Assembly (NCBI RefSeq): GCF_900115365.1
Contig: NZ_FOWD01000002.1
Span: 62,001 to 126,000 of the forward strand
Source of the DNA: Anaerocolumna aminovalerica
GTDB lineage: Bacteria; Bacillota; Clostridia; Lachnospirales; Lachnospiraceae
Direction of reading: 5' to 3'
Length of the DNA stretch: 64,000 nucleotides
Made by a program: the position numbers and the translations under genes. Below, piece by piece: positions 1 to 64,000 of the stretch. The notes below the pieces were generated by a model. The model searched no databases and was not told the DNA's origin. It saw only the letters and a list, made by a program, of their open reading frames with translations. Within the stretch, counting starts at the first letter, position 1. Each line of letters begins with the position of its first letter.

Positions 1-417
1 GTACTCGCTTTCAGGATGAAGCATCGTAGCAACAAAGTCCGTACCTTCCCAGCCGGTTACTGCACGCATACCTTCTGCACCAATTATCAGCACACAGTCA
101 CACATACCGGATGCAATAGCCATAAATCCTAGCTTAATGGCGGAAGCACCGGAGGCAGGACCATTCTCAACTGTCTCTGCCATAGCAGGACGTATATTCA
201 AGGTGTCAACAACTGCAGATGCAGTACCGCTGATTCGGTTTACCATACCTGCACCCATTGTACCGACAAATACCTGGTCAATAACGTTATTTCTACCTGT
301 TTTTGCCCCTGCATCATCCATTGCCTGGAGGGCAGCGTCACAGACCATATCCATAAACGGAACTTCAGACTTACCAAATTTGGTGTGCCCAATTCCTACA
401 ATACCTACACTACGCAT
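1..417 (-). CDS. Thiolase-family protein (acetyl-CoA acetyltransferase-like), 3' part outside window
   Basis: The first 139 residues are visible; the C-terminus lies beyond base 1. The N-terminus (MRSVGIVGIGHTKFGK) and the 'FVGTMGAG' and 'MAIASGMCDCVLIIGAEGM' segments match the thiolase/SCP2-thiolase (DitF-like) fold. Start ATG at 415-417 has a good ribosome site (AAAGGAG, 6 nt). It follows the 435-1097 gene by 17 bp, so the two form an operon. Oddity: at the nucleophile site, where thiolases read N-x-x-C-[AG]-S/T-G, this protein reads ENGPASG, so Pro87 replaces the acyl-accepting Cys. It may be a non-catalytic partner, or use its Cys/His pair differently. Family call is firm; substrate is unknown. 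Confidence 0.8.
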   Translation of the reverse strand, partial: MRSVGIVGIGHTKFGKSEVPFMDMVCDAALQAMDDAGAKTGRNNVIDQVFVGTMGAGMVNRISGTASAVVDTLNIRPAMAETVENGPASGASAIKLGFMAIASGMCDCVLIIGAEGMRAVTGWEGTDFVATMLHPESEY

Positions 418-434
418 AACGTTCTCCTTTCAGA

Positions 435-1097
435 TCACACTTTAATTTCAGCAGGTTTATGTAACACCTTATTTGCTTCTACAACATCCTCAAATGCAGG
501 GCGAATACCAACGTTCTTATTTGCTTTATGCTTCTCCCATAACTCACGTGTAAGCACATATGTAGGAACACCCCCTAATTCATGCTGGCATTCAAAGCGA
601 GGCTCTAATTCATATTCTATCATCCAACGTTTGAATCCGTTAGGGCTCTCAGCTACGATCAAAACCTCATCCTGATCCATAAAGTCAAAATGATATTCCA
701 TCTTTGCAGCAAAAAGCTGAGCACCAACACGGACACCACGCCTAAGTGTTATTGTATGGTATGACATACCAAGTTTCTCATTTACGAGACGTCCGTTAAC
801 AATACCTGCGATTTCACCATCAATAGCACCTACAAAGCAGTATTCATCCCTTACTCTGTAACGGTACATTCCAAGAAGTTCTGCATAGATACGCGAAGCA
901 ACTATGTCATAGAAATCTTTAGGCTGTTTCATTAAGGGCTCGATTGTTTCCATCAATAAAGGAATCTCATCATAAGTTACTTCACGAACCAACATATCCT
1001 CACCTGTAATTAGTGGAATAACCTTTGCTTCATAAGGTTTCATTCCTATTGATGGGGGCCTTAATTTGCCTTCCATCTCATCAATAATGATACCCAT
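435..1097 (-). CDS. Conserved protein, possibly GNAT acyltransferase fold
   Basis: 220 residues, no signal peptide or membrane segment. The middle (about residues 85-160: 'FVGAIDGEIAGIVNGRL', then a helix and 'VLIVAESPNGFKRWMIEYELEPR') has the strand-helix rhythm of GNAT acetyltransferases, but I cannot see a clean acetyl-CoA P-loop, so this is a weak fold-level guess. ATG at 1097 is preceded by AGGAGG with 9-nt spacing. It is the first gene of a two-gene operon with the thiolase-like protein (17-bp gap), so a role in acyl-CoA or acyl-transfer chemistry is plausible from context only. I do not recognise the exact family. Confidence 0.6.
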   Translation of the reverse strand: MGIIIDEMEGKLRPPSIGMKPYEAKVIPLITGEDMLVREVTYDEIPLLMETIEPLMKQPKDFYDIVASRIYAELLGMYRYRVRDEYCFVGAIDGEIAGIVNGRLVNEKLGMSYHTITLRRGVRVGAQLFAAKMEYHFDFMDQDEVLIVAESPNGFKRWMIEYELEPRFECQHELGGVPTYVLTRELWEKHKANKNVGIRPAFEDVVEANKVLHKPAEIKV

Positions 1098-1272
1098 ACT
1101 AATTTACCTCCTAATTATATAGTTTTTTATAGTTACCCTTATGAAAGGGAGAACCTTAACACCCAGTAGTATTATAATTATGGCAAAAACATTCTTTCTG
1201 AATTCTTATATCAGATGCAGGTATGTTGAGATTAGCTGCAATATCCTTACTTTCATGCGGCATAAAATATAA

Positions 1273-1316
1273 TAGCTCCCGCTTATAATTAAATTATAAA
1301 CGGGAGCTAGTTTTCT
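1273..1316 (-). terminator. Bidirectional intrinsic terminator
   Basis: Perfect 9-bp arms tagctcccg/cgggagcta (1273-1281 and 1301-1309), extended inward by TATAATT/AATTATA pairing, with T-rich flanks on both sides. It lies just downstream of the NTP-transferase gene on the minus strand. Confidence 0.75.
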
Positions 1317-1347
1317 TTCAACTTGTTTCTAAATGTAATTTGTTCTG

Positions 1348-2274
1348 TCAAATTAACTGCTTTTCCTTAAATATTCTGTCAAATTCCGACTGTGCAAATC
1401 GAATTACCCTATCTTCATATTCAAAATACGCTGATAGAAATTCCACCCCTTTTTCTGTCAGAAGGGTTCTTCCATACCGGCTTCCTCCCTGCCGTCTTTG
1501 AACAATGGTATAACCAAGTTCAAATTCCAGTTTATTTAAAACCTTCCATGCCTTAGTATAAGACATAGACATCAGTTCACATGCTTTATTAACTGACTTG
1601 GTTTCGGTTATCAGGTATAAAAGCAGCTTTGTCCTATTATTAAAAAATACAGATTCTTTCTCAATACTAAGCCCTACCGCTGCCTGCATTAGGGCTCGAT
1701 TATGCTGTTCAAGTAATTTCTGCAATTGTTCATAACTATGTACATCCTGAACCACCCCTTCATCCTCAACCTCAACTTTTACATGATATTCCTTTAATAA
1801 ATGAATGGCACCCTTAAATTCTTCTTCTCCATTATAGTGCAATATGTCAGGAATAACTGATGATGATATGAGTACAGGATAACCTTCTTCCTCTTTATAA
1901 ACCGGGTATGTAACATCACCCTTTGTATCAAGCAGAATTTTCAGAGTTTCTGGGGAAAACATAGGCGAATTAACAGGTGTAATTGCAATATGGCTGCATT
2001 TATCCTGTAAATAGCTAAGACCTATTTTTAGAGAATCAAACATGGTGGCTTCTTGGCAATCTTCATTTTTCAAAAAAATAACACCATATTCAGACAACTC
2101 ATGTCTTACCTCATCTTCCTGGGTTCCGGTAATTATGACAATGGGAAATATCCCTGCCTGCTGAAATGCAAGAACCACCCTCTTCACGATTGGAATAGAG
2201 CCTAATTGAAGCATTGGTCTTGCCCTCTTTATACTGGCAGCAACTATGATTCCTCCAACATTGTTTATTTTCAT
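1348..2274 (-). CDS. MobA-like NTP transferase fused to a ModE/LysR-type winged HTH
   Basis: 308 residues. Residues about 1-190 form a MobA/MocA-type nucleotidyltransferase domain ('GGIIVAASIKRARPMLQLGSIPIVKRVV', then 'HIAITPVNSPMFSPETL', the usual D-x-P region reading N-S-P). Residues about 200-300 form a ModE N-terminal type HTH ('LLLYLITETKSVNKACELMSMSYTKAWKVLNKLE...GGSRYGRTLLTEKG'). Such fusions occur near molybdenum hydroxylase/xanthine dehydrogenase maturation genes, but no such gene is in the window. The signature GGxSxRxG loop is altered to GGIIVAASIKRARP, as in MocA-like proteins. Likely a regulator coupled to molybdopterin cofactor chemistry; function inferred. Confidence 0.75.
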   Translation of the reverse strand: MKINNVGGIIVAASIKRARPMLQLGSIPIVKRVVLAFQQAGIFPIVIITGTQEDEVRHELSEYGVIFLKNEDCQEATMFDSLKIGLSYLQDKCSHIAITPVNSPMFSPETLKILLDTKGDVTYPVYKEEEGYPVLISSSVIPDILHYNGEEEFKGAIHLLKEYHVKVEVEDEGVVQDVHSYEQLQKLLEQHNRALMQAAVGLSIEKESVFFNNRTKLLLYLITETKSVNKACELMSMSYTKAWKVLNKLEFELGYTIVQRRQGGSRYGRTLLTEKGVEFLSAYFEYEDRVIRFAQSEFDRIFKEKQLI

Positions 2275-2341
2275 TAATATATTATGCTCCTTTCAAAGTC
2301 TGGAAGAATTGTGGGTAGCACAAACTCAGGTTGAAAGGATT

Positions 2342-2635
2342 TCAACCTTCTACCTCATAAATAACAGTTTTTCCGTCCAGCCTGTGAGCATAAATATATT
2401 CCCTCATCTTCTCATGATAAGGATGTTTATCATACACTTCAAATGCCTCCATGTCTTTAAAGGTACAAATTAGGGCAAGATCATAACTTCTCTGCTCATT
2501 ATGCCAGATATCTTTCCCTGTTTCCATTGATAAAATCTCCGGTATGACCCCTTCCATGCTATGGATTTTTTCAATAACTGTTGTAAGGCACTCTTCTGGA
2601 TCACGAAATTTAAACAAAACAATATACTTAAGCAT
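2342..2635 (-). CDS. Dabb (stress-responsive A/B barrel) domain protein
   Basis: 97 residues starting MLKYIVLFKF; the opening 'KYIVLFKFRD' and the final 'DGKTVIYEVEG' are typical of the Dabb ferredoxin-like dimeric barrel, about 95-100 residues long. The start at 2635 is chosen because GGAGG stands 6 nt upstream; an upstream in-frame ATG at 2671 has no ribosome site. Cytoplasmic. Members have been linked to stress response and to polyketide/olivetolic acid cyclisation, but here the role is unknown. It stands alone, 67 bp upstream of the NTP-transferase/HTH fusion and in the same direction. Confidence 0.8.
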   Translation of the reverse strand: MLKYIVLFKFRDPEECLTTVIEKIHSMEGVIPEILSMETGKDIWHNEQRSYDLALICTFKDMEAFEVYDKHPYHEKMREYIYAHRLDGKTVIYEVEG

Positions 2636-3105
2636 TATTCTCCTCCTGAATAAAATATTTTTCTTTATCACTATTATAAGTACTTTTAAGTTATCAGTAA
2701 GGTTATTCTTAATATAGCCACTTTCGAAGCCCGGGCAGCCTTTTCATAAGTAATCAATGCTAAATACAATACTATTCTATTAAAGTTCAAAATTCCCAGT
2801 AATATTTATCTTTTGTACTACAGGTGTTTAAATCGGCTTTAATATATGTTCATTATGTATAATTATTTTTTTATCACTACCAAATATTATATAAAATCAT
2901 CAGCATTATGTCAATTACAACAATAGTAATCTATGCAAACTGTATATTTTGTCTTCTGATGAATTGTTTATTATTTTCATTCCTGTTTCCTAATGGGAAG
3001 TTCTATATTTCCAATGAATGATCCCCAAATAAAGATTAATTCTTATATCTTATTAACCGATATAATTATTGAATATATTGATTGGTAACACCTTGGAGGT
3101 TTTAT
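2636..3105. other. AT-rich intergenic region
   Basis: About 470 bp between divergent genes. No convincing ORF. A TATAAT at 3061-3066 is a plausible -10 for the FliK-domain gene, but no good -35 stands 17 nt upstream of it. Nothing else recognised. Confidence 0.4.
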
Positions 3106-5040
3106 ATGATTAATAACAATGTTTCACAATCCAATATAAATATGGGAAAGGCTGCAGACAGCCAGCCTATCAATAGCCAGTCTAAGCTTTCTTCCTCAGT
3201 TCCCCCATCACCGGTATCCAAATCTTCTTATCCATTGAACAACACGATAGGATTAGAGAAAGGCCAGATAATTCAGGGGGAAGTGGTGGACCTTCGCAGC
3301 AATGAAGTCAGCGTAAAATTAGAAGACGGACGGATTTTAACCGGCAAGTTAGAAGATGGGAATCATCTTGCAATTGGAGAAAACGTTACTTTCCAAGTTG
3401 AAGAAGTCTCTTTAAAAAGTCTTTCACTTAAAATATTAAGTGAAAGTCAGGCAGTTCTCAAAGATACTACCATAGATAAGGCATTAGAAGCAGCAGGGTT
3501 TAGTAAGAATAATAAAAATCGTGGTATTGTTAAGTCCTTATTAAATCAACAGATGCCTATTGATAAAAACACAATAGGATTACTGATCAAGCAATCCATA
3601 GCTTTTAAGGACACCCCTATAGACACTTTGGTTTTTATGAATAAATACCACATTCCCGTTACCAAAGAAAATATTGACTCCTTAAAGTCTTTGAGTAATT
3701 CCGAACAGAATATATTAAACCACATTGCAGAATTAACCAATGAGATTCCTAATTTGCTTGAAGAACTTAGCAACAGATCTTATGGAGAAATAATAACAAA
3801 AGGTAACGAATTATTAAATATAATCTTACAGAATTCTTCATTAAATGATTTTATGGAAAATAAAGAAATAACATTGACCTCCTTTGATACATTTTCTGCA
3901 TCAGGAGTATCATCCGTAAATCGGGATCTGCCCCCACTTTCTCTGGATTCTGTTTATTTAAATAATACTATTCTTTCTTCAAATGAGCGATTAGAACTTA
4001 CCAGGTTTTTAGAAGCTGATCCATCAGCTAAATCCTTATTTTCAGAAAAGTTGTTGGAAGGAATTATAGATGGTACTGCTAATATGAAGGAAGTTGCAGA
4101 ATTATTAAAGGAGGCATTCCCTTCCGGTTCTTTCCAAGATAACAATAATTTGATGAGGGATAAGATTCAATCCTCCATACAGCATGTTCTATCCGCCTTT
4201 GAAGCATTACAAAATAATGATCCGGTAAACCTTATTAATGAATATCTCACTGATGCTGACAGAATTCATTTATTACAAAACTTGGATGGTTTCTCACTGC
4301 CAGAGGAAGTAAATGACCAGATTCAGTCAGGAAATATTTCCACCAATGAACTGTTGAAATGGATTCAAAATAAATTGAGTACAACTCCTGAATCCTCTAT
4401 CCGCAGATTATTTTCATCCAAAGAATATAAAACTCTTATGAAGGAAGAATTAATATCCAAATGGACATTAACTCCTAATTCATTAACTAAAGAGGGAATC
4501 GTAGATGATTATTATGAAAATCTGGCAAAGCAACTTACAGATATTAAAGGATTTATATCTTCTTCCTTTCAGGGCAGTCAGGAAAATCTACAGGGACAAG
4601 CTGGTCATCTACAGGACAATATTAGTTTTATGAATCAAATAAATGAGTTTTTTACATATTTTCAACTGCCAATAAAGCTAAAAGAACAAGTTGCCAACAG
4701 TAAACTATTTGTTTATACAAGAAAAAAAGAAAGGCGTACTGCCGAAGAGGGGATCAGCGTACTCCTTCATCTGGATATGGAACATCTTGGTCCCTTGGAT
4801 ATACATGTTGATCTTCATAACAAAAATCTTGTAAGCAGGTTCTATATAAATGATAATGATACCTCAAACCTTATATCATCCAATATGCCCCTTTTGGAGG
4901 CAGCTTTAGAAAGGAAAGGTTATTCCCTGAATGCTGAGGTCCTAATAAGAGAAAAAGATATGAATATTGTTGAAGAATTCACGAAGCAGGAAGAAAATAC
5001 ATCTTTTGTACCTCGTTATAATTTTGATATAAGAGCTTAG
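3106..5040 (+). CDS. Flagellar hook-length control (FliK C-terminal domain) family protein
   Basis: 644 residues, rich in Ser, Asn and Leu, without signal peptide. A long, low-complexity, helical N-terminal and central region is followed near residues 545-620 by a FliK-type domain ('LLHLDMEHLGPLDIHVDLH...NDTSNLISSNMPLLEAALERKGY'). In FliK that domain contacts FlhB to switch export specificity. Start ATG at 3106 is supported by TTGGAGG with 6-nt spacing; a TTG-initiated form from 3082 has no ribosome site. No other flagellar gene is nearby, and the FlhB C-terminal homologue that often accompanies such orphan genes is absent from the window. Might also be a non-flagellar surface protein. Confidence 0.7.
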   Translation: MINNNVSQSNINMGKAADSQPINSQSKLSSSVPPSPVSKSSYPLNNTIGLEKGQIIQGEVVDLRSNEVSVKLEDGRILTGKLEDGNHLAIGENVTFQVEEVSLKSLSLKILSESQAVLKDTTIDKALEAAGFSKNNKNRGIVKSLLNQQMPIDKNTIGLLIKQSIAFKDTPIDTLVFMNKYHIPVTKENIDSLKSLSNSEQNILNHIAELTNEIPNLLEELSNRSYGEIITKGNELLNIILQNSSLNDFMENKEITLTSFDTFSASGVSSVNRDLPPLSLDSVYLNNTILSSNERLELTRFLEADPSAKSLFSEKLLEGIIDGTANMKEVAELLKEAFPSGSFQDNNNLMRDKIQSSIQHVLSAFEALQNNDPVNLINEYLTDADRIHLLQNLDGFSLPEEVNDQIQSGNISTNELLKWIQNKLSTTPESSIRRLFSSKEYKTLMKEELISKWTLTPNSLTKEGIVDDYYENLAKQLTDIKGFISSSFQGSQENLQGQAGHLQDNISFMNQINEFFTYFQLPIKLKEQVANSKLFVYTRKKERRTAEEGISVLLHLDMEHLGPLDIHVDLHNKNLVSRFYINDNDTSNLISSNMPLLEAALERKGYSLNAEVLIREKDMNIVEEFTKQEENTSFVPRYNFDIRA

Positions 5041-5078
5041 AGCAGCCAGAAAACATAGCTTTGTCTTAGGATACCAAA

Positions 5079-5132
5079 TGGGGATACCTATCATTACTAT
5101 ATTACCAGTAGATAGGTATCCCTATTGTTCTA
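5079..5132. terminator. Bidirectional intrinsic terminator between convergent genes
   Basis: Arms gggatacctatc (5081-5092) and gataggtatccc (5111-5122) are exactly complementary, with T-rich sequence on both sides. Serves the FliK-domain gene (+) and the response regulator (-). Confidence 0.85.
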
Positions 5133-6596
5133 TTTAGCCCTTAACCGTTCTTTCTTTCCCATATGTATATTTTTCCTATACTCTGTTGGTGATACACCAC
5201 ATACACTTTTAAACACCTTCATAAAACTTTTTTCATTATCATAACCCACCGCCTGGCTGATATCCAGCACTTTTTCTTCTGTATCCTGAAGTAGTTTCTT
5301 TGCTTCATCTATTCGGATTTTCTTTAAATAATTCACAAAATTCATTCCCGTATATTCTTTAAAATTTAATGAAAATAAAGAATAATTCATGGAAATATAA
5401 TTAGAAACTACAGCCATGTTCAGGTTCTTGGAATAATTTTCATGAATATATCTGACGGCAGTATTAATCTTTTCTTTATTCCTATAATCATTGAATTCAT
5501 CTATGATAACCTGCTGCATTCGACGAATCCACTGAAAGAATAAAGAGAAATATTCATCGGAATCTTTATAATGTAAAGGATCCTTTAATTTATTAAATTC
5601 CATCATATCAAATTCAATGATTCGTTGGTAGGTTTCAATTAGTCTTATTAAGATTTGCTCTGTTACTTCCAACAATTTTTCCGGAGAAATTTTATTATTC
5701 TTTGCATTATATTGTATTCTTGATAATTTTGATAAGCTGCCATCTATTTTGGCAGTTCCGAATAATTGTACAAAATGGTCTGCAAAATTATCCGGTACCG
5801 TTTCATATTTATAATCCTTATCCTGATAATAACAAACCGGCACGCATTTTACGAATGCTTCTTTTCTGGCATGTATGGATTCTAAATAACCTTCTCTTAA
5901 TTCACGAATTCCTTCATGTACTTTACTGATCCCTACAGAATAGTTTTTCAATTCATTTTTAAGTAGAGAAGACAATTCTTCTTCATCTGCAATTATAACA
6001 AAATAATCATCTGCATCTTTTAGTACAATAACCTTTTCATTATGAATGTTTAGATCCATGGAAGAATTACATTGACAAACCAGGTATCTTTCCTTAAAAA
6101 ACAAGGTACTAAATTGTTTCTCAATGGCATGTATCTCTTCCTCAGTTATTTTTTCATTAAGTATTAGGTACTTTAACTGTTGGTTTTCAATTTGTTTTAT
6201 TACAGAGCTCTTGGCTTTTTTATCTTCCAGCTCCTCATTAATCTTAACAAGAATAGCGTTTATTTTTTCACGTTCGATTGGTTTTAATATGTATTCCCGC
6301 ACTCCTTGTCTTAGAGCTTCCACTGCATAATTAAATTCATCATATCCGCTTACTACAATGATTTGAGGTTTATCCTCTAAATTCTGAATTTTCTTAACTA
6401 ATTCTATTCCATCCATTTTAGGCATTCGGACATCTGTAATCATTACATCAACTTTTACATCATTTAATATTTTGTAAGCCTCTTCACCATTTTTACATTC
6501 AAGGATTTCCTCAATATTGACATCAGAACGCTTAACCATTACATTTATTCCTTGACGAATTAATTTCTCATCTTCAACAATCAGCAGTCTCTTCAC
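5130..6596 (-). CDS. YesN-type response regulator, receiver plus AraC DNA-binding domain
   Basis: 488 residues. N-terminal receiver with the acidic pair at E8/D9, phospho-acceptor D55 in 'VDVMITDVRMPKMDG' and the conserved Lys in 'YILKPIE'. The middle 250 residues are the variable YesN linker. The last 100 residues hold two AraC helix-turn-helix motifs ('VVSNYISMNYSLFSLNFKEY' and 'DISQAVGYDNEKSFMKVFK', then 'GVSPTEYRK'). It overlaps the upstream histidine kinase by 23 bp, so the two are co-translated. It presumably activates the sugar ABC operon in which it lies when the kinase senses extracellular saccharide. Confidence 0.93.
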   Translation of the reverse strand: MKRLLIVEDEKLIRQGINVMVKRSDVNIEEILECKNGEEAYKILNDVKVDVMITDVRMPKMDGIELVKKIQNLEDKPQIIVVSGYDEFNYAVEALRQGVREYILKPIEREKINAILVKINEELEDKKAKSSVIKQIENQQLKYLILNEKITEEEIHAIEKQFSTLFFKERYLVCQCNSSMDLNIHNEKVIVLKDADDYFVIIADEEELSSLLKNELKNYSVGISKVHEGIRELREGYLESIHARKEAFVKCVPVCYYQDKDYKYETVPDNFADHFVQLFGTAKIDGSLSKLSRIQYNAKNNKISPEKLLEVTEQILIRLIETYQRIIEFDMMEFNKLKDPLHYKDSDEYFSLFFQWIRRMQQVIIDEFNDYRNKEKINTAVRYIHENYSKNLNMAVVSNYISMNYSLFSLNFKEYTGMNFVNYLKKIRIDEAKKLLQDTEEKVLDISQAVGYDNEKSFMKVFKSVCGVSPTEYRKNIHMGKKERLRAK

Positions 6597-8502
6597 CTTT
6601 TAGCACCTCTCTATAAGTTATTGGAAGCTTAATAATAACTTTCGTATAGCAATGTAATTTTGATACAACACTGATTCCATATTTCATACCAAAAGCCATT
6701 TGTATACGGTCTTGTACATTTTTAAGTCCAATACCATTACCAGAACCTCCGCCTACATCAATTTCTCCACATATTTTCTTTTGTATTTCCCTCACTTTTT
6801 CTTCTGTCATACCTCTTCCGGAATCAGTAATTTCAATTACATAATCACTGTCTTCCATAACTGCTTTAATATAGATACTGGAGTCCTCTGCCAATTCTTC
6901 AATTCCATGATAAATTGCATTTTCAATAATTGGTTGTAATGACATTTTGGGAATTTGCTGCACATAAATCATATCCGGAATGGTCAATGCCAGATTGATA
7001 CGGTAATCAAAACGTAAATTAATAAGATCCAGGTAGTTTTTGATATAATCAATTTCCTGACCAACTGTTACATTCTTCGTATTCCATTTCATCCCGTATC
7101 TTAATAATTTTCCTAAAGAGGTTACTGCATCAGAGATTTCGTATTTTTCATCAATCTCCGCCATCATTTTAATAGACTCTAAAACATTGTATATAAAATG
7201 AGCATTAATCTGATTTTGAAGGGCCCTGATTTCCGAATTCTTCATTAATAATTCCCTATTAATGTTTTCTTCCATTAGTTTTTGTATGGTATCTAACATT
7301 ACATTAATATTGGTACCTAATTCCCCCATTTCATCTGTTCCCGGCTGATCCACTCTGGCTTCCAGGTCACCTTCCTGAATCTTGCGTATAGTACTGAGAG
7401 TCTTATAGAATCTATGTAACAAGGCTTTTACAATTATATTAATAAAAAACCCCAAAACTATAAAAGCTATGGTAAGCCCTAAAAAATACAAATTTCTCTC
7501 CTTGCTTAAATTATTTAATGTTTTTTCCATACTGACAAGACGAATTACATATCCTGACAGTTCTTTTACAGGCATAATCCCTATGGCAACTCTCTCTCCG
7601 GCTATCTTAGCACTTATGTAAGTTTCTTCCTGTTTCGTATACTCTAATTGATTTACGATTTCCTCTTTCATCTTCTCCCATTTATTATTCCTGTTTCCAG
7701 AATGGTAATTCATATTTTGGGAACTCTTATTTTGAGAATTGGCATCTTGTGAATTCACATCCTGAAAATTTAGATTTTGATTGTTCCCATCTATGGAATT
7801 TCTACCTTGAGAGTAAATCTTTCCGTTCTTATCAATAAAACAAGCCCACTCATCATTATTGGTCTGAAAAATTTCCGGAAATATGGTATCCATACGGACG
7901 GCTACCTCAATAACACCAATTTTCCCTCTTTCATAATCCTCAATGGATGTAATAAGAGCCATGGTATGTTCTGAAGAATTAACGGTCTGTGCAAATAATT
8001 CATCCTTATAATCAAACTGCCATTCTCCTGTGGAAAATTCCTTCGCCCATTTTAGCTGTTCCATTCGTTCCTTGCGATATAAAATGGGCATCATCTCAGA
8101 AAATGAATTATTATTTGCATAAACTCTTATCTGATAAAGATATGGATTGCTGTTAACCAACCGTTCCAACATTCCAATATCTTCTTTATAAAAATTAACA
8201 AGTTCAGAAGTTTCAATATCTGTACCATCTTCCAACTCTATAAGAAACTCATTCAGGTTTTGATAATTAAGAAAAACCTGGGTTGACATATTGCACAAAT
8301 CAACGGTTTTTTGAATTACTGAGTGATTCTGATTCATGTTATATTTTAAATTGTTTAAAGCCTGCTGTATGATATTATCCTTCATGTTCTGAAATAATAT
8401 TAAAAATATTATGCTGACAGGAATCACAACAATAATACCAATAGTAAATGTAAATTTATTATTCAGTTTTTGTTTTAAAAACCAAAATTTATGTTCTTTC
8501 AT
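6574..8502 (-). CDS. YesM-type sensor histidine kinase with a five-copy Q/N pentapeptide repeat
   Basis: 642 residues. TM1 about 19-38, extracellular dCache-like sensor to about 335, TM2 about 338-360, HAMP about 360-412, His_kinase domain with phospho-acceptor H435 in 'QINAHFIYNVLES', and HATPase with N528 in 'IIENAIYHG', D560 in 'ITDSGRG' and the G2 box GNGIGL. In the sensor domain residues 242-266 form a tandem pentapeptide (QNLNF, QDVNS, QDANS, QNKSS, QNMNY) which looks like a recent minisatellite expansion. It is 25 bp downstream of the binding lipoprotein and overlaps the response regulator. Confidence 0.93.
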   Translation of the reverse strand: MKEHKFWFLKQKLNNKFTFTIGIIVVIPVSIIFLILFQNMKDNIIQQALNNLKYNMNQNHSVIQKTVDLCNMSTQVFLNYQNLNEFLIELEDGTDIETSELVNFYKEDIGMLERLVNSNPYLYQIRVYANNNSFSEMMPILYRKERMEQLKWAKEFSTGEWQFDYKDELFAQTVNSSEHTMALITSIEDYERGKIGVIEVAVRMDTIFPEIFQTNNDEWACFIDKNGKIYSQGRNSIDGNNQNLNFQDVNSQDANSQNKSSQNMNYHSGNRNNKWEKMKEEIVNQLEYTKQEETYISAKIAGERVAIGIMPVKELSGYVIRLVSMEKTLNNLSKERNLYFLGLTIAFIVLGFFINIIVKALLHRFYKTLSTIRKIQEGDLEARVDQPGTDEMGELGTNINVMLDTIQKLMEENINRELLMKNSEIRALQNQINAHFIYNVLESIKMMAEIDEKYEISDAVTSLGKLLRYGMKWNTKNVTVGQEIDYIKNYLDLINLRFDYRINLALTIPDMIYVQQIPKMSLQPIIENAIYHGIEELAEDSSIYIKAVMEDSDYVIEITDSGRGMTEEKVREIQKKICGEIDVGGGSGNGIGLKNVQDRIQMAFGMKYGISVVSKLHCYTKVIIKLPITYREVLKGEETADC

Positions 8503-8527
8503 AGATTACTCCTGCAATTAAACCGAA

Positions 8528-10168
8528 TCATTCCAAACCCAGCTTTTTCTTTGACTGGTTCATCTGCTTCGTGGATTCTTCCATTATTTTTTCATATCCT
8601 AAGTCAGTTCTTCTATTTATGAATTTTTCCAATATCCTGTCGAATTCTTTTTCTGAAGATGCCAGAAGTAATTGGGGTAATACTTTTCCCCATTCTTTTT
8701 GAATATGAAAATATGCATTGGAAATATCCGTTCCATTCTCAAATATTACATCATATTGTGCTGTATAAGCTGCATAGGGATAAGTCCACTCTTTTAATTG
8801 GGCCATTGGTTCCCCTGCATTTATTCCCCATTTGGCTTGCATTACGTTATCCTGAAGCATCCAATATGCGTTATCAGCACCATAAATATCATCAAATTTC
8901 TTTCGGTTTGTGTTTAAAAGTTTAAGAACTTCAGGTCTTATTACAGGTTTTCCATTTATATTATCATAAGTAACACCTTCCACCCCCAGATATGTCATCT
9001 TTTGACCTTGTTCGCTGATTAGGTAGCTTAAAAAGTTAATTGCTCTGTCAGGATTTTCACAATTTTTTGAGATAAAAGTAACCGTCCAACCATTTAAACC
9101 GGTACTGGGAAGTGTTGGATCATCTCCTTTTGAGTTCTTAGGCCCATCAACTGCTATATAGATTTTATCAGGATCTTTTTCATATAAGGCTTTCTGTGGT
9201 GTTTGAATATCACTTCCCTGATAGAGAAGGCAAAAATATCTGCCCTCTGCCATCTTCTCCTCCAGCTGCATTCTTTTATCTATAAATATCTCATTTGACA
9301 GGTATCCCATTTCATTAAGCTTGCGAAAGGTTTTCAGCCATCTGATATATTCGGGATCAGTATAGCGGTCATAATACTCCCCATTTATTTCAAAAGGTAT
9401 GGACAAAAAGTTCTGTAAATACTTATCAAAGGAATTGCATCCGTGAATGGTAAATTCATCAGAACCAACCGGAATAAGTGGCTTATTATCCACTTTCGGC
9501 ATATAAGCCACCGCTTTTTTACAAGCAGTTATAAAGCCTTCCGGTGTGGTCATATCCGGACTTCCGATTGCTTCATAAATATCTTTTCTTACTAAGAAAT
9601 TCTGGTTTGACCCAATATTCTTGTTATTTTCATAGTCATTGGGACTAATGGAAGAGCTAGGATAACAATAGAGATTACCATCTGCATTCTTATACCAATT
9701 GATTATCTGCCCATCTGCTACCTTATAAAAATAAGAATCGTATTCATCTGCCAATTCATTTAATGCATATACTAAATCTTTATCCGTTAGCTCTTGTGTC
9801 TGCATATCCCACCAGCCCAGAGTTACTAAATCCGGTAATGTATCAGAGGCTATCATAGAGTTCAACTTCTCCATTTCATTTCCAGTTGGTACAATAAAAT
9901 TAACCTCTACTCCTGTGTCTTTCGTTATCTCTTTAGAAACTAAATTTTTACCCCATGTGGTGGTATACCAAGAGAAGTTAATATACCAGTCCAATGTGAC
10001 TTTATTGCCGGCATTCTTCTTCCAACCCGGCTCATTCACACTTTCCTCAGAATGTACCCTGTCCTTGGACTTATCTGTTACAGTTTCTTTCTTTTCACAT
10101 CCTGTTATGAAAATAATAATGCAGAAGATAAGAATATACTTAAAACCATATATCTTTTTACCATTCAT
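8528..10168 (-). CDS. Extracellular solute-binding lipoprotein (LplA-like, CUT1 family)
   Basis: 546 residues. A type II signal peptide ends in the lipobox FITG-C (Cys24), so the mature protein is anchored to the outer face of the membrane. The size and the motifs 'LTLDWYINFSWYTTTWGKN' (partly), 'DLVTLGWWDMQTQELTDKDLVYALNELADEYD' and a C-terminal 'PEVLKLLNTNRKKF' region match the long LplA-type saccharide binders. ATG at 10168 has GAGGGG with 6-nt spacing. It lies between the permeases and the kinase. A second binder (12198-13580) is at the head of the same operon, so this one may present ligand to the sensor kinase rather than to the permease; that is inference. Confidence 0.88.
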   Translation of the reverse strand: MNGKKIYGFKYILIFCIIIFITGCEKKETVTDKSKDRVHSEESVNEPGWKKNAGNKVTLDWYINFSWYTTTWGKNLVSKEITKDTGVEVNFIVPTGNEMEKLNSMIASDTLPDLVTLGWWDMQTQELTDKDLVYALNELADEYDSYFYKVADGQIINWYKNADGNLYCYPSSSISPNDYENNKNIGSNQNFLVRKDIYEAIGSPDMTTPEGFITACKKAVAYMPKVDNKPLIPVGSDEFTIHGCNSFDKYLQNFLSIPFEINGEYYDRYTDPEYIRWLKTFRKLNEMGYLSNEIFIDKRMQLEEKMAEGRYFCLLYQGSDIQTPQKALYEKDPDKIYIAVDGPKNSKGDDPTLPSTGLNGWTVTFISKNCENPDRAINFLSYLISEQGQKMTYLGVEGVTYDNINGKPVIRPEVLKLLNTNRKKFDDIYGADNAYWMLQDNVMQAKWGINAGEPMAQLKEWTYPYAAYTAQYDVIFENGTDISNAYFHIQKEWGKVLPQLLLASSEKEFDRILEKFINRRTDLGYEKIMEESTKQMNQSKKKLGLE

Positions 10169-10244
10169 TATTAACCCCTCTTTTATTATAATTTAGTTAA
10201 ATTATAACAAATAATTATGTAAATAGATAGTTTTTCCAACATGG

Positions 10245-11072
10245 TTATTCCTTAATTCCTCCTGCAGAAATACCGCTAATGATGTATTTGGAACAGAAAG
10301 CAAATGCTATCATAATTGGTAATACGGATATTGCAACTGTTAAATAGATAGCTCCCTGGTTACTTGTAATATCCTGGGATGCTCTCATAGAACCCATCAT
10401 AACCGGTAAAGTAAATTTCTGAGGGCTGTATAGCAAAATTAAAGGAGTTAAATAATTATTCCAGGAACCGATAAAGGTTCCGATTGACATAGTTGCAATT
10501 CCCGGTGCTATTATTGGCAGTACAATCTTATGAAAAATTCTTGTTTCACCTGCTCCGTCAATTCTTGCAGCTTCAAGAAGGGCTTTCGGTAAAATAGCTA
10601 AAGTATACTGTCTTAAAAAAAATACTGTAGCAGGACTTGCAATGGCAGGTATAATCAAGGGTATGTAATTATCCGTTAAGCCCATGGCATTTACCAGATC
10701 ATAAAATCCCAGTAATCCCAATTGGGCAGGTATCATCATAAAAATAAGGATACTTACAAAAATAATTTTCATCCCTTTAAATCTATATATAGCTAAAGCA
10801 TATGCTGTTAAAGCTGAAAAATAGGCCGTTAACACAGTACAGCACACTGCAATAAATAAACTATTTGCCAACCCTCTGAAAATGTTAAAATAGCCTGACA
10901 TAGTATTCCAGTTGTTTTTTAAATTATTGCCGGGAATCAGGGTGAAAGAGGTCATTATCTCCCTTCCGCTTCTAGTTGCATTTACCATCATAAGCAGGAA
11001 GGGACAAAGACATAAGATACTAAGAATAATGATTGCTATGTATAAGATGGTTCTTTTTATTTTAGTAGACAT
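10245..11072 (-). CDS. Carbohydrate ABC transporter permease, MalG type
   Basis: 275 residues with six predicted membrane segments and the EAA loop 'EAARIDGAGETRIFHKIVLPIIAPGIAT', the contact to the ATPase. Family: CUT1 inner permease. The ATG is preceded by GAGG at 5 nt, and that GAGG is the end of the dispersed three-hairpin element (11076-11165). No ATP-binding subunit is in the operon, as usual for Firmicutes CUT1 systems that share MsmK. Confidence 0.92.
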   Translation of the reverse strand: MSTKIKRTILYIAIIILSILCLCPFLLMMVNATRSGREIMTSFTLIPGNNLKNNWNTMSGYFNIFRGLANSLFIAVCCTVLTAYFSALTAYALAIYRFKGMKIIFVSILIFMMIPAQLGLLGFYDLVNAMGLTDNYIPLIIPAIASPATVFFLRQYTLAILPKALLEAARIDGAGETRIFHKIVLPIIAPGIATMSIGTFIGSWNNYLTPLILLYSPQKFTLPVMMGSMRASQDITSNQGAIYLTVAISVLPIMIAFAFCSKYIISGISAGGIKE

Positions 11073-11075
11073 ATT

Positions 11076-11165
11076 AACCTCAATTCCGGCGCTTAGCGCC
11101 TTTTAATAATGGGTGCTCCCATTGCATTGCCACAAATCAGGGTGTGAATTATGCATTTCAATAAT
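11076..11165 (-). repeat. Dispersed hairpin/SD element, copy 1
   Basis: Read on the minus strand: a hairpin with arms gtgtgaatta/taattcacac, a degenerate middle hairpin, a GGCGCTAAGCGCC stem (11088-11100) and then GGAATTGAGG ending 5 nt before the permease ATG. The same order recurs at 17452, 19251, 32093 and 36679. Confidence 0.7.
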
Positions 11166-11170
11166 TCACA

Positions 11171-12100
11171 CTACTCCTCCCTCTTATGATACATAATCTT
11201 ATATTGGATGCCTGCTGCCACGGCAATAACCAGGAATAAGAAATATGCTATTGCTCCGGCGTATCCTACATTATTGTATCGGAATGCAGTATTATATAAA
11301 TACATTACAACGGTATTAAGAGACCCATGTGGTGCTCCGATTCCATCTGTTATTAAGAATGGAATATCAAAGATTTGAAGGCCGCCGATTAAAGAAGTAA
11401 TGGCAACATACAATAAAATGGGCTTTAATAATGGCAGTGTAATCTTACCGAATATATGCCATCTTCCGGCTCCGTCTATAGCCGCTGCTTCAAAATAGTC
11501 TTTAGAGATACCTTGAACACCGGCCATTAACATGATAAAGGAATTGCCAAACCACATCCATGCTCCAATAACAGAAACCGCAAGTTGTGCTGTTCCCGGC
11601 TGCCCAAACCAGTTAATACCGACTTTTACTAACTTTGCATCTATCAGTAGTTGATTTAATGTTCCAAATTGCCAGTCTAATAAAGCAGCAAAAAGGAAAG
11701 CAACAGAAGCAGGTGCAATCAGGTTAGGCAGATAAAATAATGCTCTGAATAGTCCAATACCTTTTATACGGTATTTTAAATCATTAAATATAATAGTAAG
11801 AAGGAATGCCAAACCTAACTGCAAAACAATATTAACACTCCAGATTTTTATGGTATTTATTAATGCACGCCAAAACATAGCATCCGATATAACTCTTTTA
11901 TAGTTGGAAATTCCCACCGGTATTGGTTCACCATACCCCTTATATTGAGTAAAACTCAAATATAGCGTTTTAAAGACCGGATAGATACTGAACATAATAA
12001 ATACAAATACAAATGGAAGTACGTATAAATACGCTATATTATTTATATTTCTTTTTCTTGTCCTAATAATATCATTACTGGGCATAACCATTCTTTTCAC
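11171..12100 (-). CDS. Carbohydrate ABC transporter permease, MalF type
   Basis: 309 residues, six membrane segments, EAA loop 'EAAAIDGAGRWHIFGKITLPLLKPILLY'. The N-terminal 'NINNIAYLYVLPFVFVFIMFSIYPVFKTLYLSF' is typical of the CUT1 permease that pairs with the MalG-type partner downstream. Located between the binding lipoprotein and the second permease. Confidence 0.92.
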   Translation of the reverse strand: MKRMVMPSNDIIRTRKRNINNIAYLYVLPFVFVFIMFSIYPVFKTLYLSFTQYKGYGEPIPVGISNYKRVISDAMFWRALINTIKIWSVNIVLQLGLAFLLTIIFNDLKYRIKGIGLFRALFYLPNLIAPASVAFLFAALLDWQFGTLNQLLIDAKLVKVGINWFGQPGTAQLAVSVIGAWMWFGNSFIMLMAGVQGISKDYFEAAAIDGAGRWHIFGKITLPLLKPILLYVAITSLIGGLQIFDIPFLITDGIGAPHGSLNTVVMYLYNTAFRYNNVGYAGAIAYFLFLVIAVAAGIQYKIMYHKREE

Positions 12101-12124
12101 CTCTCTTGTCTATTTAAAAGAAAT

Positions 12125-12158
12125 GGGGCGGACAATTCAATCAAATGAACTCCGCCCC
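12125..12158 (-). other. Intercistronic stem-loop after the binding-protein gene
   Basis: Perfect arms ggggcgga (12125-12132) and tccgcccc (12151-12158) separated by 18 nt. No strong U-run follows on the minus strand. Such stem-loops between a binding-protein gene and the permeases usually stabilise the upstream message or act as a partial terminator, giving excess binding protein. Confidence 0.65.
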
Positions 12159-12197
12159 AGAGAAATTATTTTCGAGAAAGCAACGAGCAGAACCTAA

Positions 12198-13580
12198 CTA
12201 TCTCGTTATTTCCAGTTCAGGATAAATAGATTGAACATTGGTATAGAATTCATCTATTGCTTGCTCCTTCGTCTTTTCACCCGTCTGAACAGCTGTAATG
12301 GCAGCTCCCCAGTAATTTTCGATTTGAGTATCAAATCTTGTTATTAAAGAATAGTTAATATTCTGTGCTTCATTCAGGAAATATTCATATGTCTTTTGAT
12401 TGCCATATGTTTCATTCTCAACATCTTTTACCGATTCAAGAACAGATTTCATGGATACAATGTCACCCTTTGAAATGTCGGTCCACCACTTGGAGGTTTC
12501 TTCGTTTAAGGTAGTGAATTTAACAAATTCCCATGCCAGATCTTTTCTCTGACTGTAAGAGCTAATACCAACAAATGTTCCGCCGCCAAAGAAAGAACAA
12601 GGTCCGGAGGCAACACCAAAGCTGCCTGCATTATCTCCTGCATTATCGCGAATGATTAAAGAACCCCAAGATGGAAGTGCATAAGCAAATACCTCTGTCT
12701 TATCTCCCCCAAGGCCTTCTAAATCTTCCGCAGCAGCCCACTCAGCATTTGTAGGAATTGTGCCTGACATGGAAGCATACCATGCAGCTGACCATTCCGG
12801 TGAAAATGCAACTAATTTATCCTGATATAATTTAACCGCAGCATCCATATAATCAAGTCTGGATTGTGATAACACCAGTTTATTATCTTGAACCCAAGCT
12901 CCGCCGCCATTAGCAAACCATCTTAAATTGCCGGTATCACCAAAGATACGGTATCCTGCATCTTTAATTTCCTTTGCTGTAACAGTAATTGTATTATAGT
13001 CTTTGAATTTTTCTGAAATGAAGGCAGGATCATCATTTCCCCATATTTTTTGTGCAATATCCCTGCGGTAATATACTCCACCGGGAGTTACCTGGTAGCT
13101 TAATGCTCTAACAGTGCCTGAAGAATCTTTACCTGCATCATATATATAATCAACGATTGAATCTTTATATTGTTCCGCACTATAAGGTTCCTGTGATAAG
13201 TCTTCAAAGAAGCCTGCATCAAAGGAATCAGGAAGCATCTGAGGTTCTCCAACAATAATATCCGGTTCTTTTGCTTTACCTCTTAAAGCTGCTGTAAGTT
13301 TAGTAGGATAATCTGCCGGAGCAATTACAACTGTTTCAATTTTTACGCCTGAGTTTTCTTCCATAAACTTGTCTGCAAAAGTTTTCAAATCTTCTGCAAG
13401 AGTCCATATTACAAGTTTACCCTCTAATTTTTTTGGTTCCCCCGAATCATTATTCTTCGTGTCTGTTTCTCCTTTCGTACCAGCAGGAGCATCTGCTTTT
13501 TTGCCGGTCTTGCCGCATGCAGCTAATGATAGGACCATTACTCCCGTAAGAAACAAAGCAATAACTTTTTTCAATTTCAT
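12198..13580 (-). CDS. Extracellular sugar-binding lipoprotein (CUT1 family)
   Basis: 460 residues. Lipoprotein signal peptide with lipobox LAA-C (Cys22). Domain SBP_bac_1: 'LVIWTLAEDLKTFADKFMEENSGVKIETVVI' at the start and 'SYSQRKDLAWEFVKFTTLNEE' near the C-terminus. First gene of the six-gene sugar operon; the ATG is preceded by TGGAGGAAAAGGT. Ligand cannot be told from sequence. Confidence 0.92.
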   Translation of the reverse strand: MKLKKVIALFLTGVMVLSLAACGKTGKKADAPAGTKGETDTKNNDSGEPKKLEGKLVIWTLAEDLKTFADKFMEENSGVKIETVVIAPADYPTKLTAALRGKAKEPDIIVGEPQMLPDSFDAGFFEDLSQEPYSAEQYKDSIVDYIYDAGKDSSGTVRALSYQVTPGGVYYRRDIAQKIWGNDDPAFISEKFKDYNTITVTAKEIKDAGYRIFGDTGNLRWFANGGGAWVQDNKLVLSQSRLDYMDAAVKLYQDKLVAFSPEWSAAWYASMSGTIPTNAEWAAAEDLEGLGGDKTEVFAYALPSWGSLIIRDNAGDNAGSFGVASGPCSFFGGGTFVGISSYSQRKDLAWEFVKFTTLNEETSKWWTDISKGDIVSMKSVLESVKDVENETYGNQKTYEYFLNEAQNINYSLITRFDTQIENYWGAAITAVQTGEKTKEQAIDEFYTNVQSIYPELEITR

Positions 13581-13987
13581 ACCTTTTCCTCCATCTAAAT
13601 ATATTCTTTACATACTTATTGTAACTTTTATTATTTTTAAGTTTAATTGTCCTTTTTTTGAAATGGTGTCATTTTTTTAGATTTGATTTCTGCCTACCTG
13701 CTGTAAGTTCATTGACTGCCCTGCTAACTGAACCCGGCATTTTGACTCCCGTCATTTTAGTGTCACTTCCCCTGCAATTTGACAAATAAAAATGGTATGT
13801 TAAATTAGCTCTGAAAAATCAGAATTAACTCAACATACCATTTATTTCCATACAATGTTTAATTTATTATTTACTTTTTAATCAATTTACTTTTATTCCA
13901 TTGTCTTTAATATCTCTCTAATATTAGTTTCCATATTAAGATTAATTAGTATAAATCTGATATTGAAAATATCTTACAAATCACTAT
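13581..13987. other. Intergenic region with terminator at 13791-13842
   Basis: Holds an 11-bp perfect stem (aatggtatgtt 13791-13801 / aacataccatt 13832-13842) that would end the PilZ/gat transcript on the minus strand. The part next to 13580 must carry the promoter of the sugar operon, but I see no clear -35/-10 pair. Confidence 0.55.
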
Positions 13988-14329
13988 TCATCTTTCCTCA
14001 AATTCATCAAAAATATAATCTAGTACAGACGGCATACCCACTAATTCGCATCCATAGAAATACAGGTTCTCTTCTATTAATTGTTGTCTTATAATCTTAA
14101 CTACTGTATAAAGAGAAGAATCGGAATTTCCCAATTGGATCTTAGCATTAAAATAATAATTTAAAGGTAATATACTTCCGGAACGAAATCCGATTCCATT
14201 CCTGGATATATTAGTAACTTCAATTGGTGCATGAATATTATCTACTTTTACATTATCCTGCTTAAATAAAGATGATATTTCCAGTTCCAATTTAACAGGA
14301 AAGCGTTTATTATGCCTTTTTTCTTCCAT
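13988..14329 (-). CDS. PilZ domain protein (c-di-GMP receptor)
   Basis: 113 residues. Both c-di-GMP contact motifs of PilZ are present: R-x-x-x-R as 'RHNKR' (residues 5-9) and N-x-S-x-x-G as 'NISRNG' (about 41-46), followed by the six-strand barrel. A stand-alone PilZ domain without YcgR-N. An HD-GYP protein is also in the window (27916-28944), so c-di-GMP signalling is likely active in this organism. Target unknown. Confidence 0.85.
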   Translation of the reverse strand: MEEKRHNKRFPVKLELEISSLFKQDNVKVDNIHAPIEVTNISRNGIGFRSGSILPLNYYFNAKIQLGNSDSSLYTVVKIIRQQLIEENLYFYGCELVGMPSVLDYIFDEFEER

Positions 14330-14492
14330 ACCAGATACCTCTACTTTTTTATTAGTTTTATACTTTAGTAACTTATATATATTATATCGCTGAATAAATT
14401 ATTAGGCAAGAAATCCTTTCCTGTTAATGCAAAATGTTGAAAATTTGGGAACGTCTTTAATTAGAATAAACTTATTATGATTATTATTTTAT

Positions 14493-15920
14493 TTATAATA
14501 ATTCCTTCAATATTTTATTTATCATTCCCGGATCTGCTTTACCTTTCATTTCTTTCATAGTCTGTCCAACCAAAAAGCCAAGGGCCTTCTCTTTGCCGCC
14601 GCGATAATCTGCAACTGATGTGGGATTAACAGCAAGAACCTTTTCAACCACACTGCGCAATTCACCTTCATCATTTACCATCATTAATCCATGTTCTTTT
14701 ACATAAGCTTCCGGATCTGTATTATCTTTAAAAACACTCTCAAATACTTCTTTGGCAACGGTCCGGTTGATTTTACCATCATGGATCAGTGCAATTAATT
14801 TTGCCAGATTATCAGGAGTAAAATGAATATCCTCCGGCTCCATTTCCGTTTCTTTTAATAATCTCATAGTTTCTACCATAATCCAGTTGGATACTTCCTT
14901 TGGTTTCTTACATATGGCGACGGTTTCCTCAAAAATATCTGCCAGTCTTTTGGAACCGGTAATAATTCCTGCGTCATAAGCCGGAATATCATATTCCTTT
15001 TCATATCTAAGCATTTTTTCATCACGAAGCTCTGGCTGGCGGTTTCTGATTTCATCTATCCATTCATCACTGATTTCCATTGGTACTAAGTCAGGCTCCG
15101 GGAAATAACGATAATCCTGGGCATCTTCTTTGGAACGCATGGCAAAACTGGTATCTTTATTGTCATCCCAGCGTCTTGTTTCCTGAACCACAGCTTTTCC
15201 TTCTTCCAATAGTTCAATTTGACGTTTTCTTTCTCCTTCAATGGCTCTGGTTATGGCTTTAAAGGAGTTCATATTTTTCATTTCTGTTCTTGTACCAAAT
15301 TCCTTTGCCCCTGTTTCCCGAACAGAAAGGTTAATATCTGCACGAAGGGAGCCTTCCTGCATCTTACAATCGGATACTCCAAGATATTGTAATATCAATT
15401 TTAATTTATCTAAATAGGCTATTACTTCCTCAGCAGACCTCATATCCGGCTCACTTACAATTTCTATTAAAGGTACACCGCATCTATTGTAATCCACCAG
15501 AGTACAATCTTCCCAGGGATCATGGGTTAACTTACCTGCATCCTCCTCCATATGGATTTCATGAATACCAATAACCTTTTTTACCCCATCCACTTCAATT
15601 TCTATTCCCCCATTGTGGCAAATAGGCAAATATAACTGGGATACCTGATATGCTTTTGGTAAATCCGGATAAAAATAATTTTTACGGTCAAATTTACACT
15701 GTTGATTTATTTTACAATTCAATGCAAGACCTGCTGCCATTGCATATTCTACAACTTTTTTATTTAAAACCGGAAGTGTTCCCGGCATTCCAGTACACAC
15801 CGGGCAGCAATGGGTATTGGTGTCTCCGCCAAATCGTGTGGTACATCCACAAAATATTTTGGTTTCCGTTGCCAATTCCACATGAACTTCCAAACCAATA
15901 ACCGTTTCATATGACTTCAT
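14493..15920 (-). CDS. gatB: Asp-tRNA(Asn)/Glu-tRNA(Gln) amidotransferase subunit B
   Basis: 475 residues, the usual GatB length. Starts 'ETVIGLEVHVELATETKIFCGC' with the zinc-site cysteines (CGC..., HCCPVCTGMPG). Body is the aspartyl/glutamyl-tRNA kinase domain, and the C-terminal YqeY-like helical domain is complete ('GKEKALGFLVGQTMKEMKGKADPGMINKILKELL'). It activates the side chain of misacylated tRNA for amidation. Last gene of aspS2-gatC-gatA-gatB, 91 bp after gatA. Confidence 0.97.
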   Translation of the reverse strand: MKSYETVIGLEVHVELATETKIFCGCTTRFGGDTNTHCCPVCTGMPGTLPVLNKKVVEYAMAAGLALNCKINQQCKFDRKNYFYPDLPKAYQVSQLYLPICHNGGIEIEVDGVKKVIGIHEIHMEEDAGKLTHDPWEDCTLVDYNRCGVPLIEIVSEPDMRSAEEVIAYLDKLKLILQYLGVSDCKMQEGSLRADINLSVRETGAKEFGTRTEMKNMNSFKAITRAIEGERKRQIELLEEGKAVVQETRRWDDNKDTSFAMRSKEDAQDYRYFPEPDLVPMEISDEWIDEIRNRQPELRDEKMLRYEKEYDIPAYDAGIITGSKRLADIFEETVAICKKPKEVSNWIMVETMRLLKETEMEPEDIHFTPDNLAKLIALIHDGKINRTVAKEVFESVFKDNTDPEAYVKEHGLMMVNDEGELRSVVEKVLAVNPTSVADYRGGKEKALGFLVGQTMKEMKGKADPGMINKILKELL

Positions 15921-16011
15921 ACGCGAATCTTCCTTTCCAACTTACAATGCTTATCTTATTCATACCTACAGGCCAAGAATGGCATTAGCATTTATTTTGC
16001 TCATAATAATA

Positions 16012-17448
16012 TCAGCCCTTACTTTGCTCATAACTATAGGCTGCACGAATAATATCCTTTTCTCCAAAATGTTTTCCAATCAACTGTAAGCCTATGGGAA
16101 GCCCTTTGCTGTCTGTTCCGCAAGGAAGACTGATAGCAGGTAGTCCGGCCAGATTAACGGATACTGTGTAAATATCTCCAAGATACATTTTTAAAGGATC
16201 TGATAAACTCTCACCCAGTTTCGGTGCAGTAGAAGGAGCGGTAGGACCAAGAATAATATCATATTTTTCAAAGGCTTTATCAAAGCCTTCTTTAATACGC
16301 GCTTTTACTTTTAATGCCTTCTTATAATACGCTTCATAGTAACCGGAACTTAATACAAAGGCACCAATCATCATTCTGCGTTTTGCCTCATTTCCAAAGC
16401 CTTCACTTCTTGTTTTCTTATATAATTCCTGAAGTCCTTCAAAGTCCTCTGTGCGGTATCCGTATTTTACACCATCATATCTGGATAAATTAGAACTTGC
16501 CTCAGCAGATGCTATTACATAATAGGCCGGAATGGCATAGTCTACCACATCAAGTTCAAATTCCTCTACAATAGCGCCTTTTTCTCTTAGCACATTAGCT
16601 GCTGAAAGAATACCTGCCCGTACTTCTTCATCTAAGCCTTTTCCAAGGTATCCCTTTGGAATACCTATTTTCATATTTTTTACATCATCAACCAAAGCTT
16701 CTGTGTAGTTATAATTCTCTCCCTCCAGGGAGGTTGAATCCTTGCTATCATAGCCGGATATAATATCAAGTACTGCCGTACAGTCGGATACATTTCTGGC
16801 CATTGGTCCGATTTGATCCAAAGAGGATGCATAAGCAATTAAACCGTATCTGGAAACTGTACCGTAAGTTGGTTTTATTCCAGTTACTCCGCAAAAGCTG
16901 CTGGGCTGGCGAATAGAGCCTCCGGTATCAGAACCCAGAGCATAGAAGGCTTCTTCTGCTGCTACTGCGGCTGCAGAACCGCCGCTGGAACCACCAGGTA
17001 CGTATTCCGTATTATGAGGATTCTTCGTTTCACCAAAATAAGAAGTTTCTGTGGTGCTTCCCATAGCAAACTCATCCATATTTGCCTTACCTATAACCAC
17101 TGCACCAGCATTTAATAATTTTTCTACCACCGTTGCATTATAGGGCGGGATAAAGTTATAAAGGATTTTTGATCCACAAGTGGTTTTCGTCCCTTTTGTA
17201 CAAATATTATCTTTTATAACCATAGGAACACCGGCAAGGGGTGAATCAATTTTTCCTTTATCAATTAGCTGCTGCACTTCTTTTCCACGGGCAAGTGCAT
17301 CTTCCTCCATAACAGTAATATAGCAGTTATATTCTTTATCCTTAGCTTTAATTTGTTCCAATTGAGCTCTAACTGCTTCTTCCACTGTTATTTCTTTATT
17401 CTTAATTTTCCTGCCCAGTTCCAGAGCAGATAAACTTGTTAAGTCCAT
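16012..17448 (-). CDS. gatA: Asp-tRNA(Asn)/Glu-tRNA(Gln) amidotransferase subunit A
   Basis: 478 residues. Amidase-signature protein: catalytic Lys in 'VIKDN', the Gly/Ser-rich loop 'GGSSGGSAAAVAAEEAFYALGSDTGGSIRQPSSFCG' with the Ser-cisSer-Lys triad. It frees ammonia from glutamine for the GatB kinase site. Its start codon is preceded by GAGG at 5 nt, supplied by a short copy of the dispersed hairpin element in the 40-bp gap after gatC. Confidence 0.97.
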   Translation of the reverse strand: MDLTSLSALELGRKIKNKEITVEEAVRAQLEQIKAKDKEYNCYITVMEEDALARGKEVQQLIDKGKIDSPLAGVPMVIKDNICTKGTKTTCGSKILYNFIPPYNATVVEKLLNAGAVVIGKANMDEFAMGSTTETSYFGETKNPHNTEYVPGGSSGGSAAAVAAEEAFYALGSDTGGSIRQPSSFCGVTGIKPTYGTVSRYGLIAYASSLDQIGPMARNVSDCTAVLDIISGYDSKDSTSLEGENYNYTEALVDDVKNMKIGIPKGYLGKGLDEEVRAGILSAANVLREKGAIVEEFELDVVDYAIPAYYVIASAEASSNLSRYDGVKYGYRTEDFEGLQELYKKTRSEGFGNEAKRRMMIGAFVLSSGYYEAYYKKALKVKARIKEGFDKAFEKYDIILGPTAPSTAPKLGESLSDPLKMYLGDIYTVSVNLAGLPAISLPCGTDSKGLPIGLQLIGKHFGEKDIIRAAYSYEQSKG

Positions 17449-17451
17449 ATT

Positions 17452-17482
17452 TACCTCAATTCCAGCGCTTTAGCGCTTTTAA
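17452..17482 (-). repeat. Dispersed hairpin/SD element, short copy in gatC-gatA gap
   Basis: Only the third hairpin (AGCGCTAAAGCGCT, 17464-17477) and the GGAATTGAGG tail remain. It fills almost the whole gap between gatC stop and gatA ATG and provides the gatA ribosome site. Confidence 0.7.
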
Positions 17483-17488
17483 CTACAA

Positions 17489-17776
17489 TCATTCAACAGT
17501 TTTAGGAACCATGAAACAGCCATCCTTTTGTTTAGGTGCATTGCTTAGCAGGATGTCTCTGTTTGGTCCGTTGGTCACTATATCTTCTCGAAATACATTC
17601 TTGACCGGAAATACATGTGACATAGGCTCAATATTATCAGTATTCAACTCATTCATGGTATCCATATATTCTAAGATACTTCCTAAATCTTTTTTAGCCT
17701 TTTCTTTTTCTTCCCTGTTTAATTCTAATTTTGCCAGAGCTGCCACATATTCAATGGTTTCATCTGTAATATTCAT
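17489..17776 (-). CDS. gatC: Asp-tRNA(Asn)/Glu-tRNA(Gln) amidotransferase subunit C
   Basis: 95 residues, normal length. '[53 protein letters not shown]' and 'NVFREDIV' are the standard GatC sequence that wraps around the GatA-GatB interface. Second gene of the operon. Confidence 0.96.
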
Positions 17777-17905
17777 AAATTTCTTCCTTTCCGCGCTTAT
17801 GACTATTATGATTCATTTATATAAGCTTAAGTGTTTATAGTTTAATTACATTATCTCATTTATAACATTTTTTTGTAACATTATAGTATCTGCCCATTAC
17901 TGCTT

Positions 17906-19246
17906 CTAAGGTTCCAATCTGGATACATCTCTGGGGAATAAAGTTGTTTCCCTTACATTTTGTTCATCAAGGAGTTTCATAGTAAGACGTTCCAATCCTA
18001 TCCCCAATCCGCCATGAGGGGGCATTCCGTGTTTGAATATCATTAGATAGTTACTAAATTCCTCCGGGTCCATACCCCTTTTTATCATTTTATCCACTTG
18101 TGCTTCATAAGAATGTATTCTTTGTCCGCCAGTTGTAATTTCCATCCCCTTAAATAATAAGTCAAAACTTAATGTGAACTTTGGATCAGTTGGATCATCC
18201 ATAGCATAAAAAGGTCTTTTCTTGGAGGGATAATGTGTTACAAATACAAAGTCACTGTTATATTCTTCTTTAAAATATTTTCCGATTAAAGTTTCTTCTT
18301 CCGGTTCTAAATCATAAGGATCTTTTATTTTTCTATCATATTTTTCAGATATGAGAACTTTTGCTTCATCAAAACGTACTGCCGGAATATGAGAAGCCTC
18401 CGGAATGTTAATACCTAATATTTTAATTTCTTTCGGGTATTCTTTTTTCAGGAACGCAAAGATATATTTTAGCATAGCCCCTTCCATATTCATGATATCT
18501 TCAAATCCATCAATATATCCCATCTCAAAATCCAGACTGGTATATTCGTTCAAATGTCTTGCAGTGTTGTGCTTTTCTGCACGAAATACCGGTGCTGCTT
18601 CAAATACTCTATCATAAACACCTACCATTGTTTGCTTATAAAATTGAGGGCTTTGAGCCAAAAAGGCTTTTTTACCGAAATATTCTAATTTAAATACATT
18701 GGCTCCACCTTCTGCATTTCCGGCAACAATTTTCGGTGTCCGTATTTCTGTAAAATGTTGTTTAAACAGGAAATCACGAAAGGCCCTCACAATACCTTCC
18801 TGAATTTTAAATATAGCTCTCTCCCGAATGTTCCTTAGGGAAATCGGTCTTAAAGATAATTTTGCTTCCAAGGAGGTATTTAATTTCCATTTACTAATAG
18901 GAAGAGGCATTATAGCGTCCTCTGCTGGTACTGATAATATGCGGATATCTGTTAATCTTACTTCAAATCCGTTTGGTGCACGGTCTTCTGCTGATAGGAT
19001 TCCTTTTGCTTCCACCGTTGCACCTTCTCTTATATTTTTTAATTGGAAATCCTGTACTTTACCTTCTTCCAATACACATTGAACCAATCCTTGATAATTT
19101 CTAAGAATAATAAAAGAAAATTGGCTCATATCACGAATGGTATGAACAGCTCCTTTTATAGTAATTTCCTTTCCTATCCAATCACCGGATAAAACGTCAC
19201 TGATCTCAAATATTCTTTTTTCTTCTAAACCTTTTATATAATCCAT
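17906..19246 (-). CDS. aspS: Aspartate--tRNA(Asp/Asn) ligase, archaeal/non-discriminating type (AspS2)
   Basis: 446 residues, the short archaeal-type AspRS rather than the about 590-residue bacterial form with a GAD insertion. OB-fold anticodon domain about 1-120, then class II core with motif 2 'VFEAAPVFRAEKHNTARHLNEYTSLDFEMG' and motif 3 'GGLGIGLERLTMKLL'. This type charges both tRNA(Asp) and tRNA(Asn) with Asp; the Asp-tRNA(Asn) is then amidated by the GatCAB encoded directly downstream. It could be mistaken for asparaginyl-tRNA synthetase; the gat linkage argues for AspRS. Led by a T-box. Confidence 0.88.
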   Translation of the reverse strand: MDYIKGLEEKRIFEISDVLSGDWIGKEITIKGAVHTIRDMSQFSFIILRNYQGLVQCVLEEGKVQDFQLKNIREGATVEAKGILSAEDRAPNGFEVRLTDIRILSVPAEDAIMPLPISKWKLNTSLEAKLSLRPISLRNIRERAIFKIQEGIVRAFRDFLFKQHFTEIRTPKIVAGNAEGGANVFKLEYFGKKAFLAQSPQFYKQTMVGVYDRVFEAAPVFRAEKHNTARHLNEYTSLDFEMGYIDGFEDIMNMEGAMLKYIFAFLKKEYPKEIKILGINIPEASHIPAVRFDEAKVLISEKYDRKIKDPYDLEPEEETLIGKYFKEEYNSDFVFVTHYPSKKRPFYAMDDPTDPKFTLSFDLLFKGMEITTGGQRIHSYEAQVDKMIKRGMDPEEFSNYLMIFKHGMPPHGGLGIGLERLTMKLLDEQNVRETTLFPRDVSRLEP

Positions 19247-19250
19247 AGTA

Positions 19251-19340
19251 TCCTCGATTCTGGCGTTTTAGCGCCTTTAATAATGACAGCAGCTTTGTGC
19301 TCCAGCACAAATTGCCATTGAAAAACATTATTTTTCAATC
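19251..19340 (-). repeat. Dispersed hairpin/SD element in aspS leader
   Basis: On the minus strand: hairpin A (arms ATTGAAAAA/TTTTTCAAT, 19317-19339), hairpin B region (GGCAATTTGTGC... , 19288-19315), hairpin C GGCGCTAAAACGCC (19262-19275) and AGAATCGAGG, 6 nt from the aspS ATG. It lies after the T-box terminator, inside the translated operon's 5' leader. Confidence 0.75.
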
Positions 19341-19485
19341 TTCTCCTTTCACCTGTTTCTGTGATCCTTATCCTACATTACCATCCGACAAATTGATTTT
19401 TCATAACATAATAAGTTTCTTTTATAAATCTGTCCTTGATTTCAATTCAAAAATAATTTAGGATATATACCCGAAACAAATAAAA

Positions 19486-19853
19486 AAGTCCCGAGTATAT
19501 AGGATACAGTGTTTAATCTGCAACATATATACTCGGGACGGGATACTCTTTTAGATTTATTTCCCGCGGTACCACCCGCTTTGAGAATCGAAATTCTCCT
19601 CTCTTTTCACTTAACGCGTGTCACGCACGAACCTACTACAGTCAGTCTTAACTTCCCATTCAATTCGTGAGCTCCAGAGTGTTCCTTCCTACGTCTATCA
19701 TCAAAGGTATGCTCTCAGTCGGTGACACACCATTCCTGTCTATAAATGCAATCCACATAGGTCAGTCTCTTTCACAGCTTATTTTATATTTGATTTTAAA
19801 AATATACAAAAAGGCAAAGGTATTGTCTGTTTGTGTATTCAACGCCTTTGCTG
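19486..19853 (-). promoter_or_regulatory. T-box riboswitch leader of aspS2-gatCAB
   Basis: Minus-strand RNA contains the T-box core GGGTGGTACCGCGGG (19563-19577), with UGGU as the bulge that pairs with the tRNA 3' end, Stem III (GAGAAT...ATTCTC), and a Stem I with the GGTGTGTCACC...GAGAGC region. The intrinsic terminator is a long stem (gtcccgagtatat about 19488-19500 / atatactcgggac about 19527-19539) followed by seven U-rich bases. The specifier region reads GGAACACTCTGGAGC, so GAA (Glu, 19684-19682) and AAC (Asn, 19683-19681) overlap. Uncharged tRNA should favour read-through into the tRNA-dependent amidation operon. Confidence 0.9.
19814..19851 (-). other. Start-proximal GCAAAGG hairpin in aspS2 leader
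   Basis: GCAAAGG (19851-19845) pairs with CCTTTGC (19820-19814) around a 24-nt loop and is followed by CTTTTT. It starts about 3 nt from the predicted transcription start and has the same stem and architecture as the hairpin at the start of glnA (27815-27851). Confidence 0.5.
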
Positions 19854-19860
19854 TTGACTT

Positions 19861-19889
19861 ATATTAACATATAACATTATATATTTCAA
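19861..19889 (-). promoter_or_regulatory. SigA-type promoter for the T-box leader
   Basis: TTGAAA (19884-19889), 17-nt spacer, TAATAT (19861-19866), reading on the minus strand. Predicted start near 19854. Confidence 0.7.
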
Positions 19890-19959
19890 GAGCAATTTTT
19901 ACACATTGTTATTTTTACAATTTATTTTTAATGAGTTGTGTTAATATTATTAACAATAT

Positions 19960-22260
19960 TTATTTAATTATAGATAATATATAACTATAATAATCTTCAT
20001 CCAATATACTTTCTGATATAAGGAACTTATTGTTTACTATTTTGTTCATAGTACTGATATAATCTTCAGGGAGTTCTTCTTCAGACAATTTTATTATTTC
20101 TTTTGTTTTACTGTTATACATAACCTTATCCGTAATAAAGCTTCGATTAGAAAATATAACTAGCGGAGGAGAGTCCGAAAGAATATCCTTACCCATAAAT
20201 AATCTGGAATCATAAGACAGCCCGAAGAGATTAGACAAGGTAGGCATAATATCCAGGCTGGAGCATGGTTTATCTATGAAAATTGGTTTCTTTATACTTC
20301 CGGACCATAGGATAAATTGATTTTTATAAAGTTCAAAGTTTTCCTCTACTTTGTGTCCTGCCAGTTCATCAATTTTATCCTTTTCCAGCCCATAGGGATA
20401 ATGGTCTGCACTGAGGGCAATCACGGTTTTATCTGCAATTCCTTTCCTTTCTAATTCCCCAATCAGCCTTTCCAAAGCTCTGTCCAATTCTATATTGCAG
20501 GCTATATAGGCTTTCCCTTCCATAGAATAGGGTAAATGATCTACTGCCTCTTTATTTTTAGTAGACATTTGATTCCCATGAAATGTGTAGTTCATATGTC
20601 CGCTTACTGTCATATAATAAGTATGAAAAGGCTGGTCATCTATATATTCCGGCATGGTAACTTCTATCATTTCCAAGTCGGATTCCGGCCAGCTTTCTGT
20701 TATTTCAAGACCATTTCCCACTCCTTTATAATCATATCCCATATTAGGATGAGATATTTGACGCTTATAATAAGTGTAAGTGTGATTATGATAAGCACGG
20801 GTGCTGTAACCTATTTTATTAAACTGGTTTCCTAAGGCAAAGGGCATAATATTGCTTCCACTTTCATAAAAACTGATAACTCCGGACTTAGGTATTAAAC
20901 TTGTACAAGCTACATACTCTCCATCTATGGTACTTGCCCACCATAAAGGAGTATAAAAATTCTCAAAAACAAATCCTTCATGAATAAGTTTATACAACGT
21001 AGGCGTGATTTCTTTATCCACAGCCCATGGAGAAAATCCCTCCGCTGTCAACATAATTAGGTTATAGCCTTTAAACATCCCTGTATATTTATTTTTCCTG
21101 GTAGGTTCTGTTGAAGCGAAATATTGATGCATCATTTTTACGGTTTCCTTGGTTTCTTCTTTTGCTAAAGCCTCAAAATCAATGGCCAATATATTAGGTG
21201 ATGTATCAATGGGAGTTGGCGTTGGTATTGCCTTTTTTACCACATCTTTTTCTTTGCTGTTTTTATTGTTAACTGTGTCTTTCTTATTTTCCTTAATACC
21301 TGCTGCTATTGTTTTGGGACTATTATCTAATAGCAGCCCCGTGTTCAGGGTAGTACCGGCTTCTTTGACAATCAACCGTTTCACATCAAATCTGGTACTT
21401 GTTAACACTCCTAATTGTTCTACACTCATTTCCGGAACCCAGGTTCTATGATATATATCATAGGGAGAATAGGTTTCCTTACCAAAGATAGGAAGGATAA
21501 GCACTCCAAAAAATTGCACAACAATAAAGCAAGTTAACGCCGTAACTTGAGAACCTATAGGTTTGCTATTCATATCAATTTGTTTCTTTTTCATGAGTAT
21601 TTTTAAGATAATCAGAGGTGTACATAATAAGAAGATTCCAATCAGATTATTTCCAATGGCCGCTAAAATCTGATCAAAGAATTCTAACACGTCTTTCCCA
21701 ACCACTCCAACGGAATAGATAGAAAGAAAGGTTTTAAAGACATAGTTATAAACAAGCTGGGTGCTGAATATTAAACATAAAGCAGTGGTAAAAATCCATA
21801 TAAGCACTTGGTTTAGCTGTTTGCCAAATATTCCGCTGATAAATCCAAGTACAGCCCCCACCGGTATGGCAAATACTATGGGTAATAGTATTTTGCCATC
21901 CAAGCTTTGAAAGGTTAGAAGATGGAAAACCACTTCCAGATAAATTATAATTAGCTGGTAAAAACAAGTTATTTGGAACAAATGGCCTTTACCATTCCAT
22001 AGGTTATGTATGCTTTTTAAAATAGCCACATGTAAAACCTGTTCATCCCCATTACTTTCCTTTTTCTCCTGATTAAAAATGTTATTTTCTACTTCTTTTA
22101 TAAAATTTCCATTCTTAATTTTATGAACTATAGAAAGCAGTTTATCTTTTGGGCTGATCTCAATTCGAATTTTCTTTTGTGTCAATCCATTCTTTTTTGG
22201 ATTATCACCGGAGATAGATTCCTTCCCTTTCTTTGAATCTATCTCTTTGTTATTGCTCAT
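19960..22260 (-). CDS. LTA synthase / phosphoglycerol transferase family sulfatase-fold enzyme
   Basis: 766 residues. A charged cytoplasmic N-terminus (about 1-85), five membrane segments (about 95-265), an extracytoplasmic linker, then a sulfatase-fold domain from about 375: 'LIMLTAEGFSPWAVDKEITPTLYKLIHEGF' (metal-site Glu), 'WWASTIDGEYVACTSLIP' with the likely catalytic Thr, and 'VIALSADHYPYG' (metal Asp-His). These match LtaS/MdoB-type enzymes that move glycerophosphate from phosphatidylglycerol onto a glycolipid or polymer outside the membrane. Longer than classical LtaS (about 650) through its N-terminal extension. Exact acceptor unknown. Confidence 0.85.
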   Translation of the reverse strand: MSNNKEIDSKKGKESISGDNPKKNGLTQKKIRIEISPKDKLLSIVHKIKNGNFIKEVENNIFNQEKKESNGDEQVLHVAILKSIHNLWNGKGHLFQITCFYQLIIIYLEVVFHLLTFQSLDGKILLPIVFAIPVGAVLGFISGIFGKQLNQVLIWIFTTALCLIFSTQLVYNYVFKTFLSIYSVGVVGKDVLEFFDQILAAIGNNLIGIFLLCTPLIILKILMKKKQIDMNSKPIGSQVTALTCFIVVQFFGVLILPIFGKETYSPYDIYHRTWVPEMSVEQLGVLTSTRFDVKRLIVKEAGTTLNTGLLLDNSPKTIAAGIKENKKDTVNNKNSKEKDVVKKAIPTPTPIDTSPNILAIDFEALAKEETKETVKMMHQYFASTEPTRKNKYTGMFKGYNLIMLTAEGFSPWAVDKEITPTLYKLIHEGFVFENFYTPLWWASTIDGEYVACTSLIPKSGVISFYESGSNIMPFALGNQFNKIGYSTRAYHNHTYTYYKRQISHPNMGYDYKGVGNGLEITESWPESDLEMIEVTMPEYIDDQPFHTYYMTVSGHMNYTFHGNQMSTKNKEAVDHLPYSMEGKAYIACNIELDRALERLIGELERKGIADKTVIALSADHYPYGLEKDKIDELAGHKVEENFELYKNQFILWSGSIKKPIFIDKPCSSLDIMPTLSNLFGLSYDSRLFMGKDILSDSPPLVIFSNRSFITDKVMYNSKTKEIIKLSEEELPEDYISTMNKIVNNKFLISESILDEDYYSYILSIIK

Positions 22261-22324
22261 GAATTGCGCCCCCCAATCACCATTGATTCATTTCTAAAAG
22301 AAAATTCTATTTCTTTCTTATTTC

Positions 22325-23338
22325 CTAAATAAAATCATAACTCACAGTACCTTTTCCATCTTTACTGTGTATCTTGGCCATAGCTCCGTTAACTATAGTC
22401 ATCTGAGGTAATTTATGTCCAATATCTGCATCTAATATAATAGGAACATGGAATTCCTCTAATACAGACAGAACCGCTTCATCATAGGAAATATCATAAT
22501 TCGGATTAAAAAAAGCAGGTCTTCCGAAAATAAAACCTTTTGTATATTGAAACCATCCGGCTTCTTTTAATTGCCACAATCCTAAAGTTATAGCTTCACT
22601 ATCCAGTGCAAAACTTTCTAAATACCAAAGAATTCCGTTTTCTTTATACTTCTCAATAAATTCCTTCGTTCTATCAAATCTTGTACCTACCATATGAAGT
22701 AACACATCCAGGCAGCCCCCTAATAATCTGCCTGTCATGCTGATTTCATCTTCCCCCTGTAAATTTCTCCAACAGACAGGTTTTTCAAGTTGATAGCCTT
22801 CTAATCCGGTAATCCTGTCATAAAAACCGTCTTCATATTGATCAAAACTATGCACTGTATTTATATCTCCCTCCACTAATTGAAGGTTATCTTCCATGGC
22901 TTTATGCCACACTTCCATTCCAAAATCATTAAAATTACAGCCATAAAGAGTAGCTATATCACAATGGGTAGTTATGGTATAAGTTAAACCTGTATTATCA
23001 GAATATCCCTGTATCCACTTAGGGTTAGCCTTTATATGATTAAAATCCATTAAAGGAAGCATTTCCAGCAGAAAGTCGCCGCCTTTTGCAGATATTATCC
23101 ATTTTACATTATCATTATTTATTAGTTCAGCCAATTCTTTTGTTCTTGTCCCTGCATCGGTACTTCTTCCTTTGTTACTGGTTCGGACATGTGCTGTTTC
23201 TATGACCTCATACCCTCTTTTCCTTAATTGTTCCTTACCATTATTAAGCCTTGTAAAATCTGTCTCTTTTTTATTACCCTCTGAGGGTGCAGTGATTCCA
23301 ATTACATTACCTTTCTTCACGTATTCCGGATATATCAT
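22325..23338 (-). CDS. LD-carboxypeptidase / MccF-like peptidase (family S66)
   Basis: 337 residues from the ATG at 23338 (an ATG at 23350 would add MKYI; its SD is too close, so MIYPEYVKKGNVIGITAPSEG is preferred by family alignment). S66 features: 'GITAPS' strand, 'WIISAKGGDFLLEMLPLMDF' (the usual ..r GGyG.nRllp.id segment), nucleophile region 'IQGYSDNTGLTY' with Ser, and a C-terminal 'LDADIGHKLPQMTIVNGAMAKI' holding the His. Cytoplasmic; cleaves the L,D bond of murein tetrapeptides or inactivates peptidyl-nucleotide antibiotics. The KGG in place of the common RGG and its MccF-like look favour the self-immunity branch slightly. Confidence 0.85.
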   Translation of the reverse strand: MIYPEYVKKGNVIGITAPSEGNKKETDFTRLNNGKEQLRKRGYEVIETAHVRTSNKGRSTDAGTRTKELAELINNDNVKWIISAKGGDFLLEMLPLMDFNHIKANPKWIQGYSDNTGLTYTITTHCDIATLYGCNFNDFGMEVWHKAMEDNLQLVEGDINTVHSFDQYEDGFYDRITGLEGYQLEKPVCWRNLQGEDEISMTGRLLGGCLDVLLHMVGTRFDRTKEFIEKYKENGILWYLESFALDSEAITLGLWQLKEAGWFQYTKGFIFGRPAFFNPNYDISYDEAVLSVLEEFHVPIILDADIGHKLPQMTIVNGAMAKIHSKDGKGTVSYDFI

Positions 23339-23350
23339 AATGTATTTCAT

Positions 23351-23729
23351 TCCTTTCAGATATATTATTTTCTATGTTTTAATCAAATTATTAAATATGT
23401 GGCATTGTAAATGTTTTTAAAGATACTATTAAAATAAACCTATTTATTACAGAACATTATATTTTAAATGTATTCTAAGGACAAATCCAATATTCCGTAC
23501 CAATACATTATACATGAATCACATAAGATTTTCCATTATAAAACCAAAAATTATCTAAATATTTACCCATAATAATTTAATTTTTATACAAATATTCCAA
23601 ACCAATCGCCATATAATTATTCCCCAAGGTATATAGGAAGTTGTAATCATCAGAAATAGGGAGTTATTCACTAGTACTCTCATAGTGATTACTCCCTTTT
23701 CCAAATATAATATAATTTGATTTATAACA
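23351..23729. other. AT-rich intergenic region with terminator at 23659-23696
   Basis: Stem gggagttattcacta (23659-23673) / tagtgattactccc (23683-23696), with CTTTT on the plus side and a weaker U-tract on the minus side; likely ends the dapF-dapL transcript. The rest has no ORF or recognisable signal. Confidence 0.6.
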
Positions 23730-24944
23730 TTATAGCTTCTTAATTCTTTCTATTGCTTCAAGGGTGTTCTCATAAGTACCAAATGCAGTTAGACGAAAAT
23801 ATCCTTCTCCCCCTGGGCCAAAACCGGAGCCCGGAGTTCCCACTACATTAGCCTCTTTTAATAAATAATCAAAGAATTGCCATGATGTCATATCCTTTGG
23901 TGTTTCAAGCCAGATATAGGGAGCATTAACACCACCGGATACATTGTAACCTGCTGCGGTTAAACCTTCACGGATTACTTTTGCATTCTTCATATAATAA
24001 GCAATTTGTTCCTTGGTCTGTCTCTTACCTTCTTCTGTATAAACAGCAGCACCTGCCGCCTGAATTATATAAGGAGCACCGTTAAATTTAGTACCGTGCC
24101 GTCTTGCCCACAAACTGTTCAACATTACACCGCCACATTTTAATTCTTTTGGAATTACGGTAAAACCAAGTCTTGTTCCGGTAAAGCCAGCATTCTTAGA
24201 AAAACTTCTGATTTCAATGGCACAGGTCTTAGCACCGTCACATTCATAAATAGAGTGGGGCACATCCTCTTCAGAAATGTAAGCCTCATAAGCCCCATCA
24301 TATATGATTACAGCCCCTGTTTTGTTGGCGTAATCAACCCATTTTTGCAGTTCTGTTTTATTAATGGCTGCTCCTGTGGGGTTATTTGGAAAACACAAAT
24401 ATATAATATCCGGTTCCTCTTTAGGCAGTTCCGGTGCAAAATTAGTTTCCTTGGTACAAGGCATATAAATAACATTACTCCATTTGCCCTGCTCCGGCAG
24501 ATAATTACCGGCTCTTCCTTCCATAGCATTGGTATCTACATAAACCGGATAAACCGGATCGCAAACCGCAATTTTATTGTCTGCATCAAAGATGTCTCCT
24601 ATATTACCGGAATCACTTTTTGCACCATCGCTGATAAAAATTTCATCAACAGCTATGTCAACCCCTCTTTTTTTGAAATCATTTTCCCCTATGGCACTTC
24701 TTAAGAATTCATAGCCAAGATCAGGTGCATAGCCTTTAAAGGTTTCTTTAACTGCCATATCATCCGTAGCTTTATGCAGTGCTTCAATTACTGCCGGCAC
24801 CAGTGGTAGGGTAACATCTCCAATACCAAGGCGGATGATCTTTTTATCAGGGTTTGCTTCTGTAAATTCTTTTACCTTTTTACCAATATCAGAGAACAAG
24901 TAACTTCCAGGTAATTTTAAATAATTTTCATTTATTTTAAACAT
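23730..24944 (-). CDS. dapL: LL-diaminopimelate aminotransferase
   Basis: 404 residues. PLP class I/II aminotransferase; '[21 protein letters not shown]' and '[22 protein letters not shown]' are diagnostic of DapL, with the PLP Lys in '[17 protein letters not shown]'. It converts tetrahydrodipicolinate directly to LL-DAP using glutamate, bypassing the succinylase/acetylase routes. Start ATG at 24944 overlaps the dapF stop by 8 bp and has AAGGAG 7 nt upstream; the TTG 15 nt further up is not preferred. DapF next makes meso-DAP. Confidence 0.95.
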
Positions 24945-25770
24945 AAATTTCTCCTTCAAATACAGTTACCGCAGGCCCTGTCATAAATATAGTGTTCTTT
25001 TCCCTGTCATATTTTACCTTAAGTTCACCGCCTAATAATCTTACCCTTACTTCATCCTCTGTTAATCCATTTAGAATACAGGCATATACACTGGCACAGG
25101 CTCCTGTTCCACATGCTAAGGTTTCACCGGAACCCCTCTCCCAAACCCGCATATCAATTGTATGCCTATCAATTACATGAATAAATTCCGTGTTTGTTCT
25201 CTCCGGAAACATAGCATGGTGTTCAAACAAAGGACCTATTTTTTCAATATCAATGGATTTTGTATTGTCTACAAATACAATTGCATGGGGATTACCCATA
25301 GAAACACAGGTCATTTCGTATGAAATCCCGCCCACTGTTATAGGCATAGCAACAATCCTTTCCCTGTCCGAAACCACAGGAATTAATTCAGGAACTATAA
25401 TAGGTGTTCCCATATCTACCGTAACTTCTGTTACACGGCCCTCTTCTACTTTTAAATCCAGATATTTTATACCTGCACCGGTTTCAATTGATATATTTTT
25501 TCTATCTGTCAAACCATAATCATAAACATATTTTGCAACGCAGCGTATGCCATTACCGCACATTTGTGACCGGGAACCGTCTGCATTGTACATATCCATC
25601 ATAAAATCTGCTTTATCAGAAGGTTTAATTAATATAAGCCCATCCGAACCAATTCCAAAGTGTCTGTTGCTAACCTTAATTGCTGCTTTGGATCCATCCT
25701 CCACAGATTCCTTAAAACAATTTACATATACATAATCATTGCCGCAGCCTTGCATCTTTGTAAATTTCAT
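24937..25770 (-). CDS. dapF: Diaminopimelate epimerase
   Basis: 277 residues. Both catalytic cysteines are present: '[15 protein letters not shown]' and '[15 protein letters not shown]'. Starts '[17 protein letters not shown]', the DapF N-terminal signature. Converts LL-DAP to meso-DAP for murein and lysine. Co-translated with dapL through an 8-bp overlap. Confidence 0.97.
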
Positions 25771-25843
25771 GTGTGCCTCCTATATTGGAATATCTGCAAT
25801 TTATAAATATTAACAAATAGCTGGAATGTGTAACCTCATTCTT

Positions 25844-26380
25844 TTAAAGTAAATTCAAAATCATTTCAGCCATTTCAACCATATTAATTCCACTGTCCAT
25901 ACTGTTTTTTTGTATATATCGATGTGCTTCTTCTTCTGTCATATTATTTCTAACCATAAGCACTTGCTTGGCTTTATTGATAGCAGCTTTTTCTTCTTCT
26001 GTTCTGCCCTTTTGCTTTTCTTTCCTCTTACGCCTTGTATAGTTATAGGTCATCATTTGCAGCGTATTAAGCAAATCATTGATTTTTAGAGGCATTTTAA
26101 GGCAAACAATATTACTTTCCTTACTTTCTGCTAATTTTGTTGGCGAAGCAATCAAAAGCATTTCAAAACCTTTTGGAAGATAGTTATTCAGTTCATTATA
26201 ATACATGTCGGAAAGCCGATACCCGGAAATTACAATTCCTCCATCCAATTGATCTGTAATACTAATTACCTGAGCACCTGTAGTGCAAGTAGAATTCACT
26301 TCAAATCCGTTTTTAATAAGAGTATTTTTAATACTTTTCGCATCATCTATCTTTGGAAATGCAACTATAATACTCAGCAC
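25844..26380 (-). CDS. ANTAR-domain regulator with a receiver domain lacking the phospho-acceptor
   Basis: 178 residues. Residues about 1-112 have the receiver fold but the site that normally reads V-I-S-D-Y-R-L-P-D reads VISGYRLSD, so Gly53 replaces the phospho-Asp. A charged coiled linker (KRKEKQKGRTEEEK) leads to the C-terminal ANTAR RNA-binding domain ('EEKAAINKAKQVLMVRNNMTEEEAHRYIQKNSMDSG...MAEMILNLL'). ANTAR proteins bind two-hairpin RNA motifs to prevent termination. It directly follows glnA (46-bp gap), and glnA has a terminator in its leader, so it is a good candidate for glnA attenuation control, probably switched by protein or ligand contact rather than phosphorylation. Confidence 0.88.
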   Translation of the reverse strand: MLSIIVAFPKIDDAKSIKNTLIKNGFEVNSTCTTGAQVISITDQLDGGIVISGYRLSDMYYNELNNYLPKGFEMLLIASPTKLAESKESNIVCLKMPLKINDLLNTLQMMTYNYTRRKRKEKQKGRTEEEKAAINKAKQVLMVRNNMTEEEAHRYIQKNSMDSGINMVEMAEMILNLL

Positions 26381-26425
26381 ATCCGATCACCTCCATCGCT
26401 TATTATGCTGATTTGCTTTCTCTTA

Positions 26426-27757
26426 TTAAATACGATGTAAGTATTGATCAATTTCCCACTGAGACACTTGAATAATATATTGATTCCATTCTTCTTTCTT
26501 TGCTTGAACATATTTGGTAAATATATAATTTCCAAGTACATTTTTAATAAATTCATTTTGTTCCAGAGCTATCGTTGCTTCTTTTAAATTAGCAGGAAGG
26601 TACTTAATTCCGCACTGCTCCATCTCTTCTTTTGTCATAGCCACAATATTCTTATCCACACTTTCCGGAGGGGTAAGTTTATTCTTAATACCATCTAAAC
26701 CGGCAGCTAAGCACACTGCCAATGCCAAATATGGGTTTGCAGCCGGATCCGGACTTCTCAATTCCACTCTGGTATTAATCCCTCTGGATGAAGGAATACG
26801 AATCAAAGGACTTCTGCTGGTGGCGGACCATGCAATATAGACCGGCGCTTCATAACCTGGAACCAGTCTCTTATAAGAGTTCACGATTGGGTTGGTAATG
26901 GCAGTGATTCCCTCCATATGTTTCATCAATCCGGCTATAAAATGATAAGCATCTTCACTTAAGCCCAGCTTACCTTCAGGGTTATCAAATATATTTTTCC
27001 CGTCTTTCTTAATAGACATATTAATATGCATTCCTGAACCATTAATTCCATACTTTGGTTTTGGCATAAAGGTAGCATGGAGTCCATGTCTCTTTGCTAT
27101 GGTTCTTACTGCCATTCGAAAAGTCATTATATTATCTGCGGTTTTAACAGCATCATCATATTTAAAATCAATCTCGTGCTGTGCCGGCGCAACTTCGTGA
27201 TGGGAAGATTCTATTTCAAAACCCATATCTTCTAATGTAAGTACCATTTCACGCCTTGCATTTTCACCGGAATCCAATGGGCCTACATCAAAATATCCTC
27301 CTCGTTCCTTTGAGCTATTGGTAGGTTCCCCATTTTCTTTCAGGTCAAATAAAAAGAATTCGCATTCCGGTCCCACATCAAAGGTATATCCTAACTGTTC
27401 CGCTTCTTTTACAACCTTTTTCAATATATTTCTTGGATCTCCTTCAAATGGTGTTCCATCCGGCTTATATACATCACATAGAAATCTGGCTACCTTTCCT
27501 TGCTGAGGCCTCCATGGAAAAATTTCAAAAGTATCAAGTTCCGGGTAAAGATACATATCCGACTCTTCAATACGGGCGTAGCCTTCAATGGAAGAACCGT
27601 CAAACATACATTCATTATCCAGCACTTTTCCCAATTGACTTGTAGTTACAGCAACATTTTTCAGGTTACCGAATATATCGGTAAATTGTAAGCGGATGAA
27701 CTCCACATCCTCTTCTTCTACCAATCTATAAATATCTTGTTTTGTATAGTGCCTCAT
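26426..27757 (-). CDS. glnA: Glutamine synthetase type I (GSI-alpha)
   Basis: 443 residues, matching the short GSI-alpha type of Firmicutes. Motifs: '[21 protein letters not shown]', '[10 protein letters not shown]', the ATP loop '[16 protein letters not shown]', '[23 protein letters not shown]' and the latch '[27 protein letters not shown]'. No adenylylation loop. Ammonia plus glutamate to glutamine; feeds GatCAB in the same window. Controlled by a promoter and leader terminator (below). Confidence 0.97.
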
Positions 27758-27805
27758 ATTGTTTTCGCTCCTTCATTCATATTATTATTGTACTGATATA
27801 CGTAA

Positions 27806-27852
27806 ACGAAAAAAGCAAAGGTTTTCCTATTCTATTACAGAACACCTTTGCC
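27806..27852 (-). terminator. Leader terminator/attenuator of glnA
   Basis: GCAAAGG (27852-27845 region) pairs with CCTTTGC (27821-27815) around a 23-nt loop and is followed by six U (27814-27809). It lies 50 nt upstream of the glnA ATG and about 5 nt downstream of the predicted transcription start, so it must be an attenuator or stabilising 5' hairpin of glnA rather than a terminator of the HD-GYP gene. Confidence 0.7.
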
Positions 27853-27863
27853 ATGCTGTATTT

Positions 27864-27892
27864 ATGATAACAATCTAACTATTTTTTGTCAA
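27864..27892 (-). promoter_or_regulatory. Promoter of glnA
   Basis: Minus strand TTGACA (27887-27892), 17-nt spacer, TATCAT (27864-27869); near-consensus SigA promoter in the gap after the HD-GYP gene. Confidence 0.75.
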
Positions 27893-27915
27893 TCAGTTTT
27901 CATTTATTTATTTCG

Positions 27916-28944
27916 CTACATAACGCCATTAATACAAACATCCAAGTAGTTGGGATCATTTTTCAGATCAATGATTTGCTTATTATGAATATTGCGGACA
28001 ATCGGCCTTAAAATACAATCAGAATAATTATGCATAACAATACCTTGGGTACCATCACTTAATGCAACACAGGTTCCTATAGGGTATACTGCAATACATT
28101 TTGTAAAATGATCTACAATATTATAATCATATCCTGTATTTCCTGCTCCAAGCAAGTATTCCAGAACTTCCGAAGCTTCAAATGCTTTTCGGTAAGAACG
28201 GTCGGAAGTCATGGCATCATAAGTGTCTGCTACAGCAAGAATTCTACCAAAGGGTGATATTTCCTCACCTTTTAGACCTCTGGGGTATCCGGTTCCGTCA
28301 AATCTTTCATGATGCTGTAAAACACCCACTTTTGTTGCTGAATTAAGGTTATAAGAGCTTGACAACATATCGTATCCTTTTTCCGGATGTTTCAATATTA
28401 CATCAAATTCTTCCTTAGTTAATTTCCCCTTTTTATCAAGTATATCCAAAGGTACGTATTTCTTTCCAACATCATGAAGCATACCGGAAGTCCCCAGCTC
28501 AATCAGTTCTTTTCGGCTATACTTCATTTTAGCGCCAATACAGGTAGATAATATTCCAACATTCACACTATGCATAAAAGTATATTGATGATGTCCGCAC
28601 AGGCGGTTTAAATTAATCACTACATCCTTGCTCTCAATGACACTTTCTACTATTTCAGATATTAAGGGTTTTAATGTATCTAAATTTCCTTTATTTCTTA
28701 ACATCTCTTCCAATCGGAATGCTGCTTCCAGTCTGATTTCATCATCAACTATATTATTAATAACAATATCTTCCGATATCTCATCTTCAATGTAAACACC
28801 TTGATAACCAAGTCCCTTTAACCGGCATATGATTCCTTCTGTTAACTCAAAATTTTCTCGAACTAAAACTAATCCATGTGCTCCATAAATAGGTTTAGCT
28901 AATTTAGTACCGGACATTACCTTATCTATTGAAAGAAATCTCAT
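27916..28944 (-). CDS. HD-GYP domain c-di-GMP phosphodiesterase
   Basis: 342 residues. N-terminal 110-residue region of the type often found in HD-GYP proteins of Clostridia, then the HD-GYP core: 'HSVNVGILS', the HD pair in 'SGMLHDVGKKYVP', 'HPEKGYDML', 'HHERFDGTGYPRGL' (the GYP motif) and 'ILAVADTYDAMTSDRSYRKA'. All metal-binding residues appear present, so an active c-di-GMP (or cGAMP) phosphodiesterase is expected. Cytoplasmic. Complements the PilZ receptor at 13988. Confidence 0.92.
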   Translation of the reverse strand: MRFLSIDKVMSGTKLAKPIYGAHGLVLVRENFELTEGIICRLKGLGYQGVYIEDEISEDIVINNIVDDEIRLEAAFRLEEMLRNKGNLDTLKPLISEIVESVIESKDVVINLNRLCGHHQYTFMHSVNVGILSTCIGAKMKYSRKELIELGTSGMLHDVGKKYVPLDILDKKGKLTKEEFDVILKHPEKGYDMLSSSYNLNSATKVGVLQHHERFDGTGYPRGLKGEEISPFGRILAVADTYDAMTSDRSYRKAFEASEVLEYLLGAGNTGYDYNIVDHFTKCIAVYPIGTCVALSDGTQGIVMHNYSDCILRPIVRNIHNKQIIDLKNDPNYLDVCINGVM

Positions 28945-29105
28945 TACAATATATCCTCCAGATTTCGCTTATGTTCTCCACCTTAAAATACCTTTTTTGT
29001 CATATACTGTTACATTATATCACATGAAGTCAAATAATGGTACATATTTTTTTTATTTATATACAAAAAATATTATAAACAACCAAAAATGGTTCACATA
29101 ATACA

Positions 29106-29143
29106 AAAGCTGTCGCAAAGTGTATTATTTTGCGACAGCCTCT
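29106..29143 (-). terminator. Intrinsic terminator of the ABC importer operon
   Basis: Arms gctgtcgcaaa (29109-29119) and tttgcgacagc (29129-29139), followed on the minus strand by TTTTGTAT. Confidence 0.8.
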
Positions 29144-29177
29144 GTATGTATTGTAACGAGTTTGTAACTTTTTATTC

Positions 29178-29972
29178 TTATGAAAGAATCATTCTATCAT
29201 TTGCAAATTCACCGCCGCTTGCACTTTCGAATTTGGCTAATAAATCGGCTACTTTTAGATTTTTCTTTTCTTCTCCTGAGACATCGTATATAATTTTTCC
29301 TTCATGCATCATGATTAAACGGTTTCCATACTGAATTGCATTTTTCATATTATGGGTTACCATTAATGCAGTAAGTTTATTGCTTTCCACAATATGCTCT
29401 GTTATTTCCAGTACTTTATTAGCAGTTTTAGGATCCAGTGCTGCGGTATGTTCATCTAATAGTAACAGCTTTGGTCTTTGTAAAGTTGCCATAAGTAAGG
29501 TTAGTGCCTGCCTTTGTCCACCGGATAGAAGTCCTACCTTGGATGTTAATCTTGTTTCTAATCCTAAATCCAGAATCTTTAAGGCCTCTGTATATTTTAT
29601 TTTCTCTTCTTTGGAGATTCCCCATCTCAGTCCTCGCTTTTCTCCTCTGCGGAAAGCCAAAGCAAGATTTTCCTGAATCTCCATATTCGCAGCAGTTCCC
29701 ATCATAGGATCCTGAAAAACTCTTCCCAAATATTTTGCTCTTTCGTATTCGGGCATTCCTGTTATATCTACTCCATCTAATATAATGTTACCTGCATCAG
29801 GTACATGTACGCCGGCAATCATATTTAGTGTAGTTGATTTACCGGCACCATTACCTCCTATAACAGTTACGAAATCAGAAGGATTCAGATGTAAGCTTAA
29901 TCCCTTTAAAACTCTTTTTTCATTAATAGTTCCGGGATTGAATGTTTTATATACCTTTTCTATTCTAAGCAT
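29178..29972 (-). CDS. ABC transporter ATP-binding protein (TrpX-type importer)
   Basis: 264 residues. Walker A 'GGNGAGKST', Q-loop region 'GRVFQDPMMG', signature 'LLSGGQRQAL', Walker B 'LLLLDEHTAALD' and H-loop 'MVTHN'. 'MMGTAANMEIQENLALAFRRGEKRGLRWGI' is characteristic of the ATPases paired with ABC_sub_bind (DUF534) binding proteins. Its ATG overlaps the permease stop. Confidence 0.92.
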   Translation of the reverse strand: MLRIEKVYKTFNPGTINEKRVLKGLSLHLNPSDFVTVIGGNGAGKSTTLNMIAGVHVPDAGNIILDGVDITGMPEYERAKYLGRVFQDPMMGTAANMEIQENLALAFRRGEKRGLRWGISKEEKIKYTEALKILDLGLETRLTSKVGLLSGGQRQALTLLMATLQRPKLLLLDEHTAALDPKTANKVLEITEHIVESNKLTALMVTHNMKNAIQYGNRLIMMHEGKIIYDVSGEEKKNLKVADLLAKFESASGGEFANDRMILS

Positions 29973-30904
29973 TATTCTTCCTCCTGTATAACTACAACTT
30001 TTTTCTTTCTAAGTACCGGAATAGAAAGGGCTATGGCAACAACAACTGCAGTTAAAAGTTTTAAATCACTGGTGTCTAATCCTATATGCAACACTAAGGC
30101 AATTATAATACGGTATATGATGGAGCCTACTATAATGGCTATTAATTTATGAGCAAATGAAATCTTTTTGTGAAATATTACTTCACCTATAATAATGGAG
30201 GCCAGGCCGATTACGATAGCACCAACACCCATAGTTACATCCGCATATCCCTGGCTTTGTGCAACCAAAGCTCCAGATAATGCGATAAGCCCATTACTGA
30301 CAACCAACCCTATGATAATGTATTTATTGGTGTTTCCTCCTTGTGCTCTTACCATTGCTTCGTTATTACCGGTAGCCCTTATGGCACAGCCCATCTCTGT
30401 TCCAAAGAACCAATATAAAAATCCGATCATTAGAGCAGAGAATAAAACTCCTAATACTATGACAACCAAAATCTGTAGTGTGGAATCTTTCATGCCTAAT
30501 TCTTTTGCCGGTGGTAATAAATCTTTTATCAAAGTAATAATTGTGCTTTTATCACGTAAAAAGGGTGTATTGGATTGACCCATAATTCTTAAGTTTATTG
30601 AATATAAGGAAATCATGGTTAAAATACCTGCTAAAATGGAAGGTATCTTTAATTTTGTATGTAGTAGACCGGTTATAGCACCTGCCGCCATTCCGGCCAG
30701 AGTTGCCACAATCAGGCTTAAAAATGGATTCCAGTTAAATCCTGCCACTAATAATGCACATACACTTCCTCCCGTTGCAAAACTTCCTTCACAAGTCATA
30801 TCCGCAAAATTTAATATTCGAAATGTAATATATATTCCAAATGCTAAAATGGCCCAAAATAATCCCTGGGACATGGCACCCAGTATTGCCAGTAATAAAT
30901 TCAT
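29972..30904 (-). CDS. ABC transporter permease (BPD_transp_2 type)
   Basis: 310 residues, eight to nine membrane segments, with 'EGSFATGGSVCALLV' and 'MGCAIRATGNNEAMVRAQGGNTNK', the cytoplasmic coupling loop of the LivH/RbsC-like permeases that work with TrpX-like binding proteins. Middle gene of the importer. Confidence 0.92.
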   Translation of the reverse strand: MNLLLAILGAMSQGLFWAILAFGIYITFRILNFADMTCEGSFATGGSVCALLVAGFNWNPFLSLIVATLAGMAAGAITGLLHTKLKIPSILAGILTMISLYSINLRIMGQSNTPFLRDKSTIITLIKDLLPPAKELGMKDSTLQILVVIVLGVLFSALMIGFLYWFFGTEMGCAIRATGNNEAMVRAQGGNTNKYIIIGLVVSNGLIALSGALVAQSQGYADVTMGVGAIVIGLASIIIGEVIFHKKISFAHKLIAIIVGSIIYRIIIALVLHIGLDTSDLKLLTAVVVAIALSIPVLRKKKVVVIQEEE

Positions 30905-31031
30905 ATTTACCTCTTTTCTGCAGCTATAATACTGCCCTTACGTTCATTTGAATCTGCCTTATTTTTACTTTTTTATAATGCCTTATTCTTCTTTTCTATA
31001 GGACCTTGTTTTCTCTTTTCTATAAGACAGC

Positions 31032-31064
31032 GAAAAAAGACTTTGCAATGCAAAATCTTTTTTC
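31032..31064 (-). other. Intercistronic hairpin between binding protein and permease
   Basis: Arms gaaaaaaga/tcttttttc, extended by TTTGCAATGCAAA in the middle, in the 221-bp gap after the binding-protein gene. No run of U follows on the minus strand beyond the arm; likely a message-stabilising or partial terminator structure. Confidence 0.5.
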
Positions 31065-31125
31065 AATCCAATTATATTTATTGAACTAATTTTACTATTT
31101 GATTCTTCTTACATTAAATTTCTAT

Positions 31126-32088
31126 TTATTTTAAATCTCCAGGAATTTCAATACCTAGCTGTTTTGCAACATCTTCATTAATAGTTAATTCACAATCTTC
31201 CTCAGCCAGATAGCCAATTGGCATATCTTCCGTTTTTGCTTTTCCCTCAATAATTTGAACAGCCTGCTGACCGGTTAACTTACCAAGTTCATAGTAATCA
31301 ATTCCGTATGTAGCCAATCCACCTGATTCTACCATTCCTTTTTCACCGCAAATAATCGGTAGTTCACTGGAATTTGCAACCATAGCTACCGTTGGCATAG
31401 CCTTTGCAATCAGATTATCCGTAGGAGCATAGATAGCATCCACTTTTCCAATTAGGGATTCCACTACCTGTTGAATTTCGTTGGTATTGGATACGGTAGC
31501 ATCTACAGTTTCCAATCCAAATTCTTCTGCTGCTTCTCTTGCTATCTGTGCTTGAATTTTAGAATTAGTTTCACTTGATGTATATAGAATGGCAACCTTT
31601 TTAGCATCAGGAATTAACTGTGTTAATAACTCAAATTGTTTTCGAACCGGTGTTAAATCGGAAGTTCCGGATATATTTCCCCCTGGTGCTTCATTGGATT
31701 CTACCAAACCTGCATCATAGGGATCCGTAACAGCTGTTACTAATACGGGTATATCCTTTGTAGCATTCGCAACTGCTTGAGCGGAAGGTGTTGCAATTGC
31801 TAATATTAAATCATTGTTATCATTTACTAATTTAGTTGCAATGGTATTGGTATTGGATTGATCCCCCTGGGCATTTTGATAATCTATCTTTATCTTTTCA
31901 CCGTCAACATACCCTGCTTCTGCCAATGCATCTACAAATCCTTTATAAGATGCATCTAATGCGGCATGTTCTACATACTGACTTACTCCTATTGTGAATA
32001 CCCCATCTTTCTTACCGCAGCCAGTAAGTGCAGTACTAATTAGTCCTAAAATTGATAAAATTACCAATGTTTTATTCCTTTTTTTCAT
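31126..32088 (-). CDS. ABC transporter substrate-binding lipoprotein, ABC_sub_bind/TrpX family
   Basis: 320 residues. Lipoprotein signal 'LISTALTGC' (Cys24). Mature part matches the ABC_sub_bind family ('GVSQYVEHAALDASYKGFVDAL', 'IATPSAQAVANATKDIPVLVTAVTDP', 'YTSSETNSKIQ'), used for aromatic amino acids in streptococci (TrpX); no T-box is seen here to confirm a Trp ligand, so substrate is open. First gene of the importer, behind its own promoter and two copies of the dispersed hairpin element. Confidence 0.92.
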   Translation of the reverse strand: MKKRNKTLVILSILGLISTALTGCGKKDGVFTIGVSQYVEHAALDASYKGFVDALAEAGYVDGEKIKIDYQNAQGDQSNTNTIATKLVNDNNDLILAIATPSAQAVANATKDIPVLVTAVTDPYDAGLVESNEAPGGNISGTSDLTPVRKQFELLTQLIPDAKKVAILYTSSETNSKIQAQIAREAAEEFGLETVDATVSNTNEIQQVVESLIGKVDAIYAPTDNLIAKAMPTVAMVANSSELPIICGEKGMVESGGLATYGIDYYELGKLTGQQAVQIIEGKAKTEDMPIGYLAEEDCELTINEDVAKQLGIEIPGDLK

Positions 32089-32092
32089 AATA

Positions 32093-32210
32093 ACCTCAAT
32101 TCCGGCGCTTTAGCGCCTTTTAAATAATGATAGCAATCTGTGTTATGGACAAATTGCCGGTTGAAAACTTGTTTTTCAACCTGACCTAGATTTGGCGCTT
32201 TAGCGCGCCT
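32093..32210 (-). repeat. Dispersed hairpin/SD element, one full plus one partial copy
   Basis: Minus strand order: partial copy (hairpin C variant, 32193-32208), full copy with hairpin A (arms GGTTGAAAA/TTTTCAACC, 32159-32181), hairpin B (GCAATTTGT...CAGATTGC, about 32131-32157), hairpin C GGCGCTAAAGCGCC (32103-32116) and GGAATTGAGG 5 nt from the binding-protein ATG. Confidence 0.8.
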
Positions 32211-32269
32211 TAATTACCCCTGTCTTTAGCACATAGTCGCTTTAAAGCTTTAGTGCTTTCACTTAATAA

Positions 32270-32298
32270 AGTCTACTATAAAAATTTATTTTTGTCAA
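32270..32298 (-). promoter_or_regulatory. Promoter of the ABC_sub_bind importer operon
   Basis: TTGACA (32293-32298), 17-nt spacer, TAGACT (32270-32275) on the minus strand. The resulting leader is about 175 nt and consists mostly of the repeat element. Confidence 0.65.
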
Positions 32299-32548
32299 TT
32301 ACTTTTCAGCAACTTTCCTGTAGTTTTATTACTTTTCACCACCAGCCCATTGTATATAATTCTGATTTATTTTTCTTTGAAATAGAAGGCTGATATGATA
32401 TAATAAAAACGGAATGAGAAAAATGCAAGCTTGCTTGAATTTTCTGAGTGGAGTCCCAAGATCCATGAACAAGCTTTACGTTCATGATATAATAAATAGG
32501 CAAATTACTATTCCCTATATATACATATAAATAGAAAGAAGGTATAAC

Positions 32549-32869
32549 TTGACAGAAGAAATTAATAATCTGAATACAGATCTAAAAGAATTATTCGTAG
32601 ATTCCAAATTTGATAGAATGCAAGAAGTTCTTGATAAAATAGCAGATAGTACTATTATGGAAATAACCCTGTATAATTACGATATTATAAGAAAATATTA
32701 TGAAGCAGAACGATATAACTTACTTGCCCAATTTATTAAATTTGTGGCATATTCCAGTTTTCTATGTGAATATTCCATAAAACATCAAATAATAAGCAGT
32801 GATGAATATGAAAAAATGTATGAAACATTTACAAATATCTATATTAAAATTAAAGAAGAAAAAGAATAG
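32549..32869 (+). CDS. Small hypothetical protein, TTG start
   Basis: 106 residues, acidic and helical, with no signal peptide, membrane span or recognisable motif ('TEEINNLNTDLKELFVDSKFDRMQEVLDKIADSTI...'). TTG is accepted as start because GAAGG stands 6 nt upstream and no ATG lies near. A strong terminator follows 24 nt after the stop, so it is a monocistronic real gene. Function unknown. Confidence 0.65.
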   Translation: MTEEINNLNTDLKELFVDSKFDRMQEVLDKIADSTIMEITLYNYDIIRKYYEAERYNLLAQFIKFVAYSSFLCEYSIKHQIISSDEYEKMYETFTNIYIKIKEEKE

Positions 32870-32892
32870 TTGATTCAATCATAAAAAATATG

Positions 32893-32930
32893 GATATCTC
32901 CTGGCTTTATAGGAGATATCTTTTTTATTT
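32893..32930 (+). terminator. Intrinsic terminator
   Basis: gatatctcct (32893-32902) / aggagatatc (32911-32920) followed by TTTTTTATTT. Confidence 0.9.
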
Positions 32931-33094
32931 CACAGTTCCAGATTCTTTTTATCTATAAATTCTTTACTTTCTAACTACTTCCACATGAATGAAAAAATTC
33001 TTTTAAGCCAAAGATAACTATACCATGTGAAATCGTAGTATTATGCACGGTTTTTAAAGGGTATAAAGATTGTGTTAAGGTTTCTTAATATCAA

Positions 33095-33123
33095 TTGTAA
33101 TCCCCAAATTAAAGTAGTATAAT
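33095..33123 (+). promoter_or_regulatory. Promoter of the P-type ATPase/TrkA genes
   Basis: TTGTAA (33095-33100), 17-nt spacer, TATAAT (33118-33123). Predicted leader about 60 nt; no riboswitch recognised in it. The rest of 32931-33094 holds nothing clear. Confidence 0.7.
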
Positions 33124-33186
33124 CCACATTTGCTTTCAAAAGTTTAGCATATTTTTTTACATTATAGAAAGAAGGATTGGTGAAAA

Positions 33187-36000
33187 TTGAGTAATAAAGA
33201 CATTGTTTCAAATGCAAAAGAATCTATTTTTAAACTTCCTGTTAGTGAAGTCTATGAAGCACTTGGAACCAGGCCGGGGGGACTTGCACAAACGGAAGTG
33301 GAAGAAAAGCAGAAAGAACAAGGTAAAAATTTAATTGAAGAAAAGAAGAAAAAATCTTCGTTGCTTATCTTCCTTGGTAACTTTACCCACTTAATGGCGA
33401 TTTTATTATGGATTGGCGGTGCCGTAGCTATTTTTGCAGATATGCCTCAGTTAGGTATTGCTATATTTATGGTAAATATCATTAATGGTGTTTTTAGCTT
33501 TTGGCAGGAACATCGGGCAGGTAAAGCAACAGATGCCTTAAGAAATATGCTGCCTTCTTATTCCCGTGTTATTCGTGATGGAGAAGAGCAAAAGATTTTA
33601 GCACAGGATTTGGTAATTGGTGATATAATTCTTTTAGAAGAAGGTGATAAAATTTCTGCGGATGCCCGCTTGATTGAAACCAGTGATTTACAGGTGAATC
33701 AATCAACCCTTACCGGAGAATCTAATCCTGTCCGTAAAACAAGAGATGCTGTGTTAAAAGATGACCTGACAAAAGCAGAAATTCCCAACTTAATCTTTGC
33801 TGGTACCAGTGTGTCAGAAGGTAATGGTAAAGCTATCGTTATGGAAATTGGCATGAGAACAGAGTTTGGTAAAATTGCAGGCTTAACTCAGAACATGGAG
33901 AAAGTTGAAAGCCCTCTGCAAAAAGAGTTAGACCGGTTAACAAAACAAATATCCGTGATTGCAATCGGTTTTGGCGTATTCTTTTTTATAGCTGCCTTAT
34001 TTTTAGTTAAGGAACCGGTTGCTTCAGCATTTATATTTGCTTTAGGCATGATTGTGGCATTTATCCCGGAAGGTTTATTGCCAACGGTTACCTTGTCACT
34101 TGCTATGGCGGTACAAAGGATGTCAAAACGCAATGCTTTAGTAAAAAAACTCTCTTCTGTTGAAGCCTTAGGAAGTACTACGGTTATCTGTACTGACAAA
34201 ACAGGTACATTGACACAAAACGAAATGACCGTTAACCATTTGTGGTTAGCAGGTACACAATATGAAGTATCCGGTGTAGGGTATGGACCGGAAGGGAATA
34301 TCCTACATGGTGGTAAAAAAGTGACTGCAGATGATAATGAAGATCTGAACCTGCTGCTCACAGGTGCAGCCCTATGCAGCAATGCAAGATTATTACCACC
34401 TAGTGAAGAGTCTCCACGGTTTACTGTATTAGGCGATCCCACAGAAGCCTGTTTAGGTGTGGCGGCAGAAAAAGCAGGTATTGATGTACACAGACAAATG
34501 GAAGAAACACCTCGTTTACGTGAATTGCCTTTTGAATCGCGCCGTAAAAGGATGACCACCATACATCAGCTGAAACAGCCTATAGAAGGAACAAAACGTA
34601 TTGCTTATGTAAAAGGTGCTCCAAAAGAAATTATAAAATTAAGTAATAACATTCGTATAGACGGAAAAGTTGAACCACTTACGGAACAGATGCGAAAAGA
34701 AATTATGGATGCAAATGATACTTATGCACGGGATGGCTTGCGTGTTTTAGCTGTTGCCTACCGTTTACTTCACAAAGATGATAAGATTCCTGTTGCGCTA
34801 AGTGAATATACACCTGAAATTATTGAACAGGACTTAATATTTGTTGGCTTAGTGGTTATGGCTGATCCTCCCCGTCCTGAAGTGGCTGCTGCCGTAGAGG
34901 AATGCCGCCGTGCGGGAATCCGTATCATAATGATTACAGGTGACTATGGATTAACTGCCGAAAGTATTGCAAAACGCATTGGTATTGTAAAAGGTACTCA
35001 TCCACGTGTGATATCCGGTATGGAGTTGGAAGAACTATCTGATGAGCAGCTAAAAGAATACTTAAAAGATGAAATTATATTTGCCCGGGTTGCACCGGAG
35101 CAAAAACTAAGAGTGGTATCTAACCTTCAGGAAATGGGTGAGATCGTAGCAGTTACAGGTGATGGTGTAAATGACTCACCAGCCCTTAAAAAGGCCGATA
35201 TTGGTGTGGCCATGGGTATTGCAGGAACTGACGTAGCAAAAGAAGCTGCGGATATGATACTAACAGATGACAACTTTGCTTCTATTGTTCATGCTATAGA
35301 AGAAGGCCGTGCAGTTTACAGCAATATACGTAAGTTTTTACTGTACATTTTAAACTCCAATATGGCAGAAGCTGTTCCATCCGCTTTATACCTGTTTTCA
35401 AGAGGCACTATTCCTCTTCCCTTAACAGTAATGCAAATATTAACCATTGACTTAGGTACTGATATGCTGCCGGCATTAGGTCTAGGTACAGAAAAAGCGG
35501 AAAAAGGCATTATGGAGCAGCCCCCACGTAATCAGAAAGAACCTCTTTTAAATAAAAAATTAATTATTAAGGCCTTCTTATGGTATGGCTTACTAGGATC
35601 TATTGTTTCTACCATTTCCTATTTCTTTGTAAATATGCAAAATGGATGGCCAAATGTTCCTCTTGCAGGAGGAATTGATCCTGTATATGTAAGAGCCACT
35701 ACCATGGCACTTGCTGCAATAGTATTTGGCCAAATTGGTGCTGTATTCAACTGCCGAACAGAAATACAATCTGTATTTAAAGTGGGTTTATTCAGTAATA
35801 AACAAGTAAACTTCGGAATTATATTTGAAATAATCTTAATAGCAGCCTTAGTATATTTTCCACCATTTCAAACTATATTCCATACTGCCCCCCTTAATAT
35901 AACAGACTGGCTGTTATTATGTGTTTGGCCTCCGTTAATTTTATTTATTGAAGAGGCAAGAAAAGCAATGCTTCGTAAAAAAAGTGGTAAGGACTATTAA
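33187..36000 (+). CDS. P-type cation ATPase with Na,K-ATPase-like (P2C) signatures
   Basis: 937 residues. N-terminal cation-ATPase domain, TGES about 176-179, M4 'VAFIPEGLLPTVTLS' near 290, phospho-acceptor D337 in 'CTDKTGTLTQNE', hinge 'GDGVNDSPALKKADIG' near 658, C-terminal M5-M10. Two features are closer to Na,K/H,K-ATPases than to Ca pumps: PEGLL instead of PEGLP in M4, and 'TIDLGTDMLPALGLGTEKAEKGIMEQPPRN' in M6 with both Asp of D-x-x-x-D. Start is a TTG with GGTG/AGGA upstream; no better ATG. Two TrkA-type genes follow 19 bp downstream, pointing to K+ or Na+/K+ transport. Ion specificity is inference. Confidence 0.9.
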   Translation: MSNKDIVSNAKESIFKLPVSEVYEALGTRPGGLAQTEVEEKQKEQGKNLIEEKKKKSSLLIFLGNFTHLMAILLWIGGAVAIFADMPQLGIAIFMVNIINGVFSFWQEHRAGKATDALRNMLPSYSRVIRDGEEQKILAQDLVIGDIILLEEGDKISADARLIETSDLQVNQSTLTGESNPVRKTRDAVLKDDLTKAEIPNLIFAGTSVSEGNGKAIVMEIGMRTEFGKIAGLTQNMEKVESPLQKELDRLTKQISVIAIGFGVFFFIAALFLVKEPVASAFIFALGMIVAFIPEGLLPTVTLSLAMAVQRMSKRNALVKKLSSVEALGSTTVICTDKTGTLTQNEMTVNHLWLAGTQYEVSGVGYGPEGNILHGGKKVTADDNEDLNLLLTGAALCSNARLLPPSEESPRFTVLGDPTEACLGVAAEKAGIDVHRQMEETPRLRELPFESRRKRMTTIHQLKQPIEGTKRIAYVKGAPKEIIKLSNNIRIDGKVEPLTEQMRKEIMDANDTYARDGLRVLAVAYRLLHKDDKIPVALSEYTPEIIEQDLIFVGLVVMADPPRPEVAAAVEECRRAGIRIIMITGDYGLTAESIAKRIGIVKGTHPRVISGMELEELSDEQLKEYLKDEIIFARVAPEQKLRVVSNLQEMGEIVAVTGDGVNDSPALKKADIGVAMGIAGTDVAKEAADMILTDDNFASIVHAIEEGRAVYSNIRKFLLYILNSNMAEAVPSALYLFSRGTIPLPLTVMQILTIDLGTDMLPALGLGTEKAEKGIMEQPPRNQKEPLLNKKLIIKAFLWYGLLGSIVSTISYFFVNMQNGWPNVPLAGGIDPVYVRATTMALAAIVFGQIGAVFNCRTEIQSVFKVGLFSNKQVNFGIIFEIILIAALVYFPPFQTIFHTAPLNITDWLLLCVWPPLILFIEEARKAMLRKKSGKDY

Positions 36001-36019
36001 AATAGAGAGGTGAATTATC

Positions 36020-36670
36020 ATGAAAGTAATTATTGTAGGTTTAGGTAGAATGGGTAAAGGTTTAGCCCTTAATCTAGTGAAAAAAGGGCATCAGGTTACT
36101 GCAATTGACTATAAGCAGGAAACTTTGGATGATTTAGGTCCCGATTTTAAAGGTTCAAAAATTTTAGGCTTTGGATTTGACCGTGATATATTAAGTAAAG
36201 CCAAAATTAATCAGGTGGACGCTGTTGTATCCTGTACTCAAAGTGATGAAGTAAATGCTGTTGTTGCAAGAATCGCTAAAAATATTTACCGTGTCCCCCG
36301 AGTCATTGCAAGGCTCTATGATTCAAGTAAAGCAGATATCTACCGTCGTTTAGGTATACAGACTATTTCAACAACTACCTGGGGAATCGAAAGAGCAACC
36401 GAAATTATAACTTTTAATCGCTTAGACAGTGTGTTTGAAATGGGAAATGGCAATGTAAACTTAGTGCGTATTGAAGTTCCAGCCCTTTTAGTCGGCCATA
36501 GGGTAAATGAAATAACCTCCCTTGGTGAAATCCATGTAGTTTCCATTAGTAGAATTAATAAAACATTCATCCCTACTTCCGGAACCATTTTGGAAGCTGA
36601 TGATGTTCTTTATATTTCCCTTATTTCCTCTGCTATAAGTAAATTGAAATCCATGTTGGACATAGTATAA
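36020..36670 (+). CDS. TrkA/KtrA-type RCK protein, first copy
   Basis: 216 residues: Rossmann RCK_N with 'VIIVGLGRMGKGLA' and the acidic 'AIDYKQE', then TrkA_C from about 140 ('LVRIEVPALLVGHRVNEITSLGEIHVVSISR'). AGAGAGGTGAATTATC upstream gives a good ribosome site. RCK proteins gate K+ channels by NAD(H)/ATP and c-di-AMP; here no TrkH/KtrB membrane partner follows, the neighbour being the P-type ATPase. Confidence 0.9.
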   Translation: MKVIIVGLGRMGKGLALNLVKKGHQVTAIDYKQETLDDLGPDFKGSKILGFGFDRDILSKAKINQVDAVVSCTQSDEVNAVVARIAKNIYRVPRVIARLYDSSKADIYRRLGIQTISTTTWGIERATEIITFNRLDSVFEMGNGNVNLVRIEVPALLVGHRVNEITSLGEIHVVSISRINKTFIPTSGTILEADDVLYISLISSAISKLKSMLDIV

Positions 36671-36678
36671 AAGAAGAA

Positions 36679-36960
36679 GGTTGAAAAACAAGTTTTTCAA
36701 CCAGACAATTTGTATTGGGAACACAAATTGCTATTGTATTAAAAAGGCGCTAAAGCGCCAAAATCGAGGTTAGGTTGAAAAACAAGTTTTTCAACCAGGC
36801 AATTTGCGTTGGGAACACAAATTGCTATTGTATTAAAAAGGCGCTAAAGCGCCAGAATCGAGGTTAAGATGAAAAACAAATTAATAAAAAAAGCAATGTG
36901 CGTTGGGAACACAAATTGCTATTGTATTAAAAAGGCGCTAAAGCGCCAGAATCGAGGTTA
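36679..36960 (+). repeat. Three tandem copies of the dispersed hairpin/SD element
   Basis: Units at 36679-36772, 36773-36867 and 36868-36960. Each has hairpin A (arms GGTTGAAAAA/TTTTTCAACC; degenerate in unit 3), hairpin B (GCAATTTG.../CAAATTGC), a TATTGTATTAAAAA spacer, hairpin C GGCGCTAAAGCGCC and an AATCGAGGTTA tail. The last tail supplies GAGG 5 nt before the second trkA ATG. Confidence 0.9.
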
Positions 36961-36961
36961 A
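36869..36961 (+). other. 30-codon ORF made of repeat unit 3
   Basis: ATG at 36869 has the same GAGG-TTAAG-ATG context, supplied by unit 2, that unit 3 gives to trkA. The ORF runs through unit 3 and stops (TAA 36959-36961) 1 nt before the trkA ATG. Predicted product begins MKNKLIKKAMCVGN and is basic with three Cys. May be translated as a coupler, or be a by-product of the repeat. Confidence 0.3.
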
Positions 36962-36962
36962 G

Positions 36963-37622
36963 ATGAAAGTCATAATAATAGGTGGAGGACAAGTGGGATC
37001 CTACCTTGCTTCCTTATTAATATCAAATGGTCATGAGATAAAAGTTATTGATAACCGTGAAGACATCGTTTATAAACTGGAAAACGAATTACCAAAAGAA
37101 TCAATTATATTTGGCAGTGGCTCTGATCCTGAAATCTTAAAGCAAGCTGGCATAGAAAATGCAGATGTAGTTGCAGCCGTTTCCGGTGCTGATGAAATTA
37201 ATTTAGTAGTTTCCACTCTGGCTAAAATGGAATTTGGAGTACCACGAGTAGTTGCCAGAGTAAATAATCCTAGGAATACCTGGTTATACAATGATGGAAT
37301 GGGTGTAGACGTCTATGTAAATCAAGCAGAAATAATGTCACATCTTGTTGTAGAGGAAATGGACTTAAAGAATATGTTCACATTGTTGAAGCTTAGCCGT
37401 GGAGATTATTCCATAATCCAAATTAAAGTTGGCCAGCATGCAAAAGCAGCTAATGAATTCGTAAAAGATCTATCCATTCCAAAGGAAACCGTTATTATAG
37501 CAGTAACACGTAATGAATCCGTTATTATCCCCAAAGGAGATACACAGATATTAGTGGATGATGACATATTACTACTTACTGATGAAAAAAGCCGTGATGC
37601 ATTAAAAGAAATATTCGGGTAA
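36963..37622 (+). CDS. TrkA/KtrA-type RCK protein, second copy
   Basis: 219 residues: 'VIIIGGGQVGSYLASLLISNGHEIKVIDN' Rossmann motif, 'DADVVAAVSGADEINLVVSTLAKMEFGVPRVVARVNNPRN' (first residue N), then TrkA_C. Only moderately similar to the first copy, so the pair is an old duplication and may form a hetero-oligomeric ring. Ribosome site comes from the third repeat unit. Confidence 0.92.
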   Translation: MKVIIIGGGQVGSYLASLLISNGHEIKVIDNREDIVYKLENELPKESIIFGSGSDPEILKQAGIENADVVAAVSGADEINLVVSTLAKMEFGVPRVVARVNNPRNTWLYNDGMGVDVYVNQAEIMSHLVVEEMDLKNMFTLLKLSRGDYSIIQIKVGQHAKAANEFVKDLSIPKETVIIAVTRNESVIIPKGDTQILVDDDILLLTDEKSRDALKEIFG

Positions 37623-37684
37623 TGAATAATACCTGACCGAAGTATTTCAGAGGTTGTAATATAATTTCGAATGCATAATTTTAA

Positions 37685-37765
37685 AAGGTTGCCGTAAACT
37701 ATCATTAAGAATGCAAATACAGTTATACTGAATTTACCCTCAAAATGATAGTTTGGGGCAGCCTT
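37685..37765 (+). terminator. Long-stem terminator or inverted repeat
   Basis: Arms about 22 nt (37685-37706 and 37744-37765) match with a few mismatches (aaggttgcc.../...ggcagcctt) around a 37-nt loop. Probably ends the ATPase-TrkA transcript. Confidence 0.55.
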
Positions 37766-37793
37766 TCCTATTAATTGTGAACTTTTTGTGAAA

Positions 37794-37820
37794 TTAGCAC
37801 TCAACTCTTGACAGTGCTAA
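37794..37820 (+). promoter_or_regulatory. CIRCE operator (HrcA)
   Basis: TTAGCACTC - 9 nt - CAGTGCTAA, one mismatch from the CIRCE consensus. It overlaps the -35 (TTGACA, 37808-37813) of a promoter with 17-nt spacer and TATATT (37831-37836), upstream of hsp20. HrcA repression under non-stress conditions is expected. Confidence 0.92.
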
Positions 37821-37909
37821 TTAGAGGTGTTATATTACATATAGAACAAATATAATAAAGCTTATAATTACATAAGCTTCATAAATAAATTTTTCAAGGA
37901 GGAATGTAT

Positions 37910-38341
37910 ATGTTATTACCAAGACTTTTTAATGACAAATTTGTAGACAATATTTTCGATGATATGTTTTCTTTCCCATCAGCTTTCAACGTATCTTCTT
38001 CCAGATGGATGAGTACTAATGTAAAAGACCTGGGAAACGATTATCAACTTGAAATTGAACTGCCGGGTTATAAGAAAGAAGACATACAGGCACAATTAAA
38101 CAGCGGTTATTTAACAATATCTGCGGATAGACAGTCTGCTACCGAAGTAAAAGATGAAAATGGTAAATACATCCGCAAAGAAAGCTATAGCGGTAAATGC
38201 CAAAGAAGTTTTTATGTAGGTGAAAGCTTAAAAGAAGAAGATTTTAAAGCTTCCTTTAAAGACGGTATTTTATCCGTTGTATTTCCAAAAGAAAAAGGCC
38301 AGAATAATATAGAAGAGCAAAAATATATCCCTATTGAATAA
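37910..38341 (+). CDS. Small heat shock protein, Hsp20/alpha-crystallin family
   Basis: 143 residues. N-terminal 'LLPRLFNDKFVDNIFDDMFSFP', alpha-crystallin domain 'VKDLGNDYQLEIELPGYKKEDIQAQLNSGYLTISADR', 'ASFKDGILSVVFPKE' (the A-x-x-x-n-G-v-L motif). ATP-independent holdase. The second of two ATGs (37910) is chosen because AAGGAGG lies 7 nt upstream; the ATG at 37904 is only 1 nt from it. Own CIRCE-controlled promoter and terminator. Confidence 0.95.
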   Translation: MLLPRLFNDKFVDNIFDDMFSFPSAFNVSSSRWMSTNVKDLGNDYQLEIELPGYKKEDIQAQLNSGYLTISADRQSATEVKDENGKYIRKESYSGKCQRSFYVGESLKEEDFKASFKDGILSVVFPKEKGQNNIEEQKYIPIE

Positions 38342-38366
38342 TGAAAACCTTTAAAAACCACTTAAA

Positions 38367-38405
38367 GAAGGGGCTGTTGCAAACTTGCAGCAGCCTCTTC
38401 TTTTT
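38367..38405 (+). terminator. Intrinsic terminator of hsp20
   Basis: gaaggggctg (38367-38376) / cagcctcttc (38391-38400) followed by TTTTT. Confidence 0.8.
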
Positions 38406-38465
38406 ACACTTATATAATCCCTGAAAGGATTACTTGTTTGTCTGTAGACCTTTATAATCAACAGA

Positions 38466-40496
38466 CTATTTTGTCTTAGCGTCTTTTTTAATATCAGCAG
38501 CTTTATTTGTGTTAACAGCCAGGATAGATTGTTTTGCTTTCTTCGGCATTAGCACATAACTACCGCCCTTTGAAATATTAATTTCAATAAATCCGCCTTT
38601 ACCAATTACTACAGATGAAGTAGTTGTTTCCTCCAATCGGAAGTCATAACTATTCTTACCAACTGGAGACTTTTCATTAAACAGGTATATATACTCTTTA
38701 TCTCCAGCTTCAAATCCTTTTTGGTTTCCAACATATACTCTAACTTTTGCTGTAACAGGCAGAACACCTTTTTCTTTCAATTCCAGAACCAGACCTCTGT
38801 GTTTTGCATTATCAGGAATTGTGGAGTTAATTAAGTTAAATATCTTATTTCGTTTATTAGGTTGCAGAATTTGTAGTAATACATTTACATCCTTTAATAC
38901 TTCTTTTGATTTACCTAATGCTTTACCATCAAAAGTTATGGAATAGATTTCTTGTTTCTTATCATCCGTTATTACAACACGGATTGTTTTATTTTGCTTT
39001 CTGGCTTCATTGATTACATCTTTTCCTAAGATAATTTCATTAAATATAATCTTTTCCTGGGAAGTGATTTCTTCTGGAATTGGAATTGTTATGATTACTT
39101 CATTCACGTTCTTTTCTTTTAATAATGCAGTTAATTTGGAAGTATTCATTCCAACAGATACGTTAACTTTTACTTTTCCGCCTAATGCCTTAAACTGTTC
39201 TATTATATATTCAGGAAGAATGTTTAATGTAACCATGGCTTTATTGTCTTTTATGGAAGATGCAGAGATACCTGCTTCAATAAATATATCTCTCTTAATA
39301 TCATCTTTCTTTTCACCTTTTGTAACAACCATTCTTAATACAGAACTGGTTTTACTGTCTGTTATTCTAGTCTCTTTAACGGTCTCTAATATTTTGTTGG
39401 TCTTTCGATCCATAATTACTTTCGTAATGTCTTGTATTTGATTGCCTTTACTGTCTATGGATGTTTTTGTGGTTATAATTTCAAGTTTGGTTCCATCTTC
39501 ACTAATGTTTTGCTTTACAGAAACATTACTTTCAGATCCTGTTCCACTTGATGGATTAACAGGCGGAACTCCCGGATCCGTTGGGTCCGTTGGTTTGGTT
39601 ATAGTAATTTCAGCACGGTCACGTACACGGATTCTAGCACCTTCCCTATCCATAGAAGCTAAACCAACTACTTTAACCATATCACCTACTTTAAGGTTTG
39701 TTGTTTGATCCTTACCGGTGGAACTTAAAATATATCCATCAATAAATACTCTGACAGAAACACCGCTGTCATCCTTTACTATAAAGTACGATACAACATC
39801 TTTTACTTTTTCTACTTTGGTAACTTTACCTTGAACTTTGATTAATTTGCCGCCTGTCTTTACATAATTGGCAGCATCTGCTGTAGTTACCAATTCCGCT
39901 TCTTTCAGGTTAATACCGGAATCGATTATTTCTTTTTTAGAAGCGGTTAATACCAGGTCATTCTCATATATATTTAATTTGCCTGTAATTCTTACCTTTT
40001 GACCAAGTTTGATTTCCAGCTTATCAAGAAGAAGGATATTTACACTAATACCACCAGTTGCATCCTGAACATAAATGATATCAGCAAAAGCATTACCAGC
40101 TTTTGTTCCTGCTGTTATATAACCTTCAACGGTATATAATTCATCAACTTTACCTTTACGTACTTCCGCTATATGGGTGATAACAACAGGTGGAATATCC
40201 TCTAATACAATTTCAGCACGGTCACGTACACGAATTCTAACACCTTCCGTATCCATGGAAGATAAACCGATTGCTGTAACGGTATCACCTTCATTAAGTT
40301 TGGTTGTAGGGTCCGCTCCAGTTGAGCTTAAGATATATCCATTAATGAATACTCGGATCGGAACTCCGCTTTCATCTTCTACCATAAAGTGAGATACTGT
40401 ACCCTCTACCCTTTCTACTTTGGTTACTTTGCCATGAACTTTGATTAATTTGCCGCCTGTCTTTTCATAATTGGCAGCATCTGCTGTAGTTACCAA
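38466..40496 (-). CDS. 3' part of the frameshifted giant PHP/OB-fold surface protein
   Basis: 676 residues from an arbitrary TTG; the open frame actually continues upstream to about 40797 without a stop ('PPVIITHIAEVRKGKVDEVYTIEGYITAG...'). It holds further YhcR-type OB-fold repeats ('GKLIKVHGKVTKVERV', 'GQKVRITGKLNIYENDLVL'), a Pro/Thr/Ser linker (PTDPTDPGVPPVNPSSG) and a 330-residue C-terminal domain of unknown type ending DIKKDAKTK. No signal peptide or ribosome site of its own, so it is best read as the downstream half of the 40772-46654 gene, cut off by a frameshift near 40797-40812 unless the shift is a sequencing or assembly error. Confidence 0.7.
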   Translation of the reverse strand: MVTTADAANYEKTGGKLIKVHGKVTKVERVEGTVSHFMVEDESGVPIRVFINGYILSSTGADPTTKLNEGDTVTAIGLSSMDTEGVRIRVRDRAEIVLEDIPPVVITHIAEVRKGKVDELYTVEGYITAGTKAGNAFADIIYVQDATGGISVNILLLDKLEIKLGQKVRITGKLNIYENDLVLTASKKEIIDSGINLKEAELVTTADAANYVKTGGKLIKVQGKVTKVEKVKDVVSYFIVKDDSGVSVRVFIDGYILSSTGKDQTTNLKVGDMVKVVGLASMDREGARIRVRDRAEITITKPTDPTDPGVPPVNPSSGTGSESNVSVKQNISEDGTKLEIITTKTSIDSKGNQIQDITKVIMDRKTNKILETVKETRITDSKTSSVLRMVVTKGEKKDDIKRDIFIEAGISASSIKDNKAMVTLNILPEYIIEQFKALGGKVKVNVSVGMNTSKLTALLKEKNVNEVIITIPIPEEITSQEKIIFNEIILGKDVINEARKQNKTIRVVITDDKKQEIYSITFDGKALGKSKEVLKDVNVLLQILQPNKRNKIFNLINSTIPDNAKHRGLVLELKEKGVLPVTAKVRVYVGNQKGFEAGDKEYIYLFNEKSPVGKNSYDFRLEETTTSSVVIGKGGFIEINISKGGSYVLMPKKAKQSILAVNTNKAADIKKDAKTK

Positions 40497-41345
40497 TTCC
40501 GCTTCTTTCAGGTTAATACCGGAATCGATTATTTCTTCTTTAGAAGCGGTTAATACCAGGTCATTCTCATGTATATTTAATTTGCCTGTAATTCTTACCT
40601 TTTGACCAAGCTTGATTTCCAGCTTATCAAGAAGAAGGATATTTACACTAATACCGCCAGTTGCATCCTGAACATAAATGGTATCAGCAAAAGCATTACC
40701 AGCTTTTGTTCCTGCTGTTATATAACCTTCTATTGTATATACTTCATCAACTTTACCTTTACGTACTTCCGCTATATGGGTGATAATAACAGGTGGAATC
40801 TTAAGACAACAGCACCTTCCGTATCCATGGAAGATAAACCGATTGCTGTAACGGTATCACCTTCATTAAGTTTGGTTGTAGGATCCACACCAGTTGAGCT
40901 TAAGATATATCCATTAATGAATACTCGGATCGGAACTCCGCTTTCATCTTCTACTATAAAGTAAGATACTGTACCCTCTACCCTTTCTACTTTGGTTACT
41001 TTGCCATGAACTTTAATTAATTTGCCGCCTGTCTTTTCATAATTGGCAGCATCTGCTGTAGTTACCAATTCCGGTTCGATCAGATTAATATTAGTATCTA
41101 TTACAGAAGCATTTATAACCATTAATTCCAGGTCGTTTTCATATTCAGCTAAGGTACCTGTAACTCTGACTTTTTGGCCTAATTTAATACCCTGTTCATT
41201 AATAGGGAAGATATCCATACCGCCTGTTGCATCCTGAATATAAATAGTATCAAAGAATGCATTGCCGGTTTCTGTACCTGCTGTTACATAGCCTTCTATA
41301 GTAAATACTTCACCTAATTTTCCTTTGCGGGCTTCTGCTATTGGT
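39600..41345 (-). repeat. Tandem OB-fold repeats of about 585 bp, nearly identical
   Basis: The pair of modules A ('TTADAANYEKTGGKLIKV' to 'SSMDTEG') and B ('ITHIAEVRKGKVDE' to 'INLKEAE') is present at about 39600-40190 and 40210-40800, with a third, more diverged B at 41070-41340 and A at 40800-41070. Long stretches are identical at base level between copies, so recombination or assembly collapse is likely here. Confidence 0.85.
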
Positions 41346-44300
41346 GTAATGGTGATTTCTTTTTTAGATTTCTGTAATGCATTTAGCATAATATTATAGT
41401 TTGAATTTTGTAAATCACCAAAGTTATCTAATTCAGCCTGCACCTCAAAATTAGACATGAATACGGAACCGCCAACAAGCAGGAAGCCTCCGCCATTTAA
41501 TTGCTCACTGGCTAATACTACCACATTACCTTTGGTTTGGGGAACATAATTTCCGTCATAATTTGTAATATTCTTGGTTTCCGTTGTTGAGTGGCCTTTT
41601 ACTAACCATTGCACTTTTCCTGATGCTACTGCTGCAGGATCAAGGATTACGGAGCAGCCTTTATACATACTGTATTTTTGACCTTCTACCACTCCATTTA
41701 AGAATTCAGATTTCATATTAAAGTTTGTAAAGTGTAATCTGTATTCCTGACCGCTATTGGTTGTAAAGTCTGTTCCTTCATCACTGTTAATTCTGGTGGT
41801 AGATCCGATACCAGCTAATAATTTGTTTATCTGGGTAGAAGCTTGTGTTCCTACTTCGCTGGATCTGTCTTCTCTGTCAGATATACCGCAGATTACTACA
41901 TTTCCGCCCTTATCTGCATAATCTTTAACCATGGCAATAAATTCATCGCTAAATGGTGAAACTACTACAGGTTTATTTTCATAGTTATAATGCCCTGACC
42001 ATCTTGCCGGCACTGATATAATCAACATACCTGCATCCGTAAGCATTTCAGGTGTTATCTTATCTGTAACCACTTGTACCTGAATCATTTCTTCCGCTGC
42101 AATTTTTACTAAATTACCCATGTTATTTGAATAATATCCATATACATAATCATTGAAATGGGTACCATCTACAATAACCTTTGTTACGATACTAGGATCT
42201 TGGAAGTCTATTTTCACAACATCTGTAAATACTTTTTCTACTCCGTCCAAAATTGCATATAACTTCACATCAATATTTACACTGCCTGCAACAGGACTGG
42301 TATATTTAATGGTAGCTTTTCCCTGACCTAAGGATGGAACAGCTTCTAAACCAGTTACTGTTTGAATCACTTTTCCATCAATAGAATACTCTAATTTATT
42401 AATTATTAAAGGCAGGGACTCATTGTTATAATAGGATGTGGTTATTTCAATTTCTTCACCTTTCATACATAGTTCTTTATTAACTTCAGATTTGGAAATA
42501 CCGCATTTTTCTACATTGCCAACCCATACAGGAGCAGTTACTGCTATATCCTTATCCGGTTGGATAATTCTAATAAAATAATAAGAATAGTTGGAAGGTA
42601 TGGTGAATTCTACAGTTTCATCATATGTTGTTACATTTTTGCTATCTACAACCATTCCACCGTTTACAACTACCTCTACCTTACCGATGGCTTCTTTATC
42701 CGGATCGCTAATATCCACAGATATGTTAACCGGTCCCTCCGTGTCACTAACGATACTTCCCATAATACTATTATTTAAGGTATAGACAATATTTAAGTTG
42801 TTATCTTCTGATGAATATACTCTTTTGTTCCGTACGGCATCATAAATTGCTTCTTCTGTTAATTCTGAAGCTAATACAACGGTTCTTGCCGTATTGGCAT
42901 CTCCCCATTTGCCTTTATGGTTATCCTGGTTGTTAGCAGGAGCTATATGCCATCCCTTATCCAAAGCACGTACATAGTACTCATAGGATGGGAAATATCC
43001 GCTTCCGCGAACAGGGCCTTCTCCATTACCAACTTCAATTAAATTAACCAGATTATCAACGCCGGGATCCCAATAGGAGAAATCACCAAAGTCACCAAAA
43101 GTTTTTCCCGGATGATTAAACATGGACATTGACTGAGGTTGGGTCTTTAATGCTTCAAAATATGTCTTTAAAGCCGTTGTGGTCTTAAATGGAGCATTAT
43201 TACGGTTTTCAAAGCCAGGTGTATTAAAAGTATTCATATGTCCAATACTTCCACCCGACCAAGTCATTTCGTATCCATAAATACCTACGAAATCATCTAC
43301 TTCTTTAGTAATGTCTGCCGCTGCTTTCTTTCCTCTATTCCATTTAGTACTCTTTCTGGCATCAGAAATATTATTGGTACCTGCAACATCCTCAAGCCAG
43401 TTAGAGTGGTCTGTAATTGCTAAAAAGTCTATGTTTTTAGCTTTCTTTGCTGCATATTCAAAGGCCTCTTCCACTTCACCGGCACCGTCGGATAAATTCG
43501 TATGGGCATGAAGCTGTCCGAAGTAAATGTTATATTCCTGTTTACCTATATAGAAACTCCAAGTATAAGTAAGTGATTTTGTATCTTTACGTGTAATGTT
43601 TATTTCAACTTTGTGGGTTCCCTCTGTAAGATTTGCAGGAGGATTATAAGTTGCTGTATATACATCTTCTGATTTGGTTAGCTCAGGGCTAATAACAGTG
43701 GAATCTAATTTCATAACTACAACCGGTGCTTCCCCTGCATTATCAAAAGTAACAATGATGGAAGGTTTAAAGTCTTCACCTGTACTGGAACCATCAGCAG
43801 GTAATACACTGAGTATCCGAGGTAAATCAACAATCGGTTTTTCCACGCTTACCTTACTTACATTAGCCGGTACCACCGTATCGGTTGCTGTAAAGTTAAG
43901 AATTAGTTTCGTGCCCGTTAGTTCCGCTGCCGGAATGGTATATTCATATTGTCCGGCTGCTTTTTCTGTTAAGATTACCTCTTTTGCTGTTACTCCATCC
44001 GCTATGTAAGATAATTTAACTTCTTTTACACCGGTACTGTCAGTAACAACTACAACTACACGATAGTCTTTTCCCTTTTGAACATCTTTCAAATTATCCG
44101 TATTTATTACAGGACCAAATTTATCAGCAGCTTTCGTGACATGAGCTTTGTCAGCTACTCTTAATTGATAATTATTAAATTGTCCAATAATTCCAATAAC
44201 ATTAATAATATCCCCTGCAACAATACCCTCTACTGCCGGTATCTTATATATATTCAATGTTTTACCTTCAGTAGATGTAATTGGAGTATCACCACTTGTA

Positions 44301-46654
44301 TTAATAGTTCCAATGGTGACTCCCTCAAAACGTACTCTCTGGGATTCTAAAGCTTCAAAACCTGCCCCGTCTAACTTATTTAAATCTGCCAGTTTGGGTT
44401 CCGGAAGAGGCTTGGTTTCTCCTACTTTAGCTGCTGACATTTTCGTAACTTCCAATAAGCCGTTGTATTCTATTAATTCACCAGTAACCGTCAGCTCTTT
44501 ACCAATTGCAACACCGGATGGCTTTGATATTCCTCCACTGAAATAAGCATCTATTCCGGCAGTATTATCCTGCATAAATACATTGTTACCGTCAATAAAT
44601 GTAACAACACCGGTTACTGTTACTTTTTTATCCGGAACCTTAGGATCGGCAAAGATAGCTCTTGCTTCTGCAATACTGGTTTTGCCATCGCCTATTGTAT
44701 AGGTAAATGTATTCGTTATACCTTGTATTCCGTCTTTCTTAGCATAAGCTTCAATAGTGGTTCTTTCGGTAATTGCAAATGGCCCTTTATATTCTGTAAG
44801 GGTTCCCCCATTTAATTTATACCAAATAGTTGCCCCTTCTGTTATACATGCTAGTGTAATTTTTGTCCCACTTGTTACTTCACCGCTGCTTGGTGCTGCT
44901 GTAACTTCTGCTACCGCAGGGCTGCTAACCCATATGATGTCAGATGGGTTAACCACTCTAAGCTGATAACCACCGGTTCCAGTTGTAGTAAACTGTGACA
45001 TTATGGCAATTATATCAACTGTATCACCCTTTTTAGCAACAGTTGGTACAGGTATCAAATAAATATTCATTGTATTAATGCCATCTGAAATCTCAGTATT
45101 ACCGCCTGAATTGATTTCTCCAAGAACAACATTGTTGATTCTGATTAATTCAGTTTCATATTCTTCTGAATTAGCCACTGCTTCTGCAAGGGTTATTACT
45201 TGTGGTTCCGGTAATACAGATGCTGCCGGACTTCCATTCAATACCGCATTATTTAATTGAAGAAGACCGTTATATGTAGATAATGAACCATAAACAACGA
45301 TTTCATCACCTTGTTTGAATGTCTGATCTGCTGCAAACCTTGCAACAATACCAGCTGTAGCATCTTGAATATATACACTCTTTCTGTCTACAAAAGTAAC
45401 AACACCTTTAACCAGATAATTTGTTCCTTCACTCCCTGCTCTGGCTGTAGCTATTGTAACTATATCGTTTTCACTTTGTATCGTATAGGTAAGTGTACCA
45501 TTATAAGTGTTTTTACCATCTGCTTCTGCTTTTACATAGATAGTAATCTGTTTATCCGTGGTATTTAAGGTAATCTTATCAGAATAAGTTACCCAAGGAT
45601 CCGTTTCACTAAATCGATAGAAAATGGAAGCTCCTTCAGTTTGACAGGAAAGGGTTATTTCCTGTGTTTCTGATATCATACTTCCACTGGCTGGATGACC
45701 TATTACCGCTGCGACGTCATTGCTGCCTGTACCGCCATCCATGGTATGGGAACCTAGATAAGTAAATGTATCTATTGGATATGTATCCCATTCACTAAAG
45801 GAAAAAATAGTGCTTCCTTTTATAATGTTTGATTTACGAACCAGGGTTTTATCTGCATAATCGTTAAGGCGGACTCCAACCTCACCGATAATATCTATCA
45901 GAACATTGTTTTTACGTAATTCCAATGCATCATCACCGTTATAATTAGCAACTGCAGAAGCCAAATGTCCTACATTCTTTATTGCCTGAACTGAACTGGA
46001 ATTATATATTACATAAGTTTTACCATTTCCCAGTATACCATTTAGATTAGCTGTATTAGTTGGTGCTGTTGCGCCATTAGCATAAAGGATAACAGAATAG
46101 CCGGATAAATTTACATCCGCGCCTGTTCCATTGTATATCTCTATTGCCTTATTATTACTGCTGCCCTCGATATACTCTGAGAAGAATAAATCTTCCGCTG
46201 CTCCCACTAACTGTTTATTGGCTGATTCTTCTTTAATAGTGTATGTAAATATAGTATTGGAACTTCTAATACTTTCATCTTCTGTGGAATAAGTGTATGC
46301 CGTAACAGTTGCACTGTCATCTTCGCTGCTTACACCGTTCTCTTCTAAAGTAAATGGTTTATCATATTCTTTTTCAGGTCCATCATTTACTTTAAAACTA
46401 ATTGCAGCACCTGTAACAGTTGCCGTAGTATCTAATTCTATGGGAGTAGAAATTGTTATTTCGCTTCCATCTGATACATTAGCGGTAATCTTGCTGTCTG
46501 TTACGGCAGCAGAAGTTTCCGTCTCCAATGTTACCGGGGAACCTTCTGCTAAAACATTTTGTGGAGTTGCAGCTGTAAATAATGTAGATAATACCATTAC
46601 TACAGCAAGAATTTGCGCAATCCACTTACGTTTCACTTTGTTCATGCTTTTCAT
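40772..46654 (-). CDS. Giant secreted multi-domain protein with LTD, OB-fold and PHP phosphoesterase domains (5' part)
   Basis: 1960 residues. Signal peptide 1-37 ('WIAQILAVVMVLSTLFTAATPQNVLAE' in part). Lamin-tail domain about 150-272 ('FFSEYIEGSSNNKAIEIYNGTG'), chitobiase-like C-terminal domains about 312-385 and 580-655, OB-fold (YhcR-like) modules between them, a PHP/CehA-type metallo-phosphoesterase about 1040-1330 ('FGQLHAHTNLSDGAGEVEEAF', 'FLAITDHSNWLED', 'NNQDNHKGKWGD'), a GATase-like region near 1540, then OB repeats. Probably a cell-surface or secreted phosphodiesterase/nuclease. Start ATG has AAGGAGG 8 nt upstream. It ends in 16 out-of-frame residues after a net 31-nt loss relative to the matching repeat. 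Confidence 0.85.
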   Translation of the reverse strand: MKSMNKVKRKWIAQILAVVMVLSTLFTAATPQNVLAEGSPVTLETETSAAVTDSKITANVSDGSEITISTPIELDTTATVTGAAISFKVNDGPEKEYDKPFTLEENGVSSEDDSATVTAYTYSTEDESIRSSNTIFTYTIKEESANKQLVGAAEDLFFSEYIEGSSNNKAIEIYNGTGADVNLSGYSVILYANGATAPTNTANLNGILGNGKTYVIYNSSSVQAIKNVGHLASAVANYNGDDALELRKNNVLIDIIGEVGVRLNDYADKTLVRKSNIIKGSTIFSFSEWDTYPIDTFTYLGSHTMDGGTGSNDVAAVIGHPASGSMISETQEITLSCQTEGASIFYRFSETDPWVTYSDKITLNTTDKQITIYVKAEADGKNTYNGTLTYTIQSENDIVTIATARAGSEGTNYLVKGVVTFVDRKSVYIQDATAGIVARFAADQTFKQGDEIVVYGSLSTYNGLLQLNNAVLNGSPAASVLPEPQVITLAEAVANSEEYETELIRINNVVLGEINSGGNTEISDGINTMNIYLIPVPTVAKKGDTVDIIAIMSQFTTTGTGGYQLRVVNPSDIIWVSSPAVAEVTAAPSSGEVTSGTKITLACITEGATIWYKLNGGTLTEYKGPFAITERTTIEAYAKKDGIQGITNTFTYTIGDGKTSIAEARAIFADPKVPDKKVTVTGVVTFIDGNNVFMQDNTAGIDAYFSGGISKPSGVAIGKELTVTGELIEYNGLLEVTKMSAAKVGETKPLPEPKLADLNKLDGAGFEALESQRVRFEGVTIGTINTSGDTPITSTEGKTLNIYKIPAVEGIVAGDIINVIGIIGQFNNYQLRVADKAHVTKAADKFGPVINTDNLKDVQKGKDYRVVVVVTDSTGVKEVKLSYIADGVTAKEVILTEKAAGQYEYTIPAAELTGTKLILNFTATDTVVPANVSKVSVEKPIVDLPRILSVLPADGSSTGEDFKPSIIVTFDNAGEAPVVVMKLDSTVISPELTKSEDVYTATYNPPANLTEGTHKVEINITRKDTKSLTYTWSFYIGKQEYNIYFGQLHAHTNLSDGAGEVEEAFEYAAKKAKNIDFLAITDHSNWLEDVAGTNNISDARKSTKWNRGKKAAADITKEVDDFVGIYGYEMTWSGGSIGHMNTFNTPGFENRNNAPFKTTTALKTYFEALKTQPQSMSMFNHPGKTFGDFGDFSYWDPGVDNLVNLIEVGNGEGPVRGSGYFPSYEYYVRALDKGWHIAPANNQDNHKGKWGDANTARTVVLASELTEEAIYDAVRNKRVYSSEDNNLNIVYTLNNSIMGSIVSDTEGPVNISVDISDPDKEAIGKVEVVVNGGMVVDSKNVTTYDETVEFTIPSNYSYYFIRIIQPDKDIAVTAPVWVGNVEKCGISKSEVNKELCMKGEEIEITTSYYNNESLPLIINKLEYSIDGKVIQTVTGLEAVPSLGQGKATIKYTSPVAGSVNIDVKLYAILDGVEKVFTDVVKIDFQDPSIVTKVIVDGTHFNDYVYGYYSNNMGNLVKIAAEEMIQVQVVTDKITPEMLTDAGMLIISVPARWSGHYNYENKPVVVSPFSDEFIAMVKDYADKGGNVVICGISDREDRSSEVGTQASTQINKLLAGIGSTTRINSDEGTDFTTNSGQEYRLHFTNFNMKSEFLNGVVEGQKYSMYKGCSVILDPAAVASGKVQWLVKGHSTTETKNITNYDGNYVPQTKGNVVVLASEQLNGGGFLLVGGSVFMSNFEVQAELDNFGDLQNSNYNIMLNALQKSKKEITITPIAEARKGKLGEVFTIEGYVTAGTETGNAFFDTIYIQDATGGMDIFPINEQGIKLGQKVRVTGTLAEYENDLELMVINASVIDTNINLIEPELVTTADAANYEKTGGKLIKVHGKVTKVERVEGTVSYFIVEDESGVPIRVFINGYILSSTGVDPTTKLNEGDTVTAIGLSSMDTEGAVVLRFHLLLSPI

Positions 46655-46667
46655 TTGCTTATCCTCC

Positions 46668-46742
46668 TTACATTATATAGTAAAACATCAGGAAGCGGCT
46701 CGAAATGCTTTGACGCATCCCCCAACACATCTTGCAATTCAT
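46668..46742 (-). CDS. 24-residue leader peptide upstream of the giant surface-protein gene
   Basis: ATG at 46742 with a perfect AGGAGG 4 nt upstream; 24 codons (begins MNCKMCWGMRQSISS, ends FLMFYYIM); the TAA is directly joined to GGAGG of the next gene, whose ATG follows 13 nt after the stop. The arrangement indicates translational coupling or a leader-peptide attenuator. No homologue recognised; two Cys and a Trp in CKMCWG are notable. Confidence 0.55.
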   Translation of the reverse strand: MNCKMCWGMRQSISSRFLMFYYIM

Positions 46743-46754
46743 TTTGCCTCCTAA

Positions 46755-47469
46755 TGTTAGTACTTAAGATGAAACTGTTTAGATTAATTTAAATAAAAAA
46801 AGAGCGTAACTGAATAAGTCACGCCCTCTATGGGAATGACCCCTTTTATCATGATAGTATTCTATCAATACTACCTAATACTTCTTATACAAATGAATCA
46901 AGTAAAAAAGAACTATAATTAAAAAATTATAGTTTTCGTTTTATTCCTATCTCTCTTTTGTATAAAAATCTTATTGATAAAAGGGGGATGTAAAATTAAT
47001 TTGTTTTATTCATATTACCATATTCGTCCATAAAAATCAATAGATTTTTGTTATTCTCAAAACATTTTTAAAATCAATTTGTTGTTTTTTTAACATTTTT
47101 AGTAAATATGATTGTATTATCACATTTCTTATGTATATTAACTAACAATATTATGTTTTTATTCATACTTTAGTTTATATTCTACTTGATACCAATAACT
47201 GAGCAGAATAAAACTTAAATATCTATGGGGTTTTAATTGATAATTATAAAATTATAATTCAATATACAAAACCTATAAAATGAGAATTTATTCGTATATT
47301 CACAATCTAGCTATTTTTTTCTACTGAGTAATACTTTATGAAGGACCTGACTTATTCAATTATAAATTCGAAAGCGCCTGACATATGCCAAGCGCTTTCA
47401 ATTTAATAATCTATATTCTATTCTTCCCGGATATTTTTCTTAAAAACTCCACTCATTTATATTATCCGT
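46755..47469. other. Intergenic region with several hairpins
   Basis: About 715 bp. Contains a hairpin with arms gcgtgac/gttacgc and a 7-U run (minus strand, about 46800-46830), tgatag/ctatca (about 46853-46868), aactataatt/aattatagtt with U-runs on both strands (46911-46934), and a terminator gaaagcgc/gcgctttc (47370-47377, 47392-47399) that serves the heptad-repeat gene. The 46800-46830 hairpin lies in the 5' leader of the giant gene and could be an attenuator. The stretch 46940-47360 is AT-rich and shows nothing. Confidence 0.5.
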
Positions 47470-49563
47470 TTATTTGGTCTCGTTATGAGATGTTTCAATG
47501 GCATCGGTTTTGTAAATAAATCTTACACTGCCATCCATGTCCTGGCTGATACCTGCAAATGACTTATAGTCTCTGGAGATTTCCCCAGTGGCACGTAACC
47601 TGTTAATCAGGCCGTTCAAATCTCCGTCAACAGCATCTATCAGTTTCTCCACGCCCTGCTCATTAAACTCTTTCAGTCCGTCGGAAAGCTTCTTAGCTCC
47701 GTCCTTTAGCTGTGTCACACCGTCTACCAGTGCATTGCTGCCCTCTTTTAACGTATTAAGGCCGGCATATAGTTCTTTCGCTCCGTCTTTCAGTCCGTCT
47801 GTACCTTTTTTCAGAGATTCTGTCCCGTTCTTTAGTTCTTTCGCACCGGAGCTTGCTTCTGCCACACCGTCTGTATAAGCCAGCAGACCCTGGTAGAACT
47901 GATTGTAGCTGTCCAGCTGTGTTTTAAGTGCAGCAATTCCGGATGCTCCTGACTTGGCACTTTCTACCGCCTTAGTAATCTGTGATTTTACTTCATTGGA
48001 TTTCATTTTTTCATCTGTTAAATTCTTAATCTGTAATTTTGTATTTTTAGCAATCTCATCCTTAATTTCTGAAGAAGACATTTGCTTTTCCACTGCTCCT
48101 GTGATTTTTGCTTGTGTCTCACCAGAAAGCTTTCCCCCTTTGACTGCTGCTTCATATTCTTTTGCAGTCATTGGTTGACCTATGGCTTTAAGTACACCTT
48201 CCAAAACTTTTTCCCGAACTGCTGCTTCTACTTTAGAACTTATGGCAGCTTCCTGTGCACGTACGGCTGACTCTACCTGACTGTATGCCTTGTTGTATGC
48301 CATATTATAGACGGTTTTTCCATCCAATGAAGACATAACGCCATTCAAAACCGTGCTATAGTTATCTATAGTAAGTTTTTTTACAGTAAGCCCTGCATCG
48401 GCCAACTGTGAATCTGCCATGGAAAGTAAAGATTCAAATACCTGCTTTGCTCCGGCATTCAGAGTGGTGTTATTGGAAGACAAAGTGTCAAGTCCACTAG
48501 CTAGTTTTGCGGCACCATCCTGTAATTTTGCGGCACCATCCCCAAGCTCTCCGGTTCCTTCAGACAGCTTCTTTGCTCCTGTAGTAAGCTGGTTGATTCC
48601 ATCAACCATTTCACCGGATTTATCAAGCAAAGTAGACAATCCATCATAAAGTTCGAAAGATCCATCAATAAGCTGATTCATGGCATCCGTTAATTCATCC
48701 AAAGAGCCGGATAAGTCATCCAGGCTGTCTACATTATCCAAATCCACGTTATGGAACAGTTCATTTGTAACTATGCTTATGGTTGCAGCCATTTCAAAGT
48801 CAGTAACATCCGCAGTAATTTCCACATTATCAGGAATCTCAAAAGTGTCCTTTTTCAAATTCAGATTATCGGAAAGACCCGGGAAAGCAATTCCTGCAAT
48901 GACGGTACGGTCACCATCATTCATCAATCTTCCATTAGTAACTTCAATATTTCTGAAATTATCATTGTTAAGTACCATACCGGTAAGTACGGAAAAAGGT
49001 ACATACATCTTTTCCTGTTTACCGTCTATATTCATCATTTCATATTGATTATTCGTATAGTCAAAACGGATTGTTACTTTACCGCTTTTTCCTTCCAGTT
49101 CCTCAGCTGAGATAGCACTGCCATCTAACTTATAACTGATATCAATATTTACAGGCAGTTCTTTTTTAATATTGCCCCGGTAATAGATATCATTACCTTG
49201 TGCGTCCCATACATGAATGTTATCCCCCTCTGTAGTATAGGATTCATCACCTTTGATGTTAATGACATTTTCAAGTTCTGTTTCGTCCTGAATCTTCTCG
49301 CTGGCAATGGCATTTTTAATCCATTCGCTGACTATAATCTTTTTTGCAGTACCATTGGCACCGGCAATAACATAAACAGTTTCATCTTTGCTTATTTCAG
49401 CGTTCTCATCAGCAACTGCCTCTTTATTTATATTTAACTTCTCATCGATTTTTGTATTATTTCCACCGGTGGCATATACTGCAATGCTTATGCCGCCACA
49501 CAAAACGAAAAATCCTAATAACAGTGAAAAAGTCTTCACCAGATGTTTCTTTTTCTTATTCAT
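47470..49563 (-). CDS. Membrane-anchored heptad-repeat protein (YhgE/Pip-like) of an MMPL system
   Basis: 697 residues. N-terminal signal-anchor (about 8-30), a beta-rich ectodomain to about 270, then two blocks of x-x-x-Leu-x-x-Gly heptads ('LIDGSFELYDGLSTLLDKSGEMVDGINQL...GAKKLSEGTGELGDGAAKLQDGAAKLASGL' in pieces, and again near 590-660), separated by a long helical stretch. Such proteins are regularly encoded beside MMPL/RND exporters and likely form a coiled extracellular partner. Cotranscribed with the MMPL gene (93-bp gap). Confidence 0.85.
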   Translation of the reverse strand: MNKKKKHLVKTFSLLLGFFVLCGGISIAVYATGGNNTKIDEKLNINKEAVADENAEISKDETVYVIAGANGTAKKIIVSEWIKNAIASEKIQDETELENVINIKGDESYTTEGDNIHVWDAQGNDIYYRGNIKKELPVNIDISYKLDGSAISAEELEGKSGKVTIRFDYTNNQYEMMNIDGKQEKMYVPFSVLTGMVLNNDNFRNIEVTNGRLMNDGDRTVIAGIAFPGLSDNLNLKKDTFEIPDNVEITADVTDFEMAATISIVTNELFHNVDLDNVDSLDDLSGSLDELTDAMNQLIDGSFELYDGLSTLLDKSGEMVDGINQLTTGAKKLSEGTGELGDGAAKLQDGAAKLASGLDTLSSNNTTLNAGAKQVFESLLSMADSQLADAGLTVKKLTIDNYSTVLNGVMSSLDGKTVYNMAYNKAYSQVESAVRAQEAAISSKVEAAVREKVLEGVLKAIGQPMTAKEYEAAVKGGKLSGETQAKITGAVEKQMSSSEIKDEIAKNTKLQIKNLTDEKMKSNEVKSQITKAVESAKSGASGIAALKTQLDSYNQFYQGLLAYTDGVAEASSGAKELKNGTESLKKGTDGLKDGAKELYAGLNTLKEGSNALVDGVTQLKDGAKKLSDGLKEFNEQGVEKLIDAVDGDLNGLINRLRATGEISRDYKSFAGISQDMDGSVRFIYKTDAIETSHNETK

Positions 49564-49656
49564 GTTTAAGCCTCCAAATCTATATTTAAAGTATTATAAT
49601 TAGAAATTTATGACTCCTTAGTTACATAAACCTTTATCTACAAGATTATACTTTTC

Positions 49657-51726
49657 TTATTTTTCCGGTTTAAAACCCATACTTGTGGCACAAATAAACC
49701 GATCCAGCAGCATAAAAGCAGAAGGTAGTATAAAGATTACACATAACATACTGATAATTGCACCTCTTGCCATCAGCATACACATGGAACTTATAATGTC
49801 AATGTCAGAATATACTGCAACCCCAAAGGTGGCTGCAAACAGACCCATGGCACTTACAATAATAGATGGAATTGATGCCGCAAGGGCAGTTGTTATAGCA
49901 TCATGCTTATCACAGCCGTTATGACGTTCCGCTTTATATCTTGTAGTCATGAGAATTGCATAATCTACCGTTGCTCCAAGCTGAATGGTACTGATACATA
50001 TAGGCGCTATGAAGGGCAGAGACTGGTTAAAATAATAGGGCAAGCCCAGGTTTATAAAAATAGCCAGTTCTATAACTGCAACCAGTATAAAAGGCAGCGT
50101 AAAACTCTTTTCCACTAATGCAATAATGATAAATATTGCAATGATAGAAACTGCATTTACTACCTTAAAGTCTCTGTCGGTTGTTTCAATCATGTCCTTC
50201 ATACAGGGAGCTTCACCAATTAACATACCGTTTTTATCATATTCTTTCAGTATCTTGTTCATCTTATCAATCTGTTCATTTACCTCACCACTGGCTACCT
50301 TATATTCGGAGTTAACAAGGTATAATTCCCATTGGTTACTTTTTAAAGCACTTGTTAAGGACTCTGGGAGAATTTCCTCCGGAACCCGGGAACCTAATAC
50401 TGACTTTAAGCCTAGTACATATTTTACTCCTTCCACACCTTCCATGTTCTTTATCATGGCCTTGACGGATTTATCCGGCAGATTGGAATCTACAAGAAGC
50501 ATATGGGTAGATGCTATATTAAAATCTTCACTGAGTTTTGAGTTGGCTATGACATACTTCATATCCTCAGGCAAACTCTCACCCATATCATAGTAAACTT
50601 CTTTATTGGTTTTACTGTATCCATAATAAGCAGGCGCAATAAGAACTGCAAAGATTACAAGAAATACCGGAAACACCTTGGTTACCTTGTGAGCAAGTTT
50701 ATCCATACTGGGAATCAACGGTTTATGTTTTGTTTTCTGCAGAGGTCCATCCATCAAAATTATTATTGAAGGAAGAATTGTAACGCAGCCTAACACCCCT
50801 AGAAGAACACCTTTAGCCATTACAATGCCAAGGTCCTTTCCAAGAGTAAAACTCATGAAGCATAGTGCAATGAATCCTGCTACGGTAGTCATAGAACTTC
50901 CAATTACAGCAATGAGAGTTTCATTAATGGCTGTTGCCATGGCTTCCTTATGATCTGAATAGCGGGATCTTTGTTCGTTATAGCTATGCCATAGAAAAAT
51001 GGAGTAATCCATAGTAACCGCAAGCTGTAGAACAGCTGAAAGGGCTTTGGTTATGTATGAGATTTCTCCAAGGAAATAGTTGGAACCCATATTCAGCAGT
51101 ATGGATATGCCAATGCTCCCCAGGAAAATAAAGGGTATCAGCCAGCTATCCATGAATACCATCATGGCTATACAGGCAAGAATAACAGCAATAGCCACAT
51201 AAATCGGTTCTTCTTTCTCACACAAATCCTTAAGATCCGTTACCAAAGCGGACATGCCGGATACAAAACACTGCTCTCCGGCAATGGAACGAATTTCCCG
51301 GATGGCATCCATGGTATCATCAGATGAAGTAGAAGTATTAAAGAAGATGGCCATCATAGTTGAATTCTCCGAATTGAAGGCATCATAAACCTTCTCCGGC
51401 AATAATTCCATAGGAATCGAAATATCTAGCATGCTATCATACCATAGCACAGTTTCAACATGTTCCACTTTCTCAATTTTTGCTTTTAATGCGGATACAT
51501 CTTTTATTGACATATCCTCTAATATTACAAATGAAAAAGCACCTTTTCCGAAATCATCCAGAAGCTCATTCTGGCCGATGACCGTATCCATGTCCTCCGG
51601 CAAATAATTAAGCATATCATAATTAATTCTGGTAGATGCCATACCGAAAATAGAGGGAATCATCAGAATGGCAGCAATAATCAGAATTGGTATGCGGTGT
51701 TTTACAACCACTTTCCCAAATTTCAT
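49657..51726 (-). CDS. MMPL/RND family exporter
   Basis: 689 residues with two MMPL halves, each one membrane segment, a large extracytoplasmic loop and five further segments. Typical pieces: 'TRINYDMLNYLPEDMDTVIGQ', 'TMDYSIFLWHSYNEQR', 'VDYAILMTTRYK', the Asp-Tyr pairs being the proton-relay sites. Likely exports lipids or amphipathic compounds, driven by the proton gradient. It lies between DUF308 and the heptad-repeat protein, under an apparent TetR regulator. Confidence 0.92.
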   Translation of the reverse strand: MKFGKVVVKHRIPILIIAAILMIPSIFGMASTRINYDMLNYLPEDMDTVIGQNELLDDFGKGAFSFVILEDMSIKDVSALKAKIEKVEHVETVLWYDSMLDISIPMELLPEKVYDAFNSENSTMMAIFFNTSTSSDDTMDAIREIRSIAGEQCFVSGMSALVTDLKDLCEKEEPIYVAIAVILACIAMMVFMDSWLIPFIFLGSIGISILLNMGSNYFLGEISYITKALSAVLQLAVTMDYSIFLWHSYNEQRSRYSDHKEAMATAINETLIAVIGSSMTTVAGFIALCFMSFTLGKDLGIVMAKGVLLGVLGCVTILPSIIILMDGPLQKTKHKPLIPSMDKLAHKVTKVFPVFLVIFAVLIAPAYYGYSKTNKEVYYDMGESLPEDMKYVIANSKLSEDFNIASTHMLLVDSNLPDKSVKAMIKNMEGVEGVKYVLGLKSVLGSRVPEEILPESLTSALKSNQWELYLVNSEYKVASGEVNEQIDKMNKILKEYDKNGMLIGEAPCMKDMIETTDRDFKVVNAVSIIAIFIIIALVEKSFTLPFILVAVIELAIFINLGLPYYFNQSLPFIAPICISTIQLGATVDYAILMTTRYKAERHNGCDKHDAITTALAASIPSIIVSAMGLFAATFGVAVYSDIDIISSMCMLMARGAIISMLCVIFILPSAFMLLDRFICATSMGFKPEK

Positions 51727-51749
51727 AATCTATTTTCCTCCTTCATTTC

Positions 51750-52325
51750 CTATTGATTATTATTGGCTTCCGGGTATTGATTTTTAATGATTTTAACTGT
51801 AAATAGCATGACACAGAAATTAAGAAATCCTTCAGCCAGCAATGCACTTCCAAGCATAATCATAAGCAGGTTTGTGCTGGTAAAGGGATCGATCATTAAA
51901 AGTATACCGAAAGCAATAGCGATAACCGCAAGAATTGTAATCAACCACCATTTACGAATGCCAAATTTTTTGGAATCTATGGCAATCTGCACTTTAAAAA
52001 GCCCATCAGACAAAATGATGATACCAAGAACAAAGTTAACCAATGTAATCATATGAGTAGGGCGCAGAATCATAATAATTCCTACGGTTACAACCAACAG
52101 ACCAAAGGCCAGATCAAATTGAAATGCAAGACGGAATAAGTCTTTTGACAGGTACCCAATTACTTTGAATATTCCATAACAAATAAGCAGCACACCAATC
52201 ATAATACAGAGTGTGTTGGCAGAAACCTCAGGGTGTATAATGATTACTATCCCGAGGATGCAAAGCAGCAAAGACATAACAATATATCCGGTTTTTGCAG
52301 TCTGGATCGGCTTTGTTGAATGCAT
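51750..52325 (-). CDS. HdeD/DUF308 family membrane protein
   Basis: 191 residues with six predicted membrane segments in pairs, each pair with the 'GxLLIxxGIxxIIxP' style of DUF308 ('LCILGIVIIIHPEVSANTLCIMIGVLLICYGIFKVI'). Start ATG at 52325 is supported by AAGGAAGTG; the ATG at 52367 has no ribosome site. HdeD-like proteins are linked to acid or membrane stress. First gene of the exporter operon. Confidence 0.85.
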   Translation of the reverse strand: MHSTKPIQTAKTGYIVMSLLLCILGIVIIIHPEVSANTLCIMIGVLLICYGIFKVIGYLSKDLFRLAFQFDLAFGLLVVTVGIIMILRPTHMITLVNFVLGIIILSDGLFKVQIAIDSKKFGIRKWWLITILAVIAIAFGILLMIDPFTSTNLLMIMLGSALLAEGFLNFCVMLFTVKIIKNQYPEANNNQ

Positions 52326-52437
52326 CAGGTTCACTTCCTTTCTTAACTGTAATTTATTAGTGTTCAAACAAACTAGCTGTTTTCAAACTGAAATCTATTT
52401 TAATGAAGTTTTTGGAAAAATAAAATAGGCAAGAAAA

Positions 52438-52466
52438 GCCCCGTGCCCTAAAACTAGGCACGGGGC
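52438..52466 (-). terminator. Terminator-like hairpin in the leader of the DUF308-MMPL operon
   Basis: gccccgtgcc (52438-52447) / ggcacggggc (52457-52466), 10 bp perfect, followed on the minus strand by TTTTCTT. It lies about 110 nt upstream of the DUF308 start, after the TetR terminator, so it may attenuate the operon. Confidence 0.65.
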
Positions 52467-52513
52467 GTGGAATGACCAAAATATAGACATTTACAAGGCA
52501 ATGGTGAAAAAGC

Positions 52514-52535
52514 AGACAAAACTTCTTGTTTGTCT
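52514..52535. promoter_or_regulatory. Possible TetR operator
   Basis: Imperfect 22-bp palindrome with arms AGACAAA/TTTGTCT between the TetR gene and the exporter operon. Position fits an operator; no experimental consensus is available. Confidence 0.3.
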
Positions 52536-52553
52536 AATTTATAATATCAGAAA

Positions 52554-52596
52554 GCTCCGCTGGGAAATCCGGTTACTTGCGATTTCTCAGCGGAGC
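52554..52596 (-). terminator. Terminator after tetR
   Basis: gctccgctgggaaatc (52554-52569) / gatttctcagcggagc (52581-52596), with one mismatch, followed by TTTCT on the minus strand. Confidence 0.7.
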
Positions 52597-52632
52597 ACAA
52601 TCATTAATACATTTTTGCTCATGATTTGGTAT

Positions 52633-53190
52633 TTATAGCTTTCCAGCACTTCTTTCAAAAGCAATTCTTGTTGTATCTTCAAAGAGTTCACATATACGCC
52701 GTACTTGATTTCTTATATCATACCGCATACCGTCAGACATCCAGTCCAGTATATATCCGATTAGTTCACATTTGAAAAATTTGATTATTATTTCTTTATC
52801 TTCCTCTTTGGCCGGAATATCTACAAAGGTATCTATATATTTCGTTACAACATATTCAGATACCCTGTTTAAGTACCTTTCATATGCTTCACGGCTGGCA
52901 GAACTGTAGATATGCATAACTGCCTTTTTATTCTTTACGGCAAAATCTATGGCAACACAAAGACATTCTTCAAGAGAACTGATATCTCCGTATTTCTCTA
53001 TGATTTTGTCGGCTTCTTCCACCATGATTTCTTCTACCAATGATGACATATCTTCAAAATGGTAATAAAAAGAGTTACGGTTGATACCGCAATCCTCTAC
53101 AATATCCTTTATAGTAATTTTATTCAACGGACGTTCATTAAGTAACTTCAGAAATGATTCTATGATAGCTTTTCTTGTAAAAGAAGCCAT
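52633..53190 (-). CDS. TetR family transcriptional regulator
   Basis: 185 residues. N-terminal HTH: 'TRKAIIESFLKLLNERPLNKITIKDIVEDCGINRNSFYYHFEDMSSL' (in pieces; the 'NRNSFYYHF' recognition helix is clear). Start at 53190 has AAGGAG 9 nt upstream; the ATG at 53214 adds eight residues without a better site. The C-terminal part resembles the TetR_C_8-type found with MMPL/YhgE genes. Likely represses the downstream exporter operon. Confidence 0.88.
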   Translation of the reverse strand: MASFTRKAIIESFLKLLNERPLNKITIKDIVEDCGINRNSFYYHFEDMSSLVEEIMVEEADKIIEKYGDISSLEECLCVAIDFAVKNKKAVMHIYSSASREAYERYLNRVSEYVVTKYIDTFVDIPAKEEDKEIIIKFFKCELIGYILDWMSDGMRYDIRNQVRRICELFEDTTRIAFERSAGKL

Positions 53191-53464
53191 ATTCTTTCTC
53201 TCCTTTTCCTGCATTTAATTTATTTTGTCACCTAGGGGAGCAATTAAAATCACTACTCCACATTGCTGTTAAATGTATACTTTATGCATATAGAACTTAT
53301 ACATAATAAATTATCCCAGTATGGATTCGGTGTAATTATAATATTACCCTTCCTTCTTTTTTTACTTTTAAGAATTATTATTACATATTCTCCAAAAAAT
53401 GCAAGTATCAGGAATATAGAAAAATAATAAAATATCTGTAAGGAGCAGTTCTTTGCACAAAAGA

Positions 53465-54676
53465 TTATTCATCCCCTGCCTTAAAATTATAGATTGGTTT
53501 GATAATTTTTATTATTTCTGCTGTATCACCAATATTCTTTACAATATCCTCCATATCCTTATATGCCATAGGGCATTCATCCAATGTATCCGAATTTACC
53601 GATGTGGTATAGATTCCCTTCATCTGCTTCTTAAATTCTGATACAGTAAAGGTGCTCTTAGCTTTTATTCTGGACATAAGTCTTCCTGCCCCATGGGGTG
53701 CTGAATTGTTCCAGTCTTCATTACCTTTACCAATACAAATAAGTGAGCCATCCCTCATATTAATGGGAATTAACAGCCTTTCCCCTTTCTTTGCAGAAAC
53801 TGCACCCTTTCTAAGAATCATTGCCTCTGTATCAATATAGTTATGTATGGTGGTAAATTCATCCTCTACCTTTAGCTTTAATCCTCTGATAATCTCATCC
53901 ATCATTGCCTTTCTGTTCAACAAAGCAAATCTTTGGACAATCTTCATATCATGGATATAATCTTCCATAAGAGGTCCTGCTAAATAAGCAAGCGATTTGG
54001 GAATTTCAGTCCGTACTTGTGCCTTCAGATCATCAATTCCTCTCTGTATTTCTTTTTCTCTTCCGGCTGTTTTACAATTTATAATTAATTGATTTATATC
54101 ATCTGCAGTATTGCCATTCAATGACTTATATGCAAGCTCCTGATAATAATTGGCCACCTCCAATCCAAGATGCCTGGAACCTGAGTGAATTACAATAAAT
54201 ATATTACCTTCTTCATCCTTATCAGCTTCAATAAAATGATTGCCTCCCCCAAGGGTTCCCAAAGATTTGACTGCTCTGTCTAAATTAATTCTGCCTTCCC
54301 TTTTACACCTTAGCATATTCAAATCAATTTCATCATTGTATTTATGTACCGAACTCCTGATATTAAAGCCTGACGGGATCTTCTCATAGATAAGTTTATC
54401 CAGCTTCTGCAATTCAATATGGGAATTCTTTATTTGAATGGTTTCCATACCACACCCGATATCAACTCCTACAAGGTTGGGAACCACACAATCTTTAAGT
54501 GTCATTGTTGTTCCGATGGTACAGCCTGCACCGGCGTGAACATCCGGCATAATTCTGATTTTTGAATCCTTTACAAATTCTTGATTACACAAGGTTCTAA
54601 TCTGTTCAAGAGCAGTTTCCTCCACAACTTCCGTATAGACCTTGGCAATATTATACTTTCCTTCTATAATCTCCAT
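53465..54676 (-). CDS. rtcB: RtcB family RNA ligase
   Basis: 403 residues, similar in length to E. coli RtcB. Metal site 'VGVDIGCGMETIQ' (Asp, Cys), 'GTLGGGNHFIEAD', 'IHSGSRHLG', and the guanylylated His in 'SAPHGAGRLMSRIKAK'. Seals 2',3'-cyclic phosphate or 3'-phosphate RNA to 5'-OH ends with GTP and Mn. Start at 54676 has GGAGG 5 nt upstream. The stop codon of the small zinc-finger gene lies 9 nt before, so the pair is coupled. No archease gene in the window. Confidence 0.94.
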   Translation of the reverse strand: MEIIEGKYNIAKVYTEVVEETALEQIRTLCNQEFVKDSKIRIMPDVHAGAGCTIGTTMTLKDCVVPNLVGVDIGCGMETIQIKNSHIELQKLDKLIYEKIPSGFNIRSSVHKYNDEIDLNMLRCKREGRINLDRAVKSLGTLGGGNHFIEADKDEEGNIFIVIHSGSRHLGLEVANYYQELAYKSLNGNTADDINQLIINCKTAGREKEIQRGIDDLKAQVRTEIPKSLAYLAGPLMEDYIHDMKIVQRFALLNRKAMMDEIIRGLKLKVEDEFTTIHNYIDTEAMILRKGAVSAKKGERLLIPINMRDGSLICIGKGNEDWNNSAPHGAGRLMSRIKAKSTFTVSEFKKQMKGIYTTSVNSDTLDECPMAYKDMEDIVKNIGDTAEIIKIIKPIYNFKAGDE

Positions 54677-54687
54677 AATTTCCTCCA

Positions 54688-54900
54688 TTAGTAATTAATT
54701 CTCCTAGTAAATTCCTTTAAATCATCCAGTTTGTGATTATTTTTGCTGACTCGCTTTTTCCTGTTTGTATTTTTAACTTTTGCTCTTGGGTAATATTTAT
54801 CGCATTTTTGACAATAATGTTCATGGCATGCATCTCTGCCCTTTTTACATTGACCTAATGCAATGTAATTGATACAAACTGCCTCTCTATATATGGCCAT
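54688..54900 (-). CDS. Small CCCH-zinc-finger-like protein coupled to rtcB
   Basis: 70 residues. Cys9, Cys18, Cys25, His28 follow C-x8-C-x6-C-x2-H, and the sequence 'CINYIALGQCKKGRDACHEH' strongly recalls eukaryotic CCCH RNA-binding fingers (C....y..G.C..G..C...H). Two more Cys (30, 33) could add to the site. The C-terminal half is very basic (KVKNTNRKKRVSKNNHK), suitable for nucleic acid. Immediately upstream of rtcB. Likely an RNA-binding partner; not recognised as a named family. Confidence 0.7.
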   Translation of the reverse strand: MAIYREAVCINYIALGQCKKGRDACHEHYCQKCDKYYPRAKVKNTNRKKRVSKNNHKLDDLKEFTRRINY

Positions 54901-54942
54901 AATATTTATTCCTCCTGTTATAATAACTCCCTAATAGGACAT

Positions 54943-54992
54943 AAAAAGAGCCAATTATTATGTGATAATCTGGTATCAACAATAATCGGCTC
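54943..54992 (-). terminator. Terminator after the 38-residue peptide gene
   Basis: gagccaattatt (54948-54959) / aataatcggctc (54981-54992), one mismatch, followed on the minus strand by TTTTT. A further small hairpin (gatagcat/atgctatc, 55022-55043) lies just upstream of it. Confidence 0.75.
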
Positions 54993-55059
54993 CAATTGCT
55001 ATTTCTTTTATAATAGTTGCCGATAGCATTTAAACATGCTATCGATTCATATCTTTAAC

Positions 55060-55176
55060 TTACTGCTGGATTCCATTGTATGAAATCCAGGTATCATTAA
55101 AACTATAGCATGTATCATAATTCTGTTTTAAACTTAGTGTGTTTTTTACTTTGTTAAATATACTGATTGATTTCAT
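55060..55176 (-). CDS. 38-residue peptide gene, unknown family
   Basis: ATG at 55176 with AAAGGAG 8 nt upstream; 38 codons (starts MKSISIFNKVKNTLSLK, ends DTWISYNGIQQ). It has its own near-consensus promoter (55224-55252) and terminator (54943-54992), so it looks like a real monocistronic gene. The N-terminal half is basic and leader-like; the C-terminal half holds one Cys, one Trp and three Tyr (NYDTCYSF, WISYNG), as in a precursor or signalling peptide. No modifying enzyme is adjacent apart from an APH-fold kinase. Function unknown. Confidence 0.6.
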   Translation of the reverse strand: MKSISIFNKVKNTLSLKQNYDTCYSFNDTWISYNGIQQ

Positions 55177-55223
55177 AGCAATGTCTCCTTTCTGTAATAT
55201 TTTTTTACAATTCCTAGTAATTT

Positions 55224-55252
55224 AATATAACACATTATTTTCATATTGTAAA
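55224..55252 (-). promoter_or_regulatory. Promoter of the 38-residue peptide gene
   Basis: TTTACA (55247-55252), 17-nt spacer, TATATT (55224-55229), minus strand. Confidence 0.65.
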
Positions 55253-55304
55253 GATGCAAAAAATTTAGTCTTGATATCTATCTCAGACATTTTGTGAAAG
55301 CAAG

Positions 55305-56267
55305 TCAGTCATATTTATAAAAATTTAACTGTTCTTTACCTTTTAAAATAATATTAGCCAAAGTCTCTGCATTCTTATAATAATAAGTGAAGACTTCATC
55401 TCTTTCTATAGATTTATCATTTAATTCTCTCTCTATAAACTCAATACACTCATTTATACATGAAAGCAATACATCCCATATAAATTGTTTATAATCAGGT
55501 TTAAATACCAATTTATCATATACACCTTTCAGAAAAATATTTCGGTATTCATCGGTCATATAAAATGGAAAAGGAAAAAACTTTTTTGAACCATGAGATA
55601 TTAAACGGGCAATATCCAAGGAGTAGGGCATAATTCCAGCGAAAGCCCAGTCAATTAAAATAATGTCTTTATTATTTTCTATTACGTTGCATTGCAAGAA
55701 ATCTCCATTACATAAAGTGCGTGGACAAACTAACTGTCTGTCTAAAAAAGCACGATATGCAGAAGATAATTTTGGCTCATTTACAAGACATTCTGACCTT
55801 TTATTTATTCTTGTCCAATATCTTTCAAAACGATTATCTAACTTATTTTCTTCAAAGTCTTTTTCCTGCCAGTACATATTAAAAATGCGGGAAAGACTGT
55901 CGGTACACCCATAGGCCATGTTTTTATTAAACATTCTTAAATCTGTTCCAACAATATATTCAATTAATATCCACTTTGTATTGTTAACGTAAGCCCAACC
56001 CAAAAAGTTTGGTACAGGAAGGTTTTTACCTACAAGAAACTTTTCATAAACTTCTGCCTCGTAGTCATCTGACTTTTTCAGAATATATGTCTGCTCGTCT
56101 ACTGATATTTTGTAAACATTATAGGCTCTGTCTACACCTTCCCCATTGTCGTGAAAACGTTCGATATGCATTTGCTCCGAAAGTATTGGTCTGATTTCTC
56201 CCATAACTTTTTTGAACATATTTATTTGGTTAATATCTGTAACTATCTCTGTAAAAACACCTTTCAT
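55305..56267 (-). CDS. Aminoglycoside phosphotransferase (APH/choline-kinase fold) family protein
   Basis: 320 residues. Kinase N-lobe 'YNVYKISVDEQTYILKKSDDYEAEVYEKF', hinge 'KWILIEYIVGTDLRMF', catalytic loop 'LCNGDFLQCNVIENN' (HGD replaced by NGD, as in several APH paralogues) and the metal motif 'ILIDWAFAGIMPYSLDIARL'. Small-molecule kinase; substrate unknown. Could confer drug resistance but equally a sugar or spore-coat (CotS-like) kinase. Confidence 0.8.
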   Translation of the reverse strand: MKGVFTEIVTDINQINMFKKVMGEIRPILSEQMHIERFHDNGEGVDRAYNVYKISVDEQTYILKKSDDYEAEVYEKFLVGKNLPVPNFLGWAYVNNTKWILIEYIVGTDLRMFNKNMAYGCTDSLSRIFNMYWQEKDFEENKLDNRFERYWTRINKRSECLVNEPKLSSAYRAFLDRQLVCPRTLCNGDFLQCNVIENNKDIILIDWAFAGIMPYSLDIARLISHGSKKFFPFPFYMTDEYRNIFLKGVYDKLVFKPDYKQFIWDVLLSCINECIEFIERELNDKSIERDEVFTYYYKNAETLANIILKGKEQLNFYKYD

Positions 56268-56445
56268 TAAATATCCCCTTTCTTAATATATAACCCAACT
56301 GCTCTATGCCGTTTAGAATCTATTAAATTAAATTCACTAGAATTATACCATTTTCTAGAAAAAATACATATAGGCTAAGTTACTAGTGAAACTATTTTCT
56401 CTTTTTTATCACGATTTTACTTTTCTCCCTAATACAGCACTTTCC

Positions 56446-56755
56446 TATCCTATATAAAAAAAGTAACTGGGAGCATTTGTTACCCCCAGTTAGTATCTGA
56501 ATTAATCTATTTACTTCTCAAACTGTCTTCCCTCATGATCCATATAATATTCTCCGGTATAAATCAATTGGGAAATTGGAACAATCTCATAACCCTTATC
56601 CTTTAGTCCTGTAATCATAGATTCTAGGGCATCTTTCGTATACTTCGCTCCATTATGGCAAAGTATGATAGAACCATTTCCCAGATGGTTATTATTTACT
56701 ACCGTATCTACGATAGATTTCGCACCATAATCTTTCCAGTCTAAACTGTCAACAT
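56446..56755. repeat. 310-bp direct repeat, left copy
   Basis: Matches 63605-63914 at a constant offset of 7159 with about three mismatches seen (c/t at the terminator loop, a/g and t/c in the coding part). It carries the terminator and 3' end of a polysaccharide deacetylase gene. Ends abruptly at both sides. Confidence 0.93.
56511..56755 (-). pseudogene. Truncated polysaccharide deacetylase (3' end only)
   Basis: Codes for the last about 81 residues (from VDSLDWKDYGAKS to GRQFEK), nearly identical to 63670-63914. The sequence breaks off at 56755 where the repeat ends, so the NodB core is missing. Its terminator (aactggg/cccagtt near 56465-56491) is retained. Confidence 0.9.
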
Positions 56756-56821
56756 ACGCAACAACTTTAAAACTAGAGTAGGTAAGGGTTTATTATAATA
56801 ATAACCCAGCTTTAAATTTAG

Positions 56822-57141
56822 TTATCCTCTATAAAATTTTACATAAATAGATGGAACTTCTTTAAATCTCGTGTAGAAATTTAAACTATTGTTTATATGA
56901 ATTAATTTACTTTTCTTAGGACTCTCTATTCCATAAGATGCTAAAAATAATTCTTGTTTTATCTTTTGTTGTTCTTCAATTTTTTTAGATAGTTCTGAAT
57001 AATCTTTTTTATTTAATCTTGCTAATTCTACTTCTTTGCGTAAATACTTATTAATCCTTCAAGTGATTCCAATTTCTTTTTTACTGTATTGTTCAATTTA
57101 ATAGTATTTTTGATAACTTCATCATTCTTTTTCATTACCAT
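56822..57141 (-). pseudogene. Decayed small protein gene
   Basis: Starts MVMKKNDEVIKNTIKLNN, then a frameshift after 'LESLEGL', and continues 'KYLRKEVELARLNKKDYSELSKKIEEQQ' to 'VPSIYVKFYRG' and a stop at 56822-56824. The charged coiled-coil middle suggests a mobile-element accessory protein. Very AT-rich. A palindrome (gggtt/aaccc, 56786-56807) follows it next to the repeat junction. Confidence 0.5.
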
Positions 57142-57147
57142 AATTGG

Positions 57148-57374
57148 TTAGCTAATAATTTTATTTGTCTTAATCTGGTGAAAAGCTCTACAATCAATAT
57201 AAAGCATTTTGTTATGATCTTTATATCTTAAGTATCCTAATAGTGGATTTGCTAAAATATTGGCAACTAAAGAATATTTATCATTTACTTTTTTATATAA
57301 AGAATATTTTGAATGATATAACTTGGAATACTTAATTCCTTTTTTAACTTGTATATATTTCCTGGTTCGATCAT
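57148..57374 (-). pseudogene. Decayed small ORF
   Basis: Begins MIEPGNIYKLKK and runs to an early stop after 'IQNILYIKK'; one frame over the protein continues 'VNDKYSLVANILANPLLGYLRYKDHNKM...KTNKIIS'. A one-base shift in an A-run restores about 75 residues. Family not recognised. Confidence 0.45.
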
Positions 57375-57514
57375 ATTCCCCCCTTAAAAAACATTTTACA
57401 CATTCGAAACTTTACATAACAAGTTAAACTTAATTTTGAAATGTACTATGATTAGACTTCTTAATTCTTAGATAGATTTTATTAGAATAAGGCTCGCTAT
57501 GTACATCAAATAAT

Positions 57515-58624
57515 TTATATATGTTCTAATTCTATATACTTTATTTTCTTTAATTCGTAACAATTCTTTGATTGTCTTAATAAATAATCCATATGTGATT
57601 TAGATACAATATGCTTATTACACTGCCTACAAAAATATATTGTATCTTTAATCTTTTTTCCAAAATTCATTAATTTAACATCCATCTTTGAATTATGAAT
57701 TGGACATTTTGTGCTTTCTTTATTCATAAAATAAATTGTATCTGTTTTTGTATCTTTCAACTTTATTTTTTCAAATTCACCTTTAGGGTTCACATTATCT
57801 TCTAGCTCTAGCTGTTCATCTTCAAAATCCATAATAGATAAATCAGCTATAAGTTTTCTTCCACCAGTATATTCATAGACTTTTTTGTATTGTTTTTTAT
57901 TAAGAAATATATGCATACAACCAGAACACTTCCTGGCTATAATCTTATCTTTCTCATTTGATATGGTACAAGTTTCTAATTTATGATCACATATTGGGCA
58001 ATTACTACTTTGGGAATAAATAAGTAATTCATTAAAAATCAGAGACTCAAAGGTCATTTTATCTCTTTTCATTTGTTTTTGTCGATAGAGTCGCGGTTTT
58101 TCCTTTATAACTTCATTAATCAATTCATCAAATGTTTTTTCTATCCTATTCCTTTGAATTTGTATAGCATCATCTTTTGACCTAGATATAGGTAAAAATA
58201 AATAAAAGCTATTTTTATTTTTTTCCACACCTATAGTAATAGATTTATTATCCTCAACTTTTAAAAATTCGTCATACTTAAGTACTACGATTTCACTGTT
58301 CTTCAATTCTTTTTTACTACATAATAAATATATAAAAACTGGTAAATGGTCATTATTATAATAATTATATATTCTTTCCTTATCATCATCAGAAAAAGTA
58401 AATAACCAACTAGAGTAATTTTCATTTCTGTTGAACGCTTTAGGCTGACTAGCATACTTAAAAAATACAATACATTCCTGTCTAGATGTGTTTGTTAAAA
58501 TTTTATATGCCTGCCTTGTGTCTTCATCATTTAATATCAGTGCAGGTGATGCATCTTCATTATATTGAAAAATAGCATCTAAGATTGCTCCATAATAGAA
58601 ATGGCTTTTTTTAAGTTTTGGCAT
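57515..58624 (-). CDS. Zinc-ribbon protein of unknown function
   Basis: 369 residues, no signal or membrane segment. N-terminal domain (about 1-160) with 'SHFYYGAILDAIFQYNEDASPALIL' and beta-rich rest is unrecognised. Then a charged helix (RQKQMKRDKMTF) and two treble-clef/zinc-ribbon units: C-P-I-C...C-S-G-C (about 214-236) and C-P-I-H...C-R-Q-C (about 310-340). The double ribbon looks like nucleic-acid contact. It is the only long intact gene in the left half of the accessory zone. AT-rich codon use like its decayed neighbours indicates acquisition. Function unknown. Confidence 0.7.
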   Translation of the reverse strand: MPKLKKSHFYYGAILDAIFQYNEDASPALILNDEDTRQAYKILTNTSRQECIVFFKYASQPKAFNRNENYSSWLFTFSDDDKERIYNYYNNDHLPVFIYLLCSKKELKNSEIVVLKYDEFLKVEDNKSITIGVEKNKNSFYLFLPISRSKDDAIQIQRNRIEKTFDELINEVIKEKPRLYRQKQMKRDKMTFESLIFNELLIYSQSSNCPICDHKLETCTISNEKDKIIARKCSGCMHIFLNKKQYKKVYEYTGGRKLIADLSIMDFEDEQLELEDNVNPKGEFEKIKLKDTKTDTIYFMNKESTKCPIHNSKMDVKLMNFGKKIKDTIYFCRQCNKHIVSKSHMDYLLRQSKNCYELKKIKYIELEHI

Positions 58625-59443
58625 AAGCTTCCTCCTTTGTTATTGTTTGTTTTTTTGCTATATACTATAACGTAAGTCATTTTATTGAGTCTTACTTTTT
58701 ACTTTTCTTCTCATATACTCAAACATCATTTAACAAATTGTTCTATCCGCAAGCACTGATAGAAAGAGTACTCCCGTATTCCAATATTGAAGTTTAATTA
58801 GGAGTGTAATCAATAAAAAACACTACTAATGAGGTCGCATTTCAAGAATTGGACCCTTAAAATGCTGGAGTTAAGGCCTCTAAAAAACATACTCTTGATG
58901 AGTTTTCTATGTTGTAAATAGCAAAGTGTAAGTAAATTTAGCCAAATCAAAAACCCTATAGGTAAATTATAGCATATATTATTACTTACTCAATATTTTA
59001 ATGCAAATTATTATATCCTATAAAAACTTTGAACAATGTTAAATCATGGTAAATAAGAAGGATTTTCATTCATTCTAAATACAGTTATCCAAGGTACTAA
59101 TAGTACATCTTTGACTATATCGCATTTTTGGGAGCATCTGTTATCCCCCAGTTAGTCTCTGTATTAATCTATTTACATCTTCGGAGTAAAAAAAGGAACA
59201 GCACTTTTTAAACTACTGATATACCCAATAATCATTGTGAAAGTTATGACCAATCACACTTGAGTAATCCGTATTTCTTATTTCATTATTCTACAACATT
59301 ATAATTTTTTTTAATACAGTCTAAAACCTCTTCCAGATTATTAAAATCTATTCCATCATCCATTCCATTAACAGGAATAAAGTATGCATATTTGTCTATT
59401 ATAATTATGCTGCGGCAGCAGTGTCCGTTCACAGCAGCTCATA
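58625..59443. other. Gene remnants and a third partial copy of the deacetylase 3' flank
   Basis: No intact gene. 59129-59183 is similar to the terminator/3' end of the 310-bp repeats (gggagcatctgtta...cccccagttagt...ttaatctatttac). Minus-strand remnants: 59286-59409 ('YAYFIPVNGMDDGIDFNNLEEVLDCI', ending NYNVVE) and 59190-59260 ('IGHNFHNDYWVYQ'). Plus strand 58826-58915 reads 'TNEVAFQELDP' then stop and 'AGVKASKKHTLDEFSML'. None assigned to a family. Confidence 0.45.
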
Positions 59444-59986
59444 GTGTTCTTCCATTCGTCCATAATAACAAATATTTCAATCATGTTAGATTTATTTATA
59501 CATCTAGGTGTTCTTACTACATTATATAATGTCGCTGGATTACCGTTACAATTTGCTTTGGGACTAATCGGCGAAACAAATTCTCGGAAAACAAGTATTG
59601 CCATGAGTATGACGCAGATATTTAATTGCAATCTTAGTCATACCGCAGAGAAAAACTTTACCGCAACGAAATGCGGAATTGAAGCGCGGTTAGAAAAATA
59701 TTCAGATGTAGTACTTCTTGTTGATGACTAAACACCTGCAACAACGTCAAATAAACATAAAGAGCTTGTAAATAAGGTTGAGTTTTTTATTCGCGCTTAT
59801 GGAGATCGAGTATCAAAAACACTTATGTTCTTTGATGATTCTCCATATAAAGAAAGTTATCCAATACAAGGCTACTGCGTAATGACAGGCGAATTTGACG
59901 GAATACAATCATCTATTACCCGTATGATTACATTGAATATTGATAAAAATAAATTAATAATGACGTCTAAGCTTTTATCAGAATAA
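59444..59986 (+). pseudogene. Remnant of a mobile-element ATPase (DUF927/primase-helicase-like)
   Basis: One frame with an internal TAA at 59729-59731. It reads 'GLPLQFALGLIGETNSRKTS' (degenerate Walker A), 'ATKCGIEARLEKYSDVVLLVDD' (Walker B), stop, then 'TPATTSNKHKELVNKVEFFIRAYGDRVSKTLM' and ends LIMTSKLLSE. The layout fits the ATPase part of DUF927-type or related primase-helicases of integrative elements. The N-terminus is missing. The main plus-strand gene relic in this zone. Confidence 0.65.
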
Positions 59987-60288
59987 TTATAAGATTTTTC
60001 CAACCCATATATACGTTTCTTGGATTATATAAGATGTAATTACAGCTTATATTAAACAGCGTAATCCAGAATCAGAAAACAAGCTTCAACACACTTTCAT
60101 ATAGTATGATATGCTGAACTTTGATGAGAAAAAACTGGTGGTAAGCAAAGTTTATTGAAAGAATCATGGTATTTGAAGATAAAATTGAAATTGATAAATT
60201 GCCCTGTGAGTATCTAATTCTCACAGGGCTTAGTTATGTTTCATTGCAGATAAAGACGAGATTTCTTTGTCATTTGTCAGAGCATCTA
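59987..60288. other. Intergenic remnant with hairpin
   Basis: A perfect 9-bp stem ccctgtgag/ctcacaggg (60203-60229) followed by TTAGTTATGTTT. No intact ORF; probably the decayed tail of the ATPase gene. Confidence 0.4.
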
Positions 60289-61830
60289 TTATTTTCTAGA
60301 ATACAACCATTCTTCTGTCGATTTTATAGGTATAATTTCATCAATAATAGCAGGTATATTGTATTCCTGTAAGGCCCAGGCCCTCCAACTATAATTAAAA
60401 TAATTAAAATTTTGGTTATATCTAGTATATTTACCAAAGTCATTCACGTAATTTATACAACCATTAGCTGTATTTACCAGGTGCCATGAGTTATTGTAAA
60501 ACACAATATTCACATATAATGGAAAATGTGTGCCCCATGATTGATTTGTATCTTCAGGAAGGATTGTATGACAGGGGAGTCCAGCAGCTCTCATAAGCGC
60601 AGTTGTTACATTTACAAATGCATAATCAATTCCTTTTTTATTTTTAAAAGCAGTGTATGTATAATTTGCTTTGATATCATAATTCTTTCTTACGACCATT
60701 GCATATCTTACGGTGCCAGCTTCACCTTTACTATTATCGACTGCTGTATAATCATATGTAAAATTATTTATTATCCAATCATAGATTTTAAACGCTTTTT
60801 CTTCATCTGTTTTAGCACCTTTTGTTATTTCGTCAGATTTTTTAACAATTTGTTTCCATTGTTGATTCGTTAATCCATTCGGTTTAACTAAAGCTGATTT
60901 TAACTTTTTTGTAGTACTTATTTTTTTTAAATATTTCATTGTTTTATTATATAATTTATTTTCTTCCTTTATTCTCCAAGGAAAAAATGCTCTGCCTGCA
61001 CCTATAAATTTAGCTTTTTCATAAAACTTTATAGAACCTTTTGGAACTAATATATAATTTTCATACTCATCGCTATAGGGTGGATGTAAATTACTTTTTA
61101 AAGCAGGTGGGTTCTTACTTTTAAACTCTATGTATTGTATATCATATATATATTCATCCATTATTTTAAGAGATTTAGGAAGAATCAATTCTTTTAAATT
61201 ATCGTGAAGAGCACCAGCCCTAATATGTTCTATCCCCTCTTTAACCTTTACTAATCCTGAATTAGGTACATTAATATGGTATGCTATTTTTCCATCAGAA
61301 CTATAAATTGAATTATTTTCAACTTTAAAATAGTAGTTACCTTCATCAAGACTTACGCTTTTAATCTTACAGTTTACAAAAGTATTATCCTGTATTTCTT
61401 CAAGAGAAGATGGTAAATTAATACTTAAATTTTCAATCTCATTAAATGAGTCCTTAAGAATACATCTTACCGTATTAGGAAGTTTTATAGTTAGATTTTT
61501 AGTTTTATCACCCCATCCAAATCTTGTTACAATATATTCAAAATTATTATATTGCAATTTTTCTGGTATTAAAATTTCATATTCATCTTCATTATTGTCA
61601 TTATCATAGAATAGAAATTCAACTTCACCTGGTGTATTAACATCTGCATCTTTTATAATATTAAATTTAAAAGTTAAGTTTGTATTATTCGGTAATGTAA
61701 CTGTATAATCACAAAAAAATTCAGGATCTGTCCAACTGTAATCATATACAGTATATTTAGCACTTGCTATTCCATATGGATATACAATTAAAGTTAATAC
61801 TAACGCCATTATTGATAAATGTTTTTTCAT
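60289..61830 (-). CDS. Secreted BspA-like LRR protein with a degenerate transglutaminase-like domain
   Basis: 513 residues. Signal peptide MKKHLSIMALVLTLIVYPYGIASA (in pieces), LRR_5 repeats about 85-260 ('FNEIENLSINLPSSLEEI', 'LKELILPKSLKIMDEYI'), then a transglutaminase-like domain about 330-500 ('KAFKIYDWIINNFTYDYTAVD', 'VNVTTALMRAAGLPCHTI', 'WHLVNTANG'). The expected K-x-G-V-C-x-G-Y-A reads KKGIDYAFV, so the catalytic Cys is Asp, and the Asp of 'vmDtt' is Asn, so it is probably inactive. Start 61830 has GGAGG 8 nt upstream; the ATG at 61878 has none. Confidence 0.82.
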   Translation of the reverse strand: MKKHLSIMALVLTLIVYPYGIASAKYTVYDYSWTDPEFFCDYTVTLPNNTNLTFKFNIIKDADVNTPGEVEFLFYDNDNNEDEYEILIPEKLQYNNFEYIVTRFGWGDKTKNLTIKLPNTVRCILKDSFNEIENLSINLPSSLEEIQDNTFVNCKIKSVSLDEGNYYFKVENNSIYSSDGKIAYHINVPNSGLVKVKEGIEHIRAGALHDNLKELILPKSLKIMDEYIYDIQYIEFKSKNPPALKSNLHPPYSDEYENYILVPKGSIKFYEKAKFIGAGRAFFPWRIKEENKLYNKTMKYLKKISTTKKLKSALVKPNGLTNQQWKQIVKKSDEITKGAKTDEEKAFKIYDWIINNFTYDYTAVDNSKGEAGTVRYAMVVRKNYDIKANYTYTAFKNKKGIDYAFVNVTTALMRAAGLPCHTILPEDTNQSWGTHFPLYVNIVFYNNSWHLVNTANGCINYVNDFGKYTRYNQNFNYFNYSWRAWALQEYNIPAIIDEIIPIKSTEEWLYSRK

Positions 61831-61933
61831 AAGTTTAACCTCCGCTTTAGTCAAGTACCATTTTATCGATACCTGCATAAATCTTTTACTTAGTTTTCTA
61901 ATACTTATTGTTTGAAATGTGTAGATATGGTCT

Positions 61934-62032
61934 TTACCCGCATTTAAAGTAACTTTTGTTTTCTGATGACAGTAGTTTTTTACCGTTGACGAGTACGGAT
62001 GATTCTCCTATCTCAACATGGATTATGCTCAT
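61934..62032 (-). CDS. 32-residue ORF, possibly truncated gene
   Basis: ATG at 62032 overlaps (ATGA) the stop of the preceding decayed gene. Product starts MSIIHVEIGESSVLVNG and ends KSYFKCG. May be the head of a larger lost gene. SD weak (AAAGGTG). Confidence 0.3.
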   Translation of the reverse strand: MSIIHVEIGESSVLVNGKKLLSSENKSYFKCG

Positions 62033-62289
62033 TTTGCACCTTTGCTAATTCCTAATACTAACTTTTTATCTACTCGATATTCGATAATTGATGTACTCTC
62101 ATCAATAAACTCATTAATAAAAACAATGTACTCATTTGTATTTGTTTTATTAACATCCCACCACCAAACATAATACCTGAAAATTCTTTTAGATTACCGG
62201 ATTTATCTAAATAGCATCAAAAAAATTTTATAGATAAAATCTTTAAAGCCATCTTCACCTTTTGTAAATATTTTAAAAATAATATTCAT
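62030..62289 (-). pseudogene. Frameshifted gene remnant
   Basis: Begins MNIIFKIFTKGEDGFKDFIY, then at least two frameshifts, and ends in frame with 'WDVNKTNTNEYIVFINEFID' and 'YRVDKKLVLGISKGAK'. Family not recognised. Confidence 0.45.
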
Positions 62290-62473
62290 TGTTTTCATAT
62301 ATATCAAAAAGGTACTTATCGCACCTCGTGCTGGTCAAGAAACATTTTTTTAGTTCAACGAGAAACGCATCAAAGTAATCTCTATAACTTGGAACACATC
62401 CATAATCAGGGTTGTAGCAAGGGTAGGAGCCTTTCCCTCTATGCTGGTTTAGAGTTTCTATACGTTTTTTCAT
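62273..62473 (-). CDS. 66-residue hypothetical protein, perhaps a remnant
   Basis: Starts MKKRIETLNQHRGKGSYPCY; four Cys, no recognised motif. It starts 18 bp after the stop of the 62492-62834 remnant and overlaps the next remnant, so it belongs to a decaying operon. Confidence 0.35.
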   Translation of the reverse strand: MKKRIETLNQHRGKGSYPCYNPDYGCVPSYRDYFDAFLVELKKCFLTSTRCDKYLFDIYENNEYYF

Positions 62474-62491
62474 CTAATTTCTCTTTTCGAG

Positions 62492-62834
62492 CTATTTCAA
62501 TACTTCCAGGGTGATTTGGGAAAACTGCCATATTTCCAATGGTGCAATACAATTTTCGAAACTCAATAATTTTTTTATCAGTTGTTTATCGTTTATAACT
62601 AACTTCGGCTCATTTAGTTTTCCAATTTCTAATCTGTCATAGCTCTCATTAGATTGAACATTTTATTACATAAATCCCGGCTAAGTAATGTAGCAAACGT
62701 ATTTATGGTATCTCCGCGAAAATAACCATTAAAAATTTATCAAATGTAAGTTCATGAAAATTATCACCCCAAACAAGACAATATATAACTCTTGCCAAAT
62801 TAGTATCATCACAATCAAAATTCCTATTAGGCAT
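62492..62834 (-). pseudogene. Frameshifted gene remnant (MPNRNFDCDDTNLAR...)
   Basis: Start at 62834 reads 'MPNRNFDCDDTNLARVIYCL' and 'WGDNFHELTFDKF', shifts frame to 'NGYFRGDTINTFATLLSRDL', and shifts again to 'NESYDRLEIGKLNEPKLVIN' and 'CIAPLEIWQFSQITLEVLK'. The three frames join into one about 115-residue protein. Two frameshifts show decay. Family not assigned. Confidence 0.55.
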
Positions 62835-63135
62835 CCATAGATAACGTCACCATAAAATTGCTCAAAGTTGAAATTTCAAAATCTCCATCCAAAAATTCAT
62901 TCATGAATTTAATAATAAATTCTTTAATCTCCATCAATATAAAGATTTATAAAGAGTTTTTCACTATTAAATCAAAAAAAGTATCCATTATTATAACATA
63001 TTTTACAAATATCCACAAGGAATTTTACAGTTGTAATATTTATATAGGCTATCATTTAGTATTTATATATTAATTCGTATTAACCTTGATATCTATCAAT
63101 ATTTATATAATACTCGATATAAAGAGGTGAACCAT

Positions 63136-63408
63136 ATGCCATCAATCAGACCAAGCACAGACCTACGTAATTCTTATAACCAAATATCCAAATACTTCCA
63201 CACCCATTCCGAACCTGTATACATTACCAAGAATGGAAAAGACGATCTCATTGTATTGGATATCGAAGCCTATGAAAAACTTGTGGGTCGTTTTGAAATA
63301 AGCACACTTCTAGACCAAGGCCTGGAAGATGTAAAACAAAAGAACTATAAAAATGCAGATGAAATTTTTGATGAATTTGAAGGAAGGTATAAAGATGTCA
63401 AGCTATAA
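63136..63408 (+). CDS. Phd/YefM-family antitoxin
   Basis: 90 residues: 'IRPSTDLRNSYNQISKYFHTHSEPVYITKNGKDDLIVLDIEAYEKL' is the PhdYeFM_antitox DNA-binding domain, then an acidic toxin-binding tail. Start at 63136 with AGAGGTG 6 nt upstream (an in-frame GTG at 63127 overlaps that site). Overlaps the 5' end of the dead toxin gene. Confidence 0.92.
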   Translation: MPSIRPSTDLRNSYNQISKYFHTHSEPVYITKNGKDDLIVLDIEAYEKLVGRFEISTLLDQGLEDVKQKNYKNADEIFDEFEGRYKDVKL

Positions 63409-63604
63409 TATCGTAATTGCAGAAACCACACAGCGGGATTTGCTTGAAATCTTTGACTATATCGTATTTGAACTGCGTTAGCCGGAATCGGCAAATCATC
63501 TACTATTAAAAACTAAACTTAAGGTGAAATCCTTAGAAGAGTTTCCGGAACGGAATAATATAATTTCAGGTATCCCAGATGCAAGACCAAGTTTTCATTC
63601 TTCG
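63395..63604 (+). pseudogene. ParE/RelE-family toxin, inactivated
   Basis: ATG overlaps the antitoxin stop. Reads 'SSYNIVIAETTQRDLLEIFDYIVFELR', then TAG (63479-63481, one base from CAG Gln), then 'PESANHLLLKTKLKVKSLEEFPER' and is cut off where the 310-bp repeat starts at 63605. Both a nonsense codon and 3' truncation. Confidence 0.85.
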
Positions 63605-63914
63605 TATCCTATATAAAAAAAGTAACTGGGAGCATCTGTTACCCCCAGTTAGTATCTGAATTAATCTATTTACTTCTCAAACTGTCTTCCCTCATGATCC
63701 ATATAATATTCTCCGGTATAAATCAATTGGGAAATTGGAACAATCTCATAGCCCTTATCCTTTAGTCCTGTAATCATAGATTCTAGGGCATCTTTCGTAT
63801 ACTTCGCTCCATTATGGCAAAGTATGATAGAACCATTTCCCAGATGGCTATTATTTACTACCGTATCTACGATAGATTTCGCACCATAATCTTTCCAGTC
63901 TAAACTGTCAACAT
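63605..63914. repeat. 310-bp direct repeat, right copy
   Basis: Copy of 56446-56755. Here the deacetylase gene continues past the repeat, so this side is the intact locus. Includes its terminator (aactggga 63623-63630 / ccccagtt 63643-63650, with a U-run on the minus strand). Confidence 0.93.
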
Positions 63915-64000
63915 CCCATTGAATACAATGATAACCAGCCTCTCTTGTAGCCTGAATCAATGTATTATTATAATCTCCGTATGGAGGCCGGAAGAGGTTC
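63670..64000 (-). CDS. Polysaccharide deacetylase (NodB family), 5' part outside window
   Basis: 110 residues of the C-terminal half are visible. The frame is open to the window edge with 'NLFRPPYGDYNN' (NodB motif 3, R-P-P-Y-G), 'WDVDSLDWKDY' (motif 4) and 'SIILCHNGAKYTKDAL' (motif 5 with His, L-C-H-N). The TTG at 63960 is not the real start. Deacetylates GlcNAc residues of murein or other polysaccharide outside the cell. Own terminator downstream. Confidence 0.92.
   Translation of the reverse strand, partial: NLFRPPYGDYNNTLIQATREAGYHCIQWDVDSLDWKDYGAKSIVDTVVNNSHLGNGSIILCHNGAKYTKDALESMITGLKDKGYEIVPISQLIYTGEYYMDHEGRQFEK

Follow-up and report, generated by a model that had tools for sequence, protein, structure and literature searches.

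REP/REPIN elements are associated with RAYT transposases, and members of the IS200/IS605 group move without target duplication, carry hairpins near their ends and insert behind a preferred short sequence. SINEs are moved by LINE enzymes; their 3′ end is fixed, and some copies are shortened at the 5′ end. Functional sites may themselves be entered: integrases restore the tRNA gene into which they go, and group IIC introns insert behind terminators. Regarding genomic position, Streptococcus pneumoniae has an excess of its BOX, RUP and SPRITE repeats between convergent genes (PMC3049150).

Small repeats are usually tolerated where they are harmless; the three-hairpin element described here goes to a highly sensitive position of the gene, and it seems to survive by replacing the site that its insertion breaks. 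It was encountered in a 64-kb stretch of Anaerocolumna aminovalerica DNA (64,000 nucleotides, referred to throughout as the window). We consider it highly probable that it is a non-autonomous mobile element that targets and restores Shine–Dalgarno (SD) sites, whatever the chemistry by which it is copied.

Copies in the window

Hairpin C (GGCGCTAAAGCGCC, allowing up to two mismatches) gives 11 matches at seven places in the window, against 0.09 expected, and both strands match at four of the seven; a scan with the covariance model R1 returned eight matches with E <0.03. Three of these form an array of head-to-tail 94-bp copies on the plus strand, ahead of a trkA-like gene (36963..37622, +). Copy 1 (36678..36771; 91.3 bits with R1) comprises hairpins A, B and C and the tail. 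Copy 2 (36772..36865; 96.1 bits), for which a fold was predicted, has hairpin A at 36773-36796, hairpin B at 36798-36826, hairpin C at 36840-36853 and the tail, GAATCGAGGTT, at 36855-36865. In copy 3 (36866..36959; 83 bits), hairpin A is altered and its pairing is lost, and the tail (36949-36959) stands 3 nt ahead of the trkA ATG at 36963. This third copy (36867-36962) begins AAGATGAAA, like the start of trkA, and contains an open frame of 30 codons; it resembles a mosaic of the element and a gene start.

The other copies lie on the minus strand. A full copy (32092..32182; 96.4 bits) precedes a substrate-binding lipoprotein gene (start 32088), and directly upstream of it is an older, degenerate copy (32183..32264; 21.5 bits, E 0.023), in which hairpin C and the tail are recognisable. 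A second full copy (19250..19341; 92.8 bits), ahead of an aspS-like gene (start 19246), stands directly behind an older SD-like run, GAAAGGAGA. Ahead of a gatA-like gene (start 17448), there is only hairpin C with the tail (17452..17485; 29.8 bits, model positions 60-93). Finally, a permease gene (start 11072) is preceded by a hybrid copy (11076..11172; 46.8 bits): its hairpin A is of different sequence (GTGTGAATTAT/ATAATTCACAC) and, together with the middle, resembles a second SD-ended repeat family, whereas hairpin C and the tail are those of the three-hairpin element.

The preliminary description had placed the same ordered module, A–B–C–tail, at five loci. This applies to three of them (the array from 36678, and the copies at 32092 and 19250), whereas the copy at 17452 lacks A and B, and that at 11076 has a foreign hairpin A. 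Its positioning of the tail just before an ATG holds throughout, GAGG standing 5 nt ahead of the ATG at all five loci, and the gene identities that it gave agree with the Pfam domains found: BPD_transp_1 (permease), amidase (GatA-like), class II tRNA synthetase (AspS-like), ABC_sub_bind (lipoprotein) and TrkA_N/TrkA_C. Three copies do not directly serve a gene, namely, the first two of the trkA array and the degenerate one at 32183-32264. Elsewhere, the window contains an uninterrupted open reading frame of 1960 codons (40772-46654, -).

Position relative to start codons

R1 was built from 28 seed copies, of which 19 come from the A. aminovalerica genome and were not selected for an ATG, and nine from an Anaerocolumna MAG and Lachnoclostridium phytofermentans, found with a pattern that includes the ATG. 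All were selected for the tail GAATNGAGG; the model pairs just four positions of hairpin C, ends at GAGGTT and includes no start codon. It finds at least 149 matches in the A. aminovalerica genome, of which 142 were read; the position counts use the 139 that score at least 28 bits, every one of them read. The seven remaining matches, and three of those read, fall below this value.

An ATG follows the tail at exactly +3 in 111 of the 139 copies (102 with an open reading frame of at least 50 codons, nine with a shorter frame), and a further 14 have another nearby start (five with TTG or GTG at +3, nine with ATG at +2 to +7). The rest are seven upstream copies of tandem arrays and seven copies with no start nearby. 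GAGG is intact within the last 9 nt in 125 of the 139. As a background, NNNATG lies behind nine of the 122 GAGG[TA][TA] sites of the window, the elements themselves being counted in. Moreover, the genes behind the copies are unrelated, as had been proposed from the window alone: 106 downstream proteins (start at +3, at least 100 codons, some clipped by the end of the stretch of sequence examined) match 180 Pfam families, the commonest of which occurs in four. In this one genome, then, the element stands directly before a start codon at ~120 places (111 + 14 of 139), and it thereby offers a natural, replicated experiment on the exchange of ribosome-binding sites (RBSs) and on the evolution of leaders.

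Related elements in other genomes

Some Lachnospiraceae carry dozens to more than 100 copies of a repeat of ~90 bases between the RBS and the start codon. R1 matches four of 200 genomes drawn from the family at E ≤1e-4, A. aminovalerica included, and 12 of 61 at E ≤0.01, 11 of these being of the same genus and several having one to three weak matches (in R1 scans of more than 40 genomes, such as these two, the filters were stricter, and the counts are lower bounds). By pattern search, the named carriers are the Anaerocolumna MAG and L. phytofermentans; G013 is probably this MAG, with which it agrees in contig numbers and positions. The genome of L. phytofermentans KNHs2131 has at least 94 R1 matches, 59 of those listed having E <0.01; among the best 30 of the at least 94 matches, 24 have both an ATG at +3 and an open reading frame of at least 50 codons. 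A map of transcription starts has been published for this species (PMC5171806), in a strain that may differ from KNHs2131.

Three genomes (G014, G010 and G012) carry an 88-90 bp version in which the order of the hairpins is the same and the sequences of B and C are different. Since its 40 full copies are 90-100% identical to their own consensus (median 97%), this version is apparently young, and we refer to it as such. Right ends number 61, G011 contributing two, and 59 of the 61 were read: an ATG stands at +3 in 54, and the other five have a start-like triplet no more than 8 nt away. Another genus is represented by G205, with five matches: four are near-identical 100-bp copies with an ATG at +3 (one of them short-framed), and the fifth has lost its tail. 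The single copy of G226 has GGGAGGATT on its left and NNNATG behind it. The architecture of three hairpins and an SD tail thus recurs in L. phytofermentans and also in another genus, where its sequence is different.

Across the four lineages followed, the copies are not placed at random relative to start codons; random placement is what, according to the preliminary description, would have refuted its proposal. Its reading of the element as a dispersed 5′-UTR cassette that supplies the SD is supported genome-wide by the position of the ATG in both the A. aminovalerica and the young copies.

The second repeat family, AGTGTGAATTATTGAAAAGCATAATTCACACCCTGATTTGTGGCAGTGCCACATCTGCAAGCAGATGCGGCATGCAATGGGAGCT, has seven matches in G000, 17 in G010, four in G014 and 32 in G011. 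Several of its copies (L303-L332) follow an SD-like run directly; the repeat has GGGAGCT as its end and occurs in arrays. A start with at least 50 codons lies within 40 nt at just seven of the 30 loci read, and at several loci, the three-hairpin element is directly behind a second-family copy. In L. phytofermentans, three copies (L333, L336 and L348) combine B, C and the tail of the three-hairpin element with a hairpin A of the second-family type (GTGTGAA...TTCACAC); hairpin A, therefore, seems to be exchangeable.

Empty sites and the point of insertion

The proteins behind young copies were matched to their orthologs in G011, G012, G010 and G014, and 12 loci were compared. At the 10 that are readable, the host SD lies flush against the element, and NNNATG follows the element. 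With ^ marking the insertion point, the empty sites read GGAGGAT^AAAATG, ATAGGAGTT^AAAATG, AGAGGTT^AAAATG, GGGGAGT^AAGATG and GGGGGAAT^TATATG; in a filled site, the old SD is to the left of AGGTTG, and GAGGTT with NNNATG is on the right. The insertions at L174 and L175 are common to G014 and G012 and missing from G011. At L186 and L189, the flanks are too diverged, and the orthologs end in AGAAAAGAGGTT and a further 3 nt before the ATG; this AGAAAAGAGGTT could be an ordinary SD or the relic of a tail. Mobility of the cassette, initially raised as a possibility, is demonstrated by its presence and absence at orthologous sites, and the aligned sites show an insertion point between the host SD and the ATG, with the element in sense orientation and the old SD left upstream.

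No target duplication is visible at the 10 readable filled/empty comparisons. The SD on one side of the element is usually not the same as that on the other, for example, GGAGGAT on the left versus GAGGTT on the right. At several loci, the filled site does not have the same 3 nt ahead of the ATG as the empty one, and the right border is, therefore, uncertain by up to 3 nt. With an SD-core definition devised for the present analysis, an SD-like run stands directly left of 39 of 45 young full copies, compared with 3-16 of 45 in six shifted control windows; for the A. aminovalerica full copies, the corresponding figures are 34 of 56 and 3-8 of 54-56, such that the run is absent from 22 of the 56. 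Against an SD-targeting element count the seven of 139 A. aminovalerica copies without a start nearby and the seven upstream tandem copies, the G205 copy that has lost its tail, the 22 full copies that lack the run, and the one young control window that reaches 16 of 45; in addition, neither an enzyme nor an autonomous copy turned up in the searches described below.

These positions could, alternatively, be the product of random insertion everywhere, with selection leaving those copies whose SD tail lands before a start codon. That selection acts on SD spacing is certain. However, copies in neutral places, for example between convergent genes, should then survive best, in the manner reported for the pneumococcal BOX, RUP and SPRITE repeats (PMC3049150); instead, each of the 59 young copies read has a start-like triplet no further than 8 nt away, and a host SD usually adjoins the element on the left. 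We hold random insertion followed by selection to be very unlikely.

Among the genes of the window, the trkA orthologs in G011 and G012, and the aspS orthologs in G011, G012 and G014, have an SD before the ATG without the element. The lipoprotein gene in G013 has the same upstream region as in A. aminovalerica, and it ends in a hairpin-C-and-tail copy followed by ATTATG, the full 32092-32182 copy being absent from this orthologous site. In A. aminovalerica, the old copy (32183-32264) has decayed, and the full copy stands behind the old tail, again before ATTATG. Because the copy at 32092 is behind a tail that stands before the ATG in G013, the two-genome comparison directly supports a growth of tandem arrays in which a new copy, here that at 32092, goes in behind a tail already present. 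Tandem units abut, AGGTTG starting right behind GAGGTT, as in the three head-to-tail copies of the trkA array; being an SD itself, the tail would be a fitting target for the next insertion. At the gatA site, the hairpin-C-and-tail copy is found in both A. aminovalerica and G013, and the G013 stem can still pair, with two G-U pairs. The left flanks of some young copies, for example L175, L239 and L172, contain a small hairpin (GTGCATCAAAATGCACAGATGGGAG, TGTGTGCTAAATCACACAGATGGGAG) ahead of the 'host' SD, which might then be a remnant of yet another kind of SD-ended element.

An old SD retained upstream might also serve a small gene, in which a leader peptide is translated from the TTG of the element. 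The three trkA copies present an open frame of ~30 codons, copy 3 with an ATG and with hairpin A destroyed. Among 44 strong full copies of A. aminovalerica, 39 have a start in their first 9 nt, and the frame is open to the tail in 17 of these 39, compared with 0 and 8 of 39 for the other two frames; 35 of 40 young copies are also open, though these are near-identical. However, 22 of the 39 are interrupted, the lengths of the element fall into all three classes modulo 3, and the dispersed copies in the window break the frame. A small gene is, on this evidence, scarcely credible. The trkA array considered as three short peptide genes was rejected, given the broken frame of the dispersed copies.

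Hairpin structure and predicted pairing of the SD

For the three A–B–C copies that were folded, the three hairpins are predicted, with z values of -5.4, -1.9 and -4.9, and the C-only copy has a z of -1.1. In alignment A1, in which hairpin A is off by one base in some rows, pairing holds in 89.2% of the helix cells (three helices), and sliding the pairs by 1-3 columns lowers this to 36-53%; as shuffling partners among the copies still leaves 88.4% paired, the figure of 89.2% says little. Double-changed cells in A1 number 11, compared with a shuffle mean of 4.1, and none of 500 shuffles reaches 11. For hairpin C, 52 distinct full copies have 23 such cells, whereas 1000 shuffles average 8.9 and never exceed 18; 24 C-only copies have 13 (shuffle mean 4.1, maximum 9). 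The shuffles ignore relatedness, so the double changes amount to support, short of proof; to that extent, it is supported that the pairing of hairpin C has been kept through double changes.

The tail itself appears to be partly paired: the predicted unpaired value for its GAGG averages 0.44 in 41 A. aminovalerica copies, 27 of which fall below 0.5, and 0.53 in 39 young copies, 20 of which do so. In the predicted best folds of the young consensus and of L178, the GGU of the tail is paired, its partner being an ACC that belongs to the region of hairpin B. Given this predicted pairing, some degree of SD occlusion, which the preliminary description had suggested to occur through alternative pairing, is possible in the young version; a regulatory effect of it would be conjectural.

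A rival reading is a cis-regulatory RNA, be it a leader, a set of stability hairpins or a protein- or ligand-binding site, that is kept by selection on a regulon. The compensatory changes in hairpin C, C-only copies included, are consistent with this, as are the pairable stem of the gatA C-and-tail copy common to two species, and the partial pairing of the tail in the predicted folds. Set against these are the unrelated downstream genes, the near-identity of young copies that are missing at orthologous sites, the many copies that lack A and B, and a scan of the window against Rfam 15, which gave no match at the gathering score. Overall, we judge a selectively maintained regulatory RNA to be unlikely.

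Shortened copies and the mobility machinery

By local alignment, the 142 copies read in A. aminovalerica start at positions 0-6 (65 copies), within hairpin A (19), at the start of B (9), within B (18) or in the spacer or C (31); the shortened ones among these old copies may simply have decayed. Of the 59 young copies, 40 begin right at position 0. A start at position 15 or beyond is found in 12, and in nine of these it lies at position 25 or beyond, i.e. behind hairpin A. The 12 include L250, which has a diverged but complete hairpin A, and L241, which has another hairpin there. Where left ends were taken as the starting point, 35 of 36 are closely followed by a right end, the distance being the usual one in 34 cases and 13 bp shorter in one; in the 36th, the tail is altered.

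A 3′ end that is fixed in this manner (35 of 36) and a 5′ end that varies (9 of 59 starting at position 25 or beyond) would suit RNA-templated copying from the 3′ (SD) end that sometimes stops early. So would L251 in G011, a shortened copy flush behind GGAAGGAG, the site of which is empty in G012 and G014, where it reads GGAAGGAGTTAGAATG. However, an SD-like run stands directly left of just five of the 12 young copies starting at position 15 or beyond, a count that one control window also reaches; of those 12, L250 and L241 have the hairpins noted above; and only four of 29 C-only copies in A. aminovalerica have such a run, which is the background level. RNA-templated copying, which is compatible with an SD-targeting element, is accordingly put forward only tentatively.

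Deletion of the palindromic hairpin A is a fair alternative source of the shortened copies, as five of the nine young copies starting at position 25 or beyond begin at 25-27, right after this hairpin. It would accompany the other chemistry compatible with an SD-targeting element, namely, a DNA transposase acting in trans (a single-strand HUH or an RNA-guided DEDD enzyme), with shortening by later loss of hairpin A. The lack of target duplication and of inverted repeats, and the hairpins near the ends, recall IS200/IS605 movement, and the left flank is biased, 37 of 45 young copies having T at -1. On the other side, the left neighbour varies without a fixed 4-5-mer, the IS200-like TnpA copies compared in A. 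aminovalerica have unrelated ends, and six genomes yielded no longer element with the ends of the repeat. We regard a transposase in trans as a serious possibility, held with somewhat less than even confidence.

The search for an autonomous copy covered six genomes at 2-3 mismatches (left ends occur in three, right ends in four) and found no longer element with matching ends. A comparison of 142 upstream flanks, each at most 1500 nt long, gave no long, well-conserved shared flank; apart from short stretches and the second repeat family, the greatest lengths in common, each between just two loci, are 479 nt and 230 nt, both at 66%. Y1_Tnp has 17 matches in the A. aminovalerica genome, and the ends were compared at 16 loci, most of them cut by contig ends, among which no transposase with ends matching the element was found; an IS200-type mobiliser was set aside for these 16 loci, whose ends are of other sequence. 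A search of a plasmid collection gave no match. The IS200-like Y1 transposases at L155-L169 (G000) lie at contig ends, and their left ends, where shown, mostly follow terminator-like hairpins and T-runs.

Proposed mechanism

In the scheme that we propose, the element is a non-autonomous unit of three hairpins and an SD tail, usually 85-100 bp in length, that inserts in sense between an SD and a start codon. The filled and empty sites show its 3′ end, GAGGTT, where the host SD had been, at an unchanged distance from the start. The mobility machinery would recognize an SD-like purine run. Since the new SD brought along would keep the host gene translated, the insertion would be tolerated; the element appears to invade genes without switching them off. 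A copy can also insert immediately after the tail of an earlier one, and tandem arrays are formed in this way.

A more specific form of this scheme, which we offer as no firmer than a working suggestion, is a bacterial SINE-like element: a structured RNA with a 3′ SD would be reverse-transcribed at SD sites, with SD complementarity serving in targeting or priming; it would thereby pass from one RBS to another, and the host genes would stay translatable; several families of the Lachnospiraceae would be of this kind. Whichever form applies, the element poses a clean search problem, that of a mobility machinery that recognizes SD sequences, for which L. phytofermentans is a carrier species.

Comparison with known systems

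A search of the open-licence literature found no description of an SD-targeting repeat, and the element appears to be a miniature mobile repeat whose SD target and restoration trick are undescribed there. Like BOX, RUP and SPRITE, it is small, interspersed and present in many copies; those repeats lie sometimes before genes and within operons, and BOX is modular (PMC3049150). Unlike them, the three-hairpin element carries an SD and stands at a fixed distance before start codons (ATG at +3 in 54 of 59 and 111 of 139 copies). With REP/REPIN elements (PMC3733652, PMC3116915), it shares a short, palindromic and non-autonomous character and a high copy number; it differs in having three unlike hairpins and lying at the RBS, the ends of the Y1 transposases compared are different, and its left flanks have no constant tag corresponding to the GTAG or CGTC border of REP/RAYT systems. 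Classical MITEs, as characterized in PMC3049150, are likewise non-autonomous, strongly base-paired and present in many copies. However, the ends of the element, AGGTTG... and ...GAGGTT, are not reverse complements, as terminal inverted repeats would be, and the 10 readable comparisons reveal no constant target site duplication.

The likeness to IS200/IS605 derivatives lies in the absence of target duplication, the hairpins near the ends and the preferred left sequence; here, though, the target is a loose SD, the left flanks being SD-like but variable where those derivatives have a fixed tetra- or pentanucleotide, and no TnpA with matching ends was found among the loci compared. Although the element is bacterial and shows no target duplication, it resembles SINEs in being non-autonomous, in its fixed 3′ end and in having some 5′-shortened copies (9 of 59 young copies, one of which has empty ortholog sites), a pattern that may, however, have arisen through later deletion. 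Finally, as with the integrases of tRNA genes and the group IIC introns, the target is a functional site that appears to stay in working order; what sets the three-hairpin element apart from these is that the site restored is an RBS, and that it is restored at many genes.
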